Shown here: one piece after another, positions 1 through 64,000 of the stretch
How the letters are laid out: every line of letters begins with the position of its first letter
How positions within the stretch are numbered: position 1 is the first letter of the stretch
Source of the DNA: Deltaproteobacteria bacterium HGW-Deltaproteobacteria-15
GTDB lineage: Bacteria; Desulfobacterota; DSM-4660; Desulfatiglandales; HGW-15
DNA: 64,000 nt
NCBI GenBank assembly: GCA_002840535.1
Contig: PHBH01000028.1
Span: 109,932 to 173,931, forward strand
Direction: 5' to 3'
The notes under the pieces: generated by a model
The model's database searches: none
The model's input: only the letters and a program-made list of their open reading frames with translations
What the model was told of the DNA's origin: nothing
Translations under genes and position numbers: made by a program

Positions 1-440
1 ACGCAGCGGTCGAGGCCGCAAGGGCGGGGGAAGCAGGAGCGGGATTTGCGGTCGTGGCAGGCGAGGTGAGGAATCTTGCGATGAGGGCCGCGGATGCGGC
101 CAAGAACACAAGCGGGCTGATCGAGGGGACGGTAAAGAGAATCAAGGACGGCTCCGGGTTGGTGAACCGGACCGACCAGGCCTTTGTGAAGGTGGCGGAT
201 ACGGCCTCCAAGGTAGCGGGTCTTGTGGCGGAGATTGCGGCCGCCTCCAGGGAACAGTCCCAAGGGATTGAGCAGGTGAACAAGGCGGTGGCCGAGATGG
301 ACAAAGTGGTGCAACAGAACGCGGCGACTGCAGAGGAAAATGCAAGCGCATCCGAGCAAATGAATGCGGAAGCGGAACAGATGAAAATCAATGTAGACGA
401 TCTTGTAGTATTAGTGAATGGGACCTTGAAATCAGCGTAG
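1..440 (+). CDS. Methyl-accepting chemotaxis protein, C-terminal fragment
   Basis: The reading frame is open from base 3 to the TAG at 438-440, so the gene is cut by the window edge and the ATG at 54 in the ORF track is internal. The translation before that ATG includes EAARAGEAGAGFAVVAGEVR, the conserved hairpin tip of the cytoplasmic signalling domain of chemotaxis receptors, which contacts CheA and CheW. The rest is the returning helix with heptad-like Ala/Glu/Gln spacing (EIAAASREQSQGIEQVN). The sensor and membrane parts lie outside the window. No CheR/CheB tethering pentapeptide is visible at the C terminus (TLKSA). The call rests on the hairpin motif; the ligand cannot be judged. Confidence 0.95.
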   Translation, partial: AAVEAARAGEAGAGFAVVAGEVRNLAMRAADAAKNTSGLIEGTVKRIKDGSGLVNRTDQAFVKVADTASKVAGLVAEIAAASREQSQGIEQVNKAVAEMDKVVQQNAATAEENASASEQMNAEAEQMKINVDDLVVLVNGTLKSA

Positions 441-743
441 AACCTTTCCTACGGTTCATTCATCACTTTGATCCCATCCACAGGCAAAGAAACAATGGAG
501 GCCCGCTCCTTTCCACAAAGTGCTTCGAACACTGATTTCCCTCCGTGGTGCTCCACGATCTTCTTGCGCGAAGGACTTTTCCTGCTGAGCATGGATGAAC
601 AAGCAGGTTTTCAGATCAAGCAGGCGAAACCATTCATTTTGGAAGTGTAGGAGTGTCAGGGCAGATGATCGTCCCGGAGTTGCGAGAATCGACCATCTGC
701 CCTGCGTCTCTATGTGCGCTCTGTGAGAAAATGCTGCGGCGGT
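441..743. other. Intergenic region between convergent genes, with one long inverted repeat
   Basis: No convincing gene is present; the 60-codon ORF at 468-650 has no family signature. The clear structure is a perfect 11-bp inverted repeat, CAGGGCAGATG at 657-667 and CATCTGCCCTG at 694-704, with a 26-base loop. It lies between two converging genes and may act as a bidirectional transcription stop or mRNA-stabilising hairpin, but it lacks a T-tract. Confidence 0.5.
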
Positions 744-3146
744 TCACTTTACATCTTCCGGGGCCTGTACCCCGAGGAGCAGGGTGATTGCAGCCGATGT
801 CTCAGCGCCGTCACCGGCAGAGGGGAACCGCCACTTTTCAATTTGATCGGCGATGTCTCTCCGGAAGTCCGCGCCGCCCTTCAGGACCTTAACCTCCCTT
901 ACCGCGCCTTTCGCATCGATTTTGAAGCTCACTGTCAGCCGGGCAACAGAATCGAATCCCCGGCAATATTTTTCAAGATCCCCCATCCGCTCCTTCACGA
1001 CCTTTGAGACCGCCTCCTTGGTTAATCCGCCGGATGCCGTCACGTCCCCCAGGGTGATTGTGCGATTGGCGAGCCTTGCGCCGCTGCCAGTGTTTGGCTC
1101 TTCTGTCTGTTCCTGACCCTTCATCTCGCGTGCTCCTGATTTTTCCATTTCGGATTTGTCATAGGCGGACGCGGCAGGGACTGATCGCATCAACGAGTGT
1201 TGTGGGCTCATCGACTTGGCCGCACCCACCGCATAATTGGAAACACCTTGAGGCAACGGGAGGGGCTGGTTCACGGAAACAGGCCTTCCATCCTCTCCGC
1301 GTATATGGGTGTCGACAGCGACAAAAGAGGTGAAGGAGGTGAGAAGATTGTACCGCAGACCGAGTTCGGTGACTGTCTCGTTTTGCCGATCGTGCCGGCG
1401 GAGGTTGTGGTAGTCCGAGAGCTTGATCCGATGGCGAGCCCAGAGGTAGCGGAGACCTCCGTTTGCGCCCGACGGGGTCACGTCGCCGGCGTTGATCGTA
1501 GTTCTGTATTGACCATGTCCGGAAATCCCGCTCACAACGATCTTGCCGCGGGGCCTGCCGTGATACTTACCGAACACGATGACCGGGCGTTCGGAGAACA
1601 CATCGGGTATGTGGGGCGGCTCGACCTCGTAGGCGTCGAAACCGTCGAATTCCACTTTCACCCTCGTAAGTACGGGAGACTGGATGATGGCCCGGAAACG
1701 CCCGGCCTTGGAAGGTGCTTCTTCCGGCCTCGTTATCACGAAGGATTCGCCCATCCCGACCGCGGCCATTCCCTCGATGAGATGTCTGTTGACGCTTGTC
1801 CCGATTCCGAAGGCAAAGACATTGGCGCTCCCCAGACGGTTTCGTATCAGGTCGAAGGCTCCCGCCTCGGCATTGATGAAGCCATCTGTCACGATTACCA
1901 CGGTCCGGGAATAATTCTCCTGCTGTTTGAGGCCGAACGCCTTTTTAAGAGCAGGCAGAAGTTCGGTTCCTCCTCCGCCCACCTGCCTGTCAATGAGGGC
2001 AAGGCCTTTTGAGATGTTCTCCCCAATTGCCGGCACCGAGTGCTCTGCCATGACCGATGACCCCCCGGCGAAGAGAACAACATTGAAAAGATCGGATGGG
2101 CGAAGGCCGCTCAGGAGATCTTTGATGAGTTTCTTTGAGACATCGAGCGGATACCCGTGCATGGAGCCCGAGACATCGACGATGAAGATATACTCGCGGT
2201 CGAGGATCTCCGTTTTTTTCACTCTCTTGGGTGGCTCCATCATGAGCAGAAAGAAATTCTCCTCTTCGCCCTCATGCAGGAGCAGTCCCGCCTCTATACG
2301 GTCGCCCTCCAGCGCATAGCGAAGAATATAGTCCCGGTTCCCGCCGTGCTGTTCCGACCGTTCGAGGCTGACTCTTGCAACCGAAGGCCCATCGTACCTC
2401 ACGCTCACCTGATGAGAGGAGCAGCTCAACTGCCTGATCGGCATTCCGGCCGCTATGTCTGCGCGGATATCAAAGGTGTAAGTCGGAGCCTCCCCGGCAT
2501 GGAGGTAAGGGTTCTCCACCCAACGGTTCTCGGGGGGCGATGCATCGCTCCTTTGATTGGAGTAACGGGGACCGACAACAGTGGGGTAGACAAACTCATA
2601 GACTCCCTCTGTCGGAACAAGCAGTTCAGTATACTTGAGCTCAACTTTTATCTCGTCCCCGGGCATGATATTCGCCACGTTCATCTGGAAGACATTGGGC
2701 CTCTGCTGTTCAAGGAGAGAAGCGCTTTTTCCCTGGTCTCTGGCCTGGTCGTATGTCCGGCGGGCCTCCTCACGCCTCGCGATTTTCGCCTCGATGACAC
2801 GGGTGCCGATGGTCATCCGCATCCCATACACCGCAGCCCTTGTAGAGGACGGGAAAACATAGAGGGCTTCCAGCGTTCTCCTGCCCTCGTTCTTGTAGAT
2901 CTGGGTGACATTGACATCGGCGATCACTCCCGAAATGTTGACCTTGGCCGATGTTGCCTTGAGCGGCATCCGGTCTACCGTGGAATCTTCGCTTCTCACA
3001 TAAAAATAGGGCGAAAGGGTCCGGTCATCTGATTTGCCTTCCGGAAGGGGAGCTGTTCCGCCAAAACCCGCCCTGGAGACGATGCCTCCACATAGAATGA
3101 TGCCCAGCATGATAAGTAGTGCCGAAATCCTCGTCGTCTGCTTCAT
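744..3146 (-). CDS. VIT and von Willebrand A domain surface protein with AgmX/PglI-like C terminus
   Basis: This 800-residue protein starts with a Sec-type signal (MKQTTRISALLIMLGIILCG). A VIT domain spans roughly residues 45-190. A VWA domain begins near residue 320 with the metal-ion-dependent adhesion motif DVSGSM followed by a conserved T and D further on. The last ~100 residues (VSFKIDAKGAVREVKV, IEKWRFP) resemble the TonB-like AgmX/PglI C-terminal domain known from myxobacteria. The ATG is preceded by AAAGGAGGT. It is divergent from an ECF sigma/anti-sigma pair, and an ECF-type promoter lies upstream at 3187-3215, so it is probably a sigma target. The role is inferred to be an exported adhesion or envelope-stress protein; no enzyme activity is suggested. 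Confidence 0.85.
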   Translation of the reverse strand: MKQTTRISALLIMLGIILCGGIVSRAGFGGTAPLPEGKSDDRTLSPYFYVRSEDSTVDRMPLKATSAKVNISGVIADVNVTQIYKNEGRRTLEALYVFPSSTRAAVYGMRMTIGTRVIEAKIARREEARRTYDQARDQGKSASLLEQQRPNVFQMNVANIMPGDEIKVELKYTELLVPTEGVYEFVYPTVVGPRYSNQRSDASPPENRWVENPYLHAGEAPTYTFDIRADIAAGMPIRQLSCSSHQVSVRYDGPSVARVSLERSEQHGGNRDYILRYALEGDRIEAGLLLHEGEEENFFLLMMEPPKRVKKTEILDREYIFIVDVSGSMHGYPLDVSKKLIKDLLSGLRPSDLFNVVLFAGGSSVMAEHSVPAIGENISKGLALIDRQVGGGGTELLPALKKAFGLKQQENYSRTVVIVTDGFINAEAGAFDLIRNRLGSANVFAFGIGTSVNRHLIEGMAAVGMGESFVITRPEEAPSKAGRFRAIIQSPVLTRVKVEFDGFDAYEVEPPHIPDVFSERPVIVFGKYHGRPRGKIVVSGISGHGQYRTTINAGDVTPSGANGGLRYLWARHRIKLSDYHNLRRHDRQNETVTELGLRYNLLTSFTSFVAVDTHIRGEDGRPVSVNQPLPLPQGVSNYAVGAAKSMSPQHSLMRSVPAASAYDKSEMEKSGAREMKGQEQTEEPNTGSGARLANRTITLGDVTASGGLTKEAVSKVVKERMGDLEKYCRGFDSVARLTVSFKIDAKGAVREVKVLKGGADFRRDIADQIEKWRFPSAGDGAETSAAITLLLGVQAPEDVK

Positions 3147-3186
3147 GATTGACCTCCTTTGTCTTTCGAATTGGACTGCTATTCGA

Positions 3187-3215
3187 TGAGACAGGGGAGG
3201 GCGGCAAAAAGTTCC
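3187..3215 (-). promoter_or_regulatory. ECF-sigma-type promoter of the VIT/VWA gene
   Basis: Read on the minus strand, GGAACTT (3215-3209) is followed after 16 bases by GTCTCA (3192-3187). This matches the GGAACTT..TCT class recognised by RpoE-like ECF factors. The same two boxes with the same spacing occur in front of the neighbouring sigma gene. Confidence 0.7.
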
Positions 3216-3359
3216 GGAAAAAATCCTGAGATCCTGAAGTCAATGCTGGTGTATAGTGAATGGAGCATTCGCAATGGCACTGGCAGAGGAGACCGGCACC
3301 ATGCTCACCAACCTTGAACATCGTGAAGAACCTGAGCAAGACAAAGGAGTAAGCACGAC

Positions 3360-4064
3360 GTGATGCTTGCCTCTGCGTGTCTCTTGCTTTTCATGGTTCC
3401 CCTTCTGACTTTGTTGCGGACCCGGGGAACAAATGTTCCCGCGGAGTTGTCTCAAAGAGCAGAGGGGCACCTGGGAAAAGCGGAGGAAGATTTCGAGCTT
3501 GTTTCTGCTGCTCAGGCGGGTGAAGTCGCCGCATTCGAGAAACTTGTCAGGAAATACCAGAAGAGGATGCTCAATATCGCTTACCGGATGATCGGGGATT
3601 ACGAGGATGCCTGCGAAACCGTGCAGGAGACGTTTCTCTCCGCTTATCGATCCATAAAACGTTTCAGGAAGGAAGCCGCGTTCTCCACCTGGCTGTGCGC
3701 GATCTGCCTGAACCACGCTAAAAATCGTCTGAAGAAGACGAGAAACAAGGCCCGGCACGAGGTGCAGCCGATGGACGACCTGCTGGAGACGGAAGAGAGT
3801 GCATTCGCTCGTGAGACCGCTTCGGATTGCCTTTCCGTCATTGAGCAGATGGAGCGGAAAGAGGTGCAGGAGAAGGTGCAGGAATGCATGAATGGACTGG
3901 ACGACGAATACCGGGAGGTTCTCGTCCTGCGGGATATCCAGGGATTCTCCTATGAGGAGATCAGCGCTATCCTGAATGTCCCGGATGGGACGGTAAAATC
4001 GCGCCTTTTCAGGGCGAGGGACGGTTTGAAGAACAGCCTGAAGAAAACGCTTGGGGAACTCTGA
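3360..4064 (+). CDS. ECF-subfamily RNA polymerase sigma factor (RpoE-like); start uncertain
   Basis: The protein contains region 2 (FEKLVRKYQKRMLNIAYRMI, then QETFLSAYRSIKRF and FSTWL) and region 4 (LDDEYREVLVLRDIQGFSYE followed by EISAILNVPDGTVKSRLFRA), the standard two-domain ECF layout. The GTG/ATG start of the ORF adds a hydrophobic stretch (LACLLLF-like) that is foreign to sigma factors. An ECF promoter at 3426-3454 lies inside this 5' part, so translation from that promoter must start downstream; CTG at 3471 would give a product beginning just before KAEEDFELVS. The stop overlaps the anti-sigma start by one base, showing translational coupling. It should direct transcription of itself and of the VIT/VWA gene. 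Confidence 0.9.
   Translation: MMLASACLLLFMVPLLTLLRTRGTNVPAELSQRAEGHLGKAEEDFELVSAAQAGEVAAFEKLVRKYQKRMLNIAYRMIGDYEDACETVQETFLSAYRSIKRFRKEAAFSTWLCAICLNHAKNRLKKTRNKARHEVQPMDDLLETEESAFARETASDCLSVIEQMERKEVQEKVQECMNGLDDEYREVLVLRDIQGFSYEEISAILNVPDGTVKSRLFRARDGLKNSLKKTLGEL
3426..3454 (+). promoter_or_regulatory. ECF-sigma-type autoregulatory promoter
   Basis: GGAACAA (3426-3432), 16 bases, GTCTCA (3449-3454). Box sequences and spacing match the promoter of the divergent VIT/VWA gene. The -35 part overlaps a perfect palindrome GGGAACAAATGTTCCC (3425-3440), which may bind another regulator. Confidence 0.65.
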
Positions 4065-4942
4065 TGGAGTGCCGGAAAATCCAGGAAATGCTCACGCCTT
4101 ACCTTGAAGGGGCGGTCACGCCCGAGCAGGAGCAGTTCGTCCGTGATCACCTCTCAACCTGCGAAAAATGCAGATGCTCCTTGGAAGACCTGCGAAAAAC
4201 CGGCACGCTGGTGAAGGATCTCGAAGAGATCGAGCCTCCTCCCTGGCTCACACAAAAGATCATGGCACGGGTGAGGGACGAAGCGGAGCATAAGGCCGGG
4301 GCGCTGAGACGGTTCTTCTATCCGCTCCGTGTAAAGCTCCCTTTGCAGGCATTTGCGGCGATCCTGATCATAGGATTTGCCGTCTTTTTGTATAAAGTCA
4401 ACGCGCCCCGGTACGAGGCGCCAAAAGTGGCCCCCGGAACAGGAGCAGTTCTGCAAAAGGATGACCTTCGCATCCCGGCCTCTCCTGAGGGTCCCCGCAG
4501 GGCGAATGACGCGCAAACCAAACATGAAGAGGTGAAGCAGGAGACCGCGAAACAGTTCACCGCAGAGAAAAAAAGACCTCGCGAAGGTTCCATCGGTGCA
4601 GATCGGATTGCCGAAGCTCCTGCCGCAGTTTCCGGCAGCGTCGCTCGAATGAAATCCGAGCGGTTTTCCATCACGGTCCGGGTAGAGGACGTCGCCGACG
4701 CAGCAAAGAAGGTTGAAAAGCTCCTAGAAAAGGTGGGGGCTCAGCAAGTCACGAGGGAGTCACGGGAAGGGAGGGAATCCCTCTCTGCAGAGCTGAAAGG
4801 CGAGAAGGTGAAGGGGCTCCTTCAGAAACTCAGCGGTGTCGGTGAAACTCATGGCTCCGCCTCTGACACCCGGGCCGGGGAAACCGTTGCGATCAGGATC
4901 GACCTTTTCGAGACAGTAAAGCAGGATGAGGGCCACAAATAG
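4064..4942 (+). CDS. Anti-sigma factor with zinc-finger (ZAS) domain, one TM helix and a periplasmic domain
   Basis: The N terminus carries the zinc-binding anti-sigma signature: CxxI-like start (MECRKIQEML) and HLSTCEKC, the H-x3-C-x2-C motif that holds ECF sigma factors inactive. A single membrane helix (LQAFAAILIIGFAVFLYKV) lies near residues 95-115. The outer part has a charged low-complexity linker, then a domain around 195-285 (FSITVRVEDVADAAKKVEKL) resembling the DUF4349 fold found in such sensors. The ATG overlaps the sigma stop (TGATG), as usual for co-expressed pairs. It is inferred to sense the envelope and release the sigma factor; the signal and protease are not in the window. 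Confidence 0.9.
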   Translation: MECRKIQEMLTPYLEGAVTPEQEQFVRDHLSTCEKCRCSLEDLRKTGTLVKDLEEIEPPPWLTQKIMARVRDEAEHKAGALRRFFYPLRVKLPLQAFAAILIIGFAVFLYKVNAPRYEAPKVAPGTGAVLQKDDLRIPASPEGPRRANDAQTKHEEVKQETAKQFTAEKKRPREGSIGADRIAEAPAAVSGSVARMKSERFSITVRVEDVADAAKKVEKLLEKVGAQQVTRESREGRESLSAELKGEKVKGLLQKLSGVGETHGSASDTRAGETVAIRIDLFETVKQDEGHK

Positions 4943-4956
4943 AGGCCGCAAATGAC

Positions 4957-5184
4957 TCAGCCTTTTGCCTTGCCTGCTGCGAGAGCTCTCACATCCTCTG
5001 TCGTCATCGGCTTTCCGCCAATGCCCCAATCGCCGCTTTTTACCTCTTCGACGATACAGTAGGTGACCTGGCGCATATTCTCGCCTTCGACTGATACCAT
5101 AGCGTCGGTCAGTTTCTTCACTATTTCCCGCTTCTGCTCCGGCGTGAACACTCCCTCAATGACTTTGACTTCGATCAGCGGCAT
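4957..5184 (-). CDS. 4-oxalocrotonate tautomerase family protein
   Basis: This 75-residue protein starts MPLIEVKVIEG, so Pro becomes residue 1 after Met removal; that N-terminal proline is the general base of the tautomerase superfamily. Length, the FTPEQKREIVKKLTDAM helix and the central VEEVKSGDWGIGG strand-turn match the 4-OT family, including the conserved Trp-Gly. It is probably cytosolic and oligomeric. The start is supported by AGGAGG six bases upstream. Substrate is unknown; many members act on keto-enol intermediates of aromatic degradation, but no such pathway neighbours it. It converges on the anti-sigma gene with only 14 bases between. Confidence 0.88.
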   Translation of the reverse strand: MPLIEVKVIEGVFTPEQKREIVKKLTDAMVSVEGENMRQVTYCIVEEVKSGDWGIGGKPMTTEDVRALAAGKAKG

Positions 5185-5663
5185 ATCATTCCTCCTTAGC
5201 CCTCCGAGAGTTGTCGGATCCGGGTTTCATCCGTAGATTTTTCCTTTCTTGTCTCCATATCTCTTCGCCGCGACGCTCTGTTAGCTATCTTCAACTTGTC
5301 GAGACCTCGTCCCTTGAAACCGCAACATTGGTCAAGCGGTCGACAATCCATCGAGCGATATGCTGCGCCAAGCGCCGGTTTATGAACTTATGGGAAAAGT
5401 AATACCGCGGGATCAACTGGCAAGGGGGGAATAAAGATCCGAGTCCGTAGGACCCGGCTTTTGTTATCCCCGGAGGGGATTTAATTTTGTCTTAAGAGTC
5501 GTCATCCCGGTGAAAACCGGGATCCAGAGGGACCGCAAGTAGCCCGTTAATACTGGATTCCGGCTCCCGGCTTTCGCCGGGACAGGTTTCATTCAGCCTG
5601 AATGACGGATAAGGGCGATTTGTGACTTTATACGGGTAATGAAAACAAGTTCATTGAGAAGGA
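5185..5663. other. Intergenic region with dispersed repeat
   Basis: No supported gene is present; the 63-codon ORF at 5211 has no family features. ATCCCC-GGA-GGGGAT at 5466-5480 followed by TTAATTTT is a short terminator-like hairpin. An imperfect palindromic repeat follows at 5501-5608. Confidence 0.5.
5501..5608. repeat. Palindromic dispersed repeat (GTCATCCCGG...CCGGGA...AATGACGG type)
   Basis: Left arm GTCATCCCGGTGAAAACCGG and right arm with CTGGATTCCGG, CCCGGCTTTCGCCGGGA and AATGACGG form nested inverted repeats. Related copies sit at about 28972-29070 and 35636-35840. They resemble REP-like intergenic elements common in Desulfobacterota. Confidence 0.6.
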
Positions 5664-5810
5664 TTACGCGTTGTCTGATGCTCCGGTTAAACAGAATTTG
5701 ATGAATTTTCTCTCTGCTTCCTTATAGTCTTCGTCCGAGTAGAAATTCCTGTTCTCCTCCCAAAATATCTCTCGATGCTTTTTTATCAGCAGCTGAAGCC
5801 CCTGATTCAT
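5664..5810 (-). CDS. Small hypothetical protein (48 aa), below the ORF-track threshold
   Basis: An ATG at 5810, preceded by AGGTGAAATC, opens a 48-codon frame ending in TAA at 5664. The product begins MNQGLQLLIKKHREIFWEEN and continues with a charged, aromatic, helix-forming sequence (FYSDEDYKEAERKFIKF). This is protein-like composition with no membrane segment. No family was recognised. It could be an intact small protein or the surviving N terminus of a larger decayed gene, since repeats surround it on both sides. Confidence 0.45.
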   Translation of the reverse strand: MNQGLQLLIKKHREIFWEENRNFYSDEDYKEAERKFIKFCLTGASDNA

Positions 5811-5872
5811 GATTTCACCTCGTCCGAAGATTTTTAGCGGAATACCTGGGGTTGCGTCCCCGTAAGGAACCC

Positions 5873-5933
5873 GTCATCTCGACCGCAGGGAGAGATCTTT
5901 TATCTAAGATTTCTCACTCCGTTCGAATGACAT
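5873..5933. repeat. Inverted dispersed repeat (GTCATCTCGACC...GAATGAC)
   Basis: GTCATCTCGACCGCAGGGAGAGATC pairs imperfectly with AGATTTCTC..GTTCGAATGAC. A second copy of the left half occurs at 38880-38935, where the right half is replaced by 7-bp-period repeats. Confidence 0.55.
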
Positions 5934-6065
5934 TCTCAAACGCCTTACAAGAATAGGATTGATTCACAACGAGTTCCATTAGACAGATCCTGTATCTTCG
6001 GAGTAGATTTACACGTAGGATCATCGCTTCAGACATCCCCGCTACGAAAGCAGCATGGGCATACT

Positions 6066-6599
6066 TCACAAATGTTCATCGTCAGGATAGATTACGCCGT
6101 CGCTTGTCCTGACAGCACCCGGGGTGAGGGTGTGGACCTGGATCTTTCCCTGCTCCAGGATATGAACCACCTCGACATCGAGAGTGACAAGGTAGTCGCT
6201 GAGAATCCGCCTGTGGCATTTCCAAAACAACCGCTCTGCGCACATCACGGTTGTCCTGGACCTGGACGCCAGATGCATCAGCTCCGATACTGCAGCGCGG
6301 AACGTGTTTGTTGCCATGTAATCCGCATAGTTCCGAAATCCAGGGGAGGAGAGGCCGGTGTTCGGTGATTCCTTGCCTGGTGTCCTTTTGCGGAACCCGC
6401 CAAGGTCCTTGTACCATGCATATTGGATGTTTTCCGCTGCCAGCCGCTCTTTGAGCCTGTCCTGCCCGAAGTGAGGAAACTTCCGGGAACCGGGAAAGCT
6501 CCGGATGTCGGCAACTGTCTCAATCCCGGTATCCCTCAGCAGGATGAGGAACTCCTCAATAGAGCGGGTGGAATGACCTATGGTGTAGACTCTTAGCAT
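6066..6599 (-). CDS. DUF488 domain-containing protein
   Basis: The 177-residue product has the DUF488 hallmarks: the opening YTIGHSTRSIEEFL, the DIRSFPGSRKFPHFG segment, the YKDLGGFRK motif, and the Cys-containing MCAERLFWKCHRRILSDYL near residues 118-137. The family is widespread and cytosolic, with no settled biochemical role; conserved Cys and His residues suggest metal or nucleotide binding. It stands alone on the minus strand with 224 bases of gene-free sequence upstream, so it is probably monocistronic. Full length for the family, no frameshift. Confidence 0.9.
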   Translation of the reverse strand: MLRVYTIGHSTRSIEEFLILLRDTGIETVADIRSFPGSRKFPHFGQDRLKERLAAENIQYAWYKDLGGFRKRTPGKESPNTGLSSPGFRNYADYMATNTFRAAVSELMHLASRSRTTVMCAERLFWKCHRRILSDYLVTLDVEVVHILEQGKIQVHTLTPGAVRTSDGVIYPDDEHL

Positions 6600-6823
6600 A
6601 ACAGATGTCTCTCACAGAGCCCGCGGAGGTACAGAGTATATCGTTGAGCGACGATTCGGTTCGAGCTTGCGGGTTTACGCAGCAGCTTGTTCATGCTCAG
6701 AATGAGCTGGAACTTGTGCTGTTTTTTGTTCCAAAAACAGCACAAATGACGCTCTCCCCCCGTGACTTCGTGATCTCCAGCGAAGCCCCGCCCATGGGCG
6801 GGACAGGCGGGAGAGAGATGCAC

Positions 6824-8113
6824 TTATCTTCTCCCGGAAAGACGCGCAAGGGTTCGGGTGGAGATCCCCAGCAGAAGGCCCGCAACCATCACTTGGTTGA
6901 GCATCGATGTTCGGACCGGACCGAATTCCCGCCATCGCCTTGCCGAGGTGATTATCGCGGCAGGCGCGGTTTCGACGCGGCCTTTTTTCAAGAGGCGACG
7001 CACCAGTAAGAAATCCTCACCCAGCGGGACCTCCGGGAATCCGCCCGCTGCCTCAAAGACCGATTTCTTCATGAAAAGGCCCTGATCCCCATAGGGCAGT
7101 CTGAGTATTCTACTCCTCATATTGGTGAGGAATTCGATGGCTCTCATGAGCGGTGTCCTGAGATCGGTTCGAAAGAGGAATGCGCCTGCTACCACCTCAG
7201 GGCTCATGAGCGTGTCAAATACATGCTCCACATAGGATCGGGGCAGGCAGGAATCGGCATGGAGGAAGAGCAGCACATCGCCCCTGGCTCGCTTAGCACC
7301 CGCATTCTGCTGCAAAGCTCGCCCTTTTCGGGTCTCCACTATGCAGGCGCCTGCCATGGCCGCCCTTGCCTGGGTGGAGTCTTTACTTCCCCCATCAACT
7401 ACGATGACCTCGGCATTGCATCCCGCGGCGGAGCGAATCGTCTTCTCGATATGCTCCTGTTCGTTCAGGGAAGGAATGATCACGGAGAGGTAAGGTTTCT
7501 TCTCTTCCCATTCAGGCAGGATCGCCCTCAGATCTTCCGGATCGTCGATGTCGGTCAGCGTTCCCAGGAGATGGACCCTGAGTCCTTGGACCTTTGCTCT
7601 TTGAATAGTCGTTTCAAGTACCGATTCGGTCCCCCATGGCATGTCTTCGAAAAGATCCGCCGGCCTCCTGAGCCCCACGAGCCAGTACCCGCCGTCCGTA
7701 CTCGGCCCGAGAACGAGATCTCTGTCTTCAAGATTGCTGAAGGCCTCTGCAAGGTGGGAAGATGTAAGCCCGGGTATATCCGTCCCGTGAAGCACAACCC
7801 TTCGGCAGCCGTCCTGGAACGGTTCATCCAGGGCAGCCTTCATCCGTTTCCCCAGATCTCCACCTTTTTGCATCGAGAAGAGGAAGCCGGGACCGAGCCA
7901 GCGGTTCATCTTCCGTTTGGTGGACCCGTCGAAGCAGACCTCTACATCCACCCTGCGGTCGGAAGAGAACCTTCGAACCTGGGAGAGGGTCTCCTCCGTG
8001 AGCCGGCGCTGGAGTTCCGCGGCTCTGGCTGAGCCGAGCCGTTGAATCAGCCTCGTCTTGACCTTTCCCGGTACAGGGTACCGGCCGAATACGATCAGCC
8101 GGTCAGGGTGCAT
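6824..8113 (-). CDS. Fused arsenosugar-type glycosyltransferases (rSAM/selenodomain-associated transferases 1 and 2)
   Basis: Two enzymes are joined in one 429-residue chain. Residues ~5-195 match the cofC-like nucleotidyl/glycosyl transferase family TIGR04282 (IVFGRYPVPGKVKTRL, HGTDIPGL, LGPSTDGGYWLVGL). Residues ~207-425 are a GT2-fold transferase of the TIGR04283 type (YLSVIIPSLNEQEHIEKTI, VVDGGSKDST, LFLHADSCLP). These two families are usually separate genes next to ArsS. It lies 162 bases downstream of arsS on the same strand, with AGAGG before its ATG. The role is inferred to be sugar transfer or activation in arsenosugar synthesis. Confidence 0.88.
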   Translation of the reverse strand: MHPDRLIVFGRYPVPGKVKTRLIQRLGSARAAELQRRLTEETLSQVRRFSSDRRVDVEVCFDGSTKRKMNRWLGPGFLFSMQKGGDLGKRMKAALDEPFQDGCRRVVLHGTDIPGLTSSHLAEAFSNLEDRDLVLGPSTDGGYWLVGLRRPADLFEDMPWGTESVLETTIQRAKVQGLRVHLLGTLTDIDDPEDLRAILPEWEEKKPYLSVIIPSLNEQEHIEKTIRSAAGCNAEVIVVDGGSKDSTQARAAMAGACIVETRKGRALQQNAGAKRARGDVLLFLHADSCLPRSYVEHVFDTLMSPEVVAGAFLFRTDLRTPLMRAIEFLTNMRSRILRLPYGDQGLFMKKSVFEAAGGFPEVPLGEDFLLVRRLLKKGRVETAPAAIITSARRWREFGPVRTSMLNQVMVAGLLLGISTRTLARLSGRR

Positions 8114-8250
8114 TCCAGCCTCTTGATCTCAGGCGCTATGTAAAGCATCGTGATCAGCATCCGTCATGGTTCCACTCTTTTAGTACTGCCACTAAGACAC
8201 AAAGACACCAAGAAAAGAAATTGTGCTCCTTTGTGTCCTGGTGCCTTTGT

Positions 8251-8299
8251 GGCGGCCTTCTCCCGAGACCCGAACTCAGGCCTTTATGGATCCGCCTCA
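8251..8299 (-). promoter_or_regulatory. SECIS-like hairpin after the in-frame UGA of arsS
   Basis: Directly after the UGA (8299-8297) the minus-strand RNA can form a lower stem GGCGG (8296-8292) with CCGCC (8255-8251), and an upper stem CCUGAG (8280-8275) with CUCGGG (8267-8262). The 7-base apical loop UUCGGGU contains the GGU typical of bacterial SECIS elements. The upper stem starts 16 bases after the UGA, close to the spacing in E. coli fdhF. Confidence 0.7.
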
Positions 8300-9247
8300 A
8301 GTAAACCCGGCCCCTGCAGTGCATGTGTAGCAGTGCTCCGCAGTCGCAATCGGCGTGCCCGGGAGAGGAGGACGTTGTGCTTCCGAAACATGAACTCTTC
8401 GTCCGCCCATAGGCAGGTCCGCGGCCAGATTGAAATCACAATCGTACAGGTAACCTTCCCAGGATACCGACACGAGGGATCTGCACATCACCCCTGCCAC
8501 AGCGCAAGGGTTGAAAGCTGAGGCGAGCCTCTGCAGGTAAGGGTCCAGATTGCCCGACTCCCTCAGCCATCGGCGAAACCGACCCAGGGGAGCATTTGCA
8601 AACGTGAAGAGATTGTGGAAAGAAAGGGACCATTTTTTCTGAAGGATTTCTCTGAATCTTTTTTCGGCCTGGCCCTGATCCGGGGGCAGAAAGGCGCCCG
8701 CCGGATTGGACACGAGATCGAGCTCATACTCGGACCCCTCCAGTCCATATCCCGCCTCATTGAGCTTTTTAATGGCCATCAGACTCGCCTGAAAAACCCC
8801 CCTGCCTCTTTGGGAATCGGTCTGCTGTTCATTCAGAGATGGAAAAGAGGCCACGATCGCCACGCGGTGACGTTTCAGTAGATCGAAAATCCGTTCCCCG
8901 GTTCGGCTGGAAAGGGCAGACAGGTTGGAGCGGAATAGGATCTTGCACGGCAGCGCTGCCAGCCCTTCGATAAGAACGTCTATCCAGGGGTTTAGTTCAG
9001 GGGCGCCTCCTGTGATATCCACCACGGGGAATCGTCCTCTCTCCGCATACACGACGACTTCCGACATGGTCTTCGGATCCATGACCTCGGTGCGGTCCGG
9101 TCCCGCGCTCAGGTGGCAGTGGTTGCACGTCTGATTGCAGAGGAAGCCCACGTTTATCTGCAACGTATCGCTATTCTTACGTTCCAGGCTGAGCCCGTTC
9201 CCCGCAAGGGTGCTGCGGAAAGGGAGGATTGGACCGGGCCGCATCAC
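8276..9247 (-). CDS. arsS: Arsenosugar biosynthesis radical SAM selenoprotein ArsS
   Basis: ArsS has the radical SAM cluster motif CNQTCNHCH (C-x3-C-x2-C) near residue 33, then DITGGAPELNPW, and a Cys-rich C terminus (CYTCTAGAG). It is thought to join the deoxyadenosyl group to arsenic in arsenosugar formation. The track stops at the TGA at 8297, after CTAGAGFT. Reading through gives CTAGAGFT-U-GGSIKA and then a TGA at 8276. Family members end CTAGAGSSC-G-G or similar, so the TGA sits exactly where Cys or Sec is expected, and a SECIS-like hairpin follows. The product is then 323 residues. The start overlaps the upstream peroxidase-like gene by ATGA. The family (TIGR04167) is known to include selenoproteins. 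Confidence 0.85.
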
Positions 9248-9576
9248 ATACCCATCTTTTCAGCGATGTTTCTCATCTGAACACCATGCACGAGGGAGGC
9301 GCCCCCCCGGATGGCGGTAGCCACATGAATCGCCTCGGTCATTTCTGCCGGATTCGACCCCTTTTCCAGACAGGTCTTCGTGTAAGCGTCAATGCAGTAA
9401 GGGCATTGGACGGCATGCGCTACGGCAAGCGCTATCAAGGCCTTTTCCCTTTCGGTGAGATTTCCTTCCGCAAAAACCGACGCGTAGTAGTCAAAGAACT
9501 TGGCCGCCAACTCAGGGGCCTCTTTCCCGATCTCCTCGAATTTCATAAGATCCTGCGGCTTGTAATAAGTGTCCAT
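9244..9576 (-). CDS. Arsenosugar-associated AhpD/carboxymuconolactone decarboxylase-like protein
   Basis: This 110-residue helical protein has the AhpD-type redox motif CPYCIDAYTKTC with the following HVATAIRGGASLVHG segment, as in the family found beside ArsS (arsenosugar biosynthesis-associated peroxidase-like). Two vicinal cysteines plus a third nearby suggest thiol-disulfide chemistry, perhaps reducing an arsenic or selenium centre. It is the first gene of the operon: GGAAGGAGAG precedes the ATG, and its stop overlaps the arsS start by four bases. Full family length. Confidence 0.9.
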   Translation of the reverse strand: MDTYYKPQDLMKFEEIGKEAPELAAKFFDYYASVFAEGNLTEREKALIALAVAHAVQCPYCIDAYTKTCLEKGSNPAEMTEAIHVATAIRGGASLVHGVQMRNIAEKMGM

Positions 9577-9702
9577 GAACTCTCCTTCCGTTTATCCGAA
9601 ATTTCATAGGCATCCGTCGAGGCGGTGTCAAGTAGCCTGCTAACGGAGCTAAAGATTCTTGCCGGGAGTGTCCTCCTTCACTTCGATTTTGGATCAGCCG
9701 TC

Positions 9703-10518
9703 TCAGTGTCGGTTGATCGGAACACGGCCGGGATCTCCGACAAAAGGCAAAATCAAAAGCCATGGCAGGGACAGCTTGCCGGGGTCCCGGAACTGGGAAA
9801 GCCCGATCGTCATCCCATGGTGTCCTCGTTCAGGCTGGGCCTTATAAGTGCCGAACAGCCTGTCCCACCACGGCAGATTGAAGCCGTAGTTGCTGTTCGT
9901 CTCCCGAATGATGACGGAGTGGTGAACCCGGTGCATGTCGGGCGTCACAACCATGATTCGAAGAACTCTGTCCATGCCTTCCGGGATGCGGATGTTGCTG
10001 TGATTGAACAAAGTGGTGGAATTGAGTGCCACCTCGAAAATGAGCACAGCCAGAACAGGCGGTCCGATTGCAGCCACGGCCGCGATCTTGATGCCAAGAG
10101 AGAGAAGGATTTCGATCGGATGAAACCGCATCCCCGTTGTCACATCAATATCGAGGTCCGAGTGGTGCATCATGTGCAGCCGCCAGAGAAGCGGCACCGC
10201 GTGGTGAAGCACATGCTGAAGATAGATTGTGAAATCCAGGATGATCACCGCAACGGCCACTTCGAGCCAATAAGGGAGGTCCACATTGTTGAGCAGCCCC
10301 CAACTGCGCTCCTGGGCGAAAAACGCCATTCCGACCGGGAAAATGGGGAAAACCAACCGGACCGAGACGGGATTCAGGGCGATGATTGCAAGATTTGCAA
10401 ACCAGCGGCCTGGTTTTGAAGCGGTGAGGGTTCGCCTCGGGCTCAGAATTTCCAGGCCCGCTACCAGGACAAAGGTGCCGAAGAAAAACACAAGGCGTAT
10501 CATCGCTTCATCGTTCAT
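9703..10518 (-). CDS. Sterol desaturase/fatty acid hydroxylase superfamily protein
   Basis: The 271-residue membrane protein carries the histidine clusters of the non-heme di-iron hydroxylases: HVLHH (~122), HMMHH (~135) and HRVHH (~217), with FNHSNI between. Several hydrophobic helices flank them (LVFFFGTFVLVAGLEIL, VAVAVIILDFTIYL). The reaction is probably O2-dependent hydroxylation or desaturation of a lipid. Substrate is unknown. It begins 40 bases after nuoN on the same strand, so it may be the last gene of the nuo transcript. An oxygen-dependent enzyme is notable if the host is an anaerobe. Confidence 0.88.
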   Translation of the reverse strand: MNDEAMIRLVFFFGTFVLVAGLEILSPRRTLTASKPGRWFANLAIIALNPVSVRLVFPIFPVGMAFFAQERSWGLLNNVDLPYWLEVAVAVIILDFTIYLQHVLHHAVPLLWRLHMMHHSDLDIDVTTGMRFHPIEILLSLGIKIAAVAAIGPPVLAVLIFEVALNSTTLFNHSNIRIPEGMDRVLRIMVVTPDMHRVHHSVIIRETNSNYGFNLPWWDRLFGTYKAQPERGHHGMTIGLSQFRDPGKLSLPWLLILPFVGDPGRVPINRH

Positions 10519-10558
10519 TATTCGAAGCCTTCATGATTCCCGGTCTGTTCGAATGCTT

Positions 10559-12064
10559 TTATGGAAGCACTCCGGCGGCCCTGGCTGCAATCTCGTAGAG
10601 GTACCCCGGAAAGAGACCGCCCAAAAAGACAAAAATCACCAATGCCACCGTGAGGGATCTTCCAAAAAGAGAAAGCGAAATTGCAGACACCTCCCCACCC
10701 GGTTCGAGGAGATATGCAGCGCGAATGATCTGAATATAATAGTAGAGGGAAACCGCAACGTTTGCCATGGCAATCAGGACGAGCACGAAGTGCCCCTTTT
10801 CCATGGCGGCTGTGAAGACCAGGAATTTCCCTGTGAAGCCGATAGTGGGGGGAATCCCGCCCAGGCTGAAGATCCCGACCATGAGCGCCATGGCAAGGAG
10901 TGGGGATCGGTGGTGAAGTCCTGCCAGTTCCGCCACCTCCAGGTTTCTTCCTCCGGTCGAGACCTTCAGCACTACCATAAAACAGATGAAGGTCATGGCC
11001 ATGTAAGCCACAGCGTAGAAGAGGGCAGCCGCATACCCCTTTTGGGTCATGCTCAGAATGCCTATCAGCACATATCCTGCATGGGCAATGGCCGAATAGG
11101 CGAGCAGCCGCTTCATGTCTCTTTGTACCAGAGCAGCCAGGTTGCCCAGGCTCATGGAAACAACAGCCAGCACCAGCAGCACTTCGGCCAGGTGACCGCT
11201 CCCTCCGCTTGCCGCTATGATTCGCGTGACAACGGCTATGGCCATGACCTTCGTGGTGGTGGCGATGAAGGCGGTCGTCTGGTTGGAAGCAGCCTGGTAG
11301 ACTGTCGGCCCCCACACGTGGAAGGGAAAAAAGGCAAGCTTGAAGAAGAACCCGGAAAGCGTGAACAGGAGCCCCACGAAACCCATGGGCGTCCCTATCG
11401 CCTCGGGCAGGGAATGGACAAGCCCGGCAAGATAGGTGGTGCGGGTGGCGCCGAAGAGAAGGGCAAGCCCGAAAAGCATGATCGTAGAAACCGTCGCCCC
11501 GATCAGGAAATACTTGATGCCCGCTTCGCCCTGAAAACCCTCCCCCCCTGCGGCCTCGGATTCTTTGCCGAACTCTGATCTCTGACCTCTGACCTCTGAT
11601 CCCTCGCCGTCCTCTGTCCTCTGTCCTCTGTCCTCTGCTCTTCTCATTGGCACCAGCACATAGAGAGAGTAACTCGTCAGCTCCAGGGAGACATAGAGCG
11701 TAAGGAGCTCCACACTGCTTACAATGAACATCATGCCCAGGCTGCATGTGACAAGGAGAAAATAGAACTCCGGGTGTTGCCCCCTCGGCAGGTCCATCTC
11801 CACGCAAAGCCATACCACCAGAAAGAGCCCAGTGGCAATCAGCACCTTGAACGCCTGGGAGAAGAGATCCACCCGATATGCGTCGAAAAAAAGAGAGCCC
11901 TGCATGCCCGCTGAGAGGATGGCCACCCCGATTCCCGCCGCCGACATCACCAGGGCAACTGCATAATCCCTGCCCGAGCTGACGCGTTTCCGCAGGGCCA
12001 GAGCGAAGAACACACCGGCCATGATTGTAAAGTAGAGTTCAGGGGCAACCGTCGCCCACTTCAT
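10559..12064 (-). CDS. nuoN: NADH-quinone oxidoreductase subunit N, with repeat-encoded insertion
   Basis: NuoN is one of the three antiporter-like proton-pumping subunits in the membrane arm of complex I. The protein has about 14 hydrophobic segments, the key Glu in LYVSLELTSYSLYVLV, and lysine-containing helices (KYFLIGAT, ATTTKVMAIAVV, QRDMKRLLAYSAIAHAGYVL). Between VLVPM and GIKYFLIG lies an extra hydrophilic segment of about 38 residues (RRAEDRGQRTEDGEGSEVRG and on) encoded by 7-bp-period repeats; other NuoN proteins have only a short loop there. The start overlaps nuoM by ATGA. It ends the 14-subunit operon. Confidence 0.95.
   Translation of the reverse strand: MKWATVAPELYFTIMAGVFFALALRKRVSSGRDYAVALVMSAAGIGVAILSAGMQGSLFFDAYRVDLFSQAFKVLIATGLFLVVWLCVEMDLPRGQHPEFYFLLVTCSLGMMFIVSSVELLTLYVSLELTSYSLYVLVPMRRAEDRGQRTEDGEGSEVRGQRSEFGKESEAAGGEGFQGEAGIKYFLIGATVSTIMLFGLALLFGATRTTYLAGLVHSLPEAIGTPMGFVGLLFTLSGFFFKLAFFPFHVWGPTVYQAASNQTTAFIATTTKVMAIAVVTRIIAASGGSGHLAEVLLVLAVVSMSLGNLAALVQRDMKRLLAYSAIAHAGYVLIGILSMTQKGYAAALFYAVAYMAMTFICFMVVLKVSTGGRNLEVAELAGLHHRSPLLAMALMVGIFSLGGIPPTIGFTGKFLVFTAAMEKGHFVLVLIAMANVAVSLYYYIQIIRAAYLLEPGGEVSAISLSLFGRSLTVALVIFVFLGGLFPGYLYEIAARAAGVLP
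11572..11645 (-). repeat. 7-bp-period repeats inserted in frame inside nuoN
   Basis: Plus-strand sequence runs CTCTGAT CTCTGAC CTCTGAC CTCTGAT, a break, then CTCTGTC three times and CTCTGCT. Three 7-mers make seven codons, so the array keeps frame and encodes the RGQR(S/T)E pattern. The same type of array fills the gap between nuoE and nuoBCD. Confidence 0.85.
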
Positions 12065-13542
12065 GGGGTTAACCTCGCCATGAACGGAATGACCGAAACC
12101 TGGATCAGGTCTAACATGATCCAGGGCATCACTCCGAAGAATACCAGCACGGTAACCAGGATCATCCTGGGAATTCCCAGTCCGAAAGACATATCCGGCA
12201 GATGAGCATTCCGCTCGTTCGTTTTTCCATAGAAAGCCTTCTGCACCACCCGCAGCATGAAAAGCGCATTCAGCACCAGCGCGCTTATGGCGAGAACCCC
12301 GCGCACCGGGTAAACCTTCAAGGCGGAAAGGAAGACGACCACTTCAGCCCAGAAGCTGGCGAACAAGGGAACGCCCATGGCCGCCAAGGCAGCCGCAATG
12401 AAATAGCCCGATGCAACAGGCATTATCCTGCTCATGCCGCCGAGCTCGGAGATCATCTTGGTATGGGTCCTGTCGTAGATGTACCCCAGGGATGAAAAGA
12501 GAAGAGCCGTCATGATGCCGTGGGCGAACATCTGAAAGACCGCGCCGTTCAGCCCTTCGGCCGTGAGGGTGGACAGCCCGAGCCCCACGACACCCATGTG
12601 GGATACGCTGGAATAGGCGACCACGTACTTGAGATCGGTCGCAGTCAGCCCGACCAGCACGCCGTAGACGATGCCGACTGCAGCCAGGAGGGCCATGACC
12701 TCGGCCCAGTACTGCCATCCAATGGGGCAGAGGAATATCCCTACCCGAAGGATCCCGAATGCGCCGACCTTCATGAGCACGCCTGCGTGAATCATGCTGA
12801 CTGATGTGGGCGCAGCCACATGGCCCACCGGGGACCATGAGTGGAAAGGCCAGACGCCTGCAAGGATTCCGAACCCGATATAGAAGAGGAGAAAGGCGAA
12901 CTTCTGCTCCCCGGGGGTAAACATGCCGGGCTGCATGAGGGTGAGGATATCGAAGCTCCTCGAGTCGGCCCCTGCGTACAGGTAGAGCATTCCCGGCAAG
13001 ACCAGCGCGCTCCCGGCAAGCAGGTAAAGAAAAAGCTTCAGCGCCCCATACTCCTTGCGGGTGGTTCCCCAGATCGCGATGAGCTGGTACATGGGAAAAA
13101 GGGATACGTCATACCAGACGAAAAGGAAGAAGAGATCCATGCTCATGAAAAAGCCGAACACGCCGGCGACCAGAAGAAAGGAGAGCGCAAAGTACTCCTT
13201 TACGCGCTCCCTGAGCTCCCACATGGTCAGGACCCCGGTAAAATGAACGAGACCCGCGAGCAGTATCAAAGGGAGATTGAAACCGTCCGCTGCATTGAAA
13301 TAGTGGATGCCGAGGGGTTTGAGCCAAAGGACCTTCTCAACAAATTGAAGCCCGCCGCGACTCTTGTCGTAGGCGCAGAACACATAGAGGGATAAAGCGA
13401 GTGCGATACCGGAGAAAACAAGACTCACCCATTTCACCAGATCCGGCCGACCGCGAGGCACAAGAAGAATCACCGCGAGTCCTGCAACGCAGCTCAGAAG
13501 AATGGCGGAAAGATATGGAAACCCGGCGAACTCCGGATTCAT
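12061..13542 (-). CDS. nuoM: NADH-quinone oxidoreductase subunit M
   Basis: NuoM is the second antiporter-like subunit. Family motifs include the conserved Glu region near the N-terminal third (TGVLTMWELRERVKEYFA, matching the NuoM helix with its essential Glu), PFHSWSPVGHVAAPTSVSMI with the pumping-channel residues, and LKYVVAYSSVSHMGVVGLGL. It has 493 residues with about 14 membrane helices, normal for the family. It starts nine bases after the nuoL stop and overlaps nuoN by four bases. Nothing is truncated. Confidence 0.96.
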   Translation of the reverse strand: MNPEFAGFPYLSAILLSCVAGLAVILLVPRGRPDLVKWVSLVFSGIALALSLYVFCAYDKSRGGLQFVEKVLWLKPLGIHYFNAADGFNLPLILLAGLVHFTGVLTMWELRERVKEYFALSFLLVAGVFGFFMSMDLFFLFVWYDVSLFPMYQLIAIWGTTRKEYGALKLFLYLLAGSALVLPGMLYLYAGADSRSFDILTLMQPGMFTPGEQKFAFLLFYIGFGILAGVWPFHSWSPVGHVAAPTSVSMIHAGVLMKVGAFGILRVGIFLCPIGWQYWAEVMALLAAVGIVYGVLVGLTATDLKYVVAYSSVSHMGVVGLGLSTLTAEGLNGAVFQMFAHGIMTALLFSSLGYIYDRTHTKMISELGGMSRIMPVASGYFIAAALAAMGVPLFASFWAEVVVFLSALKVYPVRGVLAISALVLNALFMLRVVQKAFYGKTNERNAHLPDMSFGLGIPRMILVTVLVFFGVMPWIMLDLIQVSVIPFMARLTP

Positions 13543-13550
13543 GGATACCC

Positions 13551-15431
13551 CTATTCGAAAAAGAAGTAGACCGTCACAAGCAAAAGGGCCGCAAACATGA
13601 GAACGACGTTGTGCCTGAGAATGCCGGATTGCAGAAAGGTCATCACCCGGCCGCTCTCCAGGGTAAATCTGGAAATGCGGTCGATGTTCTCATCGATGAC
13701 ACGAGCCTCGTTACGAGAAGAGAGTTTTGCCAGAAATCGGTCGATCATTGTCTTTACAAGCCATTCGTAAACATGGTCCAGGTACCATCTCTTCTCGAAC
13801 AGATCTTTGAGCACAGGGACCCGTTCCACAAAACCCACCCGGGCCGCACCTTTGCGGCCGAACTCCCACCATGCCAGGAGAACACCAGGAATGGATGCTC
13901 CCATGGTGACGTAGAACAGCCATTCCTGGTGGTCCTTTGAAAGATCGGTTCCAGGCAGTACCGAAAGGAACGTGTGCAGGGGGAGCTGAAAAAAACCGAG
14001 TATCACGGTCAGACCCGCCAGAGCAACGAGCGGCCCTGTGAGGGCCCAGTAATGCTTTTCCTCGTGTTTCCCGGATTCGGAGATCCGAGGGGGGAAAAGA
14101 AGGATGAATATCACTCGAAAGGTGTAGTAGGAGGTCAGGAAGATCCCGAGAAGACCCGCCCACAGCCAAATGGGATTGGAGAGACCTGCAAGGGAGGCCA
14201 TGACCGCTTCCTTGCTGAAAAAGCCCGACAGGGGCGGCAGCCCTGCCAGGGCTGCTCCTGCTATTATCAGACAGGCTGCCGGAATCTTCAGCCTTCGCCC
14301 GCCGAGGCCGGCCATCTTGTACACATCGTTTGTCCCGAACCGGTGGATCCAGACGCCGGAACAGAGAAAAAGCAGAGCTTTGAAACCGGCGTGGGTAGTC
14401 AGATGAAAAGCTCCGGCAAAAAGACTTCCTGCGCTGATGGCCATGATCATGAGACCCAGCTGGCTGATGGTCGAGTAGGCCCACACCTGCTTGATGTCCC
14501 TGTTGACCATGGCCATGGTCGAGGCGATCAGCATGGATATCGTGCCGATGGCAAGGAATATGGTCATGGCAGTGGGTGAGAGAGTGAAAAATGGAAACAA
14601 CCTGGCAAAGAGAAAAACACCCGCAGCCACCATGGTCGCGGAATGAAGCAATGCACTCACCGGCGTGGGCCCTTCCATGGCGTCGGGCAGCCATGTGAAA
14701 AGAGGAAACTGGGCGCTCTTCCCCACAACGGCGGCAAAGATCAAAAGCGCAACCAGGGTGATAAATCCTGAAGACGCCCCTGCCGGACGTTCGTTCCCGA
14801 TGAGATCCAGAATGTCCGCATTGCCCAGATGAGCCAGGATCAGAAGGATGCCTATCAGAAACCCGACATCCCCGAGTCTCGTCATGAGAAATGCCTTCTT
14901 TCCCGCCTGGGTGGCACTGAACCTTTCATACCAGAATCCGATCAGGAGATAGGACGACAATCCTACCAGCTCCCAGAACGCGTAAAGTTGAAGCATGGAG
15001 GAAGAGATGCACAGGCTCAGCATGGCGCCCGCGAACAGGGATTGAAAACCGTAATAGCGGGAGAACCCGGGGTCCCCGGCCATATAGCCCAGGGAGTAGA
15101 CCTGCACCAGAAAGCTGATCACTGCAACCAGTCCGAACATGAGAAGGCTCAACGGGTCGAGGAGGAAACCAAAAGAGATATGGACATCCCCTGAAAGGAG
15201 CCATTTGCCCGCGTACTGAACAGGCTGTTCAAGATGCCGGTTCTGGATAAGCAGAACCAGCGCGAGGATCATGGAAACGGTAATGGCGGCAATGGAGAGT
15301 CCCCCTGAAAGGCGCGGCCGGCTTCGGGTGAAGATCATGATCAGGAGAAATGAGAAAAACGGCATCGAGACCGAGACCGCTGCAGCAGAAAATCTGAAGT
15401 CCTGAATCCAGGGAGAGAACATGGTCACCAC
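13551..15431 (-). CDS. nuoL: NADH-quinone oxidoreductase subunit L
   Basis: NuoL is the distal antiporter-like subunit with the long lateral helix. At 626 residues it is full length. The signature AFWELVGLSSYLLIGFWYER holds the essential Glu; FPLFTWLPDAMEGPTPVSAL and HSATMVAAGVFLFARLFP follow, then DIKQVWAYSTISQLGLMIMA. The C-terminal stretch after residue ~480 includes the amphipathic lateral helix and a final anchor (LMFAALLLVTVYFFFE). The ATG overlaps the end of nuoK by seven bases. Confidence 0.96.
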   Translation of the reverse strand: MVTMFSPWIQDFRFSAAAVSVSMPFFSFLLIMIFTRSRPRLSGGLSIAAITVSMILALVLLIQNRHLEQPVQYAGKWLLSGDVHISFGFLLDPLSLLMFGLVAVISFLVQVYSLGYMAGDPGFSRYYGFQSLFAGAMLSLCISSSMLQLYAFWELVGLSSYLLIGFWYERFSATQAGKKAFLMTRLGDVGFLIGILLILAHLGNADILDLIGNERPAGASSGFITLVALLIFAAVVGKSAQFPLFTWLPDAMEGPTPVSALLHSATMVAAGVFLFARLFPFFTLSPTAMTIFLAIGTISMLIASTMAMVNRDIKQVWAYSTISQLGLMIMAISAGSLFAGAFHLTTHAGFKALLFLCSGVWIHRFGTNDVYKMAGLGGRRLKIPAACLIIAGAALAGLPPLSGFFSKEAVMASLAGLSNPIWLWAGLLGIFLTSYYTFRVIFILLFPPRISESGKHEEKHYWALTGPLVALAGLTVILGFFQLPLHTFLSVLPGTDLSKDHQEWLFYVTMGASIPGVLLAWWEFGRKGAARVGFVERVPVLKDLFEKRWYLDHVYEWLVKTMIDRFLAKLSSRNEARVIDENIDRISRFTLESGRVMTFLQSGILRHNVVLMFAALLLVTVYFFFE

Positions 15432-15733
15432 TTCAACTTTTGAAATGCGTCAGGGTCTATGGAACCGCTTCGTTTATACCCGTTAACGATCAGTGCCAGC
15501 CCCACGGAAACCTCCGCGGCAGCCACTGCTATGATAAAGAGAACGAACACCTGCCCTTCCATCAGCCGCCACCGAAGCGCAGCCGCGAGAAAGGCCAGGG
15601 CTGAACCATTCATCATGACCTCGATGCCGATGAGGGTCATGATCAGGTTGCGACGACTCACGACACAGGCCAGCCCGAGTGCAAAGATGATCCCCGCCAG
15701 GGCGAGGACATGTCCGTAAGGAACGAGAGTCAT
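15425..15733 (-). CDS. nuoK: NADH-quinone oxidoreductase subunit K
   Basis: This 102-residue, three-helix subunit corresponds to MrpC of Na+/H+ antiporters. The two buried glutamates of the proton path are present in MTLIGIEVMMNGSALAF and FIIAVAAAEVSVGLALI. Its length fits the family. It overlaps nuoL and is separated from nuoJ by 129 bases that hold a C/G-tract hairpin repeat. Confidence 0.96.
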   Translation of the reverse strand: MTLVPYGHVLALAGIIFALGLACVVSRRNLIMTLIGIEVMMNGSALAFLAAALRWRLMEGQVFVLFIIAVAAAEVSVGLALIVNGYKRSGSIDPDAFQKLKW

Positions 15734-15770
15734 AGCTGCTCCTGTATGGGCAAAAAACCGCTCCTTCGAA

Positions 15771-15860
15771 AATCCCCCCTTCCCCCCTTTACAAAGGGGG
15801 GAACATGAGATGTGGGAATAAATCCCTCCCCCTCTCGTAAAGAGGGATAGAGGGGGATTT
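15771..15860. repeat. C-tract/G-tract hairpin repeat between nuoK and nuoJ
   Basis: AATCCCCCCTTCCCCCCTTT pairs with AAAGGGGGG, and a second arm CCCTCCCCCTCTCG pairs with AGAGGGATAGAGGGGGATTT. A related hairpin lies at 17175-17210 between nuoI and nuoH. Confidence 0.65.
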
Positions 15861-15862
15861 GA

Positions 15863-16384
15863 TTAGGCGACTTCATCGTCATCACCTTTCGGACTCCGAT
15901 CTCTTCTCAACTGAATAGCCGCAACCAGGGCGATGAGAAGAAGGAACGATATGATTTCCACCGCCAGCCAGTATCTCTCGAAAACAAACCGCCCGAACTC
16001 AGCGGGAGAAGCAACGGCCATTTGGAGTCCAATGGATCCTTGCGGATCCTGGATTATCAAAAGCCCGGTCACTGTGAGAAACAGCAGGACCGGAATTACT
16101 GCTGGTCCCCACTTGAGCACCGTGGCGGTTTTCCCTTTCCACGGGGCTTGACCGAGCATCATGATCACGAATAGGAACAGGACCATGATGGCCCCGGCGT
16201 AGACGATCACCTCCACACCCGCAAGAAACGGCGCGCCGAGAAGATAGAAGAGCATGGCGGTTCCCAGGAAGGAAACGACCAGAAAGATCACCGCGTGTAT
16301 AGGATCGCGCCTGGTAATGGCAAGCCCGGTGGCTGCCACGATGAGTGCCGCAAGCACATAGAAGATCGCGCCATAGACTGTCAC
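15863..16384 (-). CDS. nuoJ: NADH-quinone oxidoreductase subunit J
   Basis: NuoJ is a five-helix membrane subunit near the quinone module. The core VEVIVYAGAIMVLFLFVIMM is the family signature. The ORF track begins at 16459, but its first 25 residues derive from a TGGAATGA-type repeat. A GTG at 16384 with GGAG seven bases upstream gives a product starting VTVYGAIFYVLAALIV (173 aa), which fits the family. The C terminus contains the usual final helix (IISFLLLIALVAAIQL). Confidence 0.93.
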   Translation of the reverse strand: MTVYGAIFYVLAALIVAATGLAITRRDPIHAVIFLVVSFLGTAMLFYLLGAPFLAGVEVIVYAGAIMVLFLFVIMMLGQAPWKGKTATVLKWGPAVIPVLLFLTVTGLLIIQDPQGSIGLQMAVASPAEFGRFVFERYWLAVEIISFLLLIALVAAIQLRRDRSPKGDDDEVA

Positions 16385-16415
16385 GACATCACTCCATCCG
16401 AAGTGAGATACCCGC

Positions 16416-16560
16416 GGAATAATGGAATGATGGAATGATGGAATAATGGGGAACAACAATACATGGGACCATGCTCCTGCCGTATCACTCCAATCATTCC
16501 ATTTTCCCGGGATCCATTTGACCCATCATTCCAATATTCCAACATTCCAACATTCCATTT
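16416..16560. repeat. 8-bp-period repeats between nuoJ and nuoI
   Basis: GGAATAAT GGAATGAT GGAATGAT GGAATAAT at 16416-16450 and ATTCCAAC ATTCCAAC ATTCCATT near 16530-16560 are the same unit on opposite strands. They flank about 75 bases of unremarkable sequence and could form a large hairpin. Confidence 0.75.
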
Positions 16561-16564
16561 TTCT

Positions 16565-17119
16565 TTACGGCATATTGCTCCTGATATTCACCGGCCTTTC
16601 TTCCTGCACATGGGTTCCTTTGTCTCCCAGGGTTGTAACGCCTGCATAGCGATAGTAATTGTACTCCCCGTCCTTGCCCCCGTGGTTCACCAGCAAGTCT
16701 TCCTTCTCTGCAACCATGCTGAGCAGGTCGTATTCGCACATCTCATAATCGGGGGTAAGTTGGATGGCAAGGGTCGGACAGGCCTCTTCGCACAGCCCGC
16801 AGAAGATGCAGCGGGCAAAATTTATACGAAACCACCTGGCCATGCGCCGGTTGTTCCGATCCTCCCCCTCCATGGAAATGCAGGTTACAGGGCAAACCGC
16901 AGAGCACAGGTAACACGCCACACATCTTTCCCCGCCGTCCGGATCCAGGGTGAGAATGATTCTTGCGCGGGAACGGATCGGCAGAGGACGTTTGTACTCC
17001 GGATACTGCTCGGTGATGGGTTTGCGGAAAAGATGAATGAGCACGGTCCACAGTCCGGCGACCGCGCCCCAGACGACCTCACCAAGTGCCTTGATCGGAT
17101 TACGTGTTCTTCGTCCCAT
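16565..17119 (-). CDS. nuoI: NADH-quinone oxidoreductase subunit I
   Basis: NuoI carries the N6a and N6b clusters that pass electrons from NuoG to NuoB. Two 4Fe-4S motifs are present: CVACYLCSAVCPVTC and CIFCGLCEEACPTLA. The 184-residue length and the N-terminal amphipathic helix (TVLIHLFRKPITEQYPEY) fit the family. It is separated from nuoH by about 158 bases holding a hairpin repeat and a short 7-bp-period array. Confidence 0.96.
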   Translation of the reverse strand: MGRRTRNPIKALGEVVWGAVAGLWTVLIHLFRKPITEQYPEYKRPLPIRSRARIILTLDPDGGERCVACYLCSAVCPVTCISMEGEDRNNRRMARWFRINFARCIFCGLCEEACPTLAIQLTPDYEMCEYDLLSMVAEKEDLLVNHGGKDGEYNYYRYAGVTTLGDKGTHVQEERPVNIRSNMP

Positions 17120-17174
17120 GCGCTTTTTCAGGATCTTTCATTCCAGACTGACTTCCAAAGCCGTTGCTCATTAA

Positions 17175-17277
17175 CTCCCCCCGACCCCCTCTTAATCTAA
17201 GAGGGGGGAGTCTCCCTCTCCCTTGATAGTGAATTCCTTGAATTTCGCTCTGCTTACTGCTCACTGCTTACTGCCCG
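17175..17277. repeat. Hairpin and 7-bp-period repeats between nuoI and nuoH
   Basis: CTCCCCCCGACCCCCTCTTA and TAAGAGGGGGGAG form a hairpin (17175-17210). TGCTTAC TGCTCAC TGCTTAC TGCCCG (17251-17277) then runs up to the nuoH stop codon. Confidence 0.7.
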
Positions 17278-18267
17278 CTAGTTCAGGAGCAGCATCACTC
17301 CCCCTGTAACCACGATATTTACCAAAGCCACCGGCACCAGCACCTTCCAACCCAGATTCATGAACTGATCGTATCGAAGACGGGGAAAGGTCGCGCGAAT
17401 CCAGATCATGGCAAAGGCGACTCCAAGGACTTTGATGACGAACCAGACGATCGGCGGCGCCATGGGACCTCGCCACCCCCCCAGGAAAAAGACCGCTACC
17501 AGCGAACCCAGGATCACCATGGTCATGTATTCCCCGAGAAAGAAGAGCCCGAACCGCATGCCGCTATACTCCGTGTGATACCCCGCCACCAGTTCGTTTT
17601 CCCCTTCCGGAAGATCAAAAGGAATGCGCTTGATCTCGGCAATCGCGCTCGCGAAAAAAATCACAAAGGCGACAGGTTGAACCAGTATGAAGGGATACCG
17701 GTCCTGGGCTTGTACAATGTCCACCAGACTGAATGATCCTGTCATCATAACGACCGGGACCAGGGAGAGCCCGAGGGAGAGCTCGTAGCTGATCATCTGG
17801 GCCACCCCGCGGATCCCTCCGAGGAGGCTGTATTTGGAATTGGATGCCCATCCGCCAAAGGCCACGGCGTATACCCCCAGAGTCGACAGTCCCAGGGCGT
17901 AGAGCAGACCGACGTGAAGGTCTGCGATGACCAGGGGAATCGACCTGCCCGCCAGTGTGATTTCCCTGCCGAAAGGGACCACGGCAAAAATGAGGAGCGC
18001 TGTAGCAGCCGCTATCGAAGGCGCAAGATAAAAGACGACCCGGTCGGTGCCGGCAGCCGCCACATCCTCTTTTGTGAGCAGCTTGACGGCATCGGCAATG
18101 GGTTGAAGCAGGCCGAAAGGTCCTGCCCGGTTCGGCCCCAGCCGTATCTGGAGCCTGGCAAGGACCTTTCTCTCTATGTAGACCATGTAGCTCACCCCGA
18201 GGAGCAGAACACCGAGGATTGCCCCGAGCTTAAGGAGGAGAAAAATGAGTCCGAAGAAGAACATCAT
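17278..18267 (-). CDS. nuoH: NADH-quinone oxidoreductase subunit H
   Basis: NuoH forms the quinone-chamber membrane subunit. Conserved cytoplasmic loops are visible: ERKVLARLQIRLGPNRAGPF, LLTKEDV, then EIKRIPFDLPEGENELVAGY, which carry the E-channel and quinone-site residues. The ORF track begins 58 codons too early inside nuoG. The tandem ATGATG at 18267 overlaps the nuoG stop (AATGATG), giving 329 residues with eight helices. Confidence 0.95.
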   Translation of the reverse strand: MMFFFGLIFLLLKLGAILGVLLLGVSYMVYIERKVLARLQIRLGPNRAGPFGLLQPIADAVKLLTKEDVAAAGTDRVVFYLAPSIAAATALLIFAVVPFGREITLAGRSIPLVIADLHVGLLYALGLSTLGVYAVAFGGWASNSKYSLLGGIRGVAQMISYELSLGLSLVPVVMMTGSFSLVDIVQAQDRYPFILVQPVAFVIFFASAIAEIKRIPFDLPEGENELVAGYHTEYSGMRFGLFFLGEYMTMVILGSLVAVFFLGGWRGPMAPPIVWFVIKVLGVAFAMIWIRATFPRLRYDQFMNLGWKVLVPVALVNIVVTGGVMLLLN

Positions 18268-20756
18268 TTCGATCCGGACAGCCTTTCTATTTCTCTTCTG
18301 GAAATGAAAACGGGATGCTCCTTTATCCTCTGCCAGACAATCCGCCGATGTTTCGGCAGCACGACTGTCCCTTTTGCCGTATTCCGCGAAATCCTCACAG
18401 GAAGATCCAGAGAACCACCGCCCGGGCGGATCCTCACCCAATCGCCATCAGCGATTGATGCAGCGGCTGCATCCTTCTCGTGCATGCAGAGAACCGGTTC
18501 GTTTTCTACTTCCCTGAGCAGAGGCGAGTACCCGGCAAGCTCTTCCGTTCCAAAGGTCCACTCCACCAGGAGCAGCTCCAATTCTTCGGCTCTTCCTGCT
18601 CGGCCCTGTTGAGCCCTGGCCTTGAAGGGCGCCGTCCCGCTCCTTTCGGGAATCACGCTTTTATCCTGAAGCGGGTAGTTTTCGAACCCTTCCCTATGCG
18701 GGAGCTCTTCAGCCATGATCCGCCCGGGCGGCGCGAGGAAGTCTTCACCCGTCAAGGACAGCGCCTCGCCAATCTCCAGAAGGATCCGCCATGACGGCTC
18801 CGGCTCGCCGCCGGGAATCGTGCTTTCAAAGACCCTGGGCGGATGGGACCCTCCGCTGATCTGATTGATGGGAGCGCCTCCGACATGCACCGGATGGGCG
18901 AACCGGATCCGCCCTTCGTGGCTGATGAAACTGGAGCCGGCTTCAAACATGGTGGATGCAGGGAGGAAAATGTCCGCCCGCTTGACGGATTCCGAAGGGA
19001 GATAATCCATCACCAGAAGAAGCTCCAGCCTGGACAGGACGCGCTCAAGGCGAGCCCTGTCAGGGAAAGCGCGAAAAGGATCGTTCTCCACGATTATCAG
19101 TGCCTTGATTTCTCCCGCCTCGATTGCCCGGACGGTATCCATGAAACTTGAGGGGCCGGAAAACAGGGCTGAGCCAAAACTGTTTGCCTCCATGAGGAGG
19201 TACAAGAGACCGGCTGAATCTCTCGCGCTTCGCAGCAGCCGTACGCAGTCTGCTGCCAGGGCAGGGGTATTCTCCGTCACGATGTCCGTTCCGCAGACGA
19301 TCGCAACCTTTCGGCTTTTGCGAAGATCGGATGCGAGACCGGAGATCGAATTCTGAATCTCAGGATCGAGGGAATCCCCGGAAGGAAGTGCATCGAAAAA
19401 CTCGAGAGCCGAAACCATAGAACTTTCAACCCTGTCCCGGTCGACACCGCTTCGGACCAGGAAGGCGAGGCAGATCTCCAACTGTGAGTGTCCAACCTGC
19501 AGATGGTGGAACGTAAAGGGCAGTGAAACCGGCCGAGGGTCGATCACCGCCACCTTTGCCCCTTTTCTCCAGGCCTGTCTCATATGAAGCGCAAGCACCG
19601 GAGATTCGTTCACCGGATCCGCACCAACAGCCAGTATGAAGTCCGCACCCTCCAATTCCTGCATGGACATGGCCAGCGACTCATCCAGGCGGGAAACAGC
19701 GGTCATGGTCTTGCGGGCTGTGCCAGGCTCTACAAAATAGACGGGTGGTGTCCACCTGGCGGCCCGGCAGAGCCGTTTCAGCGCAGCTTGACTCTCCACG
19801 CCGGCTCGGGAAGAACCAAGGCACGCAATCGAGGACGCGGACGACTCGTGCTGAATGTGTTTGAGCTTTTCCGCTGCGGCGGAGATAGCCTCTTCCCAGG
19901 TAACCTCCTTTCCGTCAAGCCGCGGTTTTCTAGGCCTTTCAGCGAGATTGGTGAACGGAAAGCCGAAACGGCCGCGGTCGCAGATAAAGAATCCGCGGTC
20001 CAGCTCGTCTACGGGTGCTTCCTGGCGAATCACCTCGCGATAACGACTATTGGAAATCGTCCGGCAGACCAGAGAACAGTGGATGCAGAGGGAAGGTGAG
20101 CGCTGAAGCTCCCACCTTCGATAATTGTATCTGGCAGGCTTATCGGTATAGACACCGGTAGGACAGATGTCGATGAGATTGCCCGCAAAAGGGCTTTCCA
20201 GCGCGCCGTCCGTGTAGCGTCCGAAGTAGACCTTGTCGGCGATCTGCATGGCGCCGAGGTCCCGATACCCGCAAAACTCCTGGTAAAACCTTGCGCAGCG
20301 GTAACACTGGATGCAACGGTTCATCTCATGCTGGACAAAGACTCCCAGGTACTGATCATGGTAGGTCCTCTTCCTGCCTTTGTAGCGCCGGATCCCGTGC
20401 CCTCCTGAAACGGTTTCGTCCTGCAGCAGGCAATGTCCACCCTCGTCGCACACGGGACAGTCATGTGGATGATTCAGCATGAGCCATTCAATGACACGCT
20501 TGCGAAACTGCACTGCTTCAGGATGGGTTGTTGAAACAACCATGCCGTCCTGTGCATCGATCATGCAGCTCATCTGTACGCCTTTGAACTCCTTGTGCAG
20601 CATTTTGACCGCGCACATCCGGCATGCCCCGACCGAACCAAGGATCCAGTGGTAGCAGAACCGGGGGATCATGATGCCCAGCCGTTCAGCGGCCTCGATG
20701 ACCTTGGTCCCCTGGGGAACTTCAATTTCCCGATCGTCGATGATTAATTTCGGCAT
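18264..20756 (-). CDS. nuoG: NADH-quinone oxidoreductase subunit G
   Basis: NuoG holds the N1b, N5, N4 and sometimes N7 clusters of the peripheral arm. The N-terminal 2Fe-2S ferredoxin domain has CYHWILGSVGACRMCAVKM; then HPHDCPVCDEGGHCLLQD (with the His ligand of N5), and CIQCYRCARFYQEFCG plus a further CPTGVY. The rest is a molybdopterin oxidoreductase-like fold (residues ~230-830). CIHCSLVC at ~245 could hold the extra cluster. The track start at 20813 is in a repeat; ATG at 20756 gives MPKLIIDDREIEVP, which fits the family (830 aa). Confidence 0.95.
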   Translation of the reverse strand: MPKLIIDDREIEVPQGTKVIEAAERLGIMIPRFCYHWILGSVGACRMCAVKMLHKEFKGVQMSCMIDAQDGMVVSTTHPEAVQFRKRVIEWLMLNHPHDCPVCDEGGHCLLQDETVSGGHGIRRYKGRKRTYHDQYLGVFVQHEMNRCIQCYRCARFYQEFCGYRDLGAMQIADKVYFGRYTDGALESPFAGNLIDICPTGVYTDKPARYNYRRWELQRSPSLCIHCSLVCRTISNSRYREVIRQEAPVDELDRGFFICDRGRFGFPFTNLAERPRKPRLDGKEVTWEEAISAAAEKLKHIQHESSASSIACLGSSRAGVESQAALKRLCRAARWTPPVYFVEPGTARKTMTAVSRLDESLAMSMQELEGADFILAVGADPVNESPVLALHMRQAWRKGAKVAVIDPRPVSLPFTFHHLQVGHSQLEICLAFLVRSGVDRDRVESSMVSALEFFDALPSGDSLDPEIQNSISGLASDLRKSRKVAIVCGTDIVTENTPALAADCVRLLRSARDSAGLLYLLMEANSFGSALFSGPSSFMDTVRAIEAGEIKALIIVENDPFRAFPDRARLERVLSRLELLLVMDYLPSESVKRADIFLPASTMFEAGSSFISHEGRIRFAHPVHVGGAPINQISGGSHPPRVFESTIPGGEPEPSWRILLEIGEALSLTGEDFLAPPGRIMAEELPHREGFENYPLQDKSVIPERSGTAPFKARAQQGRAGRAEELELLLVEWTFGTEELAGYSPLLREVENEPVLCMHEKDAAAASIADGDWVRIRPGGGSLDLPVRISRNTAKGTVVLPKHRRIVWQRIKEHPVFISRREIERLSGSK

Positions 20757-20774
20757 ATTCGATAAGACCTTTGT

Positions 20775-20987
20775 CTTCACCACGAAACACACGAAGAGCA
20801 CGAAGAAAATCATGTTGGAATTGATGGGTTTCGCTTCGCTCTACCCATCCTACAGTCCTCACCACAGAGGCACAGAGGTCGCAGAGAAGAGTACCTCTAT
20901 TTTTTGAATATGCCTTCTCCCATTCTTCCTTGGCCATGGTTCTTCTGCTTACTGCCTACTGCTTACTTCTTGTTACTGCTTACTTCT
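20775..20987. repeat. Mixed dispersed repeats between nuoG and nuoF
   Basis: The gap holds CACGAAACACACGAAGAGCA, the hairpin GATGGGTTTCGCTTCGCTCT..ACCCATC (20823-20853), CACAGAGGCACAGAGGTCGC, and TGCTTAC TGCCTAC TGCTTAC arrays (20944-20987). The array runs into nuoF and supplies its final codons and stop. Confidence 0.7.
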
Positions 20988-22259
20988 TTTGAACGGGCAT
21001 TTCCTTTTGCGTATATGCTCCATCACCTCGTCTTCAAAAAATTCCAGCAGGCTTTCCACAGGGGAAACGCCGCCCGGCGCAAAGCTGCAGAATGAGTTGG
21101 TCATCTCATCGCATAGCGTTCGGATGAGAGGGAGGTATTCCTCTTCTCCCTCCCCGTTCTCAATGCGTCGCAAGAGATCGCGGACATAGGGAAACCCTTC
21201 ACGGCACGGCGTGCACCAGCCGCAGGATTCCCTGGCAAAAAACTCCGTCATATTCAATGTGGCATCGACCAGGCAGGTGTTTTGATCAAAAACGATGACG
21301 GACCCTGTACCGAGGCGGTTTCCCGCCTTGATCATGGGCTCGAAGTCCATCTCCACATTGTAGAGATCCCTTGGCAGGAAGCGGGTGGATGCCCCACCGG
21401 GAAGGCATGTTTTGAAATCGTGCCCGGCGACCATGTTACCGGCATGCTCCTCTATGAGCTCGCTCAGAGGGGTCCCGATGGGGAGCTCAAAGCACCCCGG
21501 CCGGTTCACGCGGCCGCTGACGCAATAGAGCTTGGTTCCCGATCCGGTCTCGCTTCGCGCAAGGTCTTTGAACCATCCGGCCCCGTTTCGGATGATGTGG
21601 GGCACGTTTGCTAGTGTTTCGGGGTTGTTCACCACCGTCGGCTTTCCCCACAAACCGGCCTCGGTCGAACGGGGTGGCGAATGCCTTGGGTTTGGGCGCT
21701 TCCCCTCGATGGCATTGAGCATTGCAGAGCTTTCCCCGCAGATATAGCGCCCTCCGCTCCGGTGGACGACAATCTCGAACGAGAAGCTGCTTCCCAGGAT
21801 GTTCTTCCCCAGGTATCCGGCCTCTTCTGCGATCTTCACTTCCCGCTCCATGATGGAGGCCACGCTCTCATAAGAGGGGCGCACAAAAAGGAACCCCTTT
21901 GAAGCGGATACGGCATACGCTGCGATAATCATCCCCTCTATGAGCATATGGGGATCAGCATGGATCAGAACCCGGTCCTTGAATGTCCCCGGCTCCATCT
22001 CGTCGGCATTGGTGACCAGATATCTTGGAAAGGGGCCTTTCTCCGAAACCGAAGCCCACTTTCTTCCAGCAGGAAAACCCGCTCCTCCTCGTCCCCGAAG
22101 ATTCGCTTCGCCCACCTGATGGGAGACATCTCGAGGAGAGAGATTCTTCAGTACCCGGGCGAGTGCTTCATAGCCTCCACTCTTGCGGTACTCGTCTATT
22201 CGGGCGATCCGACTCGGTTTCCGATTCTGCAAGAGGACCTGGGAGAGCAAGGGTGTCAT
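20973..22259 (-). CDS. nuoF: NADH-quinone oxidoreductase subunit F
   Basis: NuoF binds NADH and FMN and carries cluster N3. The nucleotide-binding motif LRGRGGAGFPAGRKW, the NADEMEPGTFKDR FMN/NADH site, and the cluster motif ESCGWCTPCREG with a later Cys (IRTLCDEM) are all present. At 428 residues it is full length. The ATG overlaps the nuoE stop (ATGA). The last codons (AGT AAG CAG TAA) come from a neighbouring 7-bp repeat array. Confidence 0.96.
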   Translation of the reverse strand: MTPLLSQVLLQNRKPSRIARIDEYRKSGGYEALARVLKNLSPRDVSHQVGEANLRGRGGAGFPAGRKWASVSEKGPFPRYLVTNADEMEPGTFKDRVLIHADPHMLIEGMIIAAYAVSASKGFLFVRPSYESVASIMEREVKIAEEAGYLGKNILGSSFSFEIVVHRSGGRYICGESSAMLNAIEGKRPNPRHSPPRSTEAGLWGKPTVVNNPETLANVPHIIRNGAGWFKDLARSETGSGTKLYCVSGRVNRPGCFELPIGTPLSELIEEHAGNMVAGHDFKTCLPGGASTRFLPRDLYNVEMDFEPMIKAGNRLGTGSVIVFDQNTCLVDATLNMTEFFARESCGWCTPCREGFPYVRDLLRRIENGEGEEEYLPLIRTLCDEMTNSFCSFAPGGVSPVESLLEFFEDEVMEHIRKRKCPFKRSKQ

Positions 22260-22744
22260 CCTTTGGGCAATCGGTCCTGCTCAGAAAACCTGCGGAGCAG
22301 TTCATCGATTTTTTGAGTGGTGAGATTCCCGTACACCTCGTCATTCACCATAATGGCCGGTGCGAAATCACAATAACCGATACAGCAGACGGGCAGCAGG
22401 GTGAACAAACCATCGGGGGTTGTTCCACCCATTTCTATCCCAAGCCGCGAACCGATATGGTCGACCAGGGAAAGATGACCCTGCATCCAGCAGACCGTGC
22501 TGTCGCAAACGCGAATCACATACCTGCCCACCGGCTCGCGATAGATGAAATCGTAAAAGGTGGCCAACTCCTCCACCTCAAGGGGTGTCATCCCGAGAAG
22601 GGCCGCCGCATCCTCCACAGCCTGGTCGCTCATGTACCCATAGTTCTTCTGGAGCGCCAGCATCACGTCCACCACCTTTTCCCTCGGGGTCTCCGCCTCT
22701 GCGATTTCTCTGATCAGTCTCTCTTTCAATTTCAAAGGCAGCAT
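22256..22744 (-). CDS. nuoE: NADH-quinone oxidoreductase subunit E
   Basis: NuoE is a thioredoxin-fold subunit with 2Fe-2S cluster N1a. Four ligand cysteines are placed as expected: CDSTVC and CCIGYC. The N-terminal helical part (KLKERLIREIAEAETPREKV) and length (162 aa) fit. It follows a 353-base gap filled with 7-bp-period repeats, so this operon junction is unusually long. Confidence 0.95.
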   Translation of the reverse strand: MLPLKLKERLIREIAEAETPREKVVDVMLALQKNYGYMSDQAVEDAAALLGMTPLEVEELATFYDFIYREPVGRYVIRVCDSTVCWMQGHLSLVDHIGSRLGIEMGGTTPDGLFTLLPVCCIGYCDFAPAIMVNDEVYGNLTTQKIDELLRRFSEQDRLPKG

Positions 22745-23097
22745 CGCTCGCTCCGCTCATGAAAAATAGTAAGCAGTAAGCAGTAGGCAGTAAGCAGAAA
22801 AAAAGAAAGAAAAAGGATGACTACCTGCTGCCTACTCCCTCTTTGCATGCTTACCGCTCACACTTCTGCCTTCTGCCTTCTGTCTTCTGACTTCTGTCTC
22901 CTGTCTTCCCTCTTCTTACTCCTGACTTCTGACTTCTGACTTCTGTCTTCTGTCTTCTCTCTTCTGTCTCCTGTCTTCTGGTCCTTTCTGCTTACTGCTT
23001 ACTCCCTACTGCCTACTTTCTGTTCGTCTGTTCACTGCTTACCGCTCACTTTCTTCTGTCTTCCGTCTTCTGTCTTCTGACTTCTGTCTCCTGTTCC
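22745..23097. repeat. Gap of 353 bases made almost wholly of 7-bp-period repeats
   Basis: Two unit types alternate on the plus strand: (C/A)TTCTGT, (G/A)CTTCTG variants and TGCTTAC/TGCCTAC. Examples are CTTCTGT CTTCTGA CTTCTGT CTCCTGT next to nuoBCD and GTAAGCA GTAAGCA GTAGGCA next to nuoE. No gene, promoter or terminator is evident. The array lies within an operon, so it must be transcribed. Confidence 0.88.
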
Positions 23098-25488
23098 TCA
23101 CCTGTCAATATCCGGCAATATGTAATCCATGGAGCCGTTGATGGCGATCAGGTCGGCGATGGTTCCTCCCACCGCCAGCAGCGGGATGGCCTGGACGTTC
23201 GCAAAACCCGGGCCCCGTATCCGCATGCGATATGCCATGTTCAGGCCGTCGCTCACCACGTAATACCCCTGTTCGCCTCGAGGCACCTCGGAGGCGGCGT
23301 ATGCTTCCCCTTCAGGAATCTTCGGCCCCCTCGTGACATTGATGAAGTGGTGGATAAGGCTCTCGATGTCCCGAAGCGTGTCTTTCTTGTCAGGCACAAC
23401 ATACCTGTAGTCGTCCGAGATATACCGTCCCGATGGCATCTTCGCCGCCGCCTGCTCTATGATCCGGAGGCTCTGGCGCATCTCCTCGAACCGCACCAGA
23501 AAGCGTGCGTAGCAATCTCCCTCCGTTTCCGTCGGCACTTCAAAGTCGAACGTTTCATAGGCCGAGTAGGGAATATTTTTCCGAAGATCCCATTTGACTC
23601 CGGATGCGCGCAGATTGGGGCCGGTCACCCCCATCTCCATGGCATCCCGGGCTGAGAGCCGGCCGATGCCCCGGGTTCGCATCCGGAAGACCGGGTTTTT
23701 CCTGATCAACGTCTCATATTCCTTCAGCCGCGCAGGGAAGATCCTGGTAAACTCGTCGATCGGCTCCTTCCATCCCTCGGGAAGATCCATGGCCACGCCT
23801 CCGATCCGAAACCACTCCGGGTGCAGCCTGCCGCCGGTGATCAACTCGGCAATGTCCATGATCTTTTCACGCTCGCGAAATGCATAGAAATTGGGCGACA
23901 TGGCCCCGGTGTCATGGGCAAATGTCGCAAACCAGACCAGGTGGTTGCTGATCCTGTAGAATTCCGAGAGCATTACCCGGATGAACTGCGCCCTTTCAGG
24001 GACCTTTATGCCCGCAAGCTTTTCCACAGCCTCGACATAGGCCAGTTCATTGGCCGCGCCCGCGAGGTAGTCCACCCGGTCAGTGTAGGGAATGAACTGA
24101 TGCCACGATTGGCGCTCCCCTATTTTTTCAGCGGCCCTGTGGTGATATCCGATGTCCATTTCCAGGGCCCTGATTTCCTCACCATGCACCGTGGCGATAA
24201 AGCGCAGCAGACCGTGGGTGCTGATGTGGTGGGGGCCTATGTTCAGGACGAACTCGTCCTCGCCGAGTTCCCTCTTCAGATACAAACCTCCGTCCAGGGG
24301 CTGGTGCTTTCGTGCATCCTCTTCCGTGTAAGGCGCCATCGCGGTTGCCCGGCCCGGATAGCTCTTGCGCAAGGGATGCCCTTCCCAGTCGTGCGGCATG
24401 AGAATGCGTCGCAGGTTCGGATGTCCCTGGAAACGGATTCCGAACATGTCGAAGACCTCCCGCTCATACCAGTCAGCCGAAGGCCAGATGTCGGTAATGG
24501 TCCTTGTCACCGGGTCCCTTCCGGACAAACCCACCTTCAATCGGACGCGGCTGGCCGATTCGAAGGAGAGCAACTGATAGACGAGCGTATAGTCCGTGTA
24601 GGCATGACGGTTACGGCGGCTTGATTCGTCGATCGCAGTCAGGTCATCGAGGCGCAAGAATCCGGCGGTTGCATCGGTTTTCAGGAAACGAAGAACATCC
24701 TTTGCCTGCGCTTCAACCACATGCACGGTCAGCATGTCGGAGGTTTGGGCCTGAACCGTCACTGCACTGCCGAATTTCTCCTGGAGAACGCGGCTGAGGG
24801 AATGGTCTCTTTCGCTGAGCGCAACACTTTGCGCTGTGGGTGTCCACATCAAGTCGGACCGGCTGGACCAGAATTCGGGGGGCGTGACGGAGGTGCCTCG
24901 CGTAGCCGTCCCGAGGTAACCCGGACCGCGAGAGTCTCTGCTTTTGGTGTGGCCGTCGACCAGAATCGATTTTTGTGTTCCCTGGGTTCCTCCACCGAGG
25001 TGGAAAATGGATCGGGTGGGCTTTTCCGATTTGATCTTTTCCTGAAGAAGAATCAGGGACTGCTCAACAGCTTCGGGCCGGGGCGGGCACCCGGGAATGT
25101 ACACATCCACGGGCAATATCTGATCCACCCCCTGGACCACGCTGTACGCATCGTACATGCCTCCGGAATTGGAGCATGATCCCATGGAGATCACCCACTT
25201 GGGCTCGGGCATCTGCTCGTACAAACGCAGCACGATGGGCGCGACTTTCTTGAAGACGGTGCCGGAGACGATCAACAGATCGGATTGACGCGGTGATCCC
25301 CTCAGCACCTCCGCGCCGAAACGGGCGAGATCATAGCGTGAAGTGAATGCGGCTGCTTCTTCCACAAAACAGCAGGACAGACCGAAGAACAAGGGCCAAA
25401 GGCTGTATTGCCTCGACCAGTTGATCAGGAAATCGGCTTTGCTCAGCAGGATGTCTTGTGCTTTGTGTTTGTAGCGGTGGGACCCCAC
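23098..25488 (-). CDS. nuoBCD: NADH-quinone oxidoreductase fused subunit B/C/D
   Basis: Three subunits are fused in 796 residues. NuoB (~1-165) has the N2 cluster ligands in [17 protein letters not shown] and [13 protein letters not shown] linker of about 75 residues follows. NuoC (~240-385) contains [20 protein letters not shown] and [17 protein letters not shown]. NuoD (~400-796) has [31 protein letters not shown], and the C-terminal [18 protein letters not shown] followed by [12 protein letters not shown]. The chain runs uninterrupted. Fused C/D is common; B/C/D fusion is less so. It overlaps nuoA by 46 bases. Confidence 0.95.
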
Positions 25489-25871
25489 TCGAGGCCTCCC
25501 TTTCTCCAGATGTAGACCAGACCGAATATGAGAATGGTGATGAACAGCGAGATCTCCAGCCAGCCGTACCAGCCAAGAGGCTCAAATGCAGCAGCCCACG
25601 AGAAGATGTACACAGCCTCCACGTCGAAAATGAGAAAAAACACCGCAACCAGATAAAACGGAACCGGGTAATTTAAGAGTGCAGGACCGGTTGGGACGAT
25701 GCCGCTTTCATAAGGCCTGCTTTTCTCCAGCCCTATCTTCTTTTCGCCCAACCAGCCGGCGAGAAACAAGAGAACGGCCACCAGGCCCAGGACCATGACT
25801 GCGTATATCACCAGGGGGAGGAGGCCCGGGACCCATGGCGAAAACAGCTCTGATTCTGAGACAGGCGACAT
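25443..25871 (-). CDS. nuoA: NADH-quinone oxidoreductase subunit A
   Basis: NuoA is a three-helix subunit at the junction of the two arms. Family motifs are [11 protein letters not shown] and [20 protein letters not shown] with the buried acidic residues. The track's 268-codon ORF begins far upstream in non-coding sequence; ATG at 25871 gives [10 protein letters not shown] and 142 residues, the expected size. It is the first gene of the operon. Confidence 0.93.
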
Positions 25872-25912
25872 GAATTTTCTCGCTAACGCTACGCTTTTTA
25901 ACGTATCCGCAC

Positions 25913-25940
25913 ATTTTACAGGCAGGCTGCCAAAAACCAA
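25913..25940 (-). promoter_or_regulatory. Possible sigma-70 promoter of the nuo operon
   Basis: On the minus strand TTGGTT (25940-25935), 16 bases, TAAAAT (25918-25913) lies 42 bases before the nuoA ATG. The -35 box is weak, so this is tentative. Confidence 0.35.
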
Positions 25941-25999
25941 TACGGGATAGACCGTATTTTGACCTAGAACCCTATACTGAGGCAAGTCAAATAAGGCAC

Positions 26000-26029
26000 T
26001 TGCTTGCTCGATTGACTTTTCTTTATGAT
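26000..26029 (+). promoter_or_regulatory. Possible sigma-70 promoter of the malate dehydrogenase gene
   Basis: TTGCTT, 18 bases, TATGAT, about 80 bases before the ATG at 26110. An overlapping TTGACT at 26012 offers a second reading of the -35 region. Confidence 0.35.
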
Positions 26030-26109
26030 GTGCTAAGGGATCTAAGAGGATCTCACCACTAAGAACACGAAGAGTAAGAACAACTTTTAGGACGAAAGGG
26101 CGATATAAC

Positions 26110-27165
26110 ATGGACAGAGAACCTTCCACTGCATGCCGGTTCATTGAAAGGGTCAGGGAGAGAAACAAGGTGGGGGTGTGGGGATTCGGCAATGTCTCGA
26201 GAGACGTGGTCCTTTCCCTTGTGGAGCAGGGATTGGGCAAAGAGATCATCTTCTATGGAAGACCAAAAGAGGGATATCCCAACCGGGCAGGCGCCTGGGT
26301 GGAAGACCTGAAAGCGAACGCACTGCGGCGTCCCCGGATCCTGGGAACGAACAGCACCGAAGACATGGTAGGGCTGGATGTGATCTTTATCGGCGCCGGT
26401 GTACCGAGGAAGGAGGGGCAGAGCAGGAGGGATCTTCTGGCCATGAACACCGGTGTGATTGCCAAGACATCCCTCGAGATCCGAAGACTCTATGAAGGCT
26501 GCTCTTCCAAGGATCTCCCTGTGCTGGTCTACATGGGGAATCCTGTCACGAGCATGACCTGGGTGGGGTACAAGGCCTCGGGCTTCCCCAAACAGAACAT
26601 CATGGGGCAGGCAGGCAACCTGGACGCAAGAAGGATCTGCCATTCTGTTTCGAAAATCCTGGGGCTCTCAGGGAAAGATATGAAGGGGATCGTGTTCGGG
26701 GAACATGGCGACTCCATGGTCGCGAGCACGCGCTACTTCACGGTCGGGGGCATTCCGCTGGACGACCTGGTACGCGCGGAGGGAATCGATCCCATGAAAA
26801 TCAGGGAAGCCGTGGAAGAGGCAAAAAAAGGCGGGACCCACTTCGTCAACGAGACAGGACAGAGCGCCTCGGCCGGCCCTGCCAGGGCAGCATGCGAGAT
26901 GCTCCGATGCATCATTACCGGCGAGTCTGAAGTCCAGCCCGTGATTGCCATCCTCGAGAAGGAATATGGTCTCCTCAAGGAGAGCGACGGCCTGGATTCC
27001 ATGAGCTTCGGGGTTCCCGCCCGTATAGGTCCCGAGGGCGTCGAAAAGATCCATGAACTGCCGGTGGACGATTTTCGCGAAGAGCTGGAGAGGTCCGCCT
27101 CTTTCATCTTAAAGGACATTCAGGCTTCGGCCGGGATGCTGAAAGAGAAATTTGGAATCAGCTAA
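26110..27165 (+). CDS. mdh: Malate/lactate dehydrogenase family protein, probably malate dehydrogenase
   Basis: This NAD-dependent 2-hydroxyacid dehydrogenase has the Rossmann motif GVWGFGNVSRDV, the substrate loop GAGVPRKEGQSRRDLLAMN with arginines at the positions that select malate, the NPVT motif, and the catalytic His in FGEHGDSMV. The conserved Asp-Arg helix is QAGNLDARRI. At 351 residues it is somewhat longer than typical MDH (~310), through N- and C-terminal extensions. It would interconvert malate and oxaloacetate. It is divergent from the nuo operon, a sensible partner supplying NADH. Lactate specificity is less likely given the active-site loop. Confidence 0.85.
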   Translation: MDREPSTACRFIERVRERNKVGVWGFGNVSRDVVLSLVEQGLGKEIIFYGRPKEGYPNRAGAWVEDLKANALRRPRILGTNSTEDMVGLDVIFIGAGVPRKEGQSRRDLLAMNTGVIAKTSLEIRRLYEGCSSKDLPVLVYMGNPVTSMTWVGYKASGFPKQNIMGQAGNLDARRICHSVSKILGLSGKDMKGIVFGEHGDSMVASTRYFTVGGIPLDDLVRAEGIDPMKIREAVEEAKKGGTHFVNETGQSASAGPARAACEMLRCIITGESEVQPVIAILEKEYGLLKESDGLDSMSFGVPARIGPEGVEKIHELPVDDFREELERSASFILKDIQASAGMLKEKFGIS

Positions 27166-27224
27166 TGTGGATTTCCACGATCAGGCAGATTTTCAGACCA
27201 GCCTTGCAGCGGCCACAGGGAGAA

Positions 27225-28373
27225 CTAATCCCCGAGAAGCAGATCCAAGGGAAGAGGCGCGAACGGCCTCAGGAAGAAGGCTTCACCTTGGCTGTTTTCG
27301 CCCACGATCCAGCCTTTGTCATTAATGCCATAGGCTGCAACGCATTGCAGCCCGGGAGGCAGATTCACCACCAGGTCGTTCAGGTCATACATTGTACCGG
27401 ACTCCCATAGGAAAGCTTTACCGTACGAAGTGCCCGCCACCTGGCCCGCGTTGTTGATATCATAGGCCACGTTTTCCGTTGTGCTCATGATGGGGGGGGA
27501 AAAGTTGCCTGTGAGTGTTCCGGAATGGCTTCCGCCCCCTGACATATACAACAGGCTGCCTACAAACGAGTCGGAATCGTCGCCGCTGTCTGCCAGGATA
27601 CCCAAGTCCTGCATAGGCTGGCCGGGGGTTTTTAGGAAAGCACGATAATTCCCTTGCCCATTTTCAGCCCAGCCCACCACCTGGCCGGCATTGTTGATCC
27701 GGTAAGCACAGCTTTGCTCTCCCCCAAGACTGCCAAGATCGCTTGTCTCCCCGTTGGGGTTTCTCAAGAAGGCTCGCATCTCGGGGAACCAGCTGGAATC
27801 AACCGTCACCTCGGAACAACCCACCACCTGACCGGCGTCGTTGATGCTCCTAGCCCTTCCAACGATACCCAGATCTTGCATGGGCCGGCCGGGGTCCTTC
27901 AAAAAAGCTTTGACCTGGAATTCCTTGCTTATCGATAAACCCACTACCTGGCCGGAATTGTTTACGCCGTAAGCCCAACTGATCATGGCGCCATCTAACG
28001 TTCCAAGTTCCTTCATGGGTTGACCAGGGTTTTTCAGGTAAGCCCGAAAATGATTCTCCCCATCAGTCATCATCCCCACCACCTGGCCCCGCTCATTGAT
28101 GCCGCAAGCGTCTGCAGAAGACAAAGGCGTTGAGAGGCCGATAAGTGGCTGCATAGGTTTTCCCGGATCTTTCAAGAACCCCCAGTGAGAATCCTCCGTA
28201 CTAACCGACCCTACAATCCGGCCGGCCTTGTTGATATCATGTGCTTTAGTTGAAGTCGCATCAGGCAAGGTCTCCACGGCATGGTAAACATAGCGGGGCG
28301 CGGCATCGAGAGGGTCAGGGAACTGGAGTGTCGACAAGACGACCGCTGCAATTGTCAAAGCGAACTTCTTCAT
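27225..28373 (-). CDS. Exported HAF-repeat protein
   Basis: After a signal peptide (MKKFALTIAAVVLSTLQF) the protein has seven copies of a repeat whose core is (D/G)(I/V)N..G(Q/R)(V/I)VG, for example YGVNNSGQVVGLS, RSINDAGQVVGCS and YRINNAGQVVGWA, spaced by about 45 residues. This is the HAF family of probable extracellular repeats, likely a beta-propeller. Function is unknown. The track begins at an upstream TTG; the ATG at 28373 has GGAG six bases before it and gives a clean signal peptide (382 aa). It converges on the malate dehydrogenase gene. Confidence 0.85.
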   Translation of the reverse strand: MKKFALTIAAVVLSTLQFPDPLDAAPRYVYHAVETLPDATSTKAHDINKAGRIVGSVSTEDSHWGFLKDPGKPMQPLIGLSTPLSSADACGINERGQVVGMMTDGENHFRAYLKNPGQPMKELGTLDGAMISWAYGVNNSGQVVGLSISKEFQVKAFLKDPGRPMQDLGIVGRARSINDAGQVVGCSEVTVDSSWFPEMRAFLRNPNGETSDLGSLGGEQSCAYRINNAGQVVGWAENGQGNYRAFLKTPGQPMQDLGILADSGDDSDSFVGSLLYMSGGGSHSGTLTGNFSPPIMSTTENVAYDINNAGQVAGTSYGKAFLWESGTMYDLNDLVVNLPPGLQCVAAYGINDKGWIVGENSQGEAFFLRPFAPLPLDLLLGD

Positions 28374-28529
28374 CAGATTCTCCAAAGAAAACTGTTCTCA
28401 GTGACATTTCCGGAAAGGCGATGGCGCGGTTCGGATTGTGGGAACTCGTTTTTTATAATGGAATATAGGCGAATTGGTTATTCTATGTCAAGCAGTGATT
28501 AAGTATGCCATGTTTAGGCTTACACAGAG

Positions 28530-28949
28530 TCAGAGAGCGGGTTTATCTCCGCTCATCCTGTCGCATTTCTTTTTCACCTTCCCCAGGAATCCTCCCGTGG
28601 AGACGATCATTTGTTCATTGGCCCCTTCGGCGATTCTCTCGAACTCGTCCCGAACCGTCACGCGAAAGGTCAGTTTTCGTCCCTCGATCTTCTCCAGCAA
28701 GGCTTCGGCAGTAACCTTCAGCCCGAGAGGGGTAGCGGCAAAATGTCTGATCGAGATCATCGTCCCGACGGTGATCATGCCCGGTGGGAGGAGACCGTTG
28801 ACAGCGTTCCGCGAGGCCTTCTCCATCAGGAGGACCACCCAGTGAGTGGAGAGGACCTCAGCGCCGGTATTCCCGATGGTGCTCGCCAGGTGCTCCCGTT
28901 GAACAACCATTTCGTCCTTACCCTTAAGCCCGGTCTTGATCTCAGCCAT
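28530..28949 (-). CDS. Hotdog-fold thioesterase (FlK-like)
   Basis: The 139-residue protein fits the fluoroacetyl-CoA thioesterase-like hotdog family: an STHWVVLLMEKASRNAV helix, the GTMISIRHFAATPLGLKVTAEALLE strand region, and a closing RVTVRDEFERIAEG strand. The conserved Thr/His/Glu set seen in FlK is plausibly present (STHW, EKAS, IRHFAATP). It would hydrolyse an acyl-CoA in the cytosol; the substrate cannot be read from sequence. The ATG at 28949 has GGAGGTGGAG upstream and is preferred over the GTG three codons earlier. No operon partner. Confidence 0.8.
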   Translation of the reverse strand: MAEIKTGLKGKDEMVVQREHLASTIGNTGAEVLSTHWVVLLMEKASRNAVNGLLPPGMITVGTMISIRHFAATPLGLKVTAEALLEKIEGRKLTFRVTVRDEFERIAEGANEQMIVSTGGFLGKVKKKCDRMSGDKPAL

Positions 28950-28971
28950 TTTCTCCACCTCCGTACTCCGT

Positions 28972-29158
28972 CATTTCCCGCACGACCTGTGCGGGGAATC
29001 CAGAAAGACAAAGACTTCTGGATGCTGGATCGAATCCCACAAACAATACGGGATAAGCCGGCATGACGAAATGAGTCTCTGATTGACACTTATAACACCT
29101 CTCTGGTAAGTGTGCCCCTTTGATAAGTCTTTTTTAACGAGCTTCAGGGGAGGAAAAC
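28972..29158. other. Repeat and putative operator upstream of rdgC
   Basis: A palindromic dispersed repeat (CGTCATTTCCCGCACGACC .. GGCATGACG) covers about 28972-29069. Next, ACACTTA (29086-29092) and TAAGTGT (29107-29113) form a perfect inverted repeat overlapping a TTGACA (29083-29088), a possible operator. The ATG at 29159 has GGGGAGG upstream. Confidence 0.45.
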
Positions 29159-29779
29159 ATGGGTCTTATGTACGGATCCGGCAGTTTCACGAGGTATCTG
29201 GTCGACGGCGCGATTCCCGAGGACTATCTGGAGGAATTCCCGAAGAGAATTTCCAGATTTGCCTTCCGGAATATCGATCCTTCTTCCGAGCAGGAGCGTT
29301 CGTTCGGCTGGGTCAATATCATGGATATGTTCGACAGCCGGTTTCGCGGGATGGAATTCCTCAAAGAGCCCTGTATCGCCATGTCGTGGCGCGTGGATGT
29401 GAGGAAAGTTCCGTCAAAGGCGCTGAAGCAGGCCTGCAGGGAGGCAGAGGAAAAGATCAAGGAGGCGGAAGGGCTGGAGTATATCGCAAAAGGGAGACGC
29501 CAGGAAATCAGGGATACCATGCAGCGGGAGCTCATTCGAAGGGCCATTCCCCGGTCCCGGACTCACGACATGATCTGGAATCTTCGCACCTCCATGCTCC
29601 TTTTCGGCTCTACCAGCAACAGCATATCGGATGAATTCGCGCAGTTTTTCTCTGAATGCTTCGGCCTTCAACTGAAGGTCATCTTTCCCTATTCTAATGC
29701 GGCACGGCTGCTTGAAAAAGAGGGCATGGATCCCACCCTTCTCGAATCCCTCTATCCTTCCCTGGCGGAGGTGAAGTAA
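29159..29779 (+). CDS. rdgC: RdgC-like recombination-associated protein, N-terminal part
   Basis: This 206-residue ORF aligns by eye with the N-terminal two thirds of E. coli RdgC, a ring-shaped DNA-binding protein that limits RecA loading. Shared features are ERSFGWVNI (GWV motif), KGRRQEIRDTMQRELIRRAI matching the KDSLKDEVLHSLLPRAF region, and SRTHDMIWNLRTSMLLFGST. E. coli RdgC has 303 residues; the missing C-terminal part is supplied by the next ORF, which begins one base after this stop. Function as a split, two-chain RdgC is inferred. Confidence 0.75.
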   Translation: MGLMYGSGSFTRYLVDGAIPEDYLEEFPKRISRFAFRNIDPSSEQERSFGWVNIMDMFDSRFRGMEFLKEPCIAMSWRVDVRKVPSKALKQACREAEEKIKEAEGLEYIAKGRRQEIRDTMQRELIRRAIPRSRTHDMIWNLRTSMLLFGSTSNSISDEFAQFFSECFGLQLKVIFPYSNAARLLEKEGMDPTLLESLYPSLAEVK

Positions 29780-29780
29780 G

Positions 29781-30302
29781 ATGCAAGTCATTGATAGGGC
29801 AAGAGACTATGGATTTCTGGGGCGGGAATTTCTCGTCTGGCTCTGGTACAAAAGCAGGACGAACGAAGGAAGATTCGACCTGGCAGAAGCCGGGGAGGCG
29901 GAACTGTTGTTTGACTGCCGCGTCGTTCTCCAATCAGAGGAAGACGGCACGGAGAAGGTCGTATGCCTGGGGGAAAAATCGCATCTACGGGAGGCCCGCT
30001 TTGCCCTCACCGAGCATAAAACCGTCACCGAAGCCATGCTGAAATTGATCATCGGCGACGACGAATGGTCCTTTATCCTCGACTCCACCTGGATGAATTT
30101 CAGATCCTTCAAAACACCCAAGGTGATGCAGGACAATGACAAGGACCCCGAAGGTCTTTTCTACGAGAAATTCCAATTGATTGAAAAGGCCCTCTCCGCC
30201 ATGGATTCCATTTACGCTTCCTTCATAAAGATCAGGCTGTCTCCGGAGTGGTCGGCAGAGGAGCTTCCGGCCCTGCTCAAATGGATCAAGGAAGGGAAGT
30301 AG
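29781..30302 (+). CDS. RdgC-like protein, C-terminal part as a separate ORF
   Basis: The 173-residue product resembles the last third of RdgC: FLVWLWYKSRTNEGRFDLAE corresponds to the LTEWV region, AELLFDCRVVLQSEEDG to the AELKSLLEDGG segment, ALTEHKTVTEAMLKLIIGDD to the IEAGKVVTKLALDW region, and FYEKFQLIEKALSAMDSIY to the final helix. It has its own start, with GAGGTGAA seven bases upstream inside the previous gene's end, and lies in a different frame. It may bind its partner to rebuild the ring. The match is by memory of the family and should be tested by profile search. Confidence 0.65.
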   Translation: MQVIDRARDYGFLGREFLVWLWYKSRTNEGRFDLAEAGEAELLFDCRVVLQSEEDGTEKVVCLGEKSHLREARFALTEHKTVTEAMLKLIIGDDEWSFILDSTWMNFRSFKTPKVMQDNDKDPEGLFYEKFQLIEKALSAMDSIYASFIKIRLSPEWSAEELPALLKWIKEGK

Positions 30303-30320
30303 GCGGCCGGGGCTTTGTCC

Positions 30321-30350
30321 TTGACAGGATCGCCCGCTTCACCATATTGT
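30321..30350 (+). promoter_or_regulatory. Sigma-70 promoter of the cobalamin-uptake transcript
   Basis: TTGACA (30321-30326), 18 bases, TATTGT (30345-30350), immediately before the riboswitch. A 16-base alternative uses CATATT. Confidence 0.55.
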
Positions 30351-30358
30351 GAAATCAT

Positions 30359-30540
30359 TCAGGTGCCAACGCTCAATAGGGAATCCCGTGAAAGACGGGA
30401 GCGGTCCCGCCGCTGTGATCCTCCCCCGAAAATCAACGGGGAAGCAGCCTGCAGGCACTTTGCTGGACTGAGCCACTGTCCGGTTGAGCCGGATGGGAAG
30501 GTGGTCCTGCAGGAGGGGAGAGCCAGAAGACCTGCCTGAA
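30359..30540 (+). ncRNA. Cobalamin (AdoCbl) riboswitch
   Basis: All main landmarks are readable: AGGTGCC at the 5' end, GGGAATCCCGTGAAAGACGG with GGAGCGGTCCCGCCGCTGTG, the GCCACTG core box, GGGAAGG, and the B12 box AGCCAGAAGACCTGCC at 30530. The element precedes a FecCD-type permease, the usual target for corrinoid feedback control. Confidence 0.95.
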
Positions 30541-30612
30541 GATGAGATTCGGTCCCCCCCGGGGTATGCTTAGGGGCGGCTGAAGGATATGGGGATCAAG
30601 TAAACTGGGTGC

Positions 30613-30657
30613 AATCCTTAAATCCGGATATCAGGATTTAAGGATTTTTTTGTTTTT
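30613..30657 (+). terminator. Intrinsic terminator of the riboswitch, overlapping the btuC ribosome site
   Basis: A perfect 13-bp stem, AATCCTTAAATCC with GGATTTAAGGATT, and an 8-base loop are followed by T-runs up to the btuC ATG. The only Shine-Dalgarno-like AAGGA before btuC lies within the 3' arm, so the hairpin would also block translation. Confidence 0.85.
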
Positions 30658-31725
30658 ATGAACCGAGAAGAAATCTACCGTCTTGAAGAGGCAGCAGGAA
30701 GGAAATTCACGATCCTGCTTGTCCTCCTCATTGCAGCCGCCGCAGGCTCCATCTTTCTGGCGACTCTGCTGGGCAAGGCGGAGATCCCGGCGCGGGGGGT
30801 TGCCGACGTGATCATGGAGGCGATCGGCATCAGGGACGAGTCGATGTCCGACTCCACGTGGCGGCTCATCGTCCTGGACATCCGGCTGAGCCGCATTTGC
30901 CTCGGCATGCTTGTCGGGATCGCCCTTGCGGTCGCAGGAACGGTATTCCAGGGGGTTCTTCGAAATCCGCTGGCCGACCCCTTTACCATCGGCGTGTCTA
31001 CAGGCGCGGCCTTCGGCGCTTCCCTGGCCCTTTTTCTGGGCGGCGGGTCGGTCCAGCTTGTCGGGTTCGGCCTTGTCCCTCTCGCATCCCTTGCCGGCGC
31101 CATGATCGCTCTCATTGCCGTGGTGACGCTGGGCAAGGTCAACGGCCACTTGAGGCGGGACACCATGGTCCTTGCAGGGATCGTTGTGGCCACGTTTCTG
31201 TCAGCGCTTATCTCCCTGCTGAAGTCCCTGGACGAGGAATCCGTGGCGAGCATCGTTTTCTGGGTCATGGGCAGTTTTCAGGGAAGGGGATGGGACCACC
31301 TCCTCCTCGCACTGCCCTACGCAGCCGCAGGATTGATCATCATTTGGACCTGCTCCCGGGAACTGGATATCCTCAGCATGGGAGACACCCAGGCGAAGCT
31401 CCTCGGTGTTCATGCGGAAAGAGCCAGGCTGCTCCTGATGATCGGCGCAAGCCTCATCACGGCAGCAGCGGTGTCGGTTTCCGGGGTGATCGGATTCGTG
31501 GGGCTGATTATGCCCCACTTGATGAGGATGATCGTCGGAGCGGAGCATCGGAGGCTCCTCGTTCTCTCCGGGTTGGCAGGCGGCCTGGCACTCGTCTGGT
31601 CCGATGTGCTGGCTCGGACCATACTTCCAGGAGGTGAAGAATTGCCGGTGGGCGTTGTCACCGCCCTGATGGGAGGCCCCTTCTTCTGTTTTCTTCTGAA
31701 GAGGAAAAGAGGGTCTGAAACATGA
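30658..31725 (+). CDS. btuC: Vitamin B12/corrinoid ABC transporter permease (FecCD family)
   Basis: The 355-residue permease has about ten membrane helices and the FecCD signatures DIRLSRICLGMLVGIALAVA, GTVFQGVLRNPLADPFTIG and GVIGFVGLIMPHLMRMIVG with the coupling-helix Gly. It would import cobalamin or another corrinoid across the inner membrane with BtuD and BtuF. Assignment to B12 rather than siderophore rests on the riboswitch upstream. The ATG follows the terminator T-run directly; AAGGA is 13 bases away, longer than usual. The stop overlaps btuD (ATGA). Confidence 0.9.
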   Translation: MNREEIYRLEEAAGRKFTILLVLLIAAAAGSIFLATLLGKAEIPARGVADVIMEAIGIRDESMSDSTWRLIVLDIRLSRICLGMLVGIALAVAGTVFQGVLRNPLADPFTIGVSTGAAFGASLALFLGGGSVQLVGFGLVPLASLAGAMIALIAVVTLGKVNGHLRRDTMVLAGIVVATFLSALISLLKSLDEESVASIVFWVMGSFQGRGWDHLLLALPYAAAGLIIIWTCSRELDILSMGDTQAKLLGVHAERARLLLMIGASLITAAAVSVSGVIGFVGLIMPHLMRMIVGAEHRRLLVLSGLAGGLALVWSDVLARTILPGGEELPVGVVTALMGGPFFCFLLKRKRGSET

Positions 31726-32540
31726 TCGAGGCGGCTTCCCTGGCCTGCGGGTATGGAAAGAAGGATGTCCTGAAGGATATTCACTTTCGAGTCCGGCCCG
31801 GTGAATTCGTGGGAATTCTTGGGCCTAACGGGACCGGGAAATCGACCTTTCTTCTCACTCTGGGAGGGGTCCTGCCATACCGGAGCGGAAGCATCAGGAT
31901 CAGTGGAGAAGAAATCGCGGAGAAGGGCCAGGGATGGAGAGCGAAGAGGATTTCCTCTGTTCAGCAAAGATCGGAGATCTCCTTTCCTTTCAAGTGTCTC
32001 TCCGTGGTGCTCATGGGCAGGTATCCCTACCTTTCCCGCTGGGGAGGGTACTCCCCTGCGGACCGGGAAGCCGCGCTCCAGGCCATGGAGGATACCGGCA
32101 CGATCCATCTGGCCGAAAGGATGATTACAGAGGTTTCCGGTGGCGAAGCCCAGCGGGTCATCATAGCAAGGGCATTGGCCCAGCAAACCGATCTGCTCTT
32201 TCTGGACGAGGCCACTTCAAACCTCGACGTTTCAGGCAAGATCCGGATCTTCGACCTCCTGAGGCGAAAGAACTCCTCAGGAACAACCATCCTGTGCGCC
32301 ATGCATGACCTGAATCTTGCGGCGCTTTACTGCAGGAGACTGATATTCCTCAAGGCCCAGGGTATCGTGCTGGACGGGCCCACGGAAGAGACATTCAAGG
32401 ATGAAACTTTATCGAGGATATATGAAACGGATGTTCGGGTGTGCAGGCATCCTGTCACGAACGATCCGCAGGCCCTTTTCGTGCCCGGCCCGGATCATCG
32501 GCCCGGCCCTGATGCTGGGGGGACTGCTTCTCCCCTTTAA
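31722..32540 (+). CDS. btuD: Corrinoid ABC transporter ATP-binding protein
   Basis: This is a 272-residue ABC ATPase with Walker A GPNGTGKST (Thr in place of the usual Ala), Q-loop near SSVQQRSEIS, signature VSGGEAQRV, Walker B DLLFLDEATSNLD and the switch His in CAMHDLNL. It powers the BtuC permease. The C-terminal 50 residues overlap the start of btuF in another frame. The ATG overlaps the btuC stop. Confidence 0.92.
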   Translation: MIEAASLACGYGKKDVLKDIHFRVRPGEFVGILGPNGTGKSTFLLTLGGVLPYRSGSIRISGEEIAEKGQGWRAKRISSVQQRSEISFPFKCLSVVLMGRYPYLSRWGGYSPADREAALQAMEDTGTIHLAERMITEVSGGEAQRVIIARALAQQTDLLFLDEATSNLDVSGKIRIFDLLRRKNSSGTTILCAMHDLNLAALYCRRLIFLKAQGIVLDGPTEETFKDETLSRIYETDVRVCRHPVTNDPQALFVPGPDHRPGPDAGGTASPL

Positions 32541-33375
32541 TGGCCTGGCCGGTGAGACTGCGATCACGGATGATTTCGGCAACCGGGTTGCACTCCCAAT
32601 GCCTGCACAAAGGATCATTGCGCTCTATGGCGCCTTCAACGAGATCCTGGCTGCAATGGGGCTGGAGGAAAGAATAGTGGGGAGGACAAAGGCGGATTCC
32701 CTGCCCCCCTCCATTGTTTCCAAACCCTCCATCGGGACTCACATGAGGCCCAATATTGAGGTGATTCTGTCCCTGAAGCCGGACCTGATCATACAATCCG
32801 CCGGCCGCAAGGAAGGGGCAGTGATGGTGGACCAGTTGCGAAAAGAGGGGTTGTGCGTTGCGGTCTTCAACCCGAACAGCTTCGAGTCCCTTTTCTCCGT
32901 GATCAGACGACTTGGGATCCTGACCGGCGAGGGAGCCCCTGCCGAAAGACTCATTGGATCCCTGGGCCGGAGGTTGTCCGTGGTGGAGGCCCGCCTCCGG
33001 GGCGTGGAATCCCGGCCAGGCGTCTTTTTCGAGGTGCGCCACACGAACCTGCTGGCCGCCGGCCGCGGATCGATCGTCAATGAAATCATCGAAAGGGCGG
33101 GAGGACGAAACTGCATCGGTATTCAAAAGAAGATGGCGCGGATTGGAATGGAAACCCTGATTGAAATGAACCCCGAAGTTTACGTGGTCCAGAAGGGTCC
33201 GATGAATCAGAATCCCTCACTCCCTTCGGAAAGGGACCATTTCAAGGTGCTCGATGCCGTGAAGAACAAGAGAATCCTCATGGTGGATGAGCAGATCTAT
33301 TCGAGGCCCGGGCCCAGATCGGTTGAGGCGGTGGAGTCGCTTGCTCCATTCCTGCATCCGGAGAGGTTCCGGTAG
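32422..33375 (+). CDS. btuF: Corrinoid-binding periplasmic protein
   Basis: The mature part is a type III substrate-binding protein: ITDDFGNRVALPMPAQRIIA at the start, IEVILSLKPDLII, then AGGRNCIG and LIEMNPEVYVVQKG. ATG at 32422 with GAGG four bases upstream is preferred over 32401. The signal sequence is long; TIRRPF precedes the hydrophobic ARIIGPALMLGGLLLPF, and the paired arginines could mean Tat export, although Sec is usual. It overlaps btuD by about 119 bases. Start position is not certain. It would deliver corrinoids to BtuCD. Confidence 0.85.
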   Translation: MKRMFGCAGILSRTIRRPFSCPARIIGPALMLGGLLLPFNGLAGETAITDDFGNRVALPMPAQRIIALYGAFNEILAAMGLEERIVGRTKADSLPPSIVSKPSIGTHMRPNIEVILSLKPDLIIQSAGRKEGAVMVDQLRKEGLCVAVFNPNSFESLFSVIRRLGILTGEGAPAERLIGSLGRRLSVVEARLRGVESRPGVFFEVRHTNLLAAGRGSIVNEIIERAGGRNCIGIQKKMARIGMETLIEMNPEVYVVQKGPMNQNPSLPSERDHFKVLDAVKNKRILMVDEQIYSRPGPRSVEAVESLAPFLHPERFR

Positions 33376-33782
33376 GGGTATTGGTCATTTTGGCATTGAT
33401 CATTGATCATTCGGCATTTTTCATCGGTCGGGAATGGATGAACGGGAATTTCAGGTCCTGAACGTCCAACATTGAACATCGAACGTCCAACGTCGAATGA
33501 AAATCAAATACGTAGATGGGTGGAGCGAAGCGAAACCAATTCTAGAATCTTCGAATGAGAATTCCATAAGCCACCCTTTGGCGGCGGCCTAACCAATGAC
33601 AAGTTCACCATTCTTGCGCAGTGTGCTGAAGAACTCAATGCTTGCAGGTTGCTCAAAAATGTCCAGATGCAAGGCGCCCGAAATCCTGAGGAGTGAGGCG
33701 TACACTTTAGTACGCCGCAACGACGAAGGATAAGGGCAACGCCGCAGATGGGCGTTTTTCAGCAACCTGACAGGAGATCGAC
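33376..33782. other. Intergenic region with 7-bp-period repeats and a terminal-inverted-repeat element
   Basis: Directly after the btuF stop come ATTGATC ATTGATC ATTCGGC units and then AACGTCC AACATTG AACATCG AACGTCC AACGTCG (to about 33500). A fragment GTAGATGGGTGGAGCGAAGC follows at 33512, then the element at 33645-33769. The minus-strand ORF 33589-33801 is judged spurious. Confidence 0.7.
33645..33769. repeat. 125-bp element with about 26-bp terminal inverted repeats
   Basis: CAGGTTGCTCAAAAATGTCC..AGATGC at the left matches the complement of GCAGATGGGCGTTTTT..CAGCAACCTG at the right with few mismatches. An internal palindrome GGCGTACACTTTAGTACGCC lies between. This resembles a dispersed non-coding, MITE-like repeat seen in deltaproteobacterial genomes. 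Confidence 0.7.
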
Positions 33783-34499
33783 ATGAACGAATATGGGACA
33801 CTATACGGCATCGGCGTCGGCCCGGGCGACCCGGAATTGATCACTCTCAAGGCAGTGAAGATCCTGCAGAGGGTGGCGTGCGTGTTTGCAGCCGCCTCAC
33901 CCAGGAACAGCCATTCCCTTGCCGAGAAGTCAATTTCTCCTCATCTGAGGGAAGACACCCCGGTGGTGCGTCTGAATTTCCCCATGACCAAGGATCGAGT
34001 TGAGCTGAAAGAGGCGTGGGGAGAGAATGCTCGAAAGATCATGGAAGTGGTTGGGGCAGGCAAAGACGCAGCGCTGATCACCCTGGGCGACCCCATGACC
34101 TACAGCACATTCGGATATATGATGCGCACCATGAGCGAGGAAAACCCTGGCGTGCCTATTCGGATCATCCCCGGCATAACCTCTTTTCAAGCTGCCTCCG
34201 CTGCAACAGGATGGGTTCTGGCAGAAGGAGAAGAATCCTTCAGCGTGGTCTCGGGCGCACTGGGGGCTGAGCGGCTCACCGACGTGATCGAACACACGGA
34301 CACGGTGGTGATTCTCAAGGTCTATCGTCACTACAAGGAGATCATGGAGGCCTTGAAGAGACTGGATCTGAGCGGGAAGTCGGTCCTGGTATCCCAGTGC
34401 GGACTGAAGGATGAGAAAATCGTATGGAACCCCATGGATAATGTCAACGGGCTCCCGCCATATCTCTCTCTCCTTCTCATCAGGAAGAAAAAGAGATGA
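33783..34499 (+). CDS. cbiL: Precorrin-2/cobalt-factor-II C20-methyltransferase
   Basis: This SAM-dependent tetrapyrrole methyltransferase begins GTLYGIGVGPGDPELITLKA, the family's opening motif, and has AALITLGDPMTYSTFGYM with the conserved GDP, and IRIIPGITSFQAASAATG. The MTYST segment is typical of the C20 enzyme (CbiL/CobI) rather than other ring methylases. It methylates precorrin-2 or Co-factor II in corrin synthesis. Length (238) is normal. It is the only corrin-ring gene in the window; its placement after btuCDF suggests a B12 locus. It overlaps the next gene by ATGA. Confidence 0.9.
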   Translation: MNEYGTLYGIGVGPGDPELITLKAVKILQRVACVFAAASPRNSHSLAEKSISPHLREDTPVVRLNFPMTKDRVELKEAWGENARKIMEVVGAGKDAALITLGDPMTYSTFGYMMRTMSEENPGVPIRIIPGITSFQAASAATGWVLAEGEESFSVVSGALGAERLTDVIEHTDTVVILKVYRHYKEIMEALKRLDLSGKSVLVSQCGLKDEKIVWNPMDNVNGLPPYLSLLLIRKKKR

Positions 34500-35536
34500 A
34501 GAGGGTTCCCCTCCCTGCCCTTGTCCTGCTTATCGGTCTCCTCGCCCTTTGCGTGCTTGCAGCGGTTTTTCAGAATCCCACGGGAACCTTCCTCTTAGAC
34601 CCCGATAGACTCCTGAATCGAGTGATATGGCCTCTCCTGAGACTCTCCTTCTTCATCTCGATCGGGCTCTTTGCAGCACTCGTCGTGGAAGGGGCCGGAT
34701 GGACGAACCGCCTGGCAATCCTCGCCCGTCCCTTCATGCGTTGGGGGCATCTTTCCAATCAAATTGGCAGCGCCTTCACCACATCCTTCTTCTCGGGAGT
34801 CTCGTCGCTTGCAATGCTGGCCTCCTTTCACCGGGAAGGAAAAATGGGCAAAAAAGAGGTAATCCTGGCCGTGCTTCTGGATACCTTTCCGTCCTATTTT
34901 CTTCACCTGCCCACCACCTTTTTCATCATCCTGCCCCTGGTGGGAAAGGCGGGCATCATTTTTCTCCTTGTCACTCTGGCCGCCGCACTTCTCCGGTTCG
35001 GAACGGTGCTTGTGTACACCCGCCTTACGCTCCCGGCACAGGAGTCGACTCTTACGGCAGAAAGGTCCGGAAGCAAGACCTGGAGCGCGCTTTTCCCGGG
35101 TTCCTTGAAAAGGCTTTCCACGCGTCTGACCCGGATTCTTCTCATCGTTGCGCCCGTCTATATGATCATGCTTCTTATTTCGGATCTTGGTTTTTTTGAT
35201 TGGATCAGAACGAGCGTTGCCCTGGGAATCGGCGAGAATCTGTTCCCGGTGGAAGGAATTTCCGTCGTCATTCTCAGTCTGCTTGCAGAGGCGACTTCGG
35301 GATACGCAGCGGCGGGCGCAATGCTGCAATCGGGCACCCTCACCATCCCTCAGACCGTGCTTGCCCTGATCGCAGGACAGATCATAGGCGCGCCCTTGAG
35401 GGCGCTCCGTCATCAACTCCCCTACTATATGGGAATTTTCAGCCCGGGGATGGGGATCACCCTCATTGCGGCGAGTCAGTGCTTTAGAATACTGAGTCTC
35501 GTTGTCGCAGCTGGGCTGTTCCTGATGATTGCATAG
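34496..35536 (+). CDS. Nucleoside-recognition (Gate) domain membrane protein in a B12 locus
   Basis: The 346-residue protein has about eight to nine helices and two Gate-type regions: AFTTSFFSGVSSLAMLAS near residue 95 and AEATSGYAAAGAMLQSGTLT near 265, with the inverted repeat expected of this fold. The family includes spore maturation proteins and transporters of unclear substrate. Translational coupling to cbiL and the riboswitch-linked genes upstream suggest a corrinoid- or cobalt-related transport step, but this is inference only. Confidence 0.75.
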   Translation: MKRVPLPALVLLIGLLALCVLAAVFQNPTGTFLLDPDRLLNRVIWPLLRLSFFISIGLFAALVVEGAGWTNRLAILARPFMRWGHLSNQIGSAFTTSFFSGVSSLAMLASFHREGKMGKKEVILAVLLDTFPSYFLHLPTTFFIILPLVGKAGIIFLLVTLAAALLRFGTVLVYTRLTLPAQESTLTAERSGSKTWSALFPGSLKRLSTRLTRILLIVAPVYMIMLLISDLGFFDWIRTSVALGIGENLFPVEGISVVILSLLAEATSGYAAAGAMLQSGTLTIPQTVLALIAGQIIGAPLRALRHQLPYYMGIFSPGMGITLIAASQCFRILSLVVAAGLFLMIA

Positions 35537-35967
35537 CGCAAAGAGCATAGCGAAAAAGAAAGACAAGAAGATCCCATCAGGGCGGTGCCTAGGTCGATGT
35601 CAGTGTAGTGTCTCAGCGATGACTTTACATTTTCGTCATTCCGGACTTGTCGAAGATCCCGCTCAGGCGGGGATCCGGAATTCAGTCCTTTCACCCTGGA
35701 TCCCCGCTTTCGAGGCTGTGTCGCAATGTCATTTCGAGTCGAAGCCGAGAAATCTTGGTTTTGCACGCCACCACTTCCGTCACTTCGGTTGAATGAAACC
35801 CTTCCGGCGAAAGCCGGGAGCCGGAATGATTCTGCCCTTTGGTCTCTGCGCTATGCGCCATGCTGTTTTCCACTAGCTTTTCTTGCCGTTGACTCTGGTG
35901 GGATGTTCCATTATGATGCATCGACGTGGGAAAACACGAATTTTGAAACACAGGGAGAAAGTGCTCC
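35537..35967. other. Intergenic region with palindromic dispersed repeats
   Basis: Copies of the GTCATTCCGG..GATCCGGAAT and GAAACCCTTCCGGCGAAAGC repeat types lie at about 35636-35840, including a GTCATTTCGAGTCGAAGCCG half-element. No gene was recognised; the small ORFs here read through the repeats. Confidence 0.6.
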
Positions 35968-36669
35968 ATGCACCCCATAGCCTCTGAAGAGACCTTTTCG
36001 GACGGACAACTGATCTTCAAGGAGGGCAGCCCCGGAGACTGGGTCTACGTGATCCTCTCGGGCGCCGTGGAGATCACCAAGGAAGTCGAGGGCAGAAAAC
36101 TCGTCATAGAGGTGTTGAAGGAAGGGGAGGTCTTCGGGGAACTCGGGTTTCTCGGAGGAATAAAGAGAACGGCTGCTGCCAGAGCGGTCGGGGAAACCAT
36201 GCTGGGCGTGATCGATCGGACCTTCCTGGACAGTGAGTTCAACAAGCTTACTGCCGAATTCCGGTCCATCCTGAACGCGGTAGTCCTCAGATTCAAAAAG
36301 ATGATGGAAGAGCGAATTTCCCAGTTTCCATACAGAACGGATCCCCGCTGCAATAAGTCCGTTGCCCTCACCTATAAGGACCGCCAGTCATTCGTGAATG
36401 CCTGCATGGGGAACATCAGCGCGAAAGGACTCTTTGTGCGGACAGATCACCCCCTGGCACAGGGCGAAAGCTTCTTCCTGAAGCTGCAGCTTCCGGATGT
36501 TCCGCAGCCCCTGATCATACCATCGCAGGTGGTCTGGTGCCGGAAGCCCGGCGAACAGGCTGAAAAAGGGCTTCCCGGTATGGCGGTCAAGTTTCTCGAA
36601 ATTAGCCCCAAGGATGACGAGGTAATCAAGAAATTCTTCCAGGAACTCCTGGGAAGGAAGCCGGCGTGA
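35968..36669 (+). CDS. Cyclic nucleotide-binding and PilZ domain protein
   Basis: Residues ~8-115 form a cNMP-binding beta-barrel (FKEGSPGDWVYVILSGAVEI, VFGELGFLGGIKRTAAARA, the phosphate-binding cassette region). Residues ~125-228 resemble PilZ domains of the myxobacterial subtype (NISAKGLFVRTDHPLAQGES, GMAVKFLEIS), with the xxSxxG turn that contacts c-di-GMP. There is no DNA-binding domain. It may join cAMP- or cGMP-like and c-di-GMP signals to a protein partner. Monocistronic by position. The arginine-rich N-terminal motif of PilZ is not clearly seen, so nucleotide binding is uncertain. Confidence 0.85.
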   Translation: MHPIASEETFSDGQLIFKEGSPGDWVYVILSGAVEITKEVEGRKLVIEVLKEGEVFGELGFLGGIKRTAAARAVGETMLGVIDRTFLDSEFNKLTAEFRSILNAVVLRFKKMMEERISQFPYRTDPRCNKSVALTYKDRQSFVNACMGNISAKGLFVRTDHPLAQGESFFLKLQLPDVPQPLIIPSQVVWCRKPGEQAEKGLPGMAVKFLEISPKDDEVIKKFFQELLGRKPA

Positions 36670-36739
36670 GATGAAAAAAATGGGGTTCATGTTTTCTTTA
36701 GAAATGTGCCTGCAAATGGGCTACCGCTGTGGCTTCTTT

Positions 36740-36856
36740 TATTTTATCAGGCTGCCCGCGGCCGGGCGGTCGTGGACCGGAGGAGGGGGATAGATCCTGC
36801 TCCGGAACGACGGACAGAGGCCATGGGCAAAAAAAGCTCATGGCCTTTTGATTTTT
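36740..36856 (+). ncRNA. Structured leader with terminator-like hairpin, unassigned
   Basis: Hairpin GCCCG-CGGC-CGGGC (36754-36767) is followed by a longer one whose outer arms GTCGT (36769-36773) and ACGAC (36807-36811) enclose CCGGAG (36777-36782) with CTCCGG (36800-36805). Then GGCCATGGGC (36819-36828) pairs with GCTCATGGCC (36836-36845) before TTTTGATTTTT, an intrinsic-terminator layout. It may be an attenuator or riboswitch; no known class was recognised. Confidence 0.5.
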
Positions 36857-36878
36857 CGATCATGGAGGTGAAAGGAAT

Positions 36879-38765
36879 ATGAAATGGGAGTCTATATACG
36901 AGGAAAAGAAGACAACGCTGGAAAACGCGCTCAAGGCTGTGAAGCGGGGCGCCAAGGTATTCCTCGGATCAGCCTGCGGGGAACCGAGTCATCTGGTGCA
37001 GGGCTTGATTGAGCGGGCCGGCAGGCTCCACGATGTCCAGATCCTGCATTTCGTGACACTTGGAGACGCGCCTTATACTGAAAAGCGATTCGACAATCGC
37101 TTTCGCCACAATGCATTCTTTGTGGGCCCCAGTACAAGAGAAGCGATCAACCAGGCTCGTGCCGATTACACTCCCATTTTCATTTCCGAAATCCCGGATC
37201 TCTTTCGCAGAAAAATCGTGCCGGTCGATGTCGCGCTCGTCCAGACCTCTCCTCCCGATCCCTATGGCTTTGTGAGCCTGGGGATTTCCGTGGATATCAC
37301 GAAGGCGGCTGTGGAATCTGCCCGGGTTGTCATTGCCCAAGTGAACCGTCATATGCCCAGGACCATGGGAGACAGCTTTATTTCCATTGAAAAGATCGAC
37401 TACCTGGTTGAAAAAGACGACCCGCTCCTGGAGTTTCCTTATCCGATTCCCGACGAGGCGGGGAAAAGCATCGCCAGGAATGCGGCGAGGCTCATCAGCG
37501 ACGGCGATACGCTGCACATCGGATACGGCCATCTCCCTTATGCCGTGCTGCAGTTCATCCATGACAGGAAAGATCTGGGCGTTCACACGGAGGTCCTGTC
37601 GGACGACTTCATCGATCTCATCGAAGAGGGGGTGATCACAGGGGAGAACAAGACCTTCCACCCCGGAAAAGTTATCTGCAGTTTCTGCATCGGCACTCAG
37701 AGGGTTTACGACTATGTCAGGGACAATCCGCGAATCGGCTTCTATCCGGCAGAGGTGGTGTACAACCCCATGACGATCGCACGGAACGATCGAATGGTCT
37801 CCATCGGAAGCGCGCTGGAGGTGGATCTGAGCGGTCAAATCTGCAGCGAATCCAAAGGGCATCACTTCTACAGCGGCATAGGAGGGAGACTGGATTTCAT
37901 TCGTGGAGCGGCCTTGTCCAAAGGGGGAAAATCCGTGATCACCCTCCCTTCCACAACCAAGGACGGTCTTGCTTCAAGGATCGTGGCCAATCTTCAGGAG
38001 GGGGCCGGGGTGGTTGCCACAAGAGGAGACGTGAAGTATGTGGTGACCGAGTACGGAATCGCCTATCTTCATGGAAAAAGTGTGAGGGAAAGGGCTATGG
38101 CGCTTATCAATATCGCGCACCCGAAATTCCGAAAAGAACTTCTGGAAGCGGCGAAGAGGCATGCCTATGTCTACCCCGATCAGACTTTCATCCACTCCGA
38201 AAACCATGCCTATCCGGACGAAGAGGAGGCTTCGGCAACCCTTTCGAACGGCACAGCTATCACCATTCGTCCCATCAAGCCCACGGATGAGGTGCAACTT
38301 CAGGACTTCTTCTACTCCCATTCGGAGGAGACGATCTATTTGAGATACTTCCGAACCGTCAGGAGCATGCCCCATTCCACGGCCCAGGCCATGGTGAACG
38401 TGGACTACAAGAATCACATGGCCTTTGTAGCCACTATCGGGGAGATCGGCCTTGAACGGATCATCGCGGTTGCGCGCTATGCAATCGAAAAGGAGCATTC
38501 AGGTATGGTGGAGGTGGCCTACACCACCCACGAAGATTACCAGGGACTCGGACTTGGAACCATGCTCCAGGAGCGGTTGGAGGCGTATGCAAAGCGGATG
38601 GGATTTCGCGGAGCGGTCGGATATCTGTTCGAGGACAATATGGCCATGCTGAAGACCTTTTCCAGAAAAGGGCAGTACCAGGCGGAGATTCTGGAAGACG
38701 GGATCTTGAGGGTATGGCGGTATCTTAACGGCGAAGGAGCAGCGGATAGTACAGTTAATAGTTAA
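36879..38765 (+). CDS. Acetyl-CoA hydrolase/CoA-transferase fused to a GNAT acetyltransferase
   Basis: Residues ~1-440 are a class I CoA-transferase/acetyl-CoA hydrolase (butyryl- or 4-hydroxybutyrate CoA-transferase type): GSACGEPSHLV, DVALVQTSPPDPYGFVSLG, and the catalytic Glu region GQICSESKGHHFYSGIGG. Residues ~450-620 are a GNAT domain (TIRPIKPTDEVQLQDFF, with EDYQGLGLGTMLQERL binding acetyl-CoA). It may swap CoA between acids and be linked to protein acetylation. The final residues (DSTVNS) and the stop lie in a TTAACAG-type repeat. AGGTGAAAGG precedes the ATG. Confidence 0.9.
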   Translation: MKWESIYEEKKTTLENALKAVKRGAKVFLGSACGEPSHLVQGLIERAGRLHDVQILHFVTLGDAPYTEKRFDNRFRHNAFFVGPSTREAINQARADYTPIFISEIPDLFRRKIVPVDVALVQTSPPDPYGFVSLGISVDITKAAVESARVVIAQVNRHMPRTMGDSFISIEKIDYLVEKDDPLLEFPYPIPDEAGKSIARNAARLISDGDTLHIGYGHLPYAVLQFIHDRKDLGVHTEVLSDDFIDLIEEGVITGENKTFHPGKVICSFCIGTQRVYDYVRDNPRIGFYPAEVVYNPMTIARNDRMVSIGSALEVDLSGQICSESKGHHFYSGIGGRLDFIRGAALSKGGKSVITLPSTTKDGLASRIVANLQEGAGVVATRGDVKYVVTEYGIAYLHGKSVRERAMALINIAHPKFRKELLEAAKRHAYVYPDQTFIHSENHAYPDEEEASATLSNGTAITIRPIKPTDEVQLQDFFYSHSEETIYLRYFRTVRSMPHSTAQAMVNVDYKNHMAFVATIGEIGLERIIAVARYAIEKEHSGMVEVAYTTHEDYQGLGLGTMLQERLEAYAKRMGFRGAVGYLFEDNMAMLKTFSRKGQYQAEILEDGILRVWRYLNGEGAADSTVNS

Positions 38766-39071
38766 CAGTTATTTGGCCGCGGCGAATAGCCGGCAGACGG
38801 CCTTGTCCCACAAAGGACTTTTTTTACAATTCTTAAATCAACGCACATAAACCTTTTACAATTCTGTCATAAAAAAGTTGTCATCTCGACCCCCGCGACT
38901 CGCGCGGGATAAACTGCGGGAGAGATCTTTTAACTAACTATTAACTGATAACCATTAACTATTCATTCATCTTAAGCCCCCTACCTACCGGTAAGTAAGG
39001 CCATTGACGCCCTGATGTTTGCGTGCTATCGTCATGCCTCCAAATACCGAACATAGCAGGATCTTTCAGGA
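38766..39071. other. Intergenic region with 7-bp-period repeats and a composite repeat
   Basis: GTTAATA GTTAACA GTTA overlaps the preceding gene's end. GTCATCTCGACC..GGGAGAGATC (38880-38928) then runs into TAACTAT TAACTGA TAACCAT TAACTAT (38930-38965). A palindromic operator candidate follows at 38979-39000. Confidence 0.65.
38979..39000. promoter_or_regulatory. Palindromic operator candidate upstream of the TetR-RND operon
   Basis: CCCTACCTACCGGTAAGTAAGG is an 11-bp-arm palindrome with two mismatches, centred on ACCGGT and lying 72 bases before the TetR start. It fits an autoregulatory TetR-family site. Confidence 0.55.
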
Positions 39072-39689
39072 ATGAGCGGCAGGAAAAACAACAAGGGCGT
39101 GGACGAGCAGACCGCCAGGAGGGCGCTCCTGGTTACCGCCACGGAACTCTTTGCGAAAAAAGGGTATGCCAGCGTCTCCGTGAGAGAGATCGTGGAGTCG
39201 GCCGGCATGACCAAGCCCATGCTTTACTACTATTTCTCGAACAAGGAAGGCCTCTTCCGCTCCATTCTCGATTGGGGAGCCGATATCCAGGAGGAAATCC
39301 TCTTGAAGGCGACCACGAGCAGTGGATCGGTTATGGACAGGCTCAACCTTCTTTATCACAGCACCTACGAGCGGGTCCTGGAGCACATGGATTTCTTCAG
39401 GTTGATCCACAACCTGATTTTCGGCCCTCCACAGGGTGCGCCGAAATACGATCTCGATATCTACCACAAGAGGATGATGGAGGCCATCAAGACCATCTAC
39501 CAGGAGGGGGTCGAAAAAGGTGAGGTAAGGAGAGAAGACCCGGATCTGGTGGCCGCTCTTCTCATGGGACTGATCGATTTCTGTTTTCACACGGTCTTTC
39601 TCCATCCTGAACACGAAAATACTGAAAGGCCCGAGCGGTTATTGCGACTCGCTTTCAAGGGCCTTCAGCTGCATGAGGCGGATCAATGA
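39072..39689 (+). CDS. TetR/AcrR family transcriptional regulator of the RND pump
   Basis: The N-terminal helix-turn-helix reads LLVTATELFAKKGYASVSVR, then EIVESAGMTKPMLYYYFSNKEGLF, the classic TetR form. The rest (~residues 65-205) is a helical ligand domain. Its stop overlaps the periplasmic adaptor gene (ATGA), so it is the first gene of the efflux operon and probably represses it from the upstream palindrome. Inducer unknown. Confidence 0.92.
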   Translation: MSGRKNNKGVDEQTARRALLVTATELFAKKGYASVSVREIVESAGMTKPMLYYYFSNKEGLFRSILDWGADIQEEILLKATTSSGSVMDRLNLLYHSTYERVLEHMDFFRLIHNLIFGPPQGAPKYDLDIYHKRMMEAIKTIYQEGVEKGEVRREDPDLVAALLMGLIDFCFHTVFLHPEHENTERPERLLRLAFKGLQLHEADQ

Positions 39690-40747
39690 AAATGCGGCTT
39701 TTCCACACGGCGATGACAGTTCTTGTTTTTCTCTGGGCCGCTTCGGGTCTGGGCTGCAACCATTCGGAGAGCAGCACCGCACCCGAAAAGAACGGCAAGG
39801 AGGAACAGAAGAGATTGATTCAGGTCTCGGTCCAGACAGTGGAACCTTCCCCCATTCGGGACATCCTGGTCCTGCCGGCGCAGACCGAAGCCTGGCAGGA
39901 TGTAAGGGTGGCTGCAGACACCGGCGGCCGGGTGGATTGGATCGGGCCTCGGGAGGGACATCAGGTCAAAAAGGATCAGCTTCTGGCCAGGATCGATGTC
40001 GCTGCGCACAAGGCCGCGCTCGACCGGGCAGAGGCGGCATTCAAGCTGGCCGAAGAACTCTGCGAACGTCGACAGAGACTCCATGAGCGCAAGATCATCA
40101 ACCAGGAAGATCTGGATAGAAGTCTGACCGAGCGTATTCTTGCCCAGGGAAATCTCACACAGGCGCGGATCGAATATGAGCGGGGTTTCACGCAAGCCCC
40201 GATCAGCGGATTCGTCAACTACCTCTACGTGGATCAAGGCGAGTTCGTGGATAAGGGGAAACCGCTCCTCGATCTGGTGGATGTGGAAAAAATCAAGATC
40301 AATGTGGACATGCCCGAGCTCGACGTGCGCTTTATCCAATCGGGGCAAGCTGCGAAGGTCACGGTAGACGCCCTTCCCGGCTCGGAGTGGACCGGCACCG
40401 TCGACTTTGTCTCCTTCAAGGCAGACCCGGGCACCAAGACCTTTCAGGTTCGGGTTGTCATCCCCAACGCGGACCATCGGGTGAGGCCGGGGATGATCGC
40501 AAGGGTCGCTTTCCTGCGGAGGGTAATTCCCGAAGCCGTGACAGCACCGCTTTTTGCCATTGTCGAGAAGAGCGGTGAGAGAATGGTCTTTGTGGAAAAT
40601 AACGGGATCATTCAGGCGAGAGCCGTGTCGCTGGGTGTGATCGAAGGAGACCGGATCCAGGTCACGAAGGGGCTGAATCCGGGCGACCGTCTCGTAATCG
40701 CAGGACAGACCTTTGTGGAAGAAGGAATGAAGGTGCAGGTCCAATGA
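39686..40747 (+). CDS. RND efflux periplasmic adaptor lipoprotein
   Basis: A lipoprotein signal ends in the lipobox SGLGC, so the mature adaptor is anchored by Cys near residue 24. The membrane-fusion-protein layout follows: barrel-sandwich half (VRVAADTGGRVDWIGPREGH with KKDQLLARID), helical hairpin (~residues 110-160), second half (FTQAPISGFVNYLYVDQGEF), then beta-barrel and membrane-proximal parts. It links the inner-membrane pump to an outer-membrane channel, which is absent here. Coupled by ATGA to both neighbours. Confidence 0.92.
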   Translation: MKMRLFHTAMTVLVFLWAASGLGCNHSESSTAPEKNGKEEQKRLIQVSVQTVEPSPIRDILVLPAQTEAWQDVRVAADTGGRVDWIGPREGHQVKKDQLLARIDVAAHKAALDRAEAAFKLAEELCERRQRLHERKIINQEDLDRSLTERILAQGNLTQARIEYERGFTQAPISGFVNYLYVDQGEFVDKGKPLLDLVDVEKIKINVDMPELDVRFIQSGQAAKVTVDALPGSEWTGTVDFVSFKADPGTKTFQVRVVIPNADHRVRPGMIARVAFLRRVIPEAVTAPLFAIVEKSGERMVFVENNGIIQARAVSLGVIEGDRIQVTKGLNPGDRLVIAGQTFVEEGMKVQVQ

Positions 40748-43700
40748 TTGTCAATCAGGTTGCGCTCAAACGTCAGGCAGCGGTACTGGCGCTGATGGTA
40801 CTCCTGGTCGTAGCCGGGATTTACTGCTATCGAACCCTGCCCCGCGAGGCCTTTCCGGACATTACCATACCCTATGTCTTTGTCTCGACCACCTATGAAG
40901 GGGTTGCCCCCGAAGACATGGAGAAACTGATCACCATTCCCATTGAACGAAAGCTGAAGGGAATTTCGGATCTGGAGGAGATTCGTTCCACCTCTGCGGA
41001 GGGGTTTTCGACGGTTGCCGTGAAGTTCCTTGCAGGCGTCAACATCGACGATGCGCTTCAGAAGGTGAGGGATAAAGTAGACCAGGCAAAGGCCGATCTG
41101 CCCCCTGACCTCCCCGACGATCCTGTCATCAAGGAAGTGAACTTCTCGGACATCCCGGTGATCAGGGTGGTTCTCTCTGGCCCGTTCAGTCTTCGCCGTC
41201 TTCAGAGTTTTGCAGAGGACCTGCAGGACAGGATCGAATCCGTCCCGGGAGTGCTCGAGGCGAGGGTCACGGGGGGCATAGAGCGCGCCATCCAGGTGGA
41301 ATTCGATCTGGACCGGGTCGCTGCCTACAATGTTCCTTTCTCCGGCATTATCCAGTCCGTGACGCGCAGCAATGTGAACATGCCGGGCGGGAGCATGGAT
41401 ATCGGGGAAGGCAAGTACCTGGTCAGGGTACCGGAGGATTTCAAGCACCCGTCCGAGATCTTCTCCATTGTGGCTTTTGTAAAAGACGGGAAGCCTGTGT
41501 ATCTGCGGGATCTGGCAACGATCAACGACAGTTACAAGGATCCCCTCACCAGGAGCCGCCTCAACGGACGCCAGAGCATAACCCTGGCGGTCATCAAGAG
41601 AAGCGGAGAGAACATCGTCAGGATCTCGGATGAGGTGAAACAGGCGGTCGCCGATATGAAGGAACAGCTTCCGCCTTCGCTCCGGATAGACCTGACCTCG
41701 GACATGTCCGACGACGTACGGCTCATGGTCTCCGATCTGGAGAACAACATCATAACCGGATTGATCCTGGTTCTGGCGGTGATTTTCGCATTCATCAACG
41801 GCCAGTCGGCCCTGTTCATCTCTCTTGCCATTCCCTATTCCATGTTCATCGCCTTCACCATACTTCTCGGCTTCAACATCACCCTCAACATGGTCGTTCT
41901 CTTCTCGCTCATCCTCGCGCTCGGGATGCTCGTGGACAACGGCATCGTGATCGTGGAGAACATCTACCGTCATATGCAGGAGGGAAAGTCCAGGTACCAG
42001 GCCGCCCTGGCTGCAACGAACGAAGTTGCATGGCCGGTGATCACCTCCACGTTGACGACTCTCGGCGCCTTCTTTCCCATCCTCTTCTGGCCGGGAATCA
42101 TGGGCGAGTTCATGTCCTTCCTGCCCCAGACGGTCATCATCACCCTTTCCGCTTCTCTTTTCGTGGCCCTGGTCATCAACCCCGTGCTCTCCGCCCGTTA
42201 CCAGAAGATGAAGCCTGCCCACAGGGTCAGCTCCTCCCCGGGACGGGAGCCTTTGGTGAAAAGGTTCTATCTCAGGCTCCTCACATGGTCCCTGAATAAT
42301 CGTTTCCTCGTGATCTTGACCAGCCTCGTCCTGCTCATCGGATCTGTTGCGGGGTATGCAAAATTCGGCAAGGGTATGGAGTTTTTCCCGGAAGTCGATC
42401 CCAAGCGGGTGAACGTGCACATCAAGGCGCCCGAGGGCACCAACCTGGATGCTTCCGATGCTCTGGTTTCCCAGGTGGAAAAGGTCGTTTCCGAGTACCA
42501 GGACATCCGATTCGTGATCACCAACGTAGGTTCTGTTGGCGGCGACCCCTTCTCCCAGGGAGGCACAGGGACCCACATCAACCGGATAGTCCTCGATTTC
42601 AAGGAGATACACCAACGGTCCAGGCCTTCACCCGAGACCATCAAGGAGCTGAGGGGGAGGCTCCTCGGAATGATGAGCGGCGCCGAGGTCCAGGTCGAAA
42701 AGGAGGAAGAGGGACCTCCCACCGGCCCTCCCGTGAGCCTGGAGATTTCCGGGAAGGACATCCTGGTTCTCGGCGAACTGGCCGACAGGGTGCGGAAAAG
42801 AATCAAAGATGTGCCCGGCCTGGTAGACTTGAAGGACAACTTCGTGAAGGGGAAGCCCGAGATCAGGGTCAGGGTGGATAAGGAAAAGGCGGCGCTCCTC
42901 GGTCTCGATACCTATCTGATCGCCTACACGGTCAAGGCAGCGGTCAACGGCGCAAAGGTGGGCGTCTACCGGGAGGGAAAGGATGAATATGACATCATGG
43001 CCCGATTGCCCGAAAAGGACCGCAGATCCTTCGAGAATCTGAGGAGAATCACGGTCTCGGGGCCCAGGGGCGAGCCGGTGCCGATCACGAGTATAGCCGA
43101 GATCAGTCCGGCAAGCGGCATGGGCGCCATCATGAGGCTGGATCAGAAAAGGGTCGTGACAATCACGGGGGATGTTTCGGGCCGGCTGGCCAATGATGTG
43201 ATCCGGGATATTGAGAGGATCCTCTCCAGGCAAGACTGGCCCCGGGGTTATGAATACAGATTCACGGGCGAGCAGAAAGAGCAGCAGAAGGCCCAGGCCT
43301 TTCTAAGCAAGGCGTTTGTCGCCGCGCTTTTCACCATACTCATCATCCTCATGTTCCAGTTCAACTCTCTCAGCACGCCCCTCATTGTCATGACCTCGGT
43401 TCTCCTCTCCCTCGTCGGTGTTTTTGCCGGCCTCCTGATCACTTCCACCCCATTCGGGGTCATCATGACGGGAATCGGTGTAATCAGTCTTGCTGGAGTG
43501 GTTGTAAACAACGCCATTGTGCTGATAGACTATTACAACCAGTTGATGGAAAGAGGTCTCGCTTCAAAGGACGCCCTGATCGCGGCGGGAATGGTGCGCT
43601 TCCGACCGGTCATGCTGACGGCGATTACAACGATCTTGGGCCTTTTGCCAATGGCTATACGGGTCAGCTTCGATTTCCGCAAACTCGCATGGGATGTCGG

Positions 43701-43899
43701 AGGGGAATCCTCTCAATGGTGGGGATCCATGGCGGTAGCGGTGATATTCGGACTCGGTTTTGCCACCATCCTCACGCTTGTGGTGGTTCCGGTCCTCTGC
43801 TCAGTACAGTACAGCTTCCAGCACCGCTTTGGGAAGATCCGCACGGGTCAGCCGGTTCAACCCGAGAGGGTCCCATTGAGCGCGGGCGGATCATTCTAG
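40744..43899 (+). CDS. RND-family multidrug efflux pump (AcrB/MdtB type)
   Basis: This 1051-residue inner-membrane transporter has the duplicated RND layout: twelve helices and two large periplasmic domains (~residues 33-330 and ~550-860). Helix 4 contains LFSLILALGMLVDNGIVIVE with the paired Asp-type proton relay region, and the second half repeats the pattern in GIGVISLAGVVVNNAIVLID. PDITIPYVFVSTTYEGVAPE marks the porter domain start. It exports drugs, lipids or metabolites using the proton gradient; substrate unknown. Complete, no frameshift. Confidence 0.95.
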   Translation: MIVNQVALKRQAAVLALMVLLVVAGIYCYRTLPREAFPDITIPYVFVSTTYEGVAPEDMEKLITIPIERKLKGISDLEEIRSTSAEGFSTVAVKFLAGVNIDDALQKVRDKVDQAKADLPPDLPDDPVIKEVNFSDIPVIRVVLSGPFSLRRLQSFAEDLQDRIESVPGVLEARVTGGIERAIQVEFDLDRVAAYNVPFSGIIQSVTRSNVNMPGGSMDIGEGKYLVRVPEDFKHPSEIFSIVAFVKDGKPVYLRDLATINDSYKDPLTRSRLNGRQSITLAVIKRSGENIVRISDEVKQAVADMKEQLPPSLRIDLTSDMSDDVRLMVSDLENNIITGLILVLAVIFAFINGQSALFISLAIPYSMFIAFTILLGFNITLNMVVLFSLILALGMLVDNGIVIVENIYRHMQEGKSRYQAALAATNEVAWPVITSTLTTLGAFFPILFWPGIMGEFMSFLPQTVIITLSASLFVALVINPVLSARYQKMKPAHRVSSSPGREPLVKRFYLRLLTWSLNNRFLVILTSLVLLIGSVAGYAKFGKGMEFFPEVDPKRVNVHIKAPEGTNLDASDALVSQVEKVVSEYQDIRFVITNVGSVGGDPFSQGGTGTHINRIVLDFKEIHQRSRPSPETIKELRGRLLGMMSGAEVQVEKEEEGPPTGPPVSLEISGKDILVLGELADRVRKRIKDVPGLVDLKDNFVKGKPEIRVRVDKEKAALLGLDTYLIAYTVKAAVNGAKVGVYREGKDEYDIMARLPEKDRRSFENLRRITVSGPRGEPVPITSIAEISPASGMGAIMRLDQKRVVTITGDVSGRLANDVIRDIERILSRQDWPRGYEYRFTGEQKEQQKAQAFLSKAFVAALFTILIILMFQFNSLSTPLIVMTSVLLSLVGVFAGLLITSTPFGVIMTGIGVISLAGVVVNNAIVLIDYYNQLMERGLASKDALIAAGMVRFRPVMLTAITTILGLLPMAIRVSFDFRKLAWDVGGESSQWWGSMAVAVIFGLGFATILTLVVVPVLCSVQYSFQHRFGKIRTGQPVQPERVPLSAGGSF

Positions 43900-43920
43900 G
43901 AAAAAAGGGGTAACAGTCCT

Positions 43921-44622
43921 ATGGGGAAAAGCGATAAGGAGATCACCTTCCTGGGGAAGGACACGGACTTCGAGGGAAGCCTCCGTTTCGAGGGAACCCT
44001 TCGAATCGACGGATCTCTTAAAGGAGAGATCAACTCCACTGGAAACCTGGTAATCGGAGAATACGCACTGGTCAAGGCGAATATCCACGTCTCCTACGTT
44101 GTAGTCAGCGGGGAGGTTCACGGGGATATTGTCGCCGATCAGCGGGTTGATCTCCGTGCCCCTGCCAAGGTCTTCGGAAATATTGTTGCACCCGCCGTTG
44201 TAATGGACGCAGGGGTGATCTTCGAGGGCCGCACCAGGATGTATCAGGCCCGGGAGGCTATGGATGAGCCTGAGACCGCGGTTGTAGGAGTGGATGAGTA
44301 CAGAGGGAGTCCGCCGGAGGGGCTCACCGCTGTCTACGGTATTGTAACGGATCAGGAGTCAGGGAAGCCGATCAAAAAAGTCACGATTGAATGCAAAGGA
44401 CAGGAAAAGAAGAAAACAGAGACGAATTCTTCCGGGTATTACGAACTCATCAACCTGAAGGAGGGGGAGTGGAGTCTCAAGGCGGATGCAAAGGGATACA
44501 GGAGCGAGAAGGCCAGCGTCACAATTTCAGGAGAAGGGACCTTCCGGCAGAACTTTGAACTGACACGCAAGAGCGGTTCCTCCTTCTTCCTGGGAAAAGC
44601 CAAAAAAAATGAAGGACCTTGA
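43921..44622 (+). CDS. Bactofilin fused to a carboxypeptidase-regulatory-like domain
   Basis: Residues ~8-115 are a bactofilin beta-helix core (FLGKDTDFEGSLRFEGTLRI, GSLKGEINSTGNLVIGEYAL, VVSGEVHGDIVADQRVDLRA), a polymer-forming cytoskeletal fold. Residues ~138-222 are a CarboxypepD_reg/Cna-B-like beta-sandwich (VYGIVTDQESGKPIKKVTIE, GYYELINLKEGEWSLKADAK). The second domain is usually extracellular, so the fusion is unusual because bactofilins are cytoplasmic. No signal peptide is visible. It follows the RND gene by 21 bases and may share its transcript. Confidence 0.88.
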   Translation: MGKSDKEITFLGKDTDFEGSLRFEGTLRIDGSLKGEINSTGNLVIGEYALVKANIHVSYVVVSGEVHGDIVADQRVDLRAPAKVFGNIVAPAVVMDAGVIFEGRTRMYQAREAMDEPETAVVGVDEYRGSPPEGLTAVYGIVTDQESGKPIKKVTIECKGQEKKKTETNSSGYYELINLKEGEWSLKADAKGYRSEKASVTISGEGTFRQNFELTRKSGSSFFLGKAKKNEGP

Positions 44623-44992
44623 ACCAAAAGAGTGCAAAAGAGACCGAAAACGCGAGAAAAACAGAGTTCCTGCAATTCGCCATTCTGGTCTCCCATTGGT
44701 GAAAGAAAGTTAACCGCCTGTAATCATACGCTCTTCTTGCTTCCCAAATCCCGCCTGATATTTATGGGTTAAGGATGGCGGAGATTATCCTTCGTGAGCA
44801 AGGGTATTTAGGGAGACCCAATGCGGGTCTGCCCCCTAACTTTTCCTGCCACATATTCAGCTTTGACAACCCCTCCTTTCTTTATAATAGTCCCCATCAG
44901 CAAGAAAACTTGTCTCTCATTTATCCGGTCTCCCATTAACCTGATTTCCCTAGTAACTGCCCCTTGTTCCAAGACATGCTTTCGGAGGAGTG
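44623..44992. other. Intergenic region with a hairpin upstream of the histidine kinase
   Basis: No gene is supported. TTAGGGAGACCC (44808-44819) pairs with GGGTCT (44825-44830) and, past a 3-base bulge, CCCTAA (44834-44839), followed by CTTTTCC. It may be a weak terminator or a repeat half. Confidence 0.45.
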
Positions 44993-45781
44993 ATGATTGC
45001 ATCGATCAAGCAGATGACCCAGTCCATTCGCTTCGAGGGAGGCGACTTGGACAAGAGTCTCCCCTACGCTTTGCAAACAGATGCCATTGCTACATTGGCC
45101 GGCGGGATAGCTCATCAGTTCAATAATGCTCTCGTGGCCATCGTGGGCAGTATCGATCTCCTTCAGCTGGATCTCTCAGGGAATCCCGAGGTGGACAAGT
45201 ATGCAAAAAACATGTTGTCCGCCGTGAAGAGGATGACCCGCATCACAGATCAGTTGCTGGCGTACGCCAGGAGGGGAAATTACCAGCCCGTACTCGTATC
45301 CCTCAACGATATCGTTGAAATGATTCATCCTGAAATCGCACGGGAGATGAGTGTCGATATTCATCTTGAGAAAGACCTGGCAAAGGACCTCCCGCAGATT
45401 CTGGCAGATCCGGCTCAGTTGCAGATGGTCGTCTCCGCGCTTGTGGAAAACGCCAAAGAAGCCATGGAAGGACCGGGATATATCCGGATTGCCACGAGAG
45501 AGGATTTTCTCGGGGCAATGCCTCATATACCAGGTCAAAGTGTCGGTCGATGCGCATGCATCCAGGTCTCGGATACAGGAAAGGGAATGTCTGAGGAGGT
45601 CAAGGGGAGGATATTTGAACCCTTCTTCACTACAAAGTTAATCGGGAGAGGACTCAGCATGGCCGCCGTGTACGGCATCGTCAAGAACCACGATGGATCG
45701 ATCATCGTTGATTCGACGCCGGGCATGGGAACGACGGTGCGGATCTACCTGCCGGCGGCAAAAGCGGAGATCCAGCAGTAA
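44993..45781 (+). CDS. Sensor-less histidine kinase
   Basis: The H-box is LAGGIAHQFNNALVAIVGSI near residue 38, then an N-box (LVENAKEAME), G1 (VSDTGKGMS), F (IFEPFFTTK) and G2 (GRGLSMAAVYGIVK) motifs, giving a complete HisKA/HATPase_c core of 262 residues. There is no PAS, GAF, HAMP or membrane segment, and no response regulator nearby, so the input must come from a partner protein. The form resembles kinases that usually follow PAS domains. ATG at 44993 has GGAGGAG four bases upstream; the track starts at the GTG one codon earlier. Confidence 0.88.
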   Translation: MIASIKQMTQSIRFEGGDLDKSLPYALQTDAIATLAGGIAHQFNNALVAIVGSIDLLQLDLSGNPEVDKYAKNMLSAVKRMTRITDQLLAYARRGNYQPVLVSLNDIVEMIHPEIAREMSVDIHLEKDLAKDLPQILADPAQLQMVVSALVENAKEAMEGPGYIRIATREDFLGAMPHIPGQSVGRCACIQVSDTGKGMSEEVKGRIFEPFFTTKLIGRGLSMAAVYGIVKNHDGSIIVDSTPGMGTTVRIYLPAAKAEIQQ

Positions 45782-45860
45782 AGAAAGAGGCCTCACGCAA
45801 AGGCGCAAAGACGCTAAAGGGAGGAAGAACAAGACGGCGCAAAGAGAACCCTAGGCTTAA

Positions 45861-45891
45861 CGTAGGATGGGTAGAGCGCAGCGAAACCCAT
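45861..45891. repeat. Short hairpin repeat (GATGGGTTTCGCT..AGCGAAACCCATC family)
   Basis: GTAGGATGGGTAGAGCGCAGCGAAACCCATC is nearly the complement of the unit at 20823-20853; a third, partial copy is at 33512-33540. Confidence 0.65.
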
Positions 45892-45916
45892 CGATTAAGC
45901 AAGAGCATAGCAAACA

Positions 45917-45952
45917 AAAAGGCCGGGCAGGAATGATCCTGCCCGGCCTTTT
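45917..45952. terminator. Strong bidirectional intrinsic terminator
   Basis: A 16-bp perfect stem, AAAAGGCCGGGCAGGA with TCCTGCCCGGCCTTTT, has a 4-base loop. A/T tracts on both sides serve both the histidine kinase (+) and groEL (-) genes. Confidence 0.9.
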
Positions 45953-45965
45953 CAATTCGCTCCTG

Positions 45966-47588
45966 CTAATACATGTCCTCTGACGGCATTTGAGGCATGG
46001 GAGCTTTTTCCTTCTTCGGTTTTTCCGCGACCATCGCTTCGGTGGTCATCAAGAGACCGGCAACCGAGGCCGCGTTCTGGAGCGCAAAGCGGGCCACCTT
46101 TGTAGGATCGATGATCCCCGCCTTGAGAAGATCCTCGTACTCGCCCGTGTCCGCGTTGAAGCCGAAGTTCCCTTTCCCGTCCAACACGCGCTGAACGACT
46201 ACCGACCCCTCGAACCCGGCGTTATTTGCGATCTGCCGCATGGGCTCTTCCAGGGCCTTCTTGATCAGCTTGATGCCAAGAGCCTGATCCCCCTCGAGTT
46301 CCAGCTTGTCCAGGGCCTTCAAGGCGCGGAGAAAAGCGACGCCGCCTCCCGGCACGATTCCTTCCTCGACAGCTGCGCGGGTGGCATTGAGCGCATCTTC
46401 AACCCTGTCCTTCTTTTCCTTCATTTCGAGCTCTGTGGCGGCCCCGACATTGATCACGGCCACGCCGCCGATCAATTTTGCAAGGCGCTCCTGGAGCTTT
46501 TCCCGATCATAATCGCTGGTGGTCTCCTCGATCTGGGCCCTGATCTGTTTTACCCTGCCTTCAAGGGCCTGCCTGCTTCCGCCGCCGTCGACAATCGTCG
46601 TGTTGTCCTTGTCGATGGTGATTCGTTTGGCTTTTCCAAGGTCTTCGAGAGTCAGCTTCTCCAGCTTGATCCCCAAGTCCTCGCTGACCACCTTGCCTCC
46701 GGTCAGGATTGCTATATCTTCCAGCATGGCCTTCCGCCTGTCGCCGAAACCCGGCGCCTTTACCGCCGCGCACTTGATGGTTCCCCTCAGCTTGTTCACC
46801 ACCAAGGTTGCCAAGGCTTCGCCTTCAATATCCTCGGCAATGATCAGGAGAGGCTTCCCCATCCTCGCGACCTGCTCCAGGATAGGAACAAGGTCCTTCA
46901 TGACGCTGATCTTCTTCTCGTTCAAGAGGATGAGGGGATCTTCCAGATGGATCTCCATCTTCTCGGCATTGGTTACAAAGTAGGGGCTGAGATACCCGCG
47001 GTCAAACTGCATGCCTTCGACGATCTCCAGGGTGGTCTCCATGACCTTGGCTTCCTCGACCGTGATCACCCCTTCCTTCCCGACCTTTTCCATCGCCTCG
47101 GCGATGATGTCCCCGATGGTGGTGTCGTTGTTGGCCGACACTGTGCCTACCTGGGCGATTTCTTTCTTCTCTTTAGTGGGCTTCGAGAGCCGTCTCAGCT
47201 CTTCCACCACGACTTCAACCGACTTTTCGATGCCGCGCTTCAATGCCATGGGATTGACACCGGCGGTTACCAGCTTGATGCCTTCCCGGTATATGGACTG
47301 GGCGAGAATCGTTGCGGTGGTCGTGCCGTCACCGGCCACATCAGAGGTCTTGGAGGCTACCTCCTTGACCATTTGCGCGCCCATGTTTTCGAATTTGTCT
47401 TCAAGCTCGATTTCCTTCGCCACCGTGACGCCGTCTTTTGTCATTTTGGGGGATCCCCATGATTTCTCGATGAGGACATTTCTTCCCTTCGGCCCGAGTG
47501 TCACACGGACAGCTTCGGCCAGCGTATCCACACCCTTGATCATTTTCTCTCTGGCCTTTGCACTATAATGGATCTCTTTGGCTGCCAT
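45966..47588 (-). CDS. groL: Chaperonin GroEL
   Basis: A 540-residue group I chaperonin with the family signatures: [20 protein letters not shown] at the nucleotide site, [15 protein letters not shown], and [18 protein letters not shown] near residue 405. It forms the folding cage with GroES in the cytosol. The C terminus is [12 protein letters not shown] rather than the common Gly-Gly-Met repeat tail. The start is 14 bases after groES. Complete. Confidence 0.98.
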
Positions 47589-47602
47589 TCCTTAACCTCC
47601 TC

Positions 47603-47890
47603 CTATTGAACAATTGCAAGAATATCGTCTTCTCTCATGATCAGATGCTCAACCCCGTCCACCTTGATCTCCGACCCGGAATACTTTCCAAAGAGGACCT
47701 TATCCTTTTCCTTGACTTCCAGGGGAATTCTTTCTCCCTTGTCGTTGACCTTTCCCGGCCCTACAGCAATCACCTTCCCCTCCTGCGGTTTTTCCTTGGC
47801 GGTATCGGGGATAATGATCCCGCCGGAGGTTTTCTCTTCCTGTTCGATTCTGAGAACCAGAACCCTGTCGTTCAACGGCTTGATCTTCAT
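47603..47890 (-). CDS. groS: Co-chaperonin GroES
   Basis: The 95-residue lid protein starts [20 protein letters not shown] and has the mobile loop [19 protein letters not shown] that docks onto GroEL, and the conserved [14 protein letters not shown]. It is the first gene of the groE operon. The ATG has AGGAGGATT upstream. Confidence 0.97.
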
Positions 47891-48007
47891 TCAAATAATC
47901 CTCCTAAAATGTTTTGAAGTATTTGTCCTTCGAAGATGAAAGGGCAAAAAGACATCCGCGGTAGTCCTAAATGGTTGATCTCTCTCCTGGAATTCTATTA
48001 ACCAAGA

Positions 48008-48035
48008 AATATAAACACCCTTTGGGTGTTGTCAA
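48008..48035 (-). promoter_or_regulatory. groE promoter with palindrome filling the spacer
   Basis: On the minus strand TTGACA (48035-48030), 16 bases, TATATT (48013-48008). The spacer is occupied by a perfect 7-bp inverted repeat AACACCC-AAA-GGGTGTT (48014-48030). It is not the HrcA/CIRCE sequence, so another repressor may bind. The -35 box overlaps the end of the upstream gene. Confidence 0.7.
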
Positions 48036-49180
48036 GAACCGGATCTGTTTTTCCCCAGATCCTTTCTGTAAACCCGGTGCCGCTTGTAGACGGTTCCCCC
48101 TGCCCATTCGGACACGGCGCGCATCTTTCTGTTTGTCTCCATCTGGTGATGGGTGTCCACCACGCGCATGCCCGCCTTGCGCGATGATTTCCACAACTCC
48201 ATCATCAACAGCAGATCGATTCCTAGCCCGCGGTACTCCTTTTTTATTGCCCCGAGCAGGAGCACGAGTTGCTCCGCTTTTTTCATGGAGCGAAGTATCT
48301 TCAGAAAACCGAATGGGAGAAACCGCCCCCTGGCTCTTCGGATGCCGGGACTGAAATCCGGAATCCCGATGACAAACCCGAGGAGCTCGTTCTTCTTTTT
48401 GACACCAAGGAGAAAACGGGAGTCCACCAGCGACATGTAGCGCCGGAGCAGCAAATCCATCTCTTCATCATCCAGGGGTGAGAATCCATAGATCTCCTCC
48501 TCTGCGTAGGACTCGTTCATCAAGCGAAAGGCCGGTTTCGCCCATATCCTCGCCTCCTTTTTTTTGTATATCCGCACGACCTCCAGGCTGCCCCTTTTCA
48601 GAATGCGGTCGTACATCCTGCAGTACCGGTCAGGGAAATCGGCCGGCCACTCTATACGATAGGTCACATAGTCGATCTCCTTCTCGTATCCTCGTAATTC
48701 AAGAGCCCGGGGCATCCAGTCGTAATTGTAGTAAGTGCTGATCGTCGGAGGATGTTCGAATCCCTCAATGAGGAACCCGGACGGGTCCTGATCTGAGAAG
48801 CCGAAAGGACCGACTACTCTATCCATCCCCTTGCCCCTCGCCCAGTTCTCGACGGATTCCAGGAGCGGTTTCAGCACCGCATCCTCCTCTTCGAAGGATT
48901 CCAGACAGGCAAAGCGCGCATCTTTCTTCGACTTCAGGCGATTATGCCGGCGATCGATGATTCCCATGATCCGGCCGACGATCTCGGCCCCGCTGAGTGC
49001 GAGAAGAAGGGTAGTGTCGCAGTGTGCAAAGGCCTTGTTCTTTTCCGGATTGAAGTACGACCATTCATCCAGATAAATCGGCGGGAGCCAGTTCCGATGA
49101 TGGGCGTGGATTTTTTCAGGAAGAAAGATGAATTTTTTGAGATCCCTGCGGCAGGTCACCTGGCGGACGGTCACTTCCAT
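48032..49180 (-). CDS. GNAT-fold N-acyltransferase, candidate bacterial ceramide synthase
   Basis: The 382-residue protein contains a duplicated GNAT-like fold. The N-terminal part has FLPEKIHAHHRNWLPPIYLD, then VVGPFGFSDQDPSGFLIEGF; the C-terminal half contains LLGAIKKEYRGLGIDLLLMM, an acyl-CoA-loop-like segment. Proteins of this type sit beside serine palmitoyltransferases in Bacteroidetes, and the Caulobacter ceramide synthase is of GNAT type. Its position, 15 bases after a dedicated ACP in a sphingolipid-type operon, supports N-acylation of a long-chain base. Activity is inferred; a simple N-acetyltransferase is the alternative. Confidence 0.7.
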   Translation of the reverse strand: MEVTVRQVTCRRDLKKFIFLPEKIHAHHRNWLPPIYLDEWSYFNPEKNKAFAHCDTTLLLALSGAEIVGRIMGIIDRRHNRLKSKKDARFACLESFEEEDAVLKPLLESVENWARGKGMDRVVGPFGFSDQDPSGFLIEGFEHPPTISTYYNYDWMPRALELRGYEKEIDYVTYRIEWPADFPDRYCRMYDRILKRGSLEVVRIYKKKEARIWAKPAFRLMNESYAEEEIYGFSPLDDEEMDLLLRRYMSLVDSRFLLGVKKKNELLGFVIGIPDFSPGIRRARGRFLPFGFLKILRSMKKAEQLVLLLGAIKKEYRGLGIDLLLMMELWKSSRKAGMRVVDTHHQMETNRKMRAVSEWAGGTVYKRHRVYRKDLGKNRSGS

Positions 49181-49195
49181 GTCTGGTTCCTGATT

Positions 49196-49447
49196 TCATC
49201 CCTTGCTCAAACGATTTTCCAGATATTGCACAATGTCGGATACGGTCGTGAAGGCCCTGATCTGTTCATCCGGTATCTCGATGCCGTACTGGTCTTCCAG
49301 TTGAAAGAGCATTTCTATCGCCATGAACGAATCCATCTCCAGGTCGTCCGCAAGCGAAGAGCTCAACAGAATTGTTTTTTCATCGCGGTGAAGAGTCTCG
49401 GCAAGAACCTGGACTACCTTGCCTGCGATTTCCTCTTTGCTTGCCAT
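49196..49447 (-). CDS. Acyl carrier protein of the sphingolipid-type operon
   Basis: An 83-residue acidic four-helix protein with the phosphopantetheine Ser in DDLEMDSFMAIEMLF (DSF rather than the fatty-acid-synthase DSL). It ends in FTTVSDIVQYLENRL. The ATG at 49447 has GGAG five bases upstream; the track starts two codons earlier at a GTG. A dedicated ACP beside SPT is known from bacterial sphingolipid loci, where it delivers the acyl chain to SPT. Confidence 0.88.
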   Translation of the reverse strand: MASKEEIAGKVVQVLAETLHRDEKTILLSSSLADDLEMDSFMAIEMLFQLEDQYGIEIPDEQIRAFTTVSDIVQYLENRLSKG

Positions 49448-49459
49448 AGTCACTCCGTC

Positions 49460-50698
49460 TCAGTGAAATCTCCTCAGGACAATGGAGGCATTCACGCTGC
49501 CGAACCCGAAAGAGTTTGAAAGGACCACATCGACTTTTGCCGCTCTTGGCTTGTTCGGAACATAGTCGAGATCGCACTCGGGATCGGGGTGTTCGTAGTT
49601 TATGGTAGGGGGAAGGATCTGGTGTTCGATTGCGAGGCACGAGGCAACTGCCTCTATTGCCCCTGCAGCGCCGATAGTGTGCCCGATCATGGATTTCGTG
49701 GAGGACACAGGGGTTCGATAGGCTTGTTTCCCAAACACGGCCTTTATGGCCTTTGTCTCTGCAATATCGTTTGCCTTGGTACCGGTACCGTGAGCATTGA
49801 TATAGCTCACCTCCTCGATTCCAATCCCTGCATTCTGCAGGGCTAACTTCATTGTCCTGGCAGCGTCCTCTCCATCTGTTTTTGGCATGACCATGTGATA
49901 AGCACCACTGGTCATGCCGTAGCCGATGATCTCCGAATAGATGTGCGCTCCCCTCTGCAATGCGTGCTCCAGTTCTTCCATAACCAGGACGGCAGAGCCT
50001 TCCCCTATGACGAACCCGTCCCTCTCGTTGTCAAACGGCCTGCTCGCCTCTCCTGGCGGCCTGCTCGTTCTGGAAAGCACTCGCAGGGAATAGAAGGCGC
50101 CGAATGTGTAAGGCGTGATGGGCGCTTCGGCGCCGCCCGCCAGGATGACGTTCGCCTTGCCGTCCTGGATCTTGTCCAAGGCGTCCCCGATGGCGTGGTT
50201 TCCGGAAGCGCAAGCTGTAGAGATCACCATGTTCGGCCCTAGAAGGCCGTACTGGATTGCAATGTGAGCAGCCACTGCGTTCGGCGTGACCCGCGGCACG
50301 CCTTGGGGGTTGGCCCTGTGAGCGCCTTTCTCCATGCTGGCGACTATTTGCTTCTCGTGAAAAAGGATGCCGCCAAGACCCGAGCCTATGATCACCCCGG
50401 CACGTTCTCTGTCTACATTGTCAAGCTGCAAGCGGCTGTCTTCGATTGCCAGCCTTGCGGAGGACAGTCCGAAGTGAACGAACCGGTCCACTCTACTGGC
50501 CGTCACTTCGGGCATGTACATTGCGGGATGGAAATCTTTGACCTCTGCGGCAATTCTGGTATTGAACCTTGAAACATCGAAGGCCGTAAGACAGTCCACC
50601 CCCGAGCGCCCTTCCAGATTAGCCTTCCAAAAGGGCTCCTTACCAATACCGTTGGGCGCTACTACTCCAAGGCCCGTTATCACGACTCTTTTTTTCAT
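49460..50698 (-). CDS. Beta-ketoacyl-ACP synthase II-like enzyme
   Basis: A 412-residue condensing enzyme of the FabF type. The Cys-His-His set is visible: STACASGNHAIG, YINAHGTGTKAND and SSTKSMIGHTIGAAGAIEA. N-terminal KKRVVITGLGVVAPNGIG matches the family. It would extend an acyl-ACP chain, probably on the ACP encoded 12 bases downstream, perhaps setting the length or branching of the acyl group for the lipid. A separate promoter lies just upstream (50727-50755). Confidence 0.92.
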   Translation of the reverse strand: MKKRVVITGLGVVAPNGIGKEPFWKANLEGRSGVDCLTAFDVSRFNTRIAAEVKDFHPAMYMPEVTASRVDRFVHFGLSSARLAIEDSRLQLDNVDRERAGVIIGSGLGGILFHEKQIVASMEKGAHRANPQGVPRVTPNAVAAHIAIQYGLLGPNMVISTACASGNHAIGDALDKIQDGKANVILAGGAEAPITPYTFGAFYSLRVLSRTSRPPGEASRPFDNERDGFVIGEGSAVLVMEELEHALQRGAHIYSEIIGYGMTSGAYHMVMPKTDGEDAARTMKLALQNAGIGIEEVSYINAHGTGTKANDIAETKAIKAVFGKQAYRTPVSSTKSMIGHTIGAAGAIEAVASCLAIEHQILPPTINYEHPDPECDLDYVPNKPRAAKVDVVLSNSFGFGSVNASIVLRRFH

Positions 50699-50726
50699 GA
50701 AGACTCATCATTGACAGGAATGAGCA

Positions 50727-50755
50727 CTAATATATGATTCCCTATCTCTTTTCAA
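50727..50755 (-). promoter_or_regulatory. Internal sigma-70 promoter of the KAS-ACP-GNAT segment
   Basis: On the minus strand TTGAAA (50755-50750), 17 bases, TATTAG (50732-50727), about 30 bases before the KAS start. Confidence 0.45.
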
Positions 50756-50801
50756 GAAACTTGATGGCCATTGGTACAGTGCGTCATTGGATTCCCAATT
50801 C

Positions 50802-52016
50802 TTACTTCCCCTCTTCCCTTGGATATTGGACATTGGTAATTGGACATTGGACATTGATTCCCATCACCACCCCCTTTGGCCCCAGGACATATCTCCGGCC
50901 CTGCCACCGGATTTCCCTGAGAAATATGGATCTTAGAAAAACTAAAGCCCCGAGAAGGATGCATGGGTACAATGCAAGCAGCCATTTTGCTGCGGGAACC
51001 CGATAACGGTTTGCGGCCCGAAGCATCAGGGCCGCCGCAATCTCGCACATCAGAAAGACCAGACCACTCAACCCCGCCAATGCACCAACAGGATTAAACA
51101 GAGACGATAAGACGGAAAACAGGGCCCATGCCGTTGCCAGGGCCAGGTTCAGGTGGAACACCATGGGGCCGACCCATAGAATGGGATCGATGAATTTCGG
51201 GTAAAGCACCTGCCGCTCAAGATAAGCCAGGAAGCCTAGAACCGACTGTTCCGGCAGAGGGGAAACCAGCCGATTGCCCTTGTCAATTTTCATGGGGACC
51301 CCGTTTTCATAGAGGAGTCTTCCCAGAACCACGTCGTCAACCACGGTTTGCGACCATGCCTCGATGACATTCAGCTTTTCCAGTGTCCGCCGATGCATGG
51401 CAGTACCTCCGCCCCAGGGAGATGGCCGGATTCTCGGGAGCACAAGCAGGAAGGAACCATAGATGGCCTGACAGACACCGCCCAGCGTGGGGGGTGTGGG
51501 ATTGAAATCCCTGAAGGTAGTGACAACGGTCTTCGGGTCCGATTGGAGAGGACGGGTAAACCTCAGGAGCCAGCCCGGATCTGCAATGTTGCCGGAATCG
51601 CAGAACACGATGATTTCCGTCTCAGGCTTCAGGTGATGAATCCCCGCAATCAGGTTATGGTTCTTCTGACCACACGAAGTTGCGCGACCGCTGATGACTT
51701 TGCCGGCATTCCCATACGTTCGACAGAGTCCGTCAATCGCGGGATTAGCCGGATCGTCCTCGCTTTCCAGGATGAACAGCACCCGGTAATTGGGATGGTT
51801 CTGTGTGAGAAGTGTCGCCAGAATCGCTTCCTGATCCGGAGAGGTCCCGGCGATCGGGACAAGCACTTCACAGGGAAAGACGAAACCGGCGGGTCTGAGG
51901 GAATCTTGTGCGAATGGGACGGGAATGACCCCTCTCATTCCACGGGATATGACGCCAATGAGAACGGCTGCAACGACGAGAGTCCATATTGCCAGGACGT
52001 TACTGATTGTATCCAT
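50802..52016 (-). CDS. Ceramide-glucosyltransferase-like GT2/GT21 membrane glycosyltransferase
   Basis: A 404-residue protein with an N-terminal anchor (LAIWTLVVAAVLIGVIS), a GT-A domain, and three or so C-terminal helices (~residues 280-375). Motifs follow GT21/HpnI-type enzymes: EVLVPIAGTSPDQEAILATL, IIVFCDSGNIADPGWLLRF, SPWGGGTAMHRRTLE, VVDDVVLGRLL and the QxxRW-like ERQVLYPKF. It probably glycosylates ceramide or a related lipid at the inner membrane. The last 17 residues (NVQCPITNVQYPREEGK) are encoded by ATTGGAC-type repeats. Confidence 0.82.
   Translation of the reverse strand: MDTISNVLAIWTLVVAAVLIGVISRGMRGVIPVPFAQDSLRPAGFVFPCEVLVPIAGTSPDQEAILATLLTQNHPNYRVLFILESEDDPANPAIDGLCRTYGNAGKVISGRATSCGQKNHNLIAGIHHLKPETEIIVFCDSGNIADPGWLLRFTRPLQSDPKTVVTTFRDFNPTPPTLGGVCQAIYGSFLLVLPRIRPSPWGGGTAMHRRTLEKLNVIEAWSQTVVDDVVLGRLLYENGVPMKIDKGNRLVSPLPEQSVLGFLAYLERQVLYPKFIDPILWVGPMVFHLNLALATAWALFSVLSSLFNPVGALAGLSGLVFLMCEIAAALMLRAANRYRVPAAKWLLALYPCILLGALVFLRSIFLREIRWQGRRYVLGPKGVVMGINVQCPITNVQYPREEGK
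50818..50862 (-). repeat. 7-bp-period repeats forming the C terminus of the GT gene
   Basis: Plus strand GGATATTGGACATTGGTAAT..TGGACATTGGACATTGATT is an ATTGGAC array. In the minus frame it reads NVQCPITNVQYP before the TAA. Confidence 0.7.
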
Positions 52017-52116
52017 AATCCGCCACTAGAGAATGATAGGAAACGGATGAACACGGACTCTCATGGACAGGGCTTTGGGCATCCGTGAATATCCGTGAAA
52101 TCCTTGTCCCAAGACT

Positions 52117-53310
52117 CTATATCAGATCCATTTCCCGGCCGATTTTCTCAAACTTGTCCAGGGCAAATGCTATTTGGGATCGGGTGTGCGTGGCCATGAG
52201 GCTCAGCCGCAGGAGAGCCCGGTTGGGCTGGACAGCAGGCGGCAGCACGGGATTGACGAAAATCCCCTCCTCCTCGAGCCTCTTGCACATCCTCATCAGC
52301 ACGATCGGATCCCCGATATAGACCGGGATGATAGGGGTTTCTGAGGACCCGGTATCGTATCCCATGGACCGAAGACCCTCCTTCAACACGCGTCCATTTT
52401 CCCAAAGGTTTTCGATCCGTTCAGGCTCGCGCCGGATGATTCGCAGGGCTGCAAGAGCAGCGGCTGCAGAGGAGGGAGGCATGCTTGCGCTGAAGATGAA
52501 GGCGCGGGACTGATGTTTCAGATATTCGATGGAGGCTCCGTCGGCGGCGATGAAGCCTCCCAAAGAGGCAAGGGATTTGCTGAAGGTGCCCATGATAAAA
52601 TCCACCTTCCCCGTGAGATCGAAGTGGGCGGCCGTGCCACTTCCCTCATTCCCAATGACCCCTAATCCGTGTGCATCATCCACCATGAGGGCGGCTTCAT
52701 GTTTTCCTGCAAGGCGGGCGACCTCCGGAAGCCTCGCCAGATCCCCTTCCATGCTGAAGACGCCGTCTACCACAATGAATTTGCCCTTTTCCCGGGGAAT
52801 TTCCTGCAGACGGGATTCGAGCTCATCCATGTCGTTGTGCCGGTAGCGCACAGCTTTTGCCATTGAGAGCCTGGCCCCATCCACGATGCTGGCATGATCG
52901 CACATGTCCAGCAGGACATAGTCATGCCTGTTCAGCAATGCCGACATCACTCCCTGGTTGACTTGAAAGCCTGTGGAGAAAAGAAGAGCCGCCTCTTTCC
53001 CAACCCAATCCGCGAGCTCGGCTTCGAGCTCAAGGTGGATGTCGAAGGTGCCGTTCAGGAACCTGGACCCCGAACACCCGGTGCCGTATCTCTCAAGCGC
53101 TTTCTTTGCAGCCTCCCTGACCTCGGGGTGGGTGGTAAGACCCATATAGCTGTTGGAACCGAGCATGAGCACACGCCTGTTGCCGGCGAGCGTCACCTCC
53201 GTGTCCAGGTCAGAGACGATCTCCCTGAAAAAGAGGTAGAGGCCCATTTTCCGGCCCTCTTCAGGCAGTGTGAAATTCCTCATTCTCTCAAGAAGGGTGC
53301 CCTGCAACAT
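52117..53310 (-). CDS. Serine palmitoyltransferase-like alpha-oxoamine synthase
   Basis: The 397-residue PLP enzyme belongs to the alpha-oxoamine synthase family. It has MLGSNSYMGLTTHPEVREAA, TGCSGSRFLNGTFDIHLELE, the VDDAHGLGVIGNEGSGT Asp/His region, and the PLP lysine in FIMGTFSKSLASLGGFIAA. The NGTFDIHLELE sequence is typical of bacterial SPT, distinguishing it from 2-amino-3-ketobutyrate ligase and BioF, where SGT.. or GGN.. forms prevail. It would condense serine with an acyl thioester to make 3-ketosphinganine. The lipid-gene neighbours support this. Confidence 0.85.
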   Translation of the reverse strand: MLQGTLLERMRNFTLPEEGRKMGLYLFFREIVSDLDTEVTLAGNRRVLMLGSNSYMGLTTHPEVREAAKKALERYGTGCSGSRFLNGTFDIHLELEAELADWVGKEAALLFSTGFQVNQGVMSALLNRHDYVLLDMCDHASIVDGARLSMAKAVRYRHNDMDELESRLQEIPREKGKFIVVDGVFSMEGDLARLPEVARLAGKHEAALMVDDAHGLGVIGNEGSGTAAHFDLTGKVDFIMGTFSKSLASLGGFIAADGASIEYLKHQSRAFIFSASMPPSSAAAALAALRIIRREPERIENLWENGRVLKEGLRSMGYDTGSSETPIIPVYIGDPIVLMRMCKRLEEEGIFVNPVLPPAVQPNRALLRLSLMATHTRSQIAFALDKFEKIGREMDLI

Positions 53311-53311
53311 A

Positions 53312-54523
53312 TCAATATCCCATCAGTCCGCAGCAGCGGGAGCAGGCGGGCATGAGACCTTCCCTGTCCAGGCTCCGCCTGAAACGCCTGTAAGGACCGG
53401 AATTCCACAGTTCGCTGATCGTGTTCCTTCTGATATTCCCCACAAGGTAGTCGTGATAATCCCGGCACGGAGAAAGGTCGCCGTTGCTGTTGATCTCCAC
53501 GCACTGATAAATGGAGATGCATTCATCATACCCGAACCTCGACCCATGCTCGGTATAGTACCTCTTCAGCTCCCCGGCGCCATGGATCGGCGGCATGATG
53601 GTAACCGGCGGAGCAGAGCGGCTGTTCGATCGCGAGAGAAGTCTCTGGAGCTGCATGTCCAGCAGATCGTAGTCCCGGGGTTTCCACTCTGCTATCCAGC
53701 TCCTGTGCCTGAACGGGGTAGTCCCGAAACGTTTCTCAAAATCCTTTTCATGAAGAACTGCATGTTCCTCGTCCATCCACCAGGAGAGGTAGAAGACGAA
53801 AAGGTCCACCTTGTCCCTGAATGCCTCATAGATATCCACGAGGTAAGGAACGTTTTCGCCGGAGATCACCGTGAGCGATGCAATGACCGGTAGTGTGCTC
53901 CCTTGCTCCGCACGAGTCTTGTTCACGGTTTCGAGGCCCCTGACAATGCTCCTGAAATTATCCCCTTTCCCTGCCGAAGGCCTGATCCTGTTGTGCAACT
54001 CAGCGCAATGACCATCGATGGAGACCTGCAGAAGGAAGAGCGGGGCCTTGACAAAACGCTCCGCAGCGTCCGACAGCCCGGTCCCGTTTGTTGCGATCGA
54101 GACCGGCAGCTTGAGGGAAGATATCGAATCGATCAAATCCTGGATACCGGGATAGAGCATGGGCTCACCTCCCCAGATGTAGATCATGGGCCGGTGGCCG
54201 TTCCGAATGAGATCCCTGAACAGGTAGAGATAGCGCGAAGGGGTGACCTCTTCCTTCCTTTTCTCTTTGAGATCCTCCCCGATCAGAAACCCTCTCTCAC
54301 CCCACTGGCCGCACGTGCGGCACCGGAGATTGCAAACATCGGTGATTCGAAGGCTCACCTGTCGAATCCTCCCGGCGCGTCCATCTCCTTGAAAGGGGTG
54401 AAGGAGATTGAAGAATAGCTTTTCCCCCTCAAGCTTGAGAAGCTTGGTGCCGACCCATGGATGGACGAGAACCCTGTGGAGGTTTCCCAAGATCACCCGT
54501 GCTGAGATATGGCTTCTTCTCAC
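53312..54523 (-). CDS. Radical SAM/SPASM protein in the sphingolipid-type operon
   Basis: The core motif is CNLRCRTCGQW (C-x3-C-x2-C), followed by IYIWGGEPMLYPGIQDLID and VSIATNGTGLSD. The C-terminal part has spaced cysteines (DECISIYQCVEINSNGDLSP, CRDYHDYLVGN, PACSRCCG) that fit a SPASM domain with auxiliary 4Fe-4S clusters. The gene stops one base before the SPT start, so both are translated together. The track uses TTG at 54583; GTG at 54523 with AGGA upstream is as plausible, and the residues between look non-coding. Substrate unknown; a step in lipid head-group or chain modification is inferred. Confidence 0.82.
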   Translation of the reverse strand: MRRSHISARVILGNLHRVLVHPWVGTKLLKLEGEKLFFNLLHPFQGDGRAGRIRQVSLRITDVCNLRCRTCGQWGERGFLIGEDLKEKRKEEVTPSRYLYLFRDLIRNGHRPMIYIWGGEPMLYPGIQDLIDSISSLKLPVSIATNGTGLSDAAERFVKAPLFLLQVSIDGHCAELHNRIRPSAGKGDNFRSIVRGLETVNKTRAEQGSTLPVIASLTVISGENVPYLVDIYEAFRDKVDLFVFYLSWWMDEEHAVLHEKDFEKRFGTTPFRHRSWIAEWKPRDYDLLDMQLQRLLSRSNSRSAPPVTIMPPIHGAGELKRYYTEHGSRFGYDECISIYQCVEINSNGDLSPCRDYHDYLVGNIRRNTISELWNSGPYRRFRRSLDREGLMPACSRCCGLMGY

Positions 54524-54980
54524 GTTTCCTGTTTCTCTGTTTCTTCGTCCACCGCGAAGGGTGAGTAGTTCAACCGGGGTCAATTGGATCCCGGCGTCCG
54601 ATTTTGCGACGGATGCGAATCATAGCAGAAATAGCCGTCAGGTGATATACCCTCAATCAACAGCCAGACAGCCGCAACCACGCTCCCAGATCTTTGTGTT
54701 GCCCCCTTGACGACCCTATGCTATTTCTCTGCGCTGGCGAGGCCTGTAGAGAAGGATCCCCACCACGGCGTCGGACGCAATCGTGATCGTCGGGCGGCTT
54801 GGGTCTACGATCCACCGGGGAGTGTAATGAACAGACTGTATTTGTTGCAGCGGTGAGCGCGTGAACAAGAGCGTCATTCAGGAATATATCGGTCCGTCAG
54901 CCTCTGCCAACGCTTTTGCGGTGCCGGCAACCCGGGTCGACCTTGTGCAGAGCCTTCTCCCTGAAAGCGGGAGCCGGTCA
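54524..54980. other. Intergenic region between divergent lipid and glycosyltransferase operons
   Basis: It holds the doubtful upstream parts of both neighbours. TTGACG at 54708 could be a -35 box. A 9-codon frame MNRLYLLQR at 54828-54857 has GGGGAG upstream, a possible leader peptide, but nothing more supports it. Confidence 0.35.
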
Positions 54981-55979
54981 ATGCGGATCGCGCTCCTGAT
55001 CAAAAGTATGAGAAGAAGCGGCGGCAATCGGGTGATTGCCGGACTCTTCGATCGCCTGCGTCGGTTGGACAACATAGAGATTCACGTTTTCGTGGTGCCG
55101 GAAAGCAGCCCCCATCTCGGAGAGGTGCGCAATCTCTTTATGGCCAAGCGGAAGTACCGCGCAGCCGCATCGGTCACGCGACCCGGACGTGCAGTGGATC
55201 CCGGAGAGTATGACTTGCTTATTTCGACGAGCCGCCGCACCCTTGATTTTGTCACGGACCCCGCCCATCCCAGACATGTCCATCTCCTTCAGGCGATCGA
55301 GGCATGGGACACGGTGAACTCTCCGTTCTTCCTCGATTACTGCATGGAAAGGCGGTACCCTTCTCCTGAAGATTGCATAGATCTCATTCGCGAAATCGGA
55401 CTTCCTCAGGACGTGCGATATCTCCATCAGATCGGCTTGGTGGATCGGATTCGAACCGTATCCGGTTACCTGGATTCTGCCATTCGCTATGCCGGTCGAC
55501 CCAGCGAGGTGGTGGTCTGTGAGCCGGAGCTCTTTCTTCGGGGGACCGGCGGTCGCGCCACCAGAGACATCGATATTCTTCTTTTTCTACGGGGCGAACC
55601 CTATAACGGGGATGTCTTGTCGGTAGCGATCACGAACACTTTTCAGGAGCCCTGCCACATGATGGTAGTTGCTACTCGAAAAGCAACGCCTCTCCTCAAA
55701 AAGATCCGGAGACGCGATCAAACCTCAGTCATCTTCGACCCGTTGGATGGAGCGCTCAAAGAGATTTTCGCGTCCACTCGATTCGTGCTGCATCCCTCTT
55801 TGTGTAACGGCGGAGGCTTTATTCCCATTGAAGCCTTGTCTTTTGGATGCAACGTCGTCTCCAGCCGAACCGGCTGGCTGTCGACGGCAAAGAGCACGGG
55901 CAATTTGATCATCGTCGACCGTCACGACCCGAGCCTCTACCGCTCGGCACTGGAAGGCTGCCTCCGATGCGAAAAGTAA
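54981..55979 (+). CDS. GT4-like glycosyltransferase
   Basis: The product is a GT-B-type glycosyltransferase: MRIALLIKSMRRSGGNRVIA opens the first Rossmann half, and the second half carries LHPSLCNGGGFIPIEALSFG, the E-x7-E-like donor-binding region. About 332 residues from the ATG at 54981, which has GGGAG seven bases before it; the track's GTG at 54861 adds 40 residues of unclear value. The stop overlaps the next gene by 13 bases. It probably builds a surface glycan with the two genes after it. Confidence 0.75.
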   Translation: MRIALLIKSMRRSGGNRVIAGLFDRLRRLDNIEIHVFVVPESSPHLGEVRNLFMAKRKYRAAASVTRPGRAVDPGEYDLLISTSRRTLDFVTDPAHPRHVHLLQAIEAWDTVNSPFFLDYCMERRYPSPEDCIDLIREIGLPQDVRYLHQIGLVDRIRTVSGYLDSAIRYAGRPSEVVVCEPELFLRGTGGRATRDIDILLFLRGEPYNGDVLSVAITNTFQEPCHMMVVATRKATPLLKKIRRRDQTSVIFDPLDGALKEIFASTRFVLHPSLCNGGGFIPIEALSFGCNVVSSRTGWLSTAKSTGNLIIVDRHDPSLYRSALEGCLRCEK

Positions 55980-56914
55980 TCGTCACGACAACGGTTCATC
56001 CGCCCACCAGGGCTATCCGACTCTTCGATGCGATGCCGGATTGGGAACTCATCGTGGTCGGCGACCTCAAGACCCCTACGGAGTATTCTCTCGATCGCGG
56101 AATCTATTTGGATCCCGCGAGTCAGGAGAAATATGACAAACCGTTGTCGGATGCCATCGGCTGGAACTGTGTGGAGCGCCGGAACTTCGGGCTTCTTTTC
56201 GCCAACGATATGAAAGCGGATATTGTCGCGATGGTAGACGACGACAATGTCCCTATGCCTGTCTGGGGCCGGGATCTTCTGTTGGATCGGGAAGGGGAGG
56301 TCACCTTTTACGAGACCGATCTCCCTGCCTTTGATCCGGTCGGTGCCACGAACTATCGCGAGATCTGGCATCGTGGCTACCCGCTCCAGCTCCTCTCCAG
56401 GCGGGATTACAGTGCAAAATCACGCAAGCGGCTTCGCGCAGATGTTCAAGCCGATTTCTGGAACGGCGACCCGGACATCGACGCCGTTTGCCGAATGGAG
56501 CATGCGCCTATCTGTCGCTTCGAGGATTCTTCTTTCCCGATGGCTTCGAACAGGATCGGCCCCTTCAACTCGCAAAACACCTTCTTGAGGGGCGAGCTGC
56601 TGCATAATTATTTCCTCTTTCCTTTCATCGGCAGGATGAGCGACATCTGGGCATCCTATCATCTCCAGGCAAGGGGGATTTCTGTCGTTTACGGCAAACC
56701 ATCCGTCTTCCATGAGCGCAATGCTCATGATCCTGTGCGTGACATGAGGGAGGAATATCTCGGCTATGAGAATAATCTCCGGATTGTCGAAGCGCTCCCG
56801 AACGCACCGGATGTTGTACTTGGCTATCTACCTGAACGGACTCTCCGCGCATTTCAACTCTACCAGAGACATTTTGAAAAACGTGGACCCACTTATCCTC
56901 ATGAACAGGTTTGA
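55967..56914 (+). CDS. STELLO/DUF288-type glycosyltransferase
   Basis: About 315 residues from the ATG at 55967 (GGAAGG nine bases before it); the track's start at 55847 lies inside the preceding gene. Features of the STELLO (DUF288) family are TTTVHPPTRAIRLFDAMPDW, VVGDLKTPTEY, a RNFGLLFANDMKADIVAMVD segment and the metal-binding DDDN. FERxxDIWxSYHLQ-like IGRMSDIWASYHLQARGI follows. It is likely cytosolic and acts on a sugar nucleotide; product unknown. Confidence 0.8.
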   Translation: MRKVIVTTTVHPPTRAIRLFDAMPDWELIVVGDLKTPTEYSLDRGIYLDPASQEKYDKPLSDAIGWNCVERRNFGLLFANDMKADIVAMVDDDNVPMPVWGRDLLLDREGEVTFYETDLPAFDPVGATNYREIWHRGYPLQLLSRRDYSAKSRKRLRADVQADFWNGDPDIDAVCRMEHAPICRFEDSSFPMASNRIGPFNSQNTFLRGELLHNYFLFPFIGRMSDIWASYHLQARGISVVYGKPSVFHERNAHDPVRDMREEYLGYENNLRIVEALPNAPDVVLGYLPERTLRAFQLYQRHFEKRGPTYPHEQV

Positions 56915-56933
56915 AGAACTGCGCGAGTGACCT

Positions 56934-59900
56934 ATGCCTGCTGTCTCCATGGTGGTTTGCCTCTGTCGTGAGCGGGATTTTCTCTCCCGTCTCATCACAC
57001 GTGCAGAAGGCTGCTACGACGATCTCGTCGTGGTCCACGATGGACCGGACCTGGATGGTGTCCGCTCTCTCGTTGAACCACTTGGCGGGCGTTTCTTCGA
57101 AAGGCCCCGAAAATTCTCCGGCGATGGACACTACATCTACGGCTGGCAGCAGGCCCGACACGATTGGATTTTCCGCCCTGATGCCGATGAGTATCCGAGC
57201 CCTGAATTGGCTGGATGGCTTCGAAGTTTTCGAGATGCGCCGGAGCCGGATTCAGCCCTCAGCGGATTTGAGCTGATCATTCCCCTCTGGAGCGGTTCGG
57301 CCCAGAAGACAAAGCGGTGGCCATGGCGCCCGACACTGATCCATCGTCGGCGCATCCGCTATATAGACCTTTGCGAGCAGTGGCTCATCCCGGACGGCCG
57401 ATGGGAGCGTGTGCCCAAAATCCTCTGCCATGAACCGGCCAGGAAGAATTACGGCGCGAGCTATCTTCTGGGCTTGACCAAACGGAAGCGTTGGCTCTAC
57501 GCCACGGGGCTGGGACTGATGCGGTCCCCCATTGAACTGGGTTGCTGGCGGTGGGAAGAGGCTGACTGGCCCAGGAAATGGGAAGCGCTTCGCCGGCATC
57601 CGTTGCGTACTGCCCTAACCCGGTTGTTCACTTCCTTCTGGGGGAACGGCCGCGAGATGATTCAGAGCGGGGAGCCATTCAAGCCACTCTTGTTGACCCA
57701 TTATCCGCTCCATCATTGGATCACGTGCATGGCGTTTCGCGCCGTGAAAAAGGAGTGGGCGCTCGTGCAGTCGGCCGGTCTGGAGCCGGGCGGCATGATG
57801 GAGCGCGGCGACACTCCACAGCGCGTTTTCATCCTGGACGGTCCGGACGCAGATGATCAATGGAATTTCTTCCGGCGTTCCGGCAAGGATTGCTGGATTG
57901 TCTCCAACAGGCGCGATTCCCGGCGGATCAGCGAGCTCCGGGCCCGGGTGCTGATGCGGCTGGACGATCTCCTGATTCACTCCCCCGGCCAGGCCGCCTG
58001 GGCAGAGGAGTTTCTCTGCCGCAACCTGGCTTGTCTGCACGAGATGCCCCCCGAGGAATCGTCAGATGCCGCTGCACCGTCACCTTCCGAGACAGCGATC
58101 AAGTCGGCGGAGAGTCGAAAAAGAGTGCTTATCGACGGGGTCATCTTCCAGCTCCAGCGAAAACGTCCGGCCGGCATTTACCGGGTATGGACATCGTTGT
58201 TACGGGAAATGGGCAAGTCGCCGCTGGCGAAAGACATCATACTGCTTGACCGCGCAGGAACCGCACCGCGGATCGAAGGGATTGCGGCGCGACCGGCGCC
58301 CGCGTATGACCTTTCCCATTCTGAAGGCGACCCGGCGATGCTGCAGGAGATCTGTGACCGGGAACAGGCGGGATTGCTTATCTCGACCTATTACAGTTTC
58401 GCGGAGATGACAAGATCGATGATCGTGTTGCACGACATGATCCCCGAGTTGACCGGTCAGGATCTGAATCTTCCCGAATGGCAGGTGAAGACGGAGGCCA
58501 TAAAAAAGGCGTGCGGGTATTTCAGCCTGTCCAGTTCGACAATAAGGGACTTCCGGCAGTTGTATGCCGCCTTCTCCGGACGAGAGGTGTTCTTGACTCC
58601 GGGCGCCGTTGGCGAGGAAATTCACCCCGCCGGTTCCGAGGAGGTGGCGTCGTTCAGGGCGCGATACGGGGTGAGCAAACCCTATTTTCTGCTTGTGGGG
58701 CACCGGGCGTTGTACAAAAACGCGGAATTGTTTTTTAGAGCGTTCGGGGGATGGAGACGGAGAAAGGAATTTGAGATTGTCTGCACGGGAGGCGCGGAGA
58801 AGCTGGAAAAGGCGCTGGAAAAGCTGGTGCCCGGAACACCATGCCACGTGCTTGGGCTCACGGACGCGGAGCTTGGAGCGGCCTACAGCGGCGCTACCGC
58901 ACTGGTCTACACGTCGCGATATGAGGGATTCGGTCTGCCGATCCTGGAAGCTCAGAAGTGCAATTGCCCGGTAATTACGTGCCGAAACTCGTCCCTGGAA
59001 GAAGTGGCCGGTGAGGCGGCGCTGTTTGTGGGTGAAGACGACGTGGCCGGGCTGCAAGCTTTGCTGGACGAGGTGATGCGTATAGACGTGCGTCAAAAGC
59101 TGATTCCCCTTGGGCAGGAGAACGCGCGGCGATTCTCGTGGAGCGCCAGCGCGAAAAGGATGGAAAAGGCGATTGAAGAAGTCTTATCTCAGGCCCGGGC
59201 GCCGGGCTCGGGAGAAACGGCTGAAGGGCTTCATGAGGGCGGCACGCCTGTGTCGAGAGCGGACGGACAGCCGCTGGTGTCGGCGATCGTTTCGACATAC
59301 AACGCGGAGCGATTCATGCGCGGCTGCCTGGAAGATCTGGAGCAGCAGACTATCCGTAAAGAGCTGGAGATCGTGGTGGTAGACTCGGCGTCGCCGCAGA
59401 ATGAAGCGGCGATCGTGAAGGAATTTCAAGAATGCTATGGGAATATCGTGTACATCCGGAGCGGGGAGCGGGAGACGTTATATGGTGCGTGGAATCGCGG
59501 CATCAAGGCGGCGAGGGGAAAGTATGTGACCAGCGCCAATACGGATGATCGTCACCGCGCAGATGCGCTGGAAGTCCTGGCGCGCACCCTGGAAGAAAAC
59601 CCGGATGCGACCTTGGCCTATGGGGATTCCCTGATCACGAGGACCGAGAATGACACGTTCGAATGCGCGCATCCGGTGGGGCGCCACGAATGGCCTGATT
59701 TCAGTGCCCATCGTTTGCTTGAAGGATGCTGCATCGGCCCGCAGCCGGTCTGGCGGAGAGACGTGCATGACGAGCACGGATATTTCGATGAAAAGATGGT
59801 AGCGGCCGGAGATTATGAGTTTTGGCTGCGGATTGCGCGGAATCGGAAATTCCTCCACGTGCGACAATGCCTGGGGTTGTACCTGGAATCGCAGGCGGGC

Positions 59901-60041
59901 GTTGAGCGTGCAAACGAGGCCCAGTGCATCAAGGAAGCGGAAGAGGCTCGGACGCGCTACGCGAAGGATATCTTGGCGACGGCCAAGAAGGACAAAGACT
60001 TAAAAAGAAACTTCTTGCGTCTCTTCTGGAGAGGAGAATGA
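56934..60041 (+). CDS. Three-domain glycosyltransferase (GT2-like, GT4, GT2)
   Basis: A 1035-residue chain with three catalytic parts. Residues ~1-270 are a GT2-like fold with PDADE in place of DxD (IFRPDADEYPSPEL). Residues ~395-745 are a GT4 domain (KRVLIDGVIFQLQRKRPAGI, YRVW, then LVYTSRYEGFGLPILEAQKC). Residues ~775-1030 are a GT2 domain (LVSAIVSTYNAERFMRGCLE, VVDSASPQNE, TSANTDDRHR, and a conserved AAGDYEFWLRIA). Such chains assemble repeating glycans, each domain adding one sugar. It begins 20 bases after the STELLO gene. No secretion signal. Confidence 0.85.
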   Translation: MPAVSMVVCLCRERDFLSRLITRAEGCYDDLVVVHDGPDLDGVRSLVEPLGGRFFERPRKFSGDGHYIYGWQQARHDWIFRPDADEYPSPELAGWLRSFRDAPEPDSALSGFELIIPLWSGSAQKTKRWPWRPTLIHRRRIRYIDLCEQWLIPDGRWERVPKILCHEPARKNYGASYLLGLTKRKRWLYATGLGLMRSPIELGCWRWEEADWPRKWEALRRHPLRTALTRLFTSFWGNGREMIQSGEPFKPLLLTHYPLHHWITCMAFRAVKKEWALVQSAGLEPGGMMERGDTPQRVFILDGPDADDQWNFFRRSGKDCWIVSNRRDSRRISELRARVLMRLDDLLIHSPGQAAWAEEFLCRNLACLHEMPPEESSDAAAPSPSETAIKSAESRKRVLIDGVIFQLQRKRPAGIYRVWTSLLREMGKSPLAKDIILLDRAGTAPRIEGIAARPAPAYDLSHSEGDPAMLQEICDREQAGLLISTYYSFAEMTRSMIVLHDMIPELTGQDLNLPEWQVKTEAIKKACGYFSLSSSTIRDFRQLYAAFSGREVFLTPGAVGEEIHPAGSEEVASFRARYGVSKPYFLLVGHRALYKNAELFFRAFGGWRRRKEFEIVCTGGAEKLEKALEKLVPGTPCHVLGLTDAELGAAYSGATALVYTSRYEGFGLPILEAQKCNCPVITCRNSSLEEVAGEAALFVGEDDVAGLQALLDEVMRIDVRQKLIPLGQENARRFSWSASAKRMEKAIEEVLSQARAPGSGETAEGLHEGGTPVSRADGQPLVSAIVSTYNAERFMRGCLEDLEQQTIRKELEIVVVDSASPQNEAAIVKEFQECYGNIVYIRSGERETLYGAWNRGIKAARGKYVTSANTDDRHRADALEVLARTLEENPDATLAYGDSLITRTENDTFECAHPVGRHEWPDFSAHRLLEGCCIGPQPVWRRDVHDEHGYFDEKMVAAGDYEFWLRIARNRKFLHVRQCLGLYLESQAGVERANEAQCIKEAEEARTRYAKDILATAKKDKDLKRNFLRLFWRGE

Positions 60042-60084
60042 ATGAACCGGCCCGTTGAGAAGAAGCGACCTGGTTTGGTTCAGC

Positions 60085-60110
60085 TACGAGGCGGCCAGAG
60101 CAGTTGTGAA
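60085..60110 (+). pseudogene. Short tyrosine-recombinase remnant
   Basis: TACGAGGCGGCCAGAGCAGT followed by TGTGAA translates as YEAARAVVK, a segment typical of integrase catalytic domains. It shares the AGGCGGCCAGAGCA..TGTGAA core with the two larger repeat copies. Confidence 0.4.
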
Positions 60111-60247
60111 AAGGCCGGGAACTCGCAGGTATATGCAATCAGAAGGGAAAACAGCAGCGACGTGAAGTCCTGATGCTCAGGGGTCTACTAGAACGTGTGC
60201 CTCTTTATGGCCTGCTCGCATTCGACAAGAATCGGACAAGAATCCGC

Positions 60248-60287
60248 TTGTCATCGCCTTCACCATTCGCTATCTTACTGGTAAGAT
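60248..60287 (+). promoter_or_regulatory. Promoter and overlapping operator of the toxin-antitoxin operon
   Basis: TTGTCA (60248-60253), 17 bases, TATCTT (60271-60276). The -10 box lies in a perfect inverted repeat ATCTTAC-TG-GTAAGAT (60272-60287), as expected for autorepression by an AbrB-type antitoxin. Confidence 0.7.
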
Positions 60288-60306
60288 CGATTTGAAGGAG
60301 TTAGGT

Positions 60307-60570
60307 ATGACAGATTTGGCCACAACCAGAATGTCCTCAAAAGGCCAGGTAGTTATTCCTGAGGAGATTCGGAAGCGGTTGGGTTTGAAAGAGGGCTCTC
60401 AATTCGTCGTAGTGGGCGAAAAGGACACTGTTATTCTCAAGGCGATTTCGCCCCCGACGATGCAGGAGTTCGATTCTCTGATCGCTGAAGCCAGGAAGCA
60501 GGCAAGAAGAGCCGGCTTAAAGAGAAGAAATATCCGCGATGCCCTCCTCAAGGCACGGGGCGGGAAGTGA
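60307..60570 (+). CDS. AbrB/MazE-type antitoxin
   Basis: The 87-residue protein starts MTDLATTRMSSKGQVVIPEE and has the swapped-hairpin AbrB DNA-binding fold (IPEEIRKRLGLKEGSQFVVV). The C-terminal half (residues ~45-87) is basic and helical, the part that wraps a PIN toxin. The ATG at 60307 has GGAG six bases upstream; the track's TTG at 60292 would put the site inside the gene. It overlaps the toxin start by four bases and should repress from the palindrome before it. Confidence 0.88.
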   Translation: MTDLATTRMSSKGQVVIPEEIRKRLGLKEGSQFVVVGEKDTVILKAISPPTMQEFDSLIAEARKQARRAGLKRRNIRDALLKARGGK

Positions 60571-60968
60571 AAGTGGTGATTGACACCAATGTGCTTATCT
60601 CCGGCGTTTTCTTTACCGGCCCTCCCTCGAAGATCCTTGAAGCAAGGCGTGACGAGAGAGTAAGGGTAGTTATTTCGCCGGACATCTTTGAGGAGTACCG
60701 CCGAGTCGGCGACGTTCTCAAAACGCAATTCCCGGGCGTCGACATTGAACGGATTTTGGGACTACTGGCGAACAATACGGAGATTGTCTCCCCCGAAAGC
60801 CTGCCTCTTCCCGTTTGCGAAGATCCCGACGATGATAAGTTCCTGTCGTGTGCGCTGAAGAGCGGAGCCAATGTAATCATCTCGGGCGACAAGCACCTTT
60901 TGAAGGCTTCGGGGTACAAAGGGTTGCAGATTATCACCCCCCGGAAATTCGTGGATGATTACCTGTAA
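60567..60968 (+). CDS. PIN-domain toxin (VapC-like, TIGR00305 type)
   Basis: The 133-residue protein has a PIN nuclease layout: MKVVIDTNVLISGVFF with the first Asp, EEYRR mid-chain acid, CEDPDDDKFLSCALKSGANV, and ISGDKHLLK with the last acids. Metal-dependent RNA cleavage is the family activity. It starts at a GTG overlapping the antitoxin stop. Complete, with no sign of decay. Confidence 0.88.
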   Translation: MKVVIDTNVLISGVFFTGPPSKILEARRDERVRVVISPDIFEEYRRVGDVLKTQFPGVDIERILGLLANNTEIVSPESLPLPVCEDPDDDKFLSCALKSGANVIISGDKHLLKASGYKGLQIITPRKFVDDYL

Positions 60969-61696
60969 AGGGCAACTCTAGGCGTTCGTGCACCTTGCTA
61001 AGCCCCCAGATCTCGGTCATCCCCTTTTTGAACCGAAACAGCTACAAGTCTCTCGCGCAGCAGCCATCTGGCTGGAACACCATCGGTCTCATTGAAGATC
61101 CCTGCGAAAAAGCTGGAGGGAAAATGGGCACCGCCCCGAAAGGGTGGGACTCCGAGCGAAGCGAGGAGAGTCTCCCACCTCACGAGGACTTCTTAGCTAT
61201 TCTGACTCGCTCGCTGGTGGATCTGCTCGCTGTTTTCGGTTCAGGAGACCGTCTTGATCCCGCAGAAGGTGACCGACCGGTTGAAAGATTATCTGAAGGA
61301 GGAGTCTTTCAAGCCTGACGACAGCATTTTCCCTATTGAATAGGAGGCGGCCAGAGCATTTGTGAATAGGCGGGGAGCGCACTGGTGCCACGCCGCCACT
61401 CATGCCTCCAGAATCTAGGGTCCCGGTTGGGATCGTGAGTTCTGTCCAGAACCTTGACCGGAGAGCAGTAATCCCTACTCAGGAGAACGCGGGGTTCTGT
61501 CATGCAGTGGGGGGGACGCGGAGCCTGCTTTTTAAAATCTTATCGTTGCGTCCAGATCAAGAAAGTTGATGGATTTTGATAGAAGGTAACGCCCCGTGAA
61601 TTATAGAACACAATGGAACGGCGCGGTGAGTTGGGACCAGGACCTGGTTGAAAGTCCATAAGTCACGGGCGTCCCCTTCCCCACCCACATACTGCT
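60969..61696. other. Gene-poor stretch with recombinase remnants
   Basis: 728 bases without an intact gene. CGCCCCGAAAGGGTGGGACT and TCCCACC near 61131-61180 form a partial hairpin. The element at 61226-61438 is repeated at the window end. The remaining 61440-61696 shows no recognised feature. Confidence 0.55.
61226..61438 (+). pseudogene. Direct repeat copy A, decayed tyrosine-recombinase end
   Basis: Translation in broken frames gives VLIPQKVTDRLKDYLKEE, then EAARAFVNRRGA and HAATHASR, which resemble the catalytic domain of tyrosine recombinases (the HAATHASR part matches the LRRHAATYASRSG region). Stop codons interrupt it. About 79 bases at its end are identical to copy B at 63800-64000. 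Confidence 0.6.
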
Positions 61697-62248
61697 CTAC
61701 ATCTTCACTGGCGCTTCCTGGATTTTTGAAGATCGCGATTCCTTTCCTGAGGATTCTTTCAGTCTCTTATAGGAACTGATAAACCATCTCCTTCTTCTAG
61801 TTACATGAATAACGAGATAGGGGAGCAGGATGAAGGTGAGTTTGTCGTGCACCTCGATAAAGCCTTTCCTGGTCTCTTCCTGGCCCCCTCCCAGATCTAT
61901 GCCCCAGGGTATGTAGCCGGTTAAGGCTACAACAACAAACAGGATAGTCAGAGTGAGTACGGGTCTATTTCTCCCAAGCAGCTTTTTCCCCACAATCGTC
62001 TTGTACCACTTCCAGTGGAGCACGATATGAACAATTGCAAGAAGGGAGATGATGACGATGGACACTTTGTGAATGTGCGACCATCCGCCATAATCCATCC
62101 TCAGCGCGAGGCTGCTTTGGTCTATGTGTCCGTGATGCCCCATGTGATAGGCGAATTGAATCACAAACCCCGACAATGCCGTGGTGAAACCCGTCAATAG
62201 CAGTCCGAGGTTGGTTAGGAAACCCAGGGTCAGGCTTTTCTTTTCCAT
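61697..62248 (-). CDS. DUF4405 membrane protein, possible b-type cytochrome
   Basis: The 183-residue protein has four membrane helices (LGFLTNLGLLLTGFTTALSG, VSIVIISLLAIVHIVL, LTLTILFVVVALTGYI, LTFILLPYLVIHV). Paired histidines (WSHIHK, HIVLHW, EVHDKL, VIHV) could ligate heme as in small membrane cytochromes of the DUF4405 family. Function is not established; an electron-transfer role at the inner membrane is likely. It is 15 bases after the methyltransferase gene on the same strand. Confidence 0.78.
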   Translation of the reverse strand: MEKKSLTLGFLTNLGLLLTGFTTALSGFVIQFAYHMGHHGHIDQSSLALRMDYGGWSHIHKVSIVIISLLAIVHIVLHWKWYKTIVGKKLLGRNRPVLTLTILFVVVALTGYIPWGIDLGGGQEETRKGFIEVHDKLTFILLPYLVIHVTRRRRWFISSYKRLKESSGKESRSSKIQEAPVKM

Positions 62249-62263
62249 CGGTAGTCCTCGATC

Positions 62264-63037
62264 TCAACAAATGGGCTTTCGGGCCGCTCCGAAATAGATG
62301 ACGGCAGTATGACCTTTGGGAGAAATGGTAAAAGGAGGACCGCCTTTCCCTCGGGCTTTCCTTGCTATCTCTATTCCGGCGAATTCCACGCTCCCGAAAT
62401 CTGCCTCCTCCAACAAAAGTCTCAGATCGTCAGGACGGATGAAATAGGGCCAGTAATGGGTCCCCCGTGCCATGAACCTGATCAGCCTTTCGCCAAGCCA
62501 GAGAATAAGGAACTTGGACCAGAGGGTCTTGTTGAAGGTGTCGAAGAAGAACCATCCACCGGGTTTGAGAACGCGGTGGATCTCCGAAAGGGTCTGTGCT
62601 TTGTTGGAAACGTGCTCCAGGACGTCGACACAGGTGACGGCATCCACCGTATGGTCATTGAAAGGAAGGTGTTCGGCGGTGCATGGATAATACTCGATTT
62701 TGAGGTTTTCCTGGGCAGCGTGAGCGTGGGCCTCCTGGATGGCTTCCGCCATGATGTCTGTTCCGGATACCACTGCCCCCCGTCGAGCGAGAAATTCACA
62801 GACGTATCCTCCGCCGCATCCCACATCGAGCACCTCGACGTCCTTCCAGGTCCCCATGAAGCGGTCAAAGTATTCGAAGCGAACAGGGTTGAGTCTATAC
62901 AGGAAGACATGATCCCCGCTCACAGGCCACCATTGGGTCGAGCCTCCGTAAAACTCAGGGTAAGTGGGTAAAATCGTCGCTATGGTGCTTGGGTTCTGAG
63001 ACCCATAATCAGTTAAATGAACGTTCTCTCGATTCAT
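62264..63037 (-). CDS. UbiG-like SAM-dependent methyltransferase
   Basis: A class I methyltransferase of 257 residues. The SAM site is VLDVGCGGGYVCEFLARRGA, then GTDIMAEAI, and VTCVDVLEHVSNKAQTLSEI. FxxHxV.. and length resemble UbiG/COQ3 O-methyltransferases, and the C-terminal FTISPKGHTAVIYFGAA is also seen there. A quinone-related substrate would fit, but is inferred. It is divergent from a TetR regulator and likely controlled by it. Confidence 0.8.
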   Translation of the reverse strand: MNRENVHLTDYGSQNPSTIATILPTYPEFYGGSTQWWPVSGDHVFLYRLNPVRFEYFDRFMGTWKDVEVLDVGCGGGYVCEFLARRGAVVSGTDIMAEAIQEAHAHAAQENLKIEYYPCTAEHLPFNDHTVDAVTCVDVLEHVSNKAQTLSEIHRVLKPGGWFFFDTFNKTLWSKFLILWLGERLIRFMARGTHYWPYFIRPDDLRLLLEEADFGSVEFAGIEIARKARGKGGPPFTISPKGHTAVIYFGAARKPIC

Positions 63038-63060
63038 GGTTTACTCCTTGCTTGGCGTGT

Positions 63061-63090
63061 TGCCTGCCGCAAAAGAATTCTTGTATACTC
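63061..63090 (+). promoter_or_regulatory. Sigma-70 promoter of the second TetR gene
   Basis: TTGCCT (63061-63066), 18 bases, TATACT (63085-63090), about 50 bases before the ATG at 63141. Confidence 0.5.
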
Positions 63091-63140
63091 TAACGAGCCG
63101 TCACCCTGCTGTCACCTCGCATTCCCAAGGAGAGTCCGTG

Positions 63141-63773
63141 ATGTCTGAGAAGCCCATAAAGCCCCGAAAAGACGCTATTCAGGAGCGCTCGAAATTCACC
63201 GTGGAATCCATTTACGAGGCAGCGGTTCAGGTTTTTACGGAGAACGGGTATACCGCTTCAACGACGGATTTGATTGCAGAACGGGCAGGGGTTTCTATTG
63301 GGACCCTGTATCAATACTTCCCCAACAAAAAGGCGATTCTCGTCGGCATCTGGAATCGGGGCATGGAGGATGCGGACAGGGGACGGGATCTCTTTGTGAA
63401 CAGATTCAAAGGGGAGGGGGGGGTTGGTCCGACCTGGATCGTATCGATCGTCAAAGGAATACTGGAGATCCACAAAAGGGCGGTAAGGCCGCAACTCTTT
63501 TTCGAGGAAGTTCCGCAACCGGATTTCATCAAGGAAAGGCTGCTCGAAAAGGAGTCTGTCAACATCAGAGCGTTTAGGAATTTTCTGGAGCACTGCGGAA
63601 CCAATCTTCGTCCGCAAAGACTGGATCTCGCGGCTCGCGTGATGTATGAGATCCTGGAAAGGTTGATTCACCGCTATTTGACGCATTTTTATGACGAGCT
63701 GAGCGAAGAGGAATTTGTTAGAGAAGCATCCGATGTGATCAGCAGGTACCTTTTCGCTGACGAGAAAGCCTAA
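63141..63773 (+). CDS. TetR/AcrR family transcriptional regulator
   Basis: The N-terminal helix-turn-helix is clear: SIYEAAVQVFTENGYTASTT, DLIAERAGVSIGTLYQYFPNKKAIL. A helical ligand domain follows, with a C-terminal RLDLAARVMYEILERLIHRY helix. About 210 residues from the ATG at 63141, preceded by AAGGAGAGT; the track start at 63036 overlaps the divergent gene. It probably regulates the methyltransferase/DUF4405 pair. Confidence 0.9.
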   Translation: MSEKPIKPRKDAIQERSKFTVESIYEAAVQVFTENGYTASTTDLIAERAGVSIGTLYQYFPNKKAILVGIWNRGMEDADRGRDLFVNRFKGEGGVGPTWIVSIVKGILEIHKRAVRPQLFFEEVPQPDFIKERLLEKESVNIRAFRNFLEHCGTNLRPQRLDLAARVMYEILERLIHRYLTHFYDELSEEEFVREASDVISRYLFADEKA

Positions 63774-63775
63774 CA

Positions 63776-63793
63776 CCCGCAGCAACCTGCGGG
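63776..63793 (+). terminator. Hairpin after the TetR gene
   Basis: CCCGCAG-CAAC-CTGCGGG, followed by CTTCTACT. The T-tract is weak. Confidence 0.5.
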
Positions 63794-63799
63794 CTTCTA

Positions 63800-64000
63800 C
63801 TCGCTGCTTTCGGTTCAGGAGACCGTCTTGATCCCGCAGAAGGTGACCGACCGGTTGAAAGATTATCTGAAGGAGGAGTATTTTAGCATTTCCCCTATTG
63901 GATATGAGGCAGCCAGAGCAGTTGTGAATAGGCGGGGAGCGCACTGGTGCCACGCCGCCACTCATGCCTCCAGAATCTAGGGTCCCGGTTGGGATCGTGA
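63800..64000 (+). pseudogene. Direct repeat copy B, decayed tyrosine-recombinase end, cut by the window
   Basis: It repeats copy A with a 12-base difference in length and shares its last 79 bases exactly, including the in-frame TAG after HAATHASRI. The repeat may continue beyond the window. Confidence 0.6.

Follow-up and report, generated by a model that had tools for sequence, protein, structure and literature searches.

Conserved ECF-type promoters at a divergent sigma factor and VIT/VWA gene pair point to a near-minimal regulon

The window analysed here is a stretch of 64,000 nucleotides from Deltaproteobacteria bacterium HGW-Deltaproteobacteria-15. On its plus strand, the longest open reading frame (orf) of an ECF sigma factor spans positions 3360 to 4064, with conserved sigma domains from about 3490, and is followed by the gene for a 292-residue membrane anti-sigma factor (4064 to 4942), the ATG of which overlaps the sigma stop codon. 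On the minus strand, positions 744 to 3146 encode an 800-residue VIT/VWA protein with a signal-peptide-like N-terminus, a VIT domain, a VWA domain, and a weak AgmX/PglI-like C-terminus. Each of the two divergent genes has an ECF-type promoter sequence. That of the VIT/VWA gene lies at 3187 to 3215 on the minus strand (GGAACTTTTTGCCGCCCTCCCCTGTCTCA; −35 GGAACTT, −10 GTCTCA), and that of the sigma gene, a candidate autoregulatory promoter, at 3426 to 3454 on the plus strand (GGAACAAATGTTCCCGCGGAGTTGTCTCA; −35 GGAACAA, −10 GTCTCA). The spacer is 16 nt in both, and the original prediction that the two genes share GGAAC(T/A)(T/A)-N16-GTCTCA with equal spacing is thus exact. The plus-strand site lies within the longest sigma orf and over the translation-start codon of the homologues, and is therefore not a plain upstream site.

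The sigma factor matches Pfam Sigma70_r2 (5e-16) and Sigma70_r4_2 (1.5e-18) as well as Sigma70_ECF, and its domain content is that of group IV, with sigma2 and sigma4 present and sigma3 absent; it scores 111 bits against TIGR02937 (cut-off 42.9). It does not reach the cut-offs of the RpoE equivalog TIGR02939 (145.2 bits, cut-off 236.15) or of the SigW equivalogs NF007223 and TIGR02948 (131.5 of 209 and 119.4 of 243.1 bits, respectively). Its closest homologues belong to other families of the phylum and are about 60% identical to it, against only 40–44% for those found in the window's own order. This pattern could be due to horizontal transfer or to contamination in binning, which is reported at 7.89%.

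The anti-sigma factor matches Pfam zf-HC2 (2e-10) and also DUF2275, and in the window and its relatives alike the gene of a zf-HC2 protein overlaps the sigma stop codon, as for a cognate pair. In the AlphaFold model the anti-sigma domain is helical and is followed by a helix (about residues 94–112) that is the predicted membrane anchor; a disordered linker leads from there to a C-terminal domain (about 200–283) with the order beta-alpha-beta-beta-alpha-beta. No Foldseek match of this model reached E 0.001; the N-terminal part falls near RsiW of the SigW-RsiW complex 5wuq (33% identity, E 0.018, TM 0.69 by target length), and the C-terminal part gave weak matches only, for example PulM. The putative envelope-stress role of the locus derives solely from this type of anti-sigma factor, with its zf-HC2 domain, one predicted membrane helix and periplasmic domain.

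The VIT/VWA protein matches Pfam VIT (2e-35) and VWA_3 (3e-16), the VIT domain preceding a VWA domain with the DxSxS, T and D metal residues. These residues, present as DxSGS...T...D, make up a complete-looking metal site, and DVSGSM, GGTE and TDG are invariant or nearly so in an alignment of 17 VIT/VWA proteins. The score against the sortase-target family TIGR03788 is 407.6 bits, under the curated cut-off of 551.65, and this identity was therefore rejected; the score against NF033768 is 25.6 bits (cut-off 40, not reached), and no LPXTG-like tail was seen in the translation. Its initial description as a surface protein is unsupported, as the sortase-target score lies below the cut-off, and nothing in the analysis backs the adhesion regulon that had been suggested with it. 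We infer that the protein is exported, with a location in the periplasm or envelope.

A pattern search of both strands finds exactly two matches to GGAACWW-N16-GTCTCA in the window, one for each divergent gene, where 0.03 would be expected from dinucleotide shuffles; none of 100 shuffles reached two. The genome scan that had been proposed as a way to define the regulon returned the same two sites only in the whole genome of about 7 Mb, and the relaxed pattern GGAACWW-N14-16-TGTCTHA still gives just two matches in the whole assembly (6,984,887 bases). A looser pattern has six extra matches, five of them within orfs, and a broad regulon in this genome was rejected on these grounds. The assembly also holds two further VIT/VWA relatives, L032 (contig C88) and L036 (contig C59), and the ECF promoter is absent at both, so that in this genome only the paralogue adjoining the sigma gene carries it.

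Relatives of the VIT/VWA gene were collected from 172 confirmed contig stretches, of which 80 were kept, together with loci from related genomes. Among the 105 with upstream DNA, 54 have GGAAC-N17-19-GTC upstream of the VIT gene against 1.6 expected, and of 23 sigma genes nearby, 15 have the motif where 0.6 would be expected; both statistics ignore kinship. The 65 distinct VIT promoters have the consensus GGAACTTTTT ... TTGTCTAA and share GGAAC[T]TTTT ... TTGTCTAA; the site recurs in them as GGAACTTTTT-N-TGTCTAA. At the sigma genes, the promoter GGAACAAA-N-TGTCTAA, with the form GGAAC(A/T)(A/T)(A/T) ... TGTCTAA, is present in 44 of the 53 homologues with enough upstream DNA. The bases following GGAAC are mostly A-rich in sigma promoters and T-rich in VIT promoters, and the spacer sequences differ widely among the conserved promoters. 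The −10 elements of the relatives are mostly GTCTAA, and the GTCTCA of the window is thus a variant.

The VIT promoters also share an initiator downstream of the −10 box, with A at the seventh base in 50 of 65, a purine at the eighth in all 65, and A at the ninth in 57. The A seven bases past the −10 box is likely the transcription start, judging from its conservation. In Neisseria, the mapped start of sigma-E promoters is an A six nucleotides after CGTCTAAH, which is the same place as the conserved A of the VIT promoters (PMC2893595). This initiator position puts the predicted +1 of the VIT/VWA gene at the A at 3180, giving a 34-nt leader (3147 to 3180, minus strand) with a Shine-Dalgarno sequence AGGAGG at 3153–3158, and that of the sigma transcript at 3461 on the plus strand, where the sixth to ninth bases read C-AGA.

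VIT genes adjoining a sigma homologue have the site in 19 of 20 cases, and in the twentieth it stands before the DUF4139-VIT operon of that locus; this count leaves out L069, L073 and L109, which have weak sigma matches only. The remaining VIT genes, those with no adjoining clear sigma homologue, have it in 35 of 85 cases, and many site-bearing VIT genes lack a sigma homologue within 6 kb, although some contigs end there. The promoter is not common to all VIT relatives, being absent at Bacteroidetes and other distant loci as well as at L032 and L036.

When 395 genomes of the phylum were scanned with the pattern, 97 sites were found, with matches numbering only one to four per genome. Counted across the genomes there is no excess over the reversed control pattern, which has about 98 matches, and the enrichment is one of position only: 19 of the 97 precede a VIT gene, where chance would give 0.001, 15 are at sigma genes, and 11 more are within 5 kb of either. 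On inspection, the nearby group comprises the sigma promoters of sigma-anti-sigma-VIT operons (L230, L231, L232 and L233) as well as other targets. The other 52 do not exceed the control level and need not be functional. The motif might have proved equally common in coding sequence, but this objection is not borne out: the two window sites are unique in their genome, and those of the 395 genomes pile up before VIT and sigma genes, the rest being background. VIT and sigma genes occur together in 19 genomes against 5.6 expected, a statistic that ignores kinship.

The same ECF promoter also precedes other genes. A DUF4139 protein is behind it in L221 (398–1855), L228 (1246–2703) and L059 (4518–5969); in L059 the DUF4139 gene is immediately upstream of the VIT/VWA gene, forming a DUF4139-VIT pair. 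A family of secreted proteins of about 265 residues, with strongly conserved VVIAVDGRNIISGKK and SAGTG motifs and no convincing match in a Pfam search, is behind it in L157 (677–1459), L166 (1576–2373), L167 (676–1458), L222 (1913–2713), L223 (416–1228) and L229 (1893–2768). By gene content, the module appears to have one to three outputs, with the VIT/VWA protein the most frequent in this sample, a frequency biased by the use of VIT in choosing part of the sample.

The two promoters are present in the window, are kept in many genomes, and are concentrated at VIT and sigma genes. That the promoter pair is kept in related bacteria despite differing surrounding DNA makes the VIT/VWA gene very probably the dedicated target of the sigma factor, and the direct-target part of the original prediction is strongly supported by dozens of genomes, its 'surface' and 'adhesion' parts excepted. 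We propose, with high confidence on sequence grounds, a self-contained ECF module. The membrane anti-sigma factor would keep the sigma factor inactive until an envelope signal released it, and sigma-RNA polymerase would then transcribe from two near-identical promoters, its own (sigma and anti-sigma) and the divergent one of the VIT/VWA gene, so that the exported VIT/VWA protein would be the main and perhaps sole dedicated output. The inferred parts of this scheme are that the adjacent sigma factor reads both promoters, that an envelope signal is the trigger, and what the VIT/VWA protein does. The locus appears to be a real, conserved, near-minimal ECF regulon.

The start codon of the sigma gene in the window appears misplaced for a normal autoregulated transcript. 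Starts at 3360 or 3363 are improbable to judge from the comparisons: the long N-terminus that they would give is common to no homologue, and in a related clade the substitutions in the upstream DNA are about equal at all codon positions, whereas those in the downstream coding part are mainly at third positions, so that a long N-terminal extension is unlikely there. A 29-codon orf at 3274–3363 (MALAEETGTMLTNLEHREEPEQDKGVSTT), the TGA of which overlaps the in-frame ATG of the long sigma orf, is probably due to chance. Of the later candidates, TTG at 3447 overlaps the −10 box and would be missing from a transcript starting at 3461, and CTG at 3471 is preceded by a ribosome-site-like stretch, GAGGGG.

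In 32 of the 44 homologues with the promoter, the TG of the −10 box (TGTCTAA) stands in the sigma frame as xTG TCT (ATG 10, TTG 10, CTG 11, GTG 1). In 13 of the 44 the next ATG or GTG is exactly four bases past the −10 box, and six others have an ATG at five bases; transcription is expected to begin near these codons, which suggests that translation in those homologues is leaderless or almost so. In 11 of the 44 no ATG, GTG or TTG follows the −10 box before the conserved sigma domain begins: the window (3447–3473) and ten of the 43 others (L040, L046, L048, L051, L060, L061, L062, L124, L138 and L160). The ATG, TTG or CTG candidates of these 11 overlap the −10 box or lie upstream, and the window and L040 also have a downstream CTG. 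With no canonical start codon past the −10 box, the self-activated transcript may begin at or past the sigma start codon in these 11, within a family in which the candidate promoter for positive autoregulation is present in 44 of 53.

If the ECF promoter does lie on or inside the sigma start codon, the active sigma factor would transcribe the anti-sigma and VIT/VWA genes but no translatable full-length sigma, autoregulation would act as a brake and not as an amplifier, and sigma would be supplied from a second promoter upstream. We consider this version of the module unlikely. A conserved block TTTGCAATC...GTAAAA (TTTGCAATC-N-GTAAAA) lies 77–89 nt upstream of the ECF promoter in L040, L046, L051, L062 and L085, with a visible variant upstream of sigma in a sixth relative, L061, and was not found in the window. 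It is possibly a separate, housekeeping-type second promoter, and could be the one supplying sigma under such a brake.

Turning to readings that compete with the proposed module, the two sites could be real ECF promoters read by some other RpoE-like sigma factor encoded in this genome, with the adjacent sigma as one input among several. The motif resembles the general RpoE-type motif, and another ECF factor of the same genome could thus read it: GGAAC and GTC are common to many ECF factors, the −35 of Escherichia coli sigma-E is GGAACTT (cited in PMC2893595), the genome has 11 candidate sigma-like matches (only the window's own passes 1e-40), and many site-bearing VIT genes lack a close sigma homologue. 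This reading is nonetheless improbable, as 44 of 53 homologues of the adjacent sigma gene carry the motif themselves, the VIT gene and the adjacent sigma family co-occur above expectation, and one to four matches per genome are too few for a general RpoE regulon.

Even less probable is that the plus-strand match is simply sigma coding sequence (Gly-Thr-Asn/Lys ... Leu/Met-Ser-Asn) and no promoter. The site is in the sigma frame in 32 of 44 homologues, and the orf of the window is open upstream. However, GGAAC and GTC are kept letter-exact in GC-rich and AT-rich genomes alike, even where the site is not in the sigma frame or a stop comes after it (L057, L132, L134, L135 and L162), both boxes also stand before VIT, in DNA that is non-coding, and substitutions upstream of and within the site in the close-relative clade have no codon-position bias, unlike those in the coding part downstream. 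Chance similarity of two unrelated sequences has a negligible probability and was rejected, since the equal totals of real and control matches over the 395 genomes (97 and about 98) are set against a conserved footprint, with 34 of 97 sites directly at VIT or sigma genes where 0.001 would be expected before VIT, and two sites in the window where 0.03 would be.

VIT/VWA proteins occur widely among bacteria. A dedicated and conserved ECF switch controlling one to three outputs would offer a direct handle on what they may do at the envelope. The 65 VIT and 44 sigma promoters are natural variants with a visible start site, and constitute a ready data set on specificity. Nothing in the proposed module is new in kind, as ECF sigma factors paired with zf-HC2 anti-sigma factors, promoters of the GGAAC/GTC type and regulons of small size are all known. 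No link of VIT/VWA or DUF4139 proteins to ECF factors was found in the literature searched, the coverage of which excluded the main ECF reclassification, and the module may already lie within a described ECF group. The start-codon overlap is the part that could prove new; if true, it would be a simple natural case of a sigma factor feeding back only through its inhibitor.

Among known systems, the RpoE/SigW type of ECF factor with a zf-HC2 membrane anti-sigma factor is alike in having sigma2 and sigma4 only, an overlapping anti-sigma gene, GGAAC/GTC boxes, and putative autoregulation, and the predicted structure of the window's anti-sigma factor resembles RsiW of the SigW system; it differs in that the window sigma falls under the equivalog cut-offs, sites are few per genome, and the −10 box overlaps the sigma start region in many homologues. 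Sigma-E of Neisseria meningitidis, with the −10 CGTCTAA, has a very small regulon consisting of its own operon and msrA/msrB (PMC2893595); it is alike in this and in having the start A at the same distance from the −10, and differs in its −35 (GTAAGGTT) and in a target unrelated to VIT/VWA. The marine proteobacterial sortase targets of TIGR03788 share the VIT and VWA architecture over residues 65–640, from which the window protein is set apart by its score (407.6 of 551.65 bits), weak AgmX/PglI-like C-terminus, and ECF sigma linkage. Streptomyces SigR is transcribed from two promoters, p1 and p2, that yield two functional isoforms, and is a precedent for the position of an ECF promoter deciding which protein form is made (PMC4921905); in the window, by contrast, the autoregulatory transcript may begin at the start codon or beyond it.

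Follow-up and report, generated by a model that had tools for sequence, protein, structure and literature searches.

The radical SAM family TIGR04167 has been listed among predicted selenoproteins with the motif GxxU (PMC13188914, PMC9312934), a prediction that these two reviews, where they cite it, trace to Zhang & Gladyshev 2005. Its members are ArsS proteins, and ArsS is presented, in the lines of PMC12159101 that cite Cheng 2021, as a radical SAM enzyme of arsenosugar biosynthesis, through which arsenic receives an adenosyl group; in a cyanobacterium it works with ArsM (PMC8552651). A Sec-type ArsM, of the form UxxG, is also listed as a selenoprotein (PMC13188914). We describe here an arsS gene with an in-frame UGA near its 3′ end; positions are those of the window, the whole 64-kb stretch of DNA that was analyzed, and the gene lies on its minus strand, which an earlier note on the same DNA had left unstated.

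The product resembles the TIGR04167 ArsS already described ("Radical SAM domain protein," GxxU, PMC13188914) in family, in C-terminal motif and in the place of the Sec residue, and the locus shares with it the AhpD-like and glycosyltransferase partner genes; it differs in details, namely an identity of at most 64% to the closest relative found, and the fusion of its TIGR04282 and TIGR04283 partners. Cys-type ArsS proteins (ending in GSSC or GFTC, as in the biochemically studied cyanobacterial enzyme referred to where PMC8552651 and PMC12159101 cite it) are alike in family, invariant cysteines and tail, but have Cys in place of Sec and lack the SECIS hairpin, which by the same criteria occurs in only one of 106 of their genes. 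With respect to the bacterial SECIS (PMC13188914), the hairpin of the window agrees in loop size, in having a G within the first two positions of the loop, and in spacing, stem and energy, but differs in that its apex contains the gene's own stop codon. The Sec-type ArsM (UxxG, PMC13188914) is likewise an arsenic enzyme with a UGA, and is present in this genome, but it is a different enzyme on a different contig (C3). The gene in the window is a new and well-supported member of an already listed family of predicted selenoproteins, and the idea itself is not new; what is added is modest, namely a refined SECIS and its overlap with the stop codon.

An arsS gene with an in-frame UGA and its neighbors

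The gene, its UGA codon and the two adjoining genes are the following:
8276..9247, minus strand: arsS, radical SAM (seleno)protein ArsS, 323 aa with the UGA taken as selenocysteine
8297..8299, minus strand: in-frame UGA, predicted to be read as selenocysteine 317; Cys (TGC/TGT) or UGA in all scored relatives
9244..9576, minus strand: AhpD-like protein TIGR04169 (perox_w_seleSAM), 197 bits; its 3′ end overlaps the start of arsS by 4 nt
6824..8113, minus strand: fused TIGR04282 (CofC-like) and TIGR04283 (glycosyltransferase) protein, 214 and 229.5 bits, both over the cut-off; downstream of arsS

From a GTG at 9247, the coding sequence runs down to 8300, where the deduced protein reads CTAGAGFT. 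The earlier note had described a radical SAM gene reaching a TGA after these residues, followed by U-GGSIKA and a second TGA, and this reading was confirmed from 8299 to 8276: the codons past the first UGA are GGC GGA TCC ATA AAG GCC, which give GGSIKA, and are followed by a second UGA at 8278-8276. ArsS scores 364.1 bits against TIGR04167 (curated cut-off, 300) and 369.2 bits with the tail through the UGA; moreover, a profile search of the whole genome aligned positions 2-303 of TIGR04167 with one TGA inside the match, so that the profile extends past the UGA. Standard gene calling stops ArsS at FT and loses the residue that is most likely functional.

Pfam recognizes DUF3641 and Radical_SAM in the deduced protein. 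The cysteines of the radical SAM motif CxxxCxxC (C37, C41, and C44) are invariant, as are C255, C270, C306, C309 and, save for the swap between Sec and Cys, residue 317; the C-terminal motif CTAGxG..[CU].G is present as CTAGAGFTUGG. An AlphaFold model of ArsS is confident in the core (mean pLDDT 93.8) and not confident from around residue 311 onward; judging from the model, this tail, which holds residue 317, is flexible. A fold search pointed to radical SAM enzymes generally; none of its top matches was an arsenic enzyme.

In 53 of 59 Sec-type loci, a TIGR04169 gene could be detected on the arsS strand, upstream of arsS, and the names given by NCBI to TIGR04167, TIGR04169 and TIGR04282/TIGR04283 tie all of them to arsenosugar biosynthesis or an association with it. 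The TIGR04282 and TIGR04283 modules, fused here, adjoin arsS in either order in other loci. Immediately after arsS there is an intergenic palindromic repeat some 70 bp long (8185-8256; GACACAAAGACACCAAG...CTTTGTGTCCTGGTG), and a search of the genome with it gave 46 matches listed, some of which are both strands of one place. Elsewhere in the window we found a cobalamin riboswitch (30344-30553, plus strand; 77.4 bits).

The UGA/Cys column across ArsS relatives and translation of the tail

ArsS genes were gathered from the same phylum and from named genomes, and duplicates were removed for the overall counts. The column that corresponds to residue 317 is occupied by UGA in 40 genes and by Cys in 48 within the phylum, and by UGA in 55 and Cys in 106 of the non-duplicate genes overall, with no UAA or UAG in any relative with a scorable motif. 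The earlier note had assigned the UGA to the position expected for Cys or Sec, and this assignment stands, as every scorable relative has a UGA or a Cys codon there; relatives with a sense stop in that column, which the note had named as evidence against its reading, were looked for and are absent. Sec-type proteins mostly end in GFT-U-GG[AS]I and Cys-type proteins in GSSC-GG, or in GFT-C-GG when they belong within the Sec clade. In a tree built with the Sec/Cys column masked, there are at least seven swaps between the two residues, of which at least three are forced by well-supported branches; the arsS gene of the window falls in a set of 13 genes, starred on the tree, that are all Sec.

Some relatives depart from these patterns. 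One Cys-type gene within the Sec clade (L092, G142:C342) keeps a decayed SECIS-like hairpin (18.2 bits) and looks like a recent change from Sec to Cys. A Sec-type relative (L140, around 3860-3910) lacks the HCYACTAG stretch ahead of GFTU, perhaps through a deletion or an assembly error. Two distant ArsS-like proteins (L097 and L110, from G128 and G289) show a variant tail, CTALYGTGCFG or CTALFGTGCFG, and sit on a long branch.

Among the Sec genes, variation past the UGA was not distributed evenly over codon positions. The entropies at positions 1, 2, and 3 were 0.17/0.66/1.69 for codon +1, 0/0/1.92 for codon +2, 1.22/0.63/1.72 for codon +3 and 0.29/0/1.43 for codon +4; in codons +1, +2, and +4, positions 1 and 2 are thus nearly fixed and position 3 is variable. 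Conservation at the first two positions together with freedom at the third indicates that the codons past the UGA are translated. Conservation past the UGA had been proposed by the earlier note as a check, and GG[AST]I is indeed kept in relatives. From codon +6 the pattern shifts, and all three positions of this codon are constrained or covarying, which is the mark of a hairpin.

The SECIS hairpin and the stop codon in its apex

Two further features overlap at the end of the gene:
8266..8283, minus strand: core of the bacterial SECIS hairpin, AGGCCUG-AGUU-CGGGUCU, identified from RNA fold, energy, spacing, covariation and a covariance model
8276..8278, minus strand: true stop codon UGA, in the SECIS apex, with U and G in the stem and A in the loop

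In RNA folding, the apical stem of minimum energy is AGGCCUG/CGGGUCU, closed by the loop AGUU. A 60-nt piece of the RNA folds with −21.3 kcal/mol (z of −2.13 vs. shuffles), and the isolated hairpin has −8.3 kcal/mol, which exceeds the published limit of −7.5 by only a modest margin. The loop of 4 nt and the upper stem of 7 bp lie within the consensus for bacterial SECIS elements as quoted in PMC13188914 (3–9 nt and 4–16 bp, respectively), as does the gap of 20 nt between the UGA and the loop (16–37 nt), and the G at the second position of the loop agrees with the consensus, in which one or both of the first two are G. Across 15 relatives in the same register, ungapped in an independent MAFFT alignment, 88.6% of the cells of this stem are paired and double changes number 10, a result that no shuffle out of 500 equaled; on 40 covariance-model matches, aligned by fitting to the structure, the figures are 90.5% paired, 35 double changes and 0/500 shuffles. 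A covariance model made from the 15 genes found the arsS SECIS as its sole match in the 64-kb window at E ≤ 1 (47.1 bits).

Of the 55 Sec genes, 44 have a hairpin located 18–23 nt past the codon and with an energy of −6 or lower; of the 106 Cys genes, one does. Among the remaining 36 long ORFs of the window, 3 have past their stop a hairpin of this kind as strong as that of arsS or stronger, and at least one of these resembles a terminator. In the fetched loci, 4% of the ORFs ending in TAA or TAG are followed by a hairpin of equal or greater stability. The hairpin by itself is therefore weak evidence, and the case rests on the position in the family, the translated tail and the covariation. 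In Rfam scans of the whole window and of 8180-8400, no SECIS was matched; the 8185-8256 repeat gave chance microRNA-like matches only.

The earlier note was right in placing a hairpin past the UGA, but had drawn it with the upper stem CCUGAG/CUCGGG, the loop UUCGGGU and the lower stem GGCGG/CCGCC. This structure can be drawn in the window, and its lower stem does form in the window's own minimum-energy fold, where the CCGCC is supplied by the edge of the 8185-8256 repeat, but this lower stem is not conserved in relatives. Over 15 relatives, CCUGAG/CUCGGG pairs in 48.5% of cells, with no covariation and with 459 of 500 shuffles pairing at least as well, against 88.6% and 0/500 for AGGCCUG/CGGGUCU; we consequently rejected it in favor of the latter as the conserved stem, and consider it extremely unlikely that it is the functional hairpin.

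The first stop codon occurs exactly at codon +7, in the apex of the hairpin, in 44 of the 55 Sec genes. The earlier note had set the true stop within the upper stem; it does lie inside the apex of the hairpin, although in the conserved stem its A falls in the loop. The stops at +7 of these 44 genes are 31 UGA, 13 UAG and no UAA, whereas UAA accounts for 14 of the 48 stops in the Cys genes of the phylum (Fisher p ~5e-5, an optimistic value because the sequences are related and hence dependent). UAA is likely absent because one of the first two loop positions in the apex has to be a G, which is brought by UGA followed by G or by UAG. We see about an even chance that in Sec-type ArsS the SECIS and the termination codon form a single object, in which the stop at +7 tops the hairpin and can supply the G of the loop, excluding UAA. 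A search of openly available papers found no reports of a bacterial C-terminal Sec with a stop codon overlapping the SECIS.

Selenocysteine machinery and the probable role of residue 317

The earlier note had also called for a search for sel genes elsewhere in the genome, and all the components sought were found: selA (E of 8.7e-159), selB (391 bits), selD (378 bits) and tRNA-Sec (on contig C37, 73.6 bits). All three outcomes that the note had named as refuting its reading have thus failed to appear. The contamination of the genome bin is 7.89%, but the sel and ArsM contigs agree with the window in composition: their tetranucleotide correlation (r) with it is 0.89–0.95, and that of pieces of other genomes is 0.50–0.68. 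The selD gene itself has an in-frame UGA (KGAG-U-ASK; L010, G000:C54:11150-15070), and SelD of this genome is probably a selenoprotein. There are two ArsM genes, of which the one on C3 (L118, G000:C3:44949-48734) contains an in-frame UGA (YTG-U-VAGA) and is probably a second arsenic enzyme here that is a selenoprotein. Over other genomes, selB is above its cut-off in 35 of 37 with Sec-ArsS vs. 36 of 43 with Cys-ArsS, such that its presence agrees with Sec-ArsS but separates little in this phylum. One genome that is 92% complete (G344) carries two UGA-ArsS genes (L087 and L089) and no selB above the cut-off, either because the gene is missing from the bin or because its SelB is divergent.

The reading frame, the family, the swap between Sec and Cys, the covarying SECIS and the Sec machinery are all observed here; from them we infer Sec insertion itself, and the gene of the window almost certainly encodes a selenocysteine-containing ArsS. 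Taken alone, a C-terminal UGA means termination, and hairpins of comparable or greater strength also follow the stops of three further long ORFs in the window, which would fit an ArsS that ends at the first UGA and has lost its last residues, with the downstream codons as leftovers of a Cys ancestor. Nevertheless, GG[AST]I persists in tens of relatives with freedom at the third codon position, together with a covarying hairpin and the Sec machinery, and decay would not preserve tail, hairpin and machinery, which makes such a truncation very unlikely. An extended protein with a conserved tail would also be expected if the UGA were read through at a low level, or under a reassigned code (e.g., UGA as Trp), with a residue other than Sec. 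However, the UGA alternates solely with Cys codons in every scored relative, a full set of Sec genes is present in the genome and TGA is a normal stop of other genes here, so that we give this second possibility next to no probability.

With UGA read as Sec, SelB carrying Sec-tRNA-Sec would recognize the hairpin 20 nt past the UGA, and the ribosome would put Sec at residue 317, translate GGSIKA and terminate at the second UGA, itself part of the same SECIS hairpin. By analogy with ArsS elsewhere, the enzyme most likely attaches a 5′-deoxyadenosyl group to methylated arsenic coming from ArsM. Sec317, in a short and presumably flexible tail beside the invariant pair C306/C309, would probably bind or reduce the arsenic substrate, and may thereby do the job of the Cys found in other ArsS proteins.

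With its overlapping stop codon, this SECIS offers a neat case for how one hairpin handles recoding and termination. If the two do form a single object, Sec insertion and termination would be jointly selected, and SelB bound to the apex would have to depart before the stop is read. Likewise, the clean set of ArsS genes assembled here (55 Sec, 106 Cys), for which the tree shows seven swaps or more, makes the contribution of selenium to an arsenic radical SAM enzyme testable.
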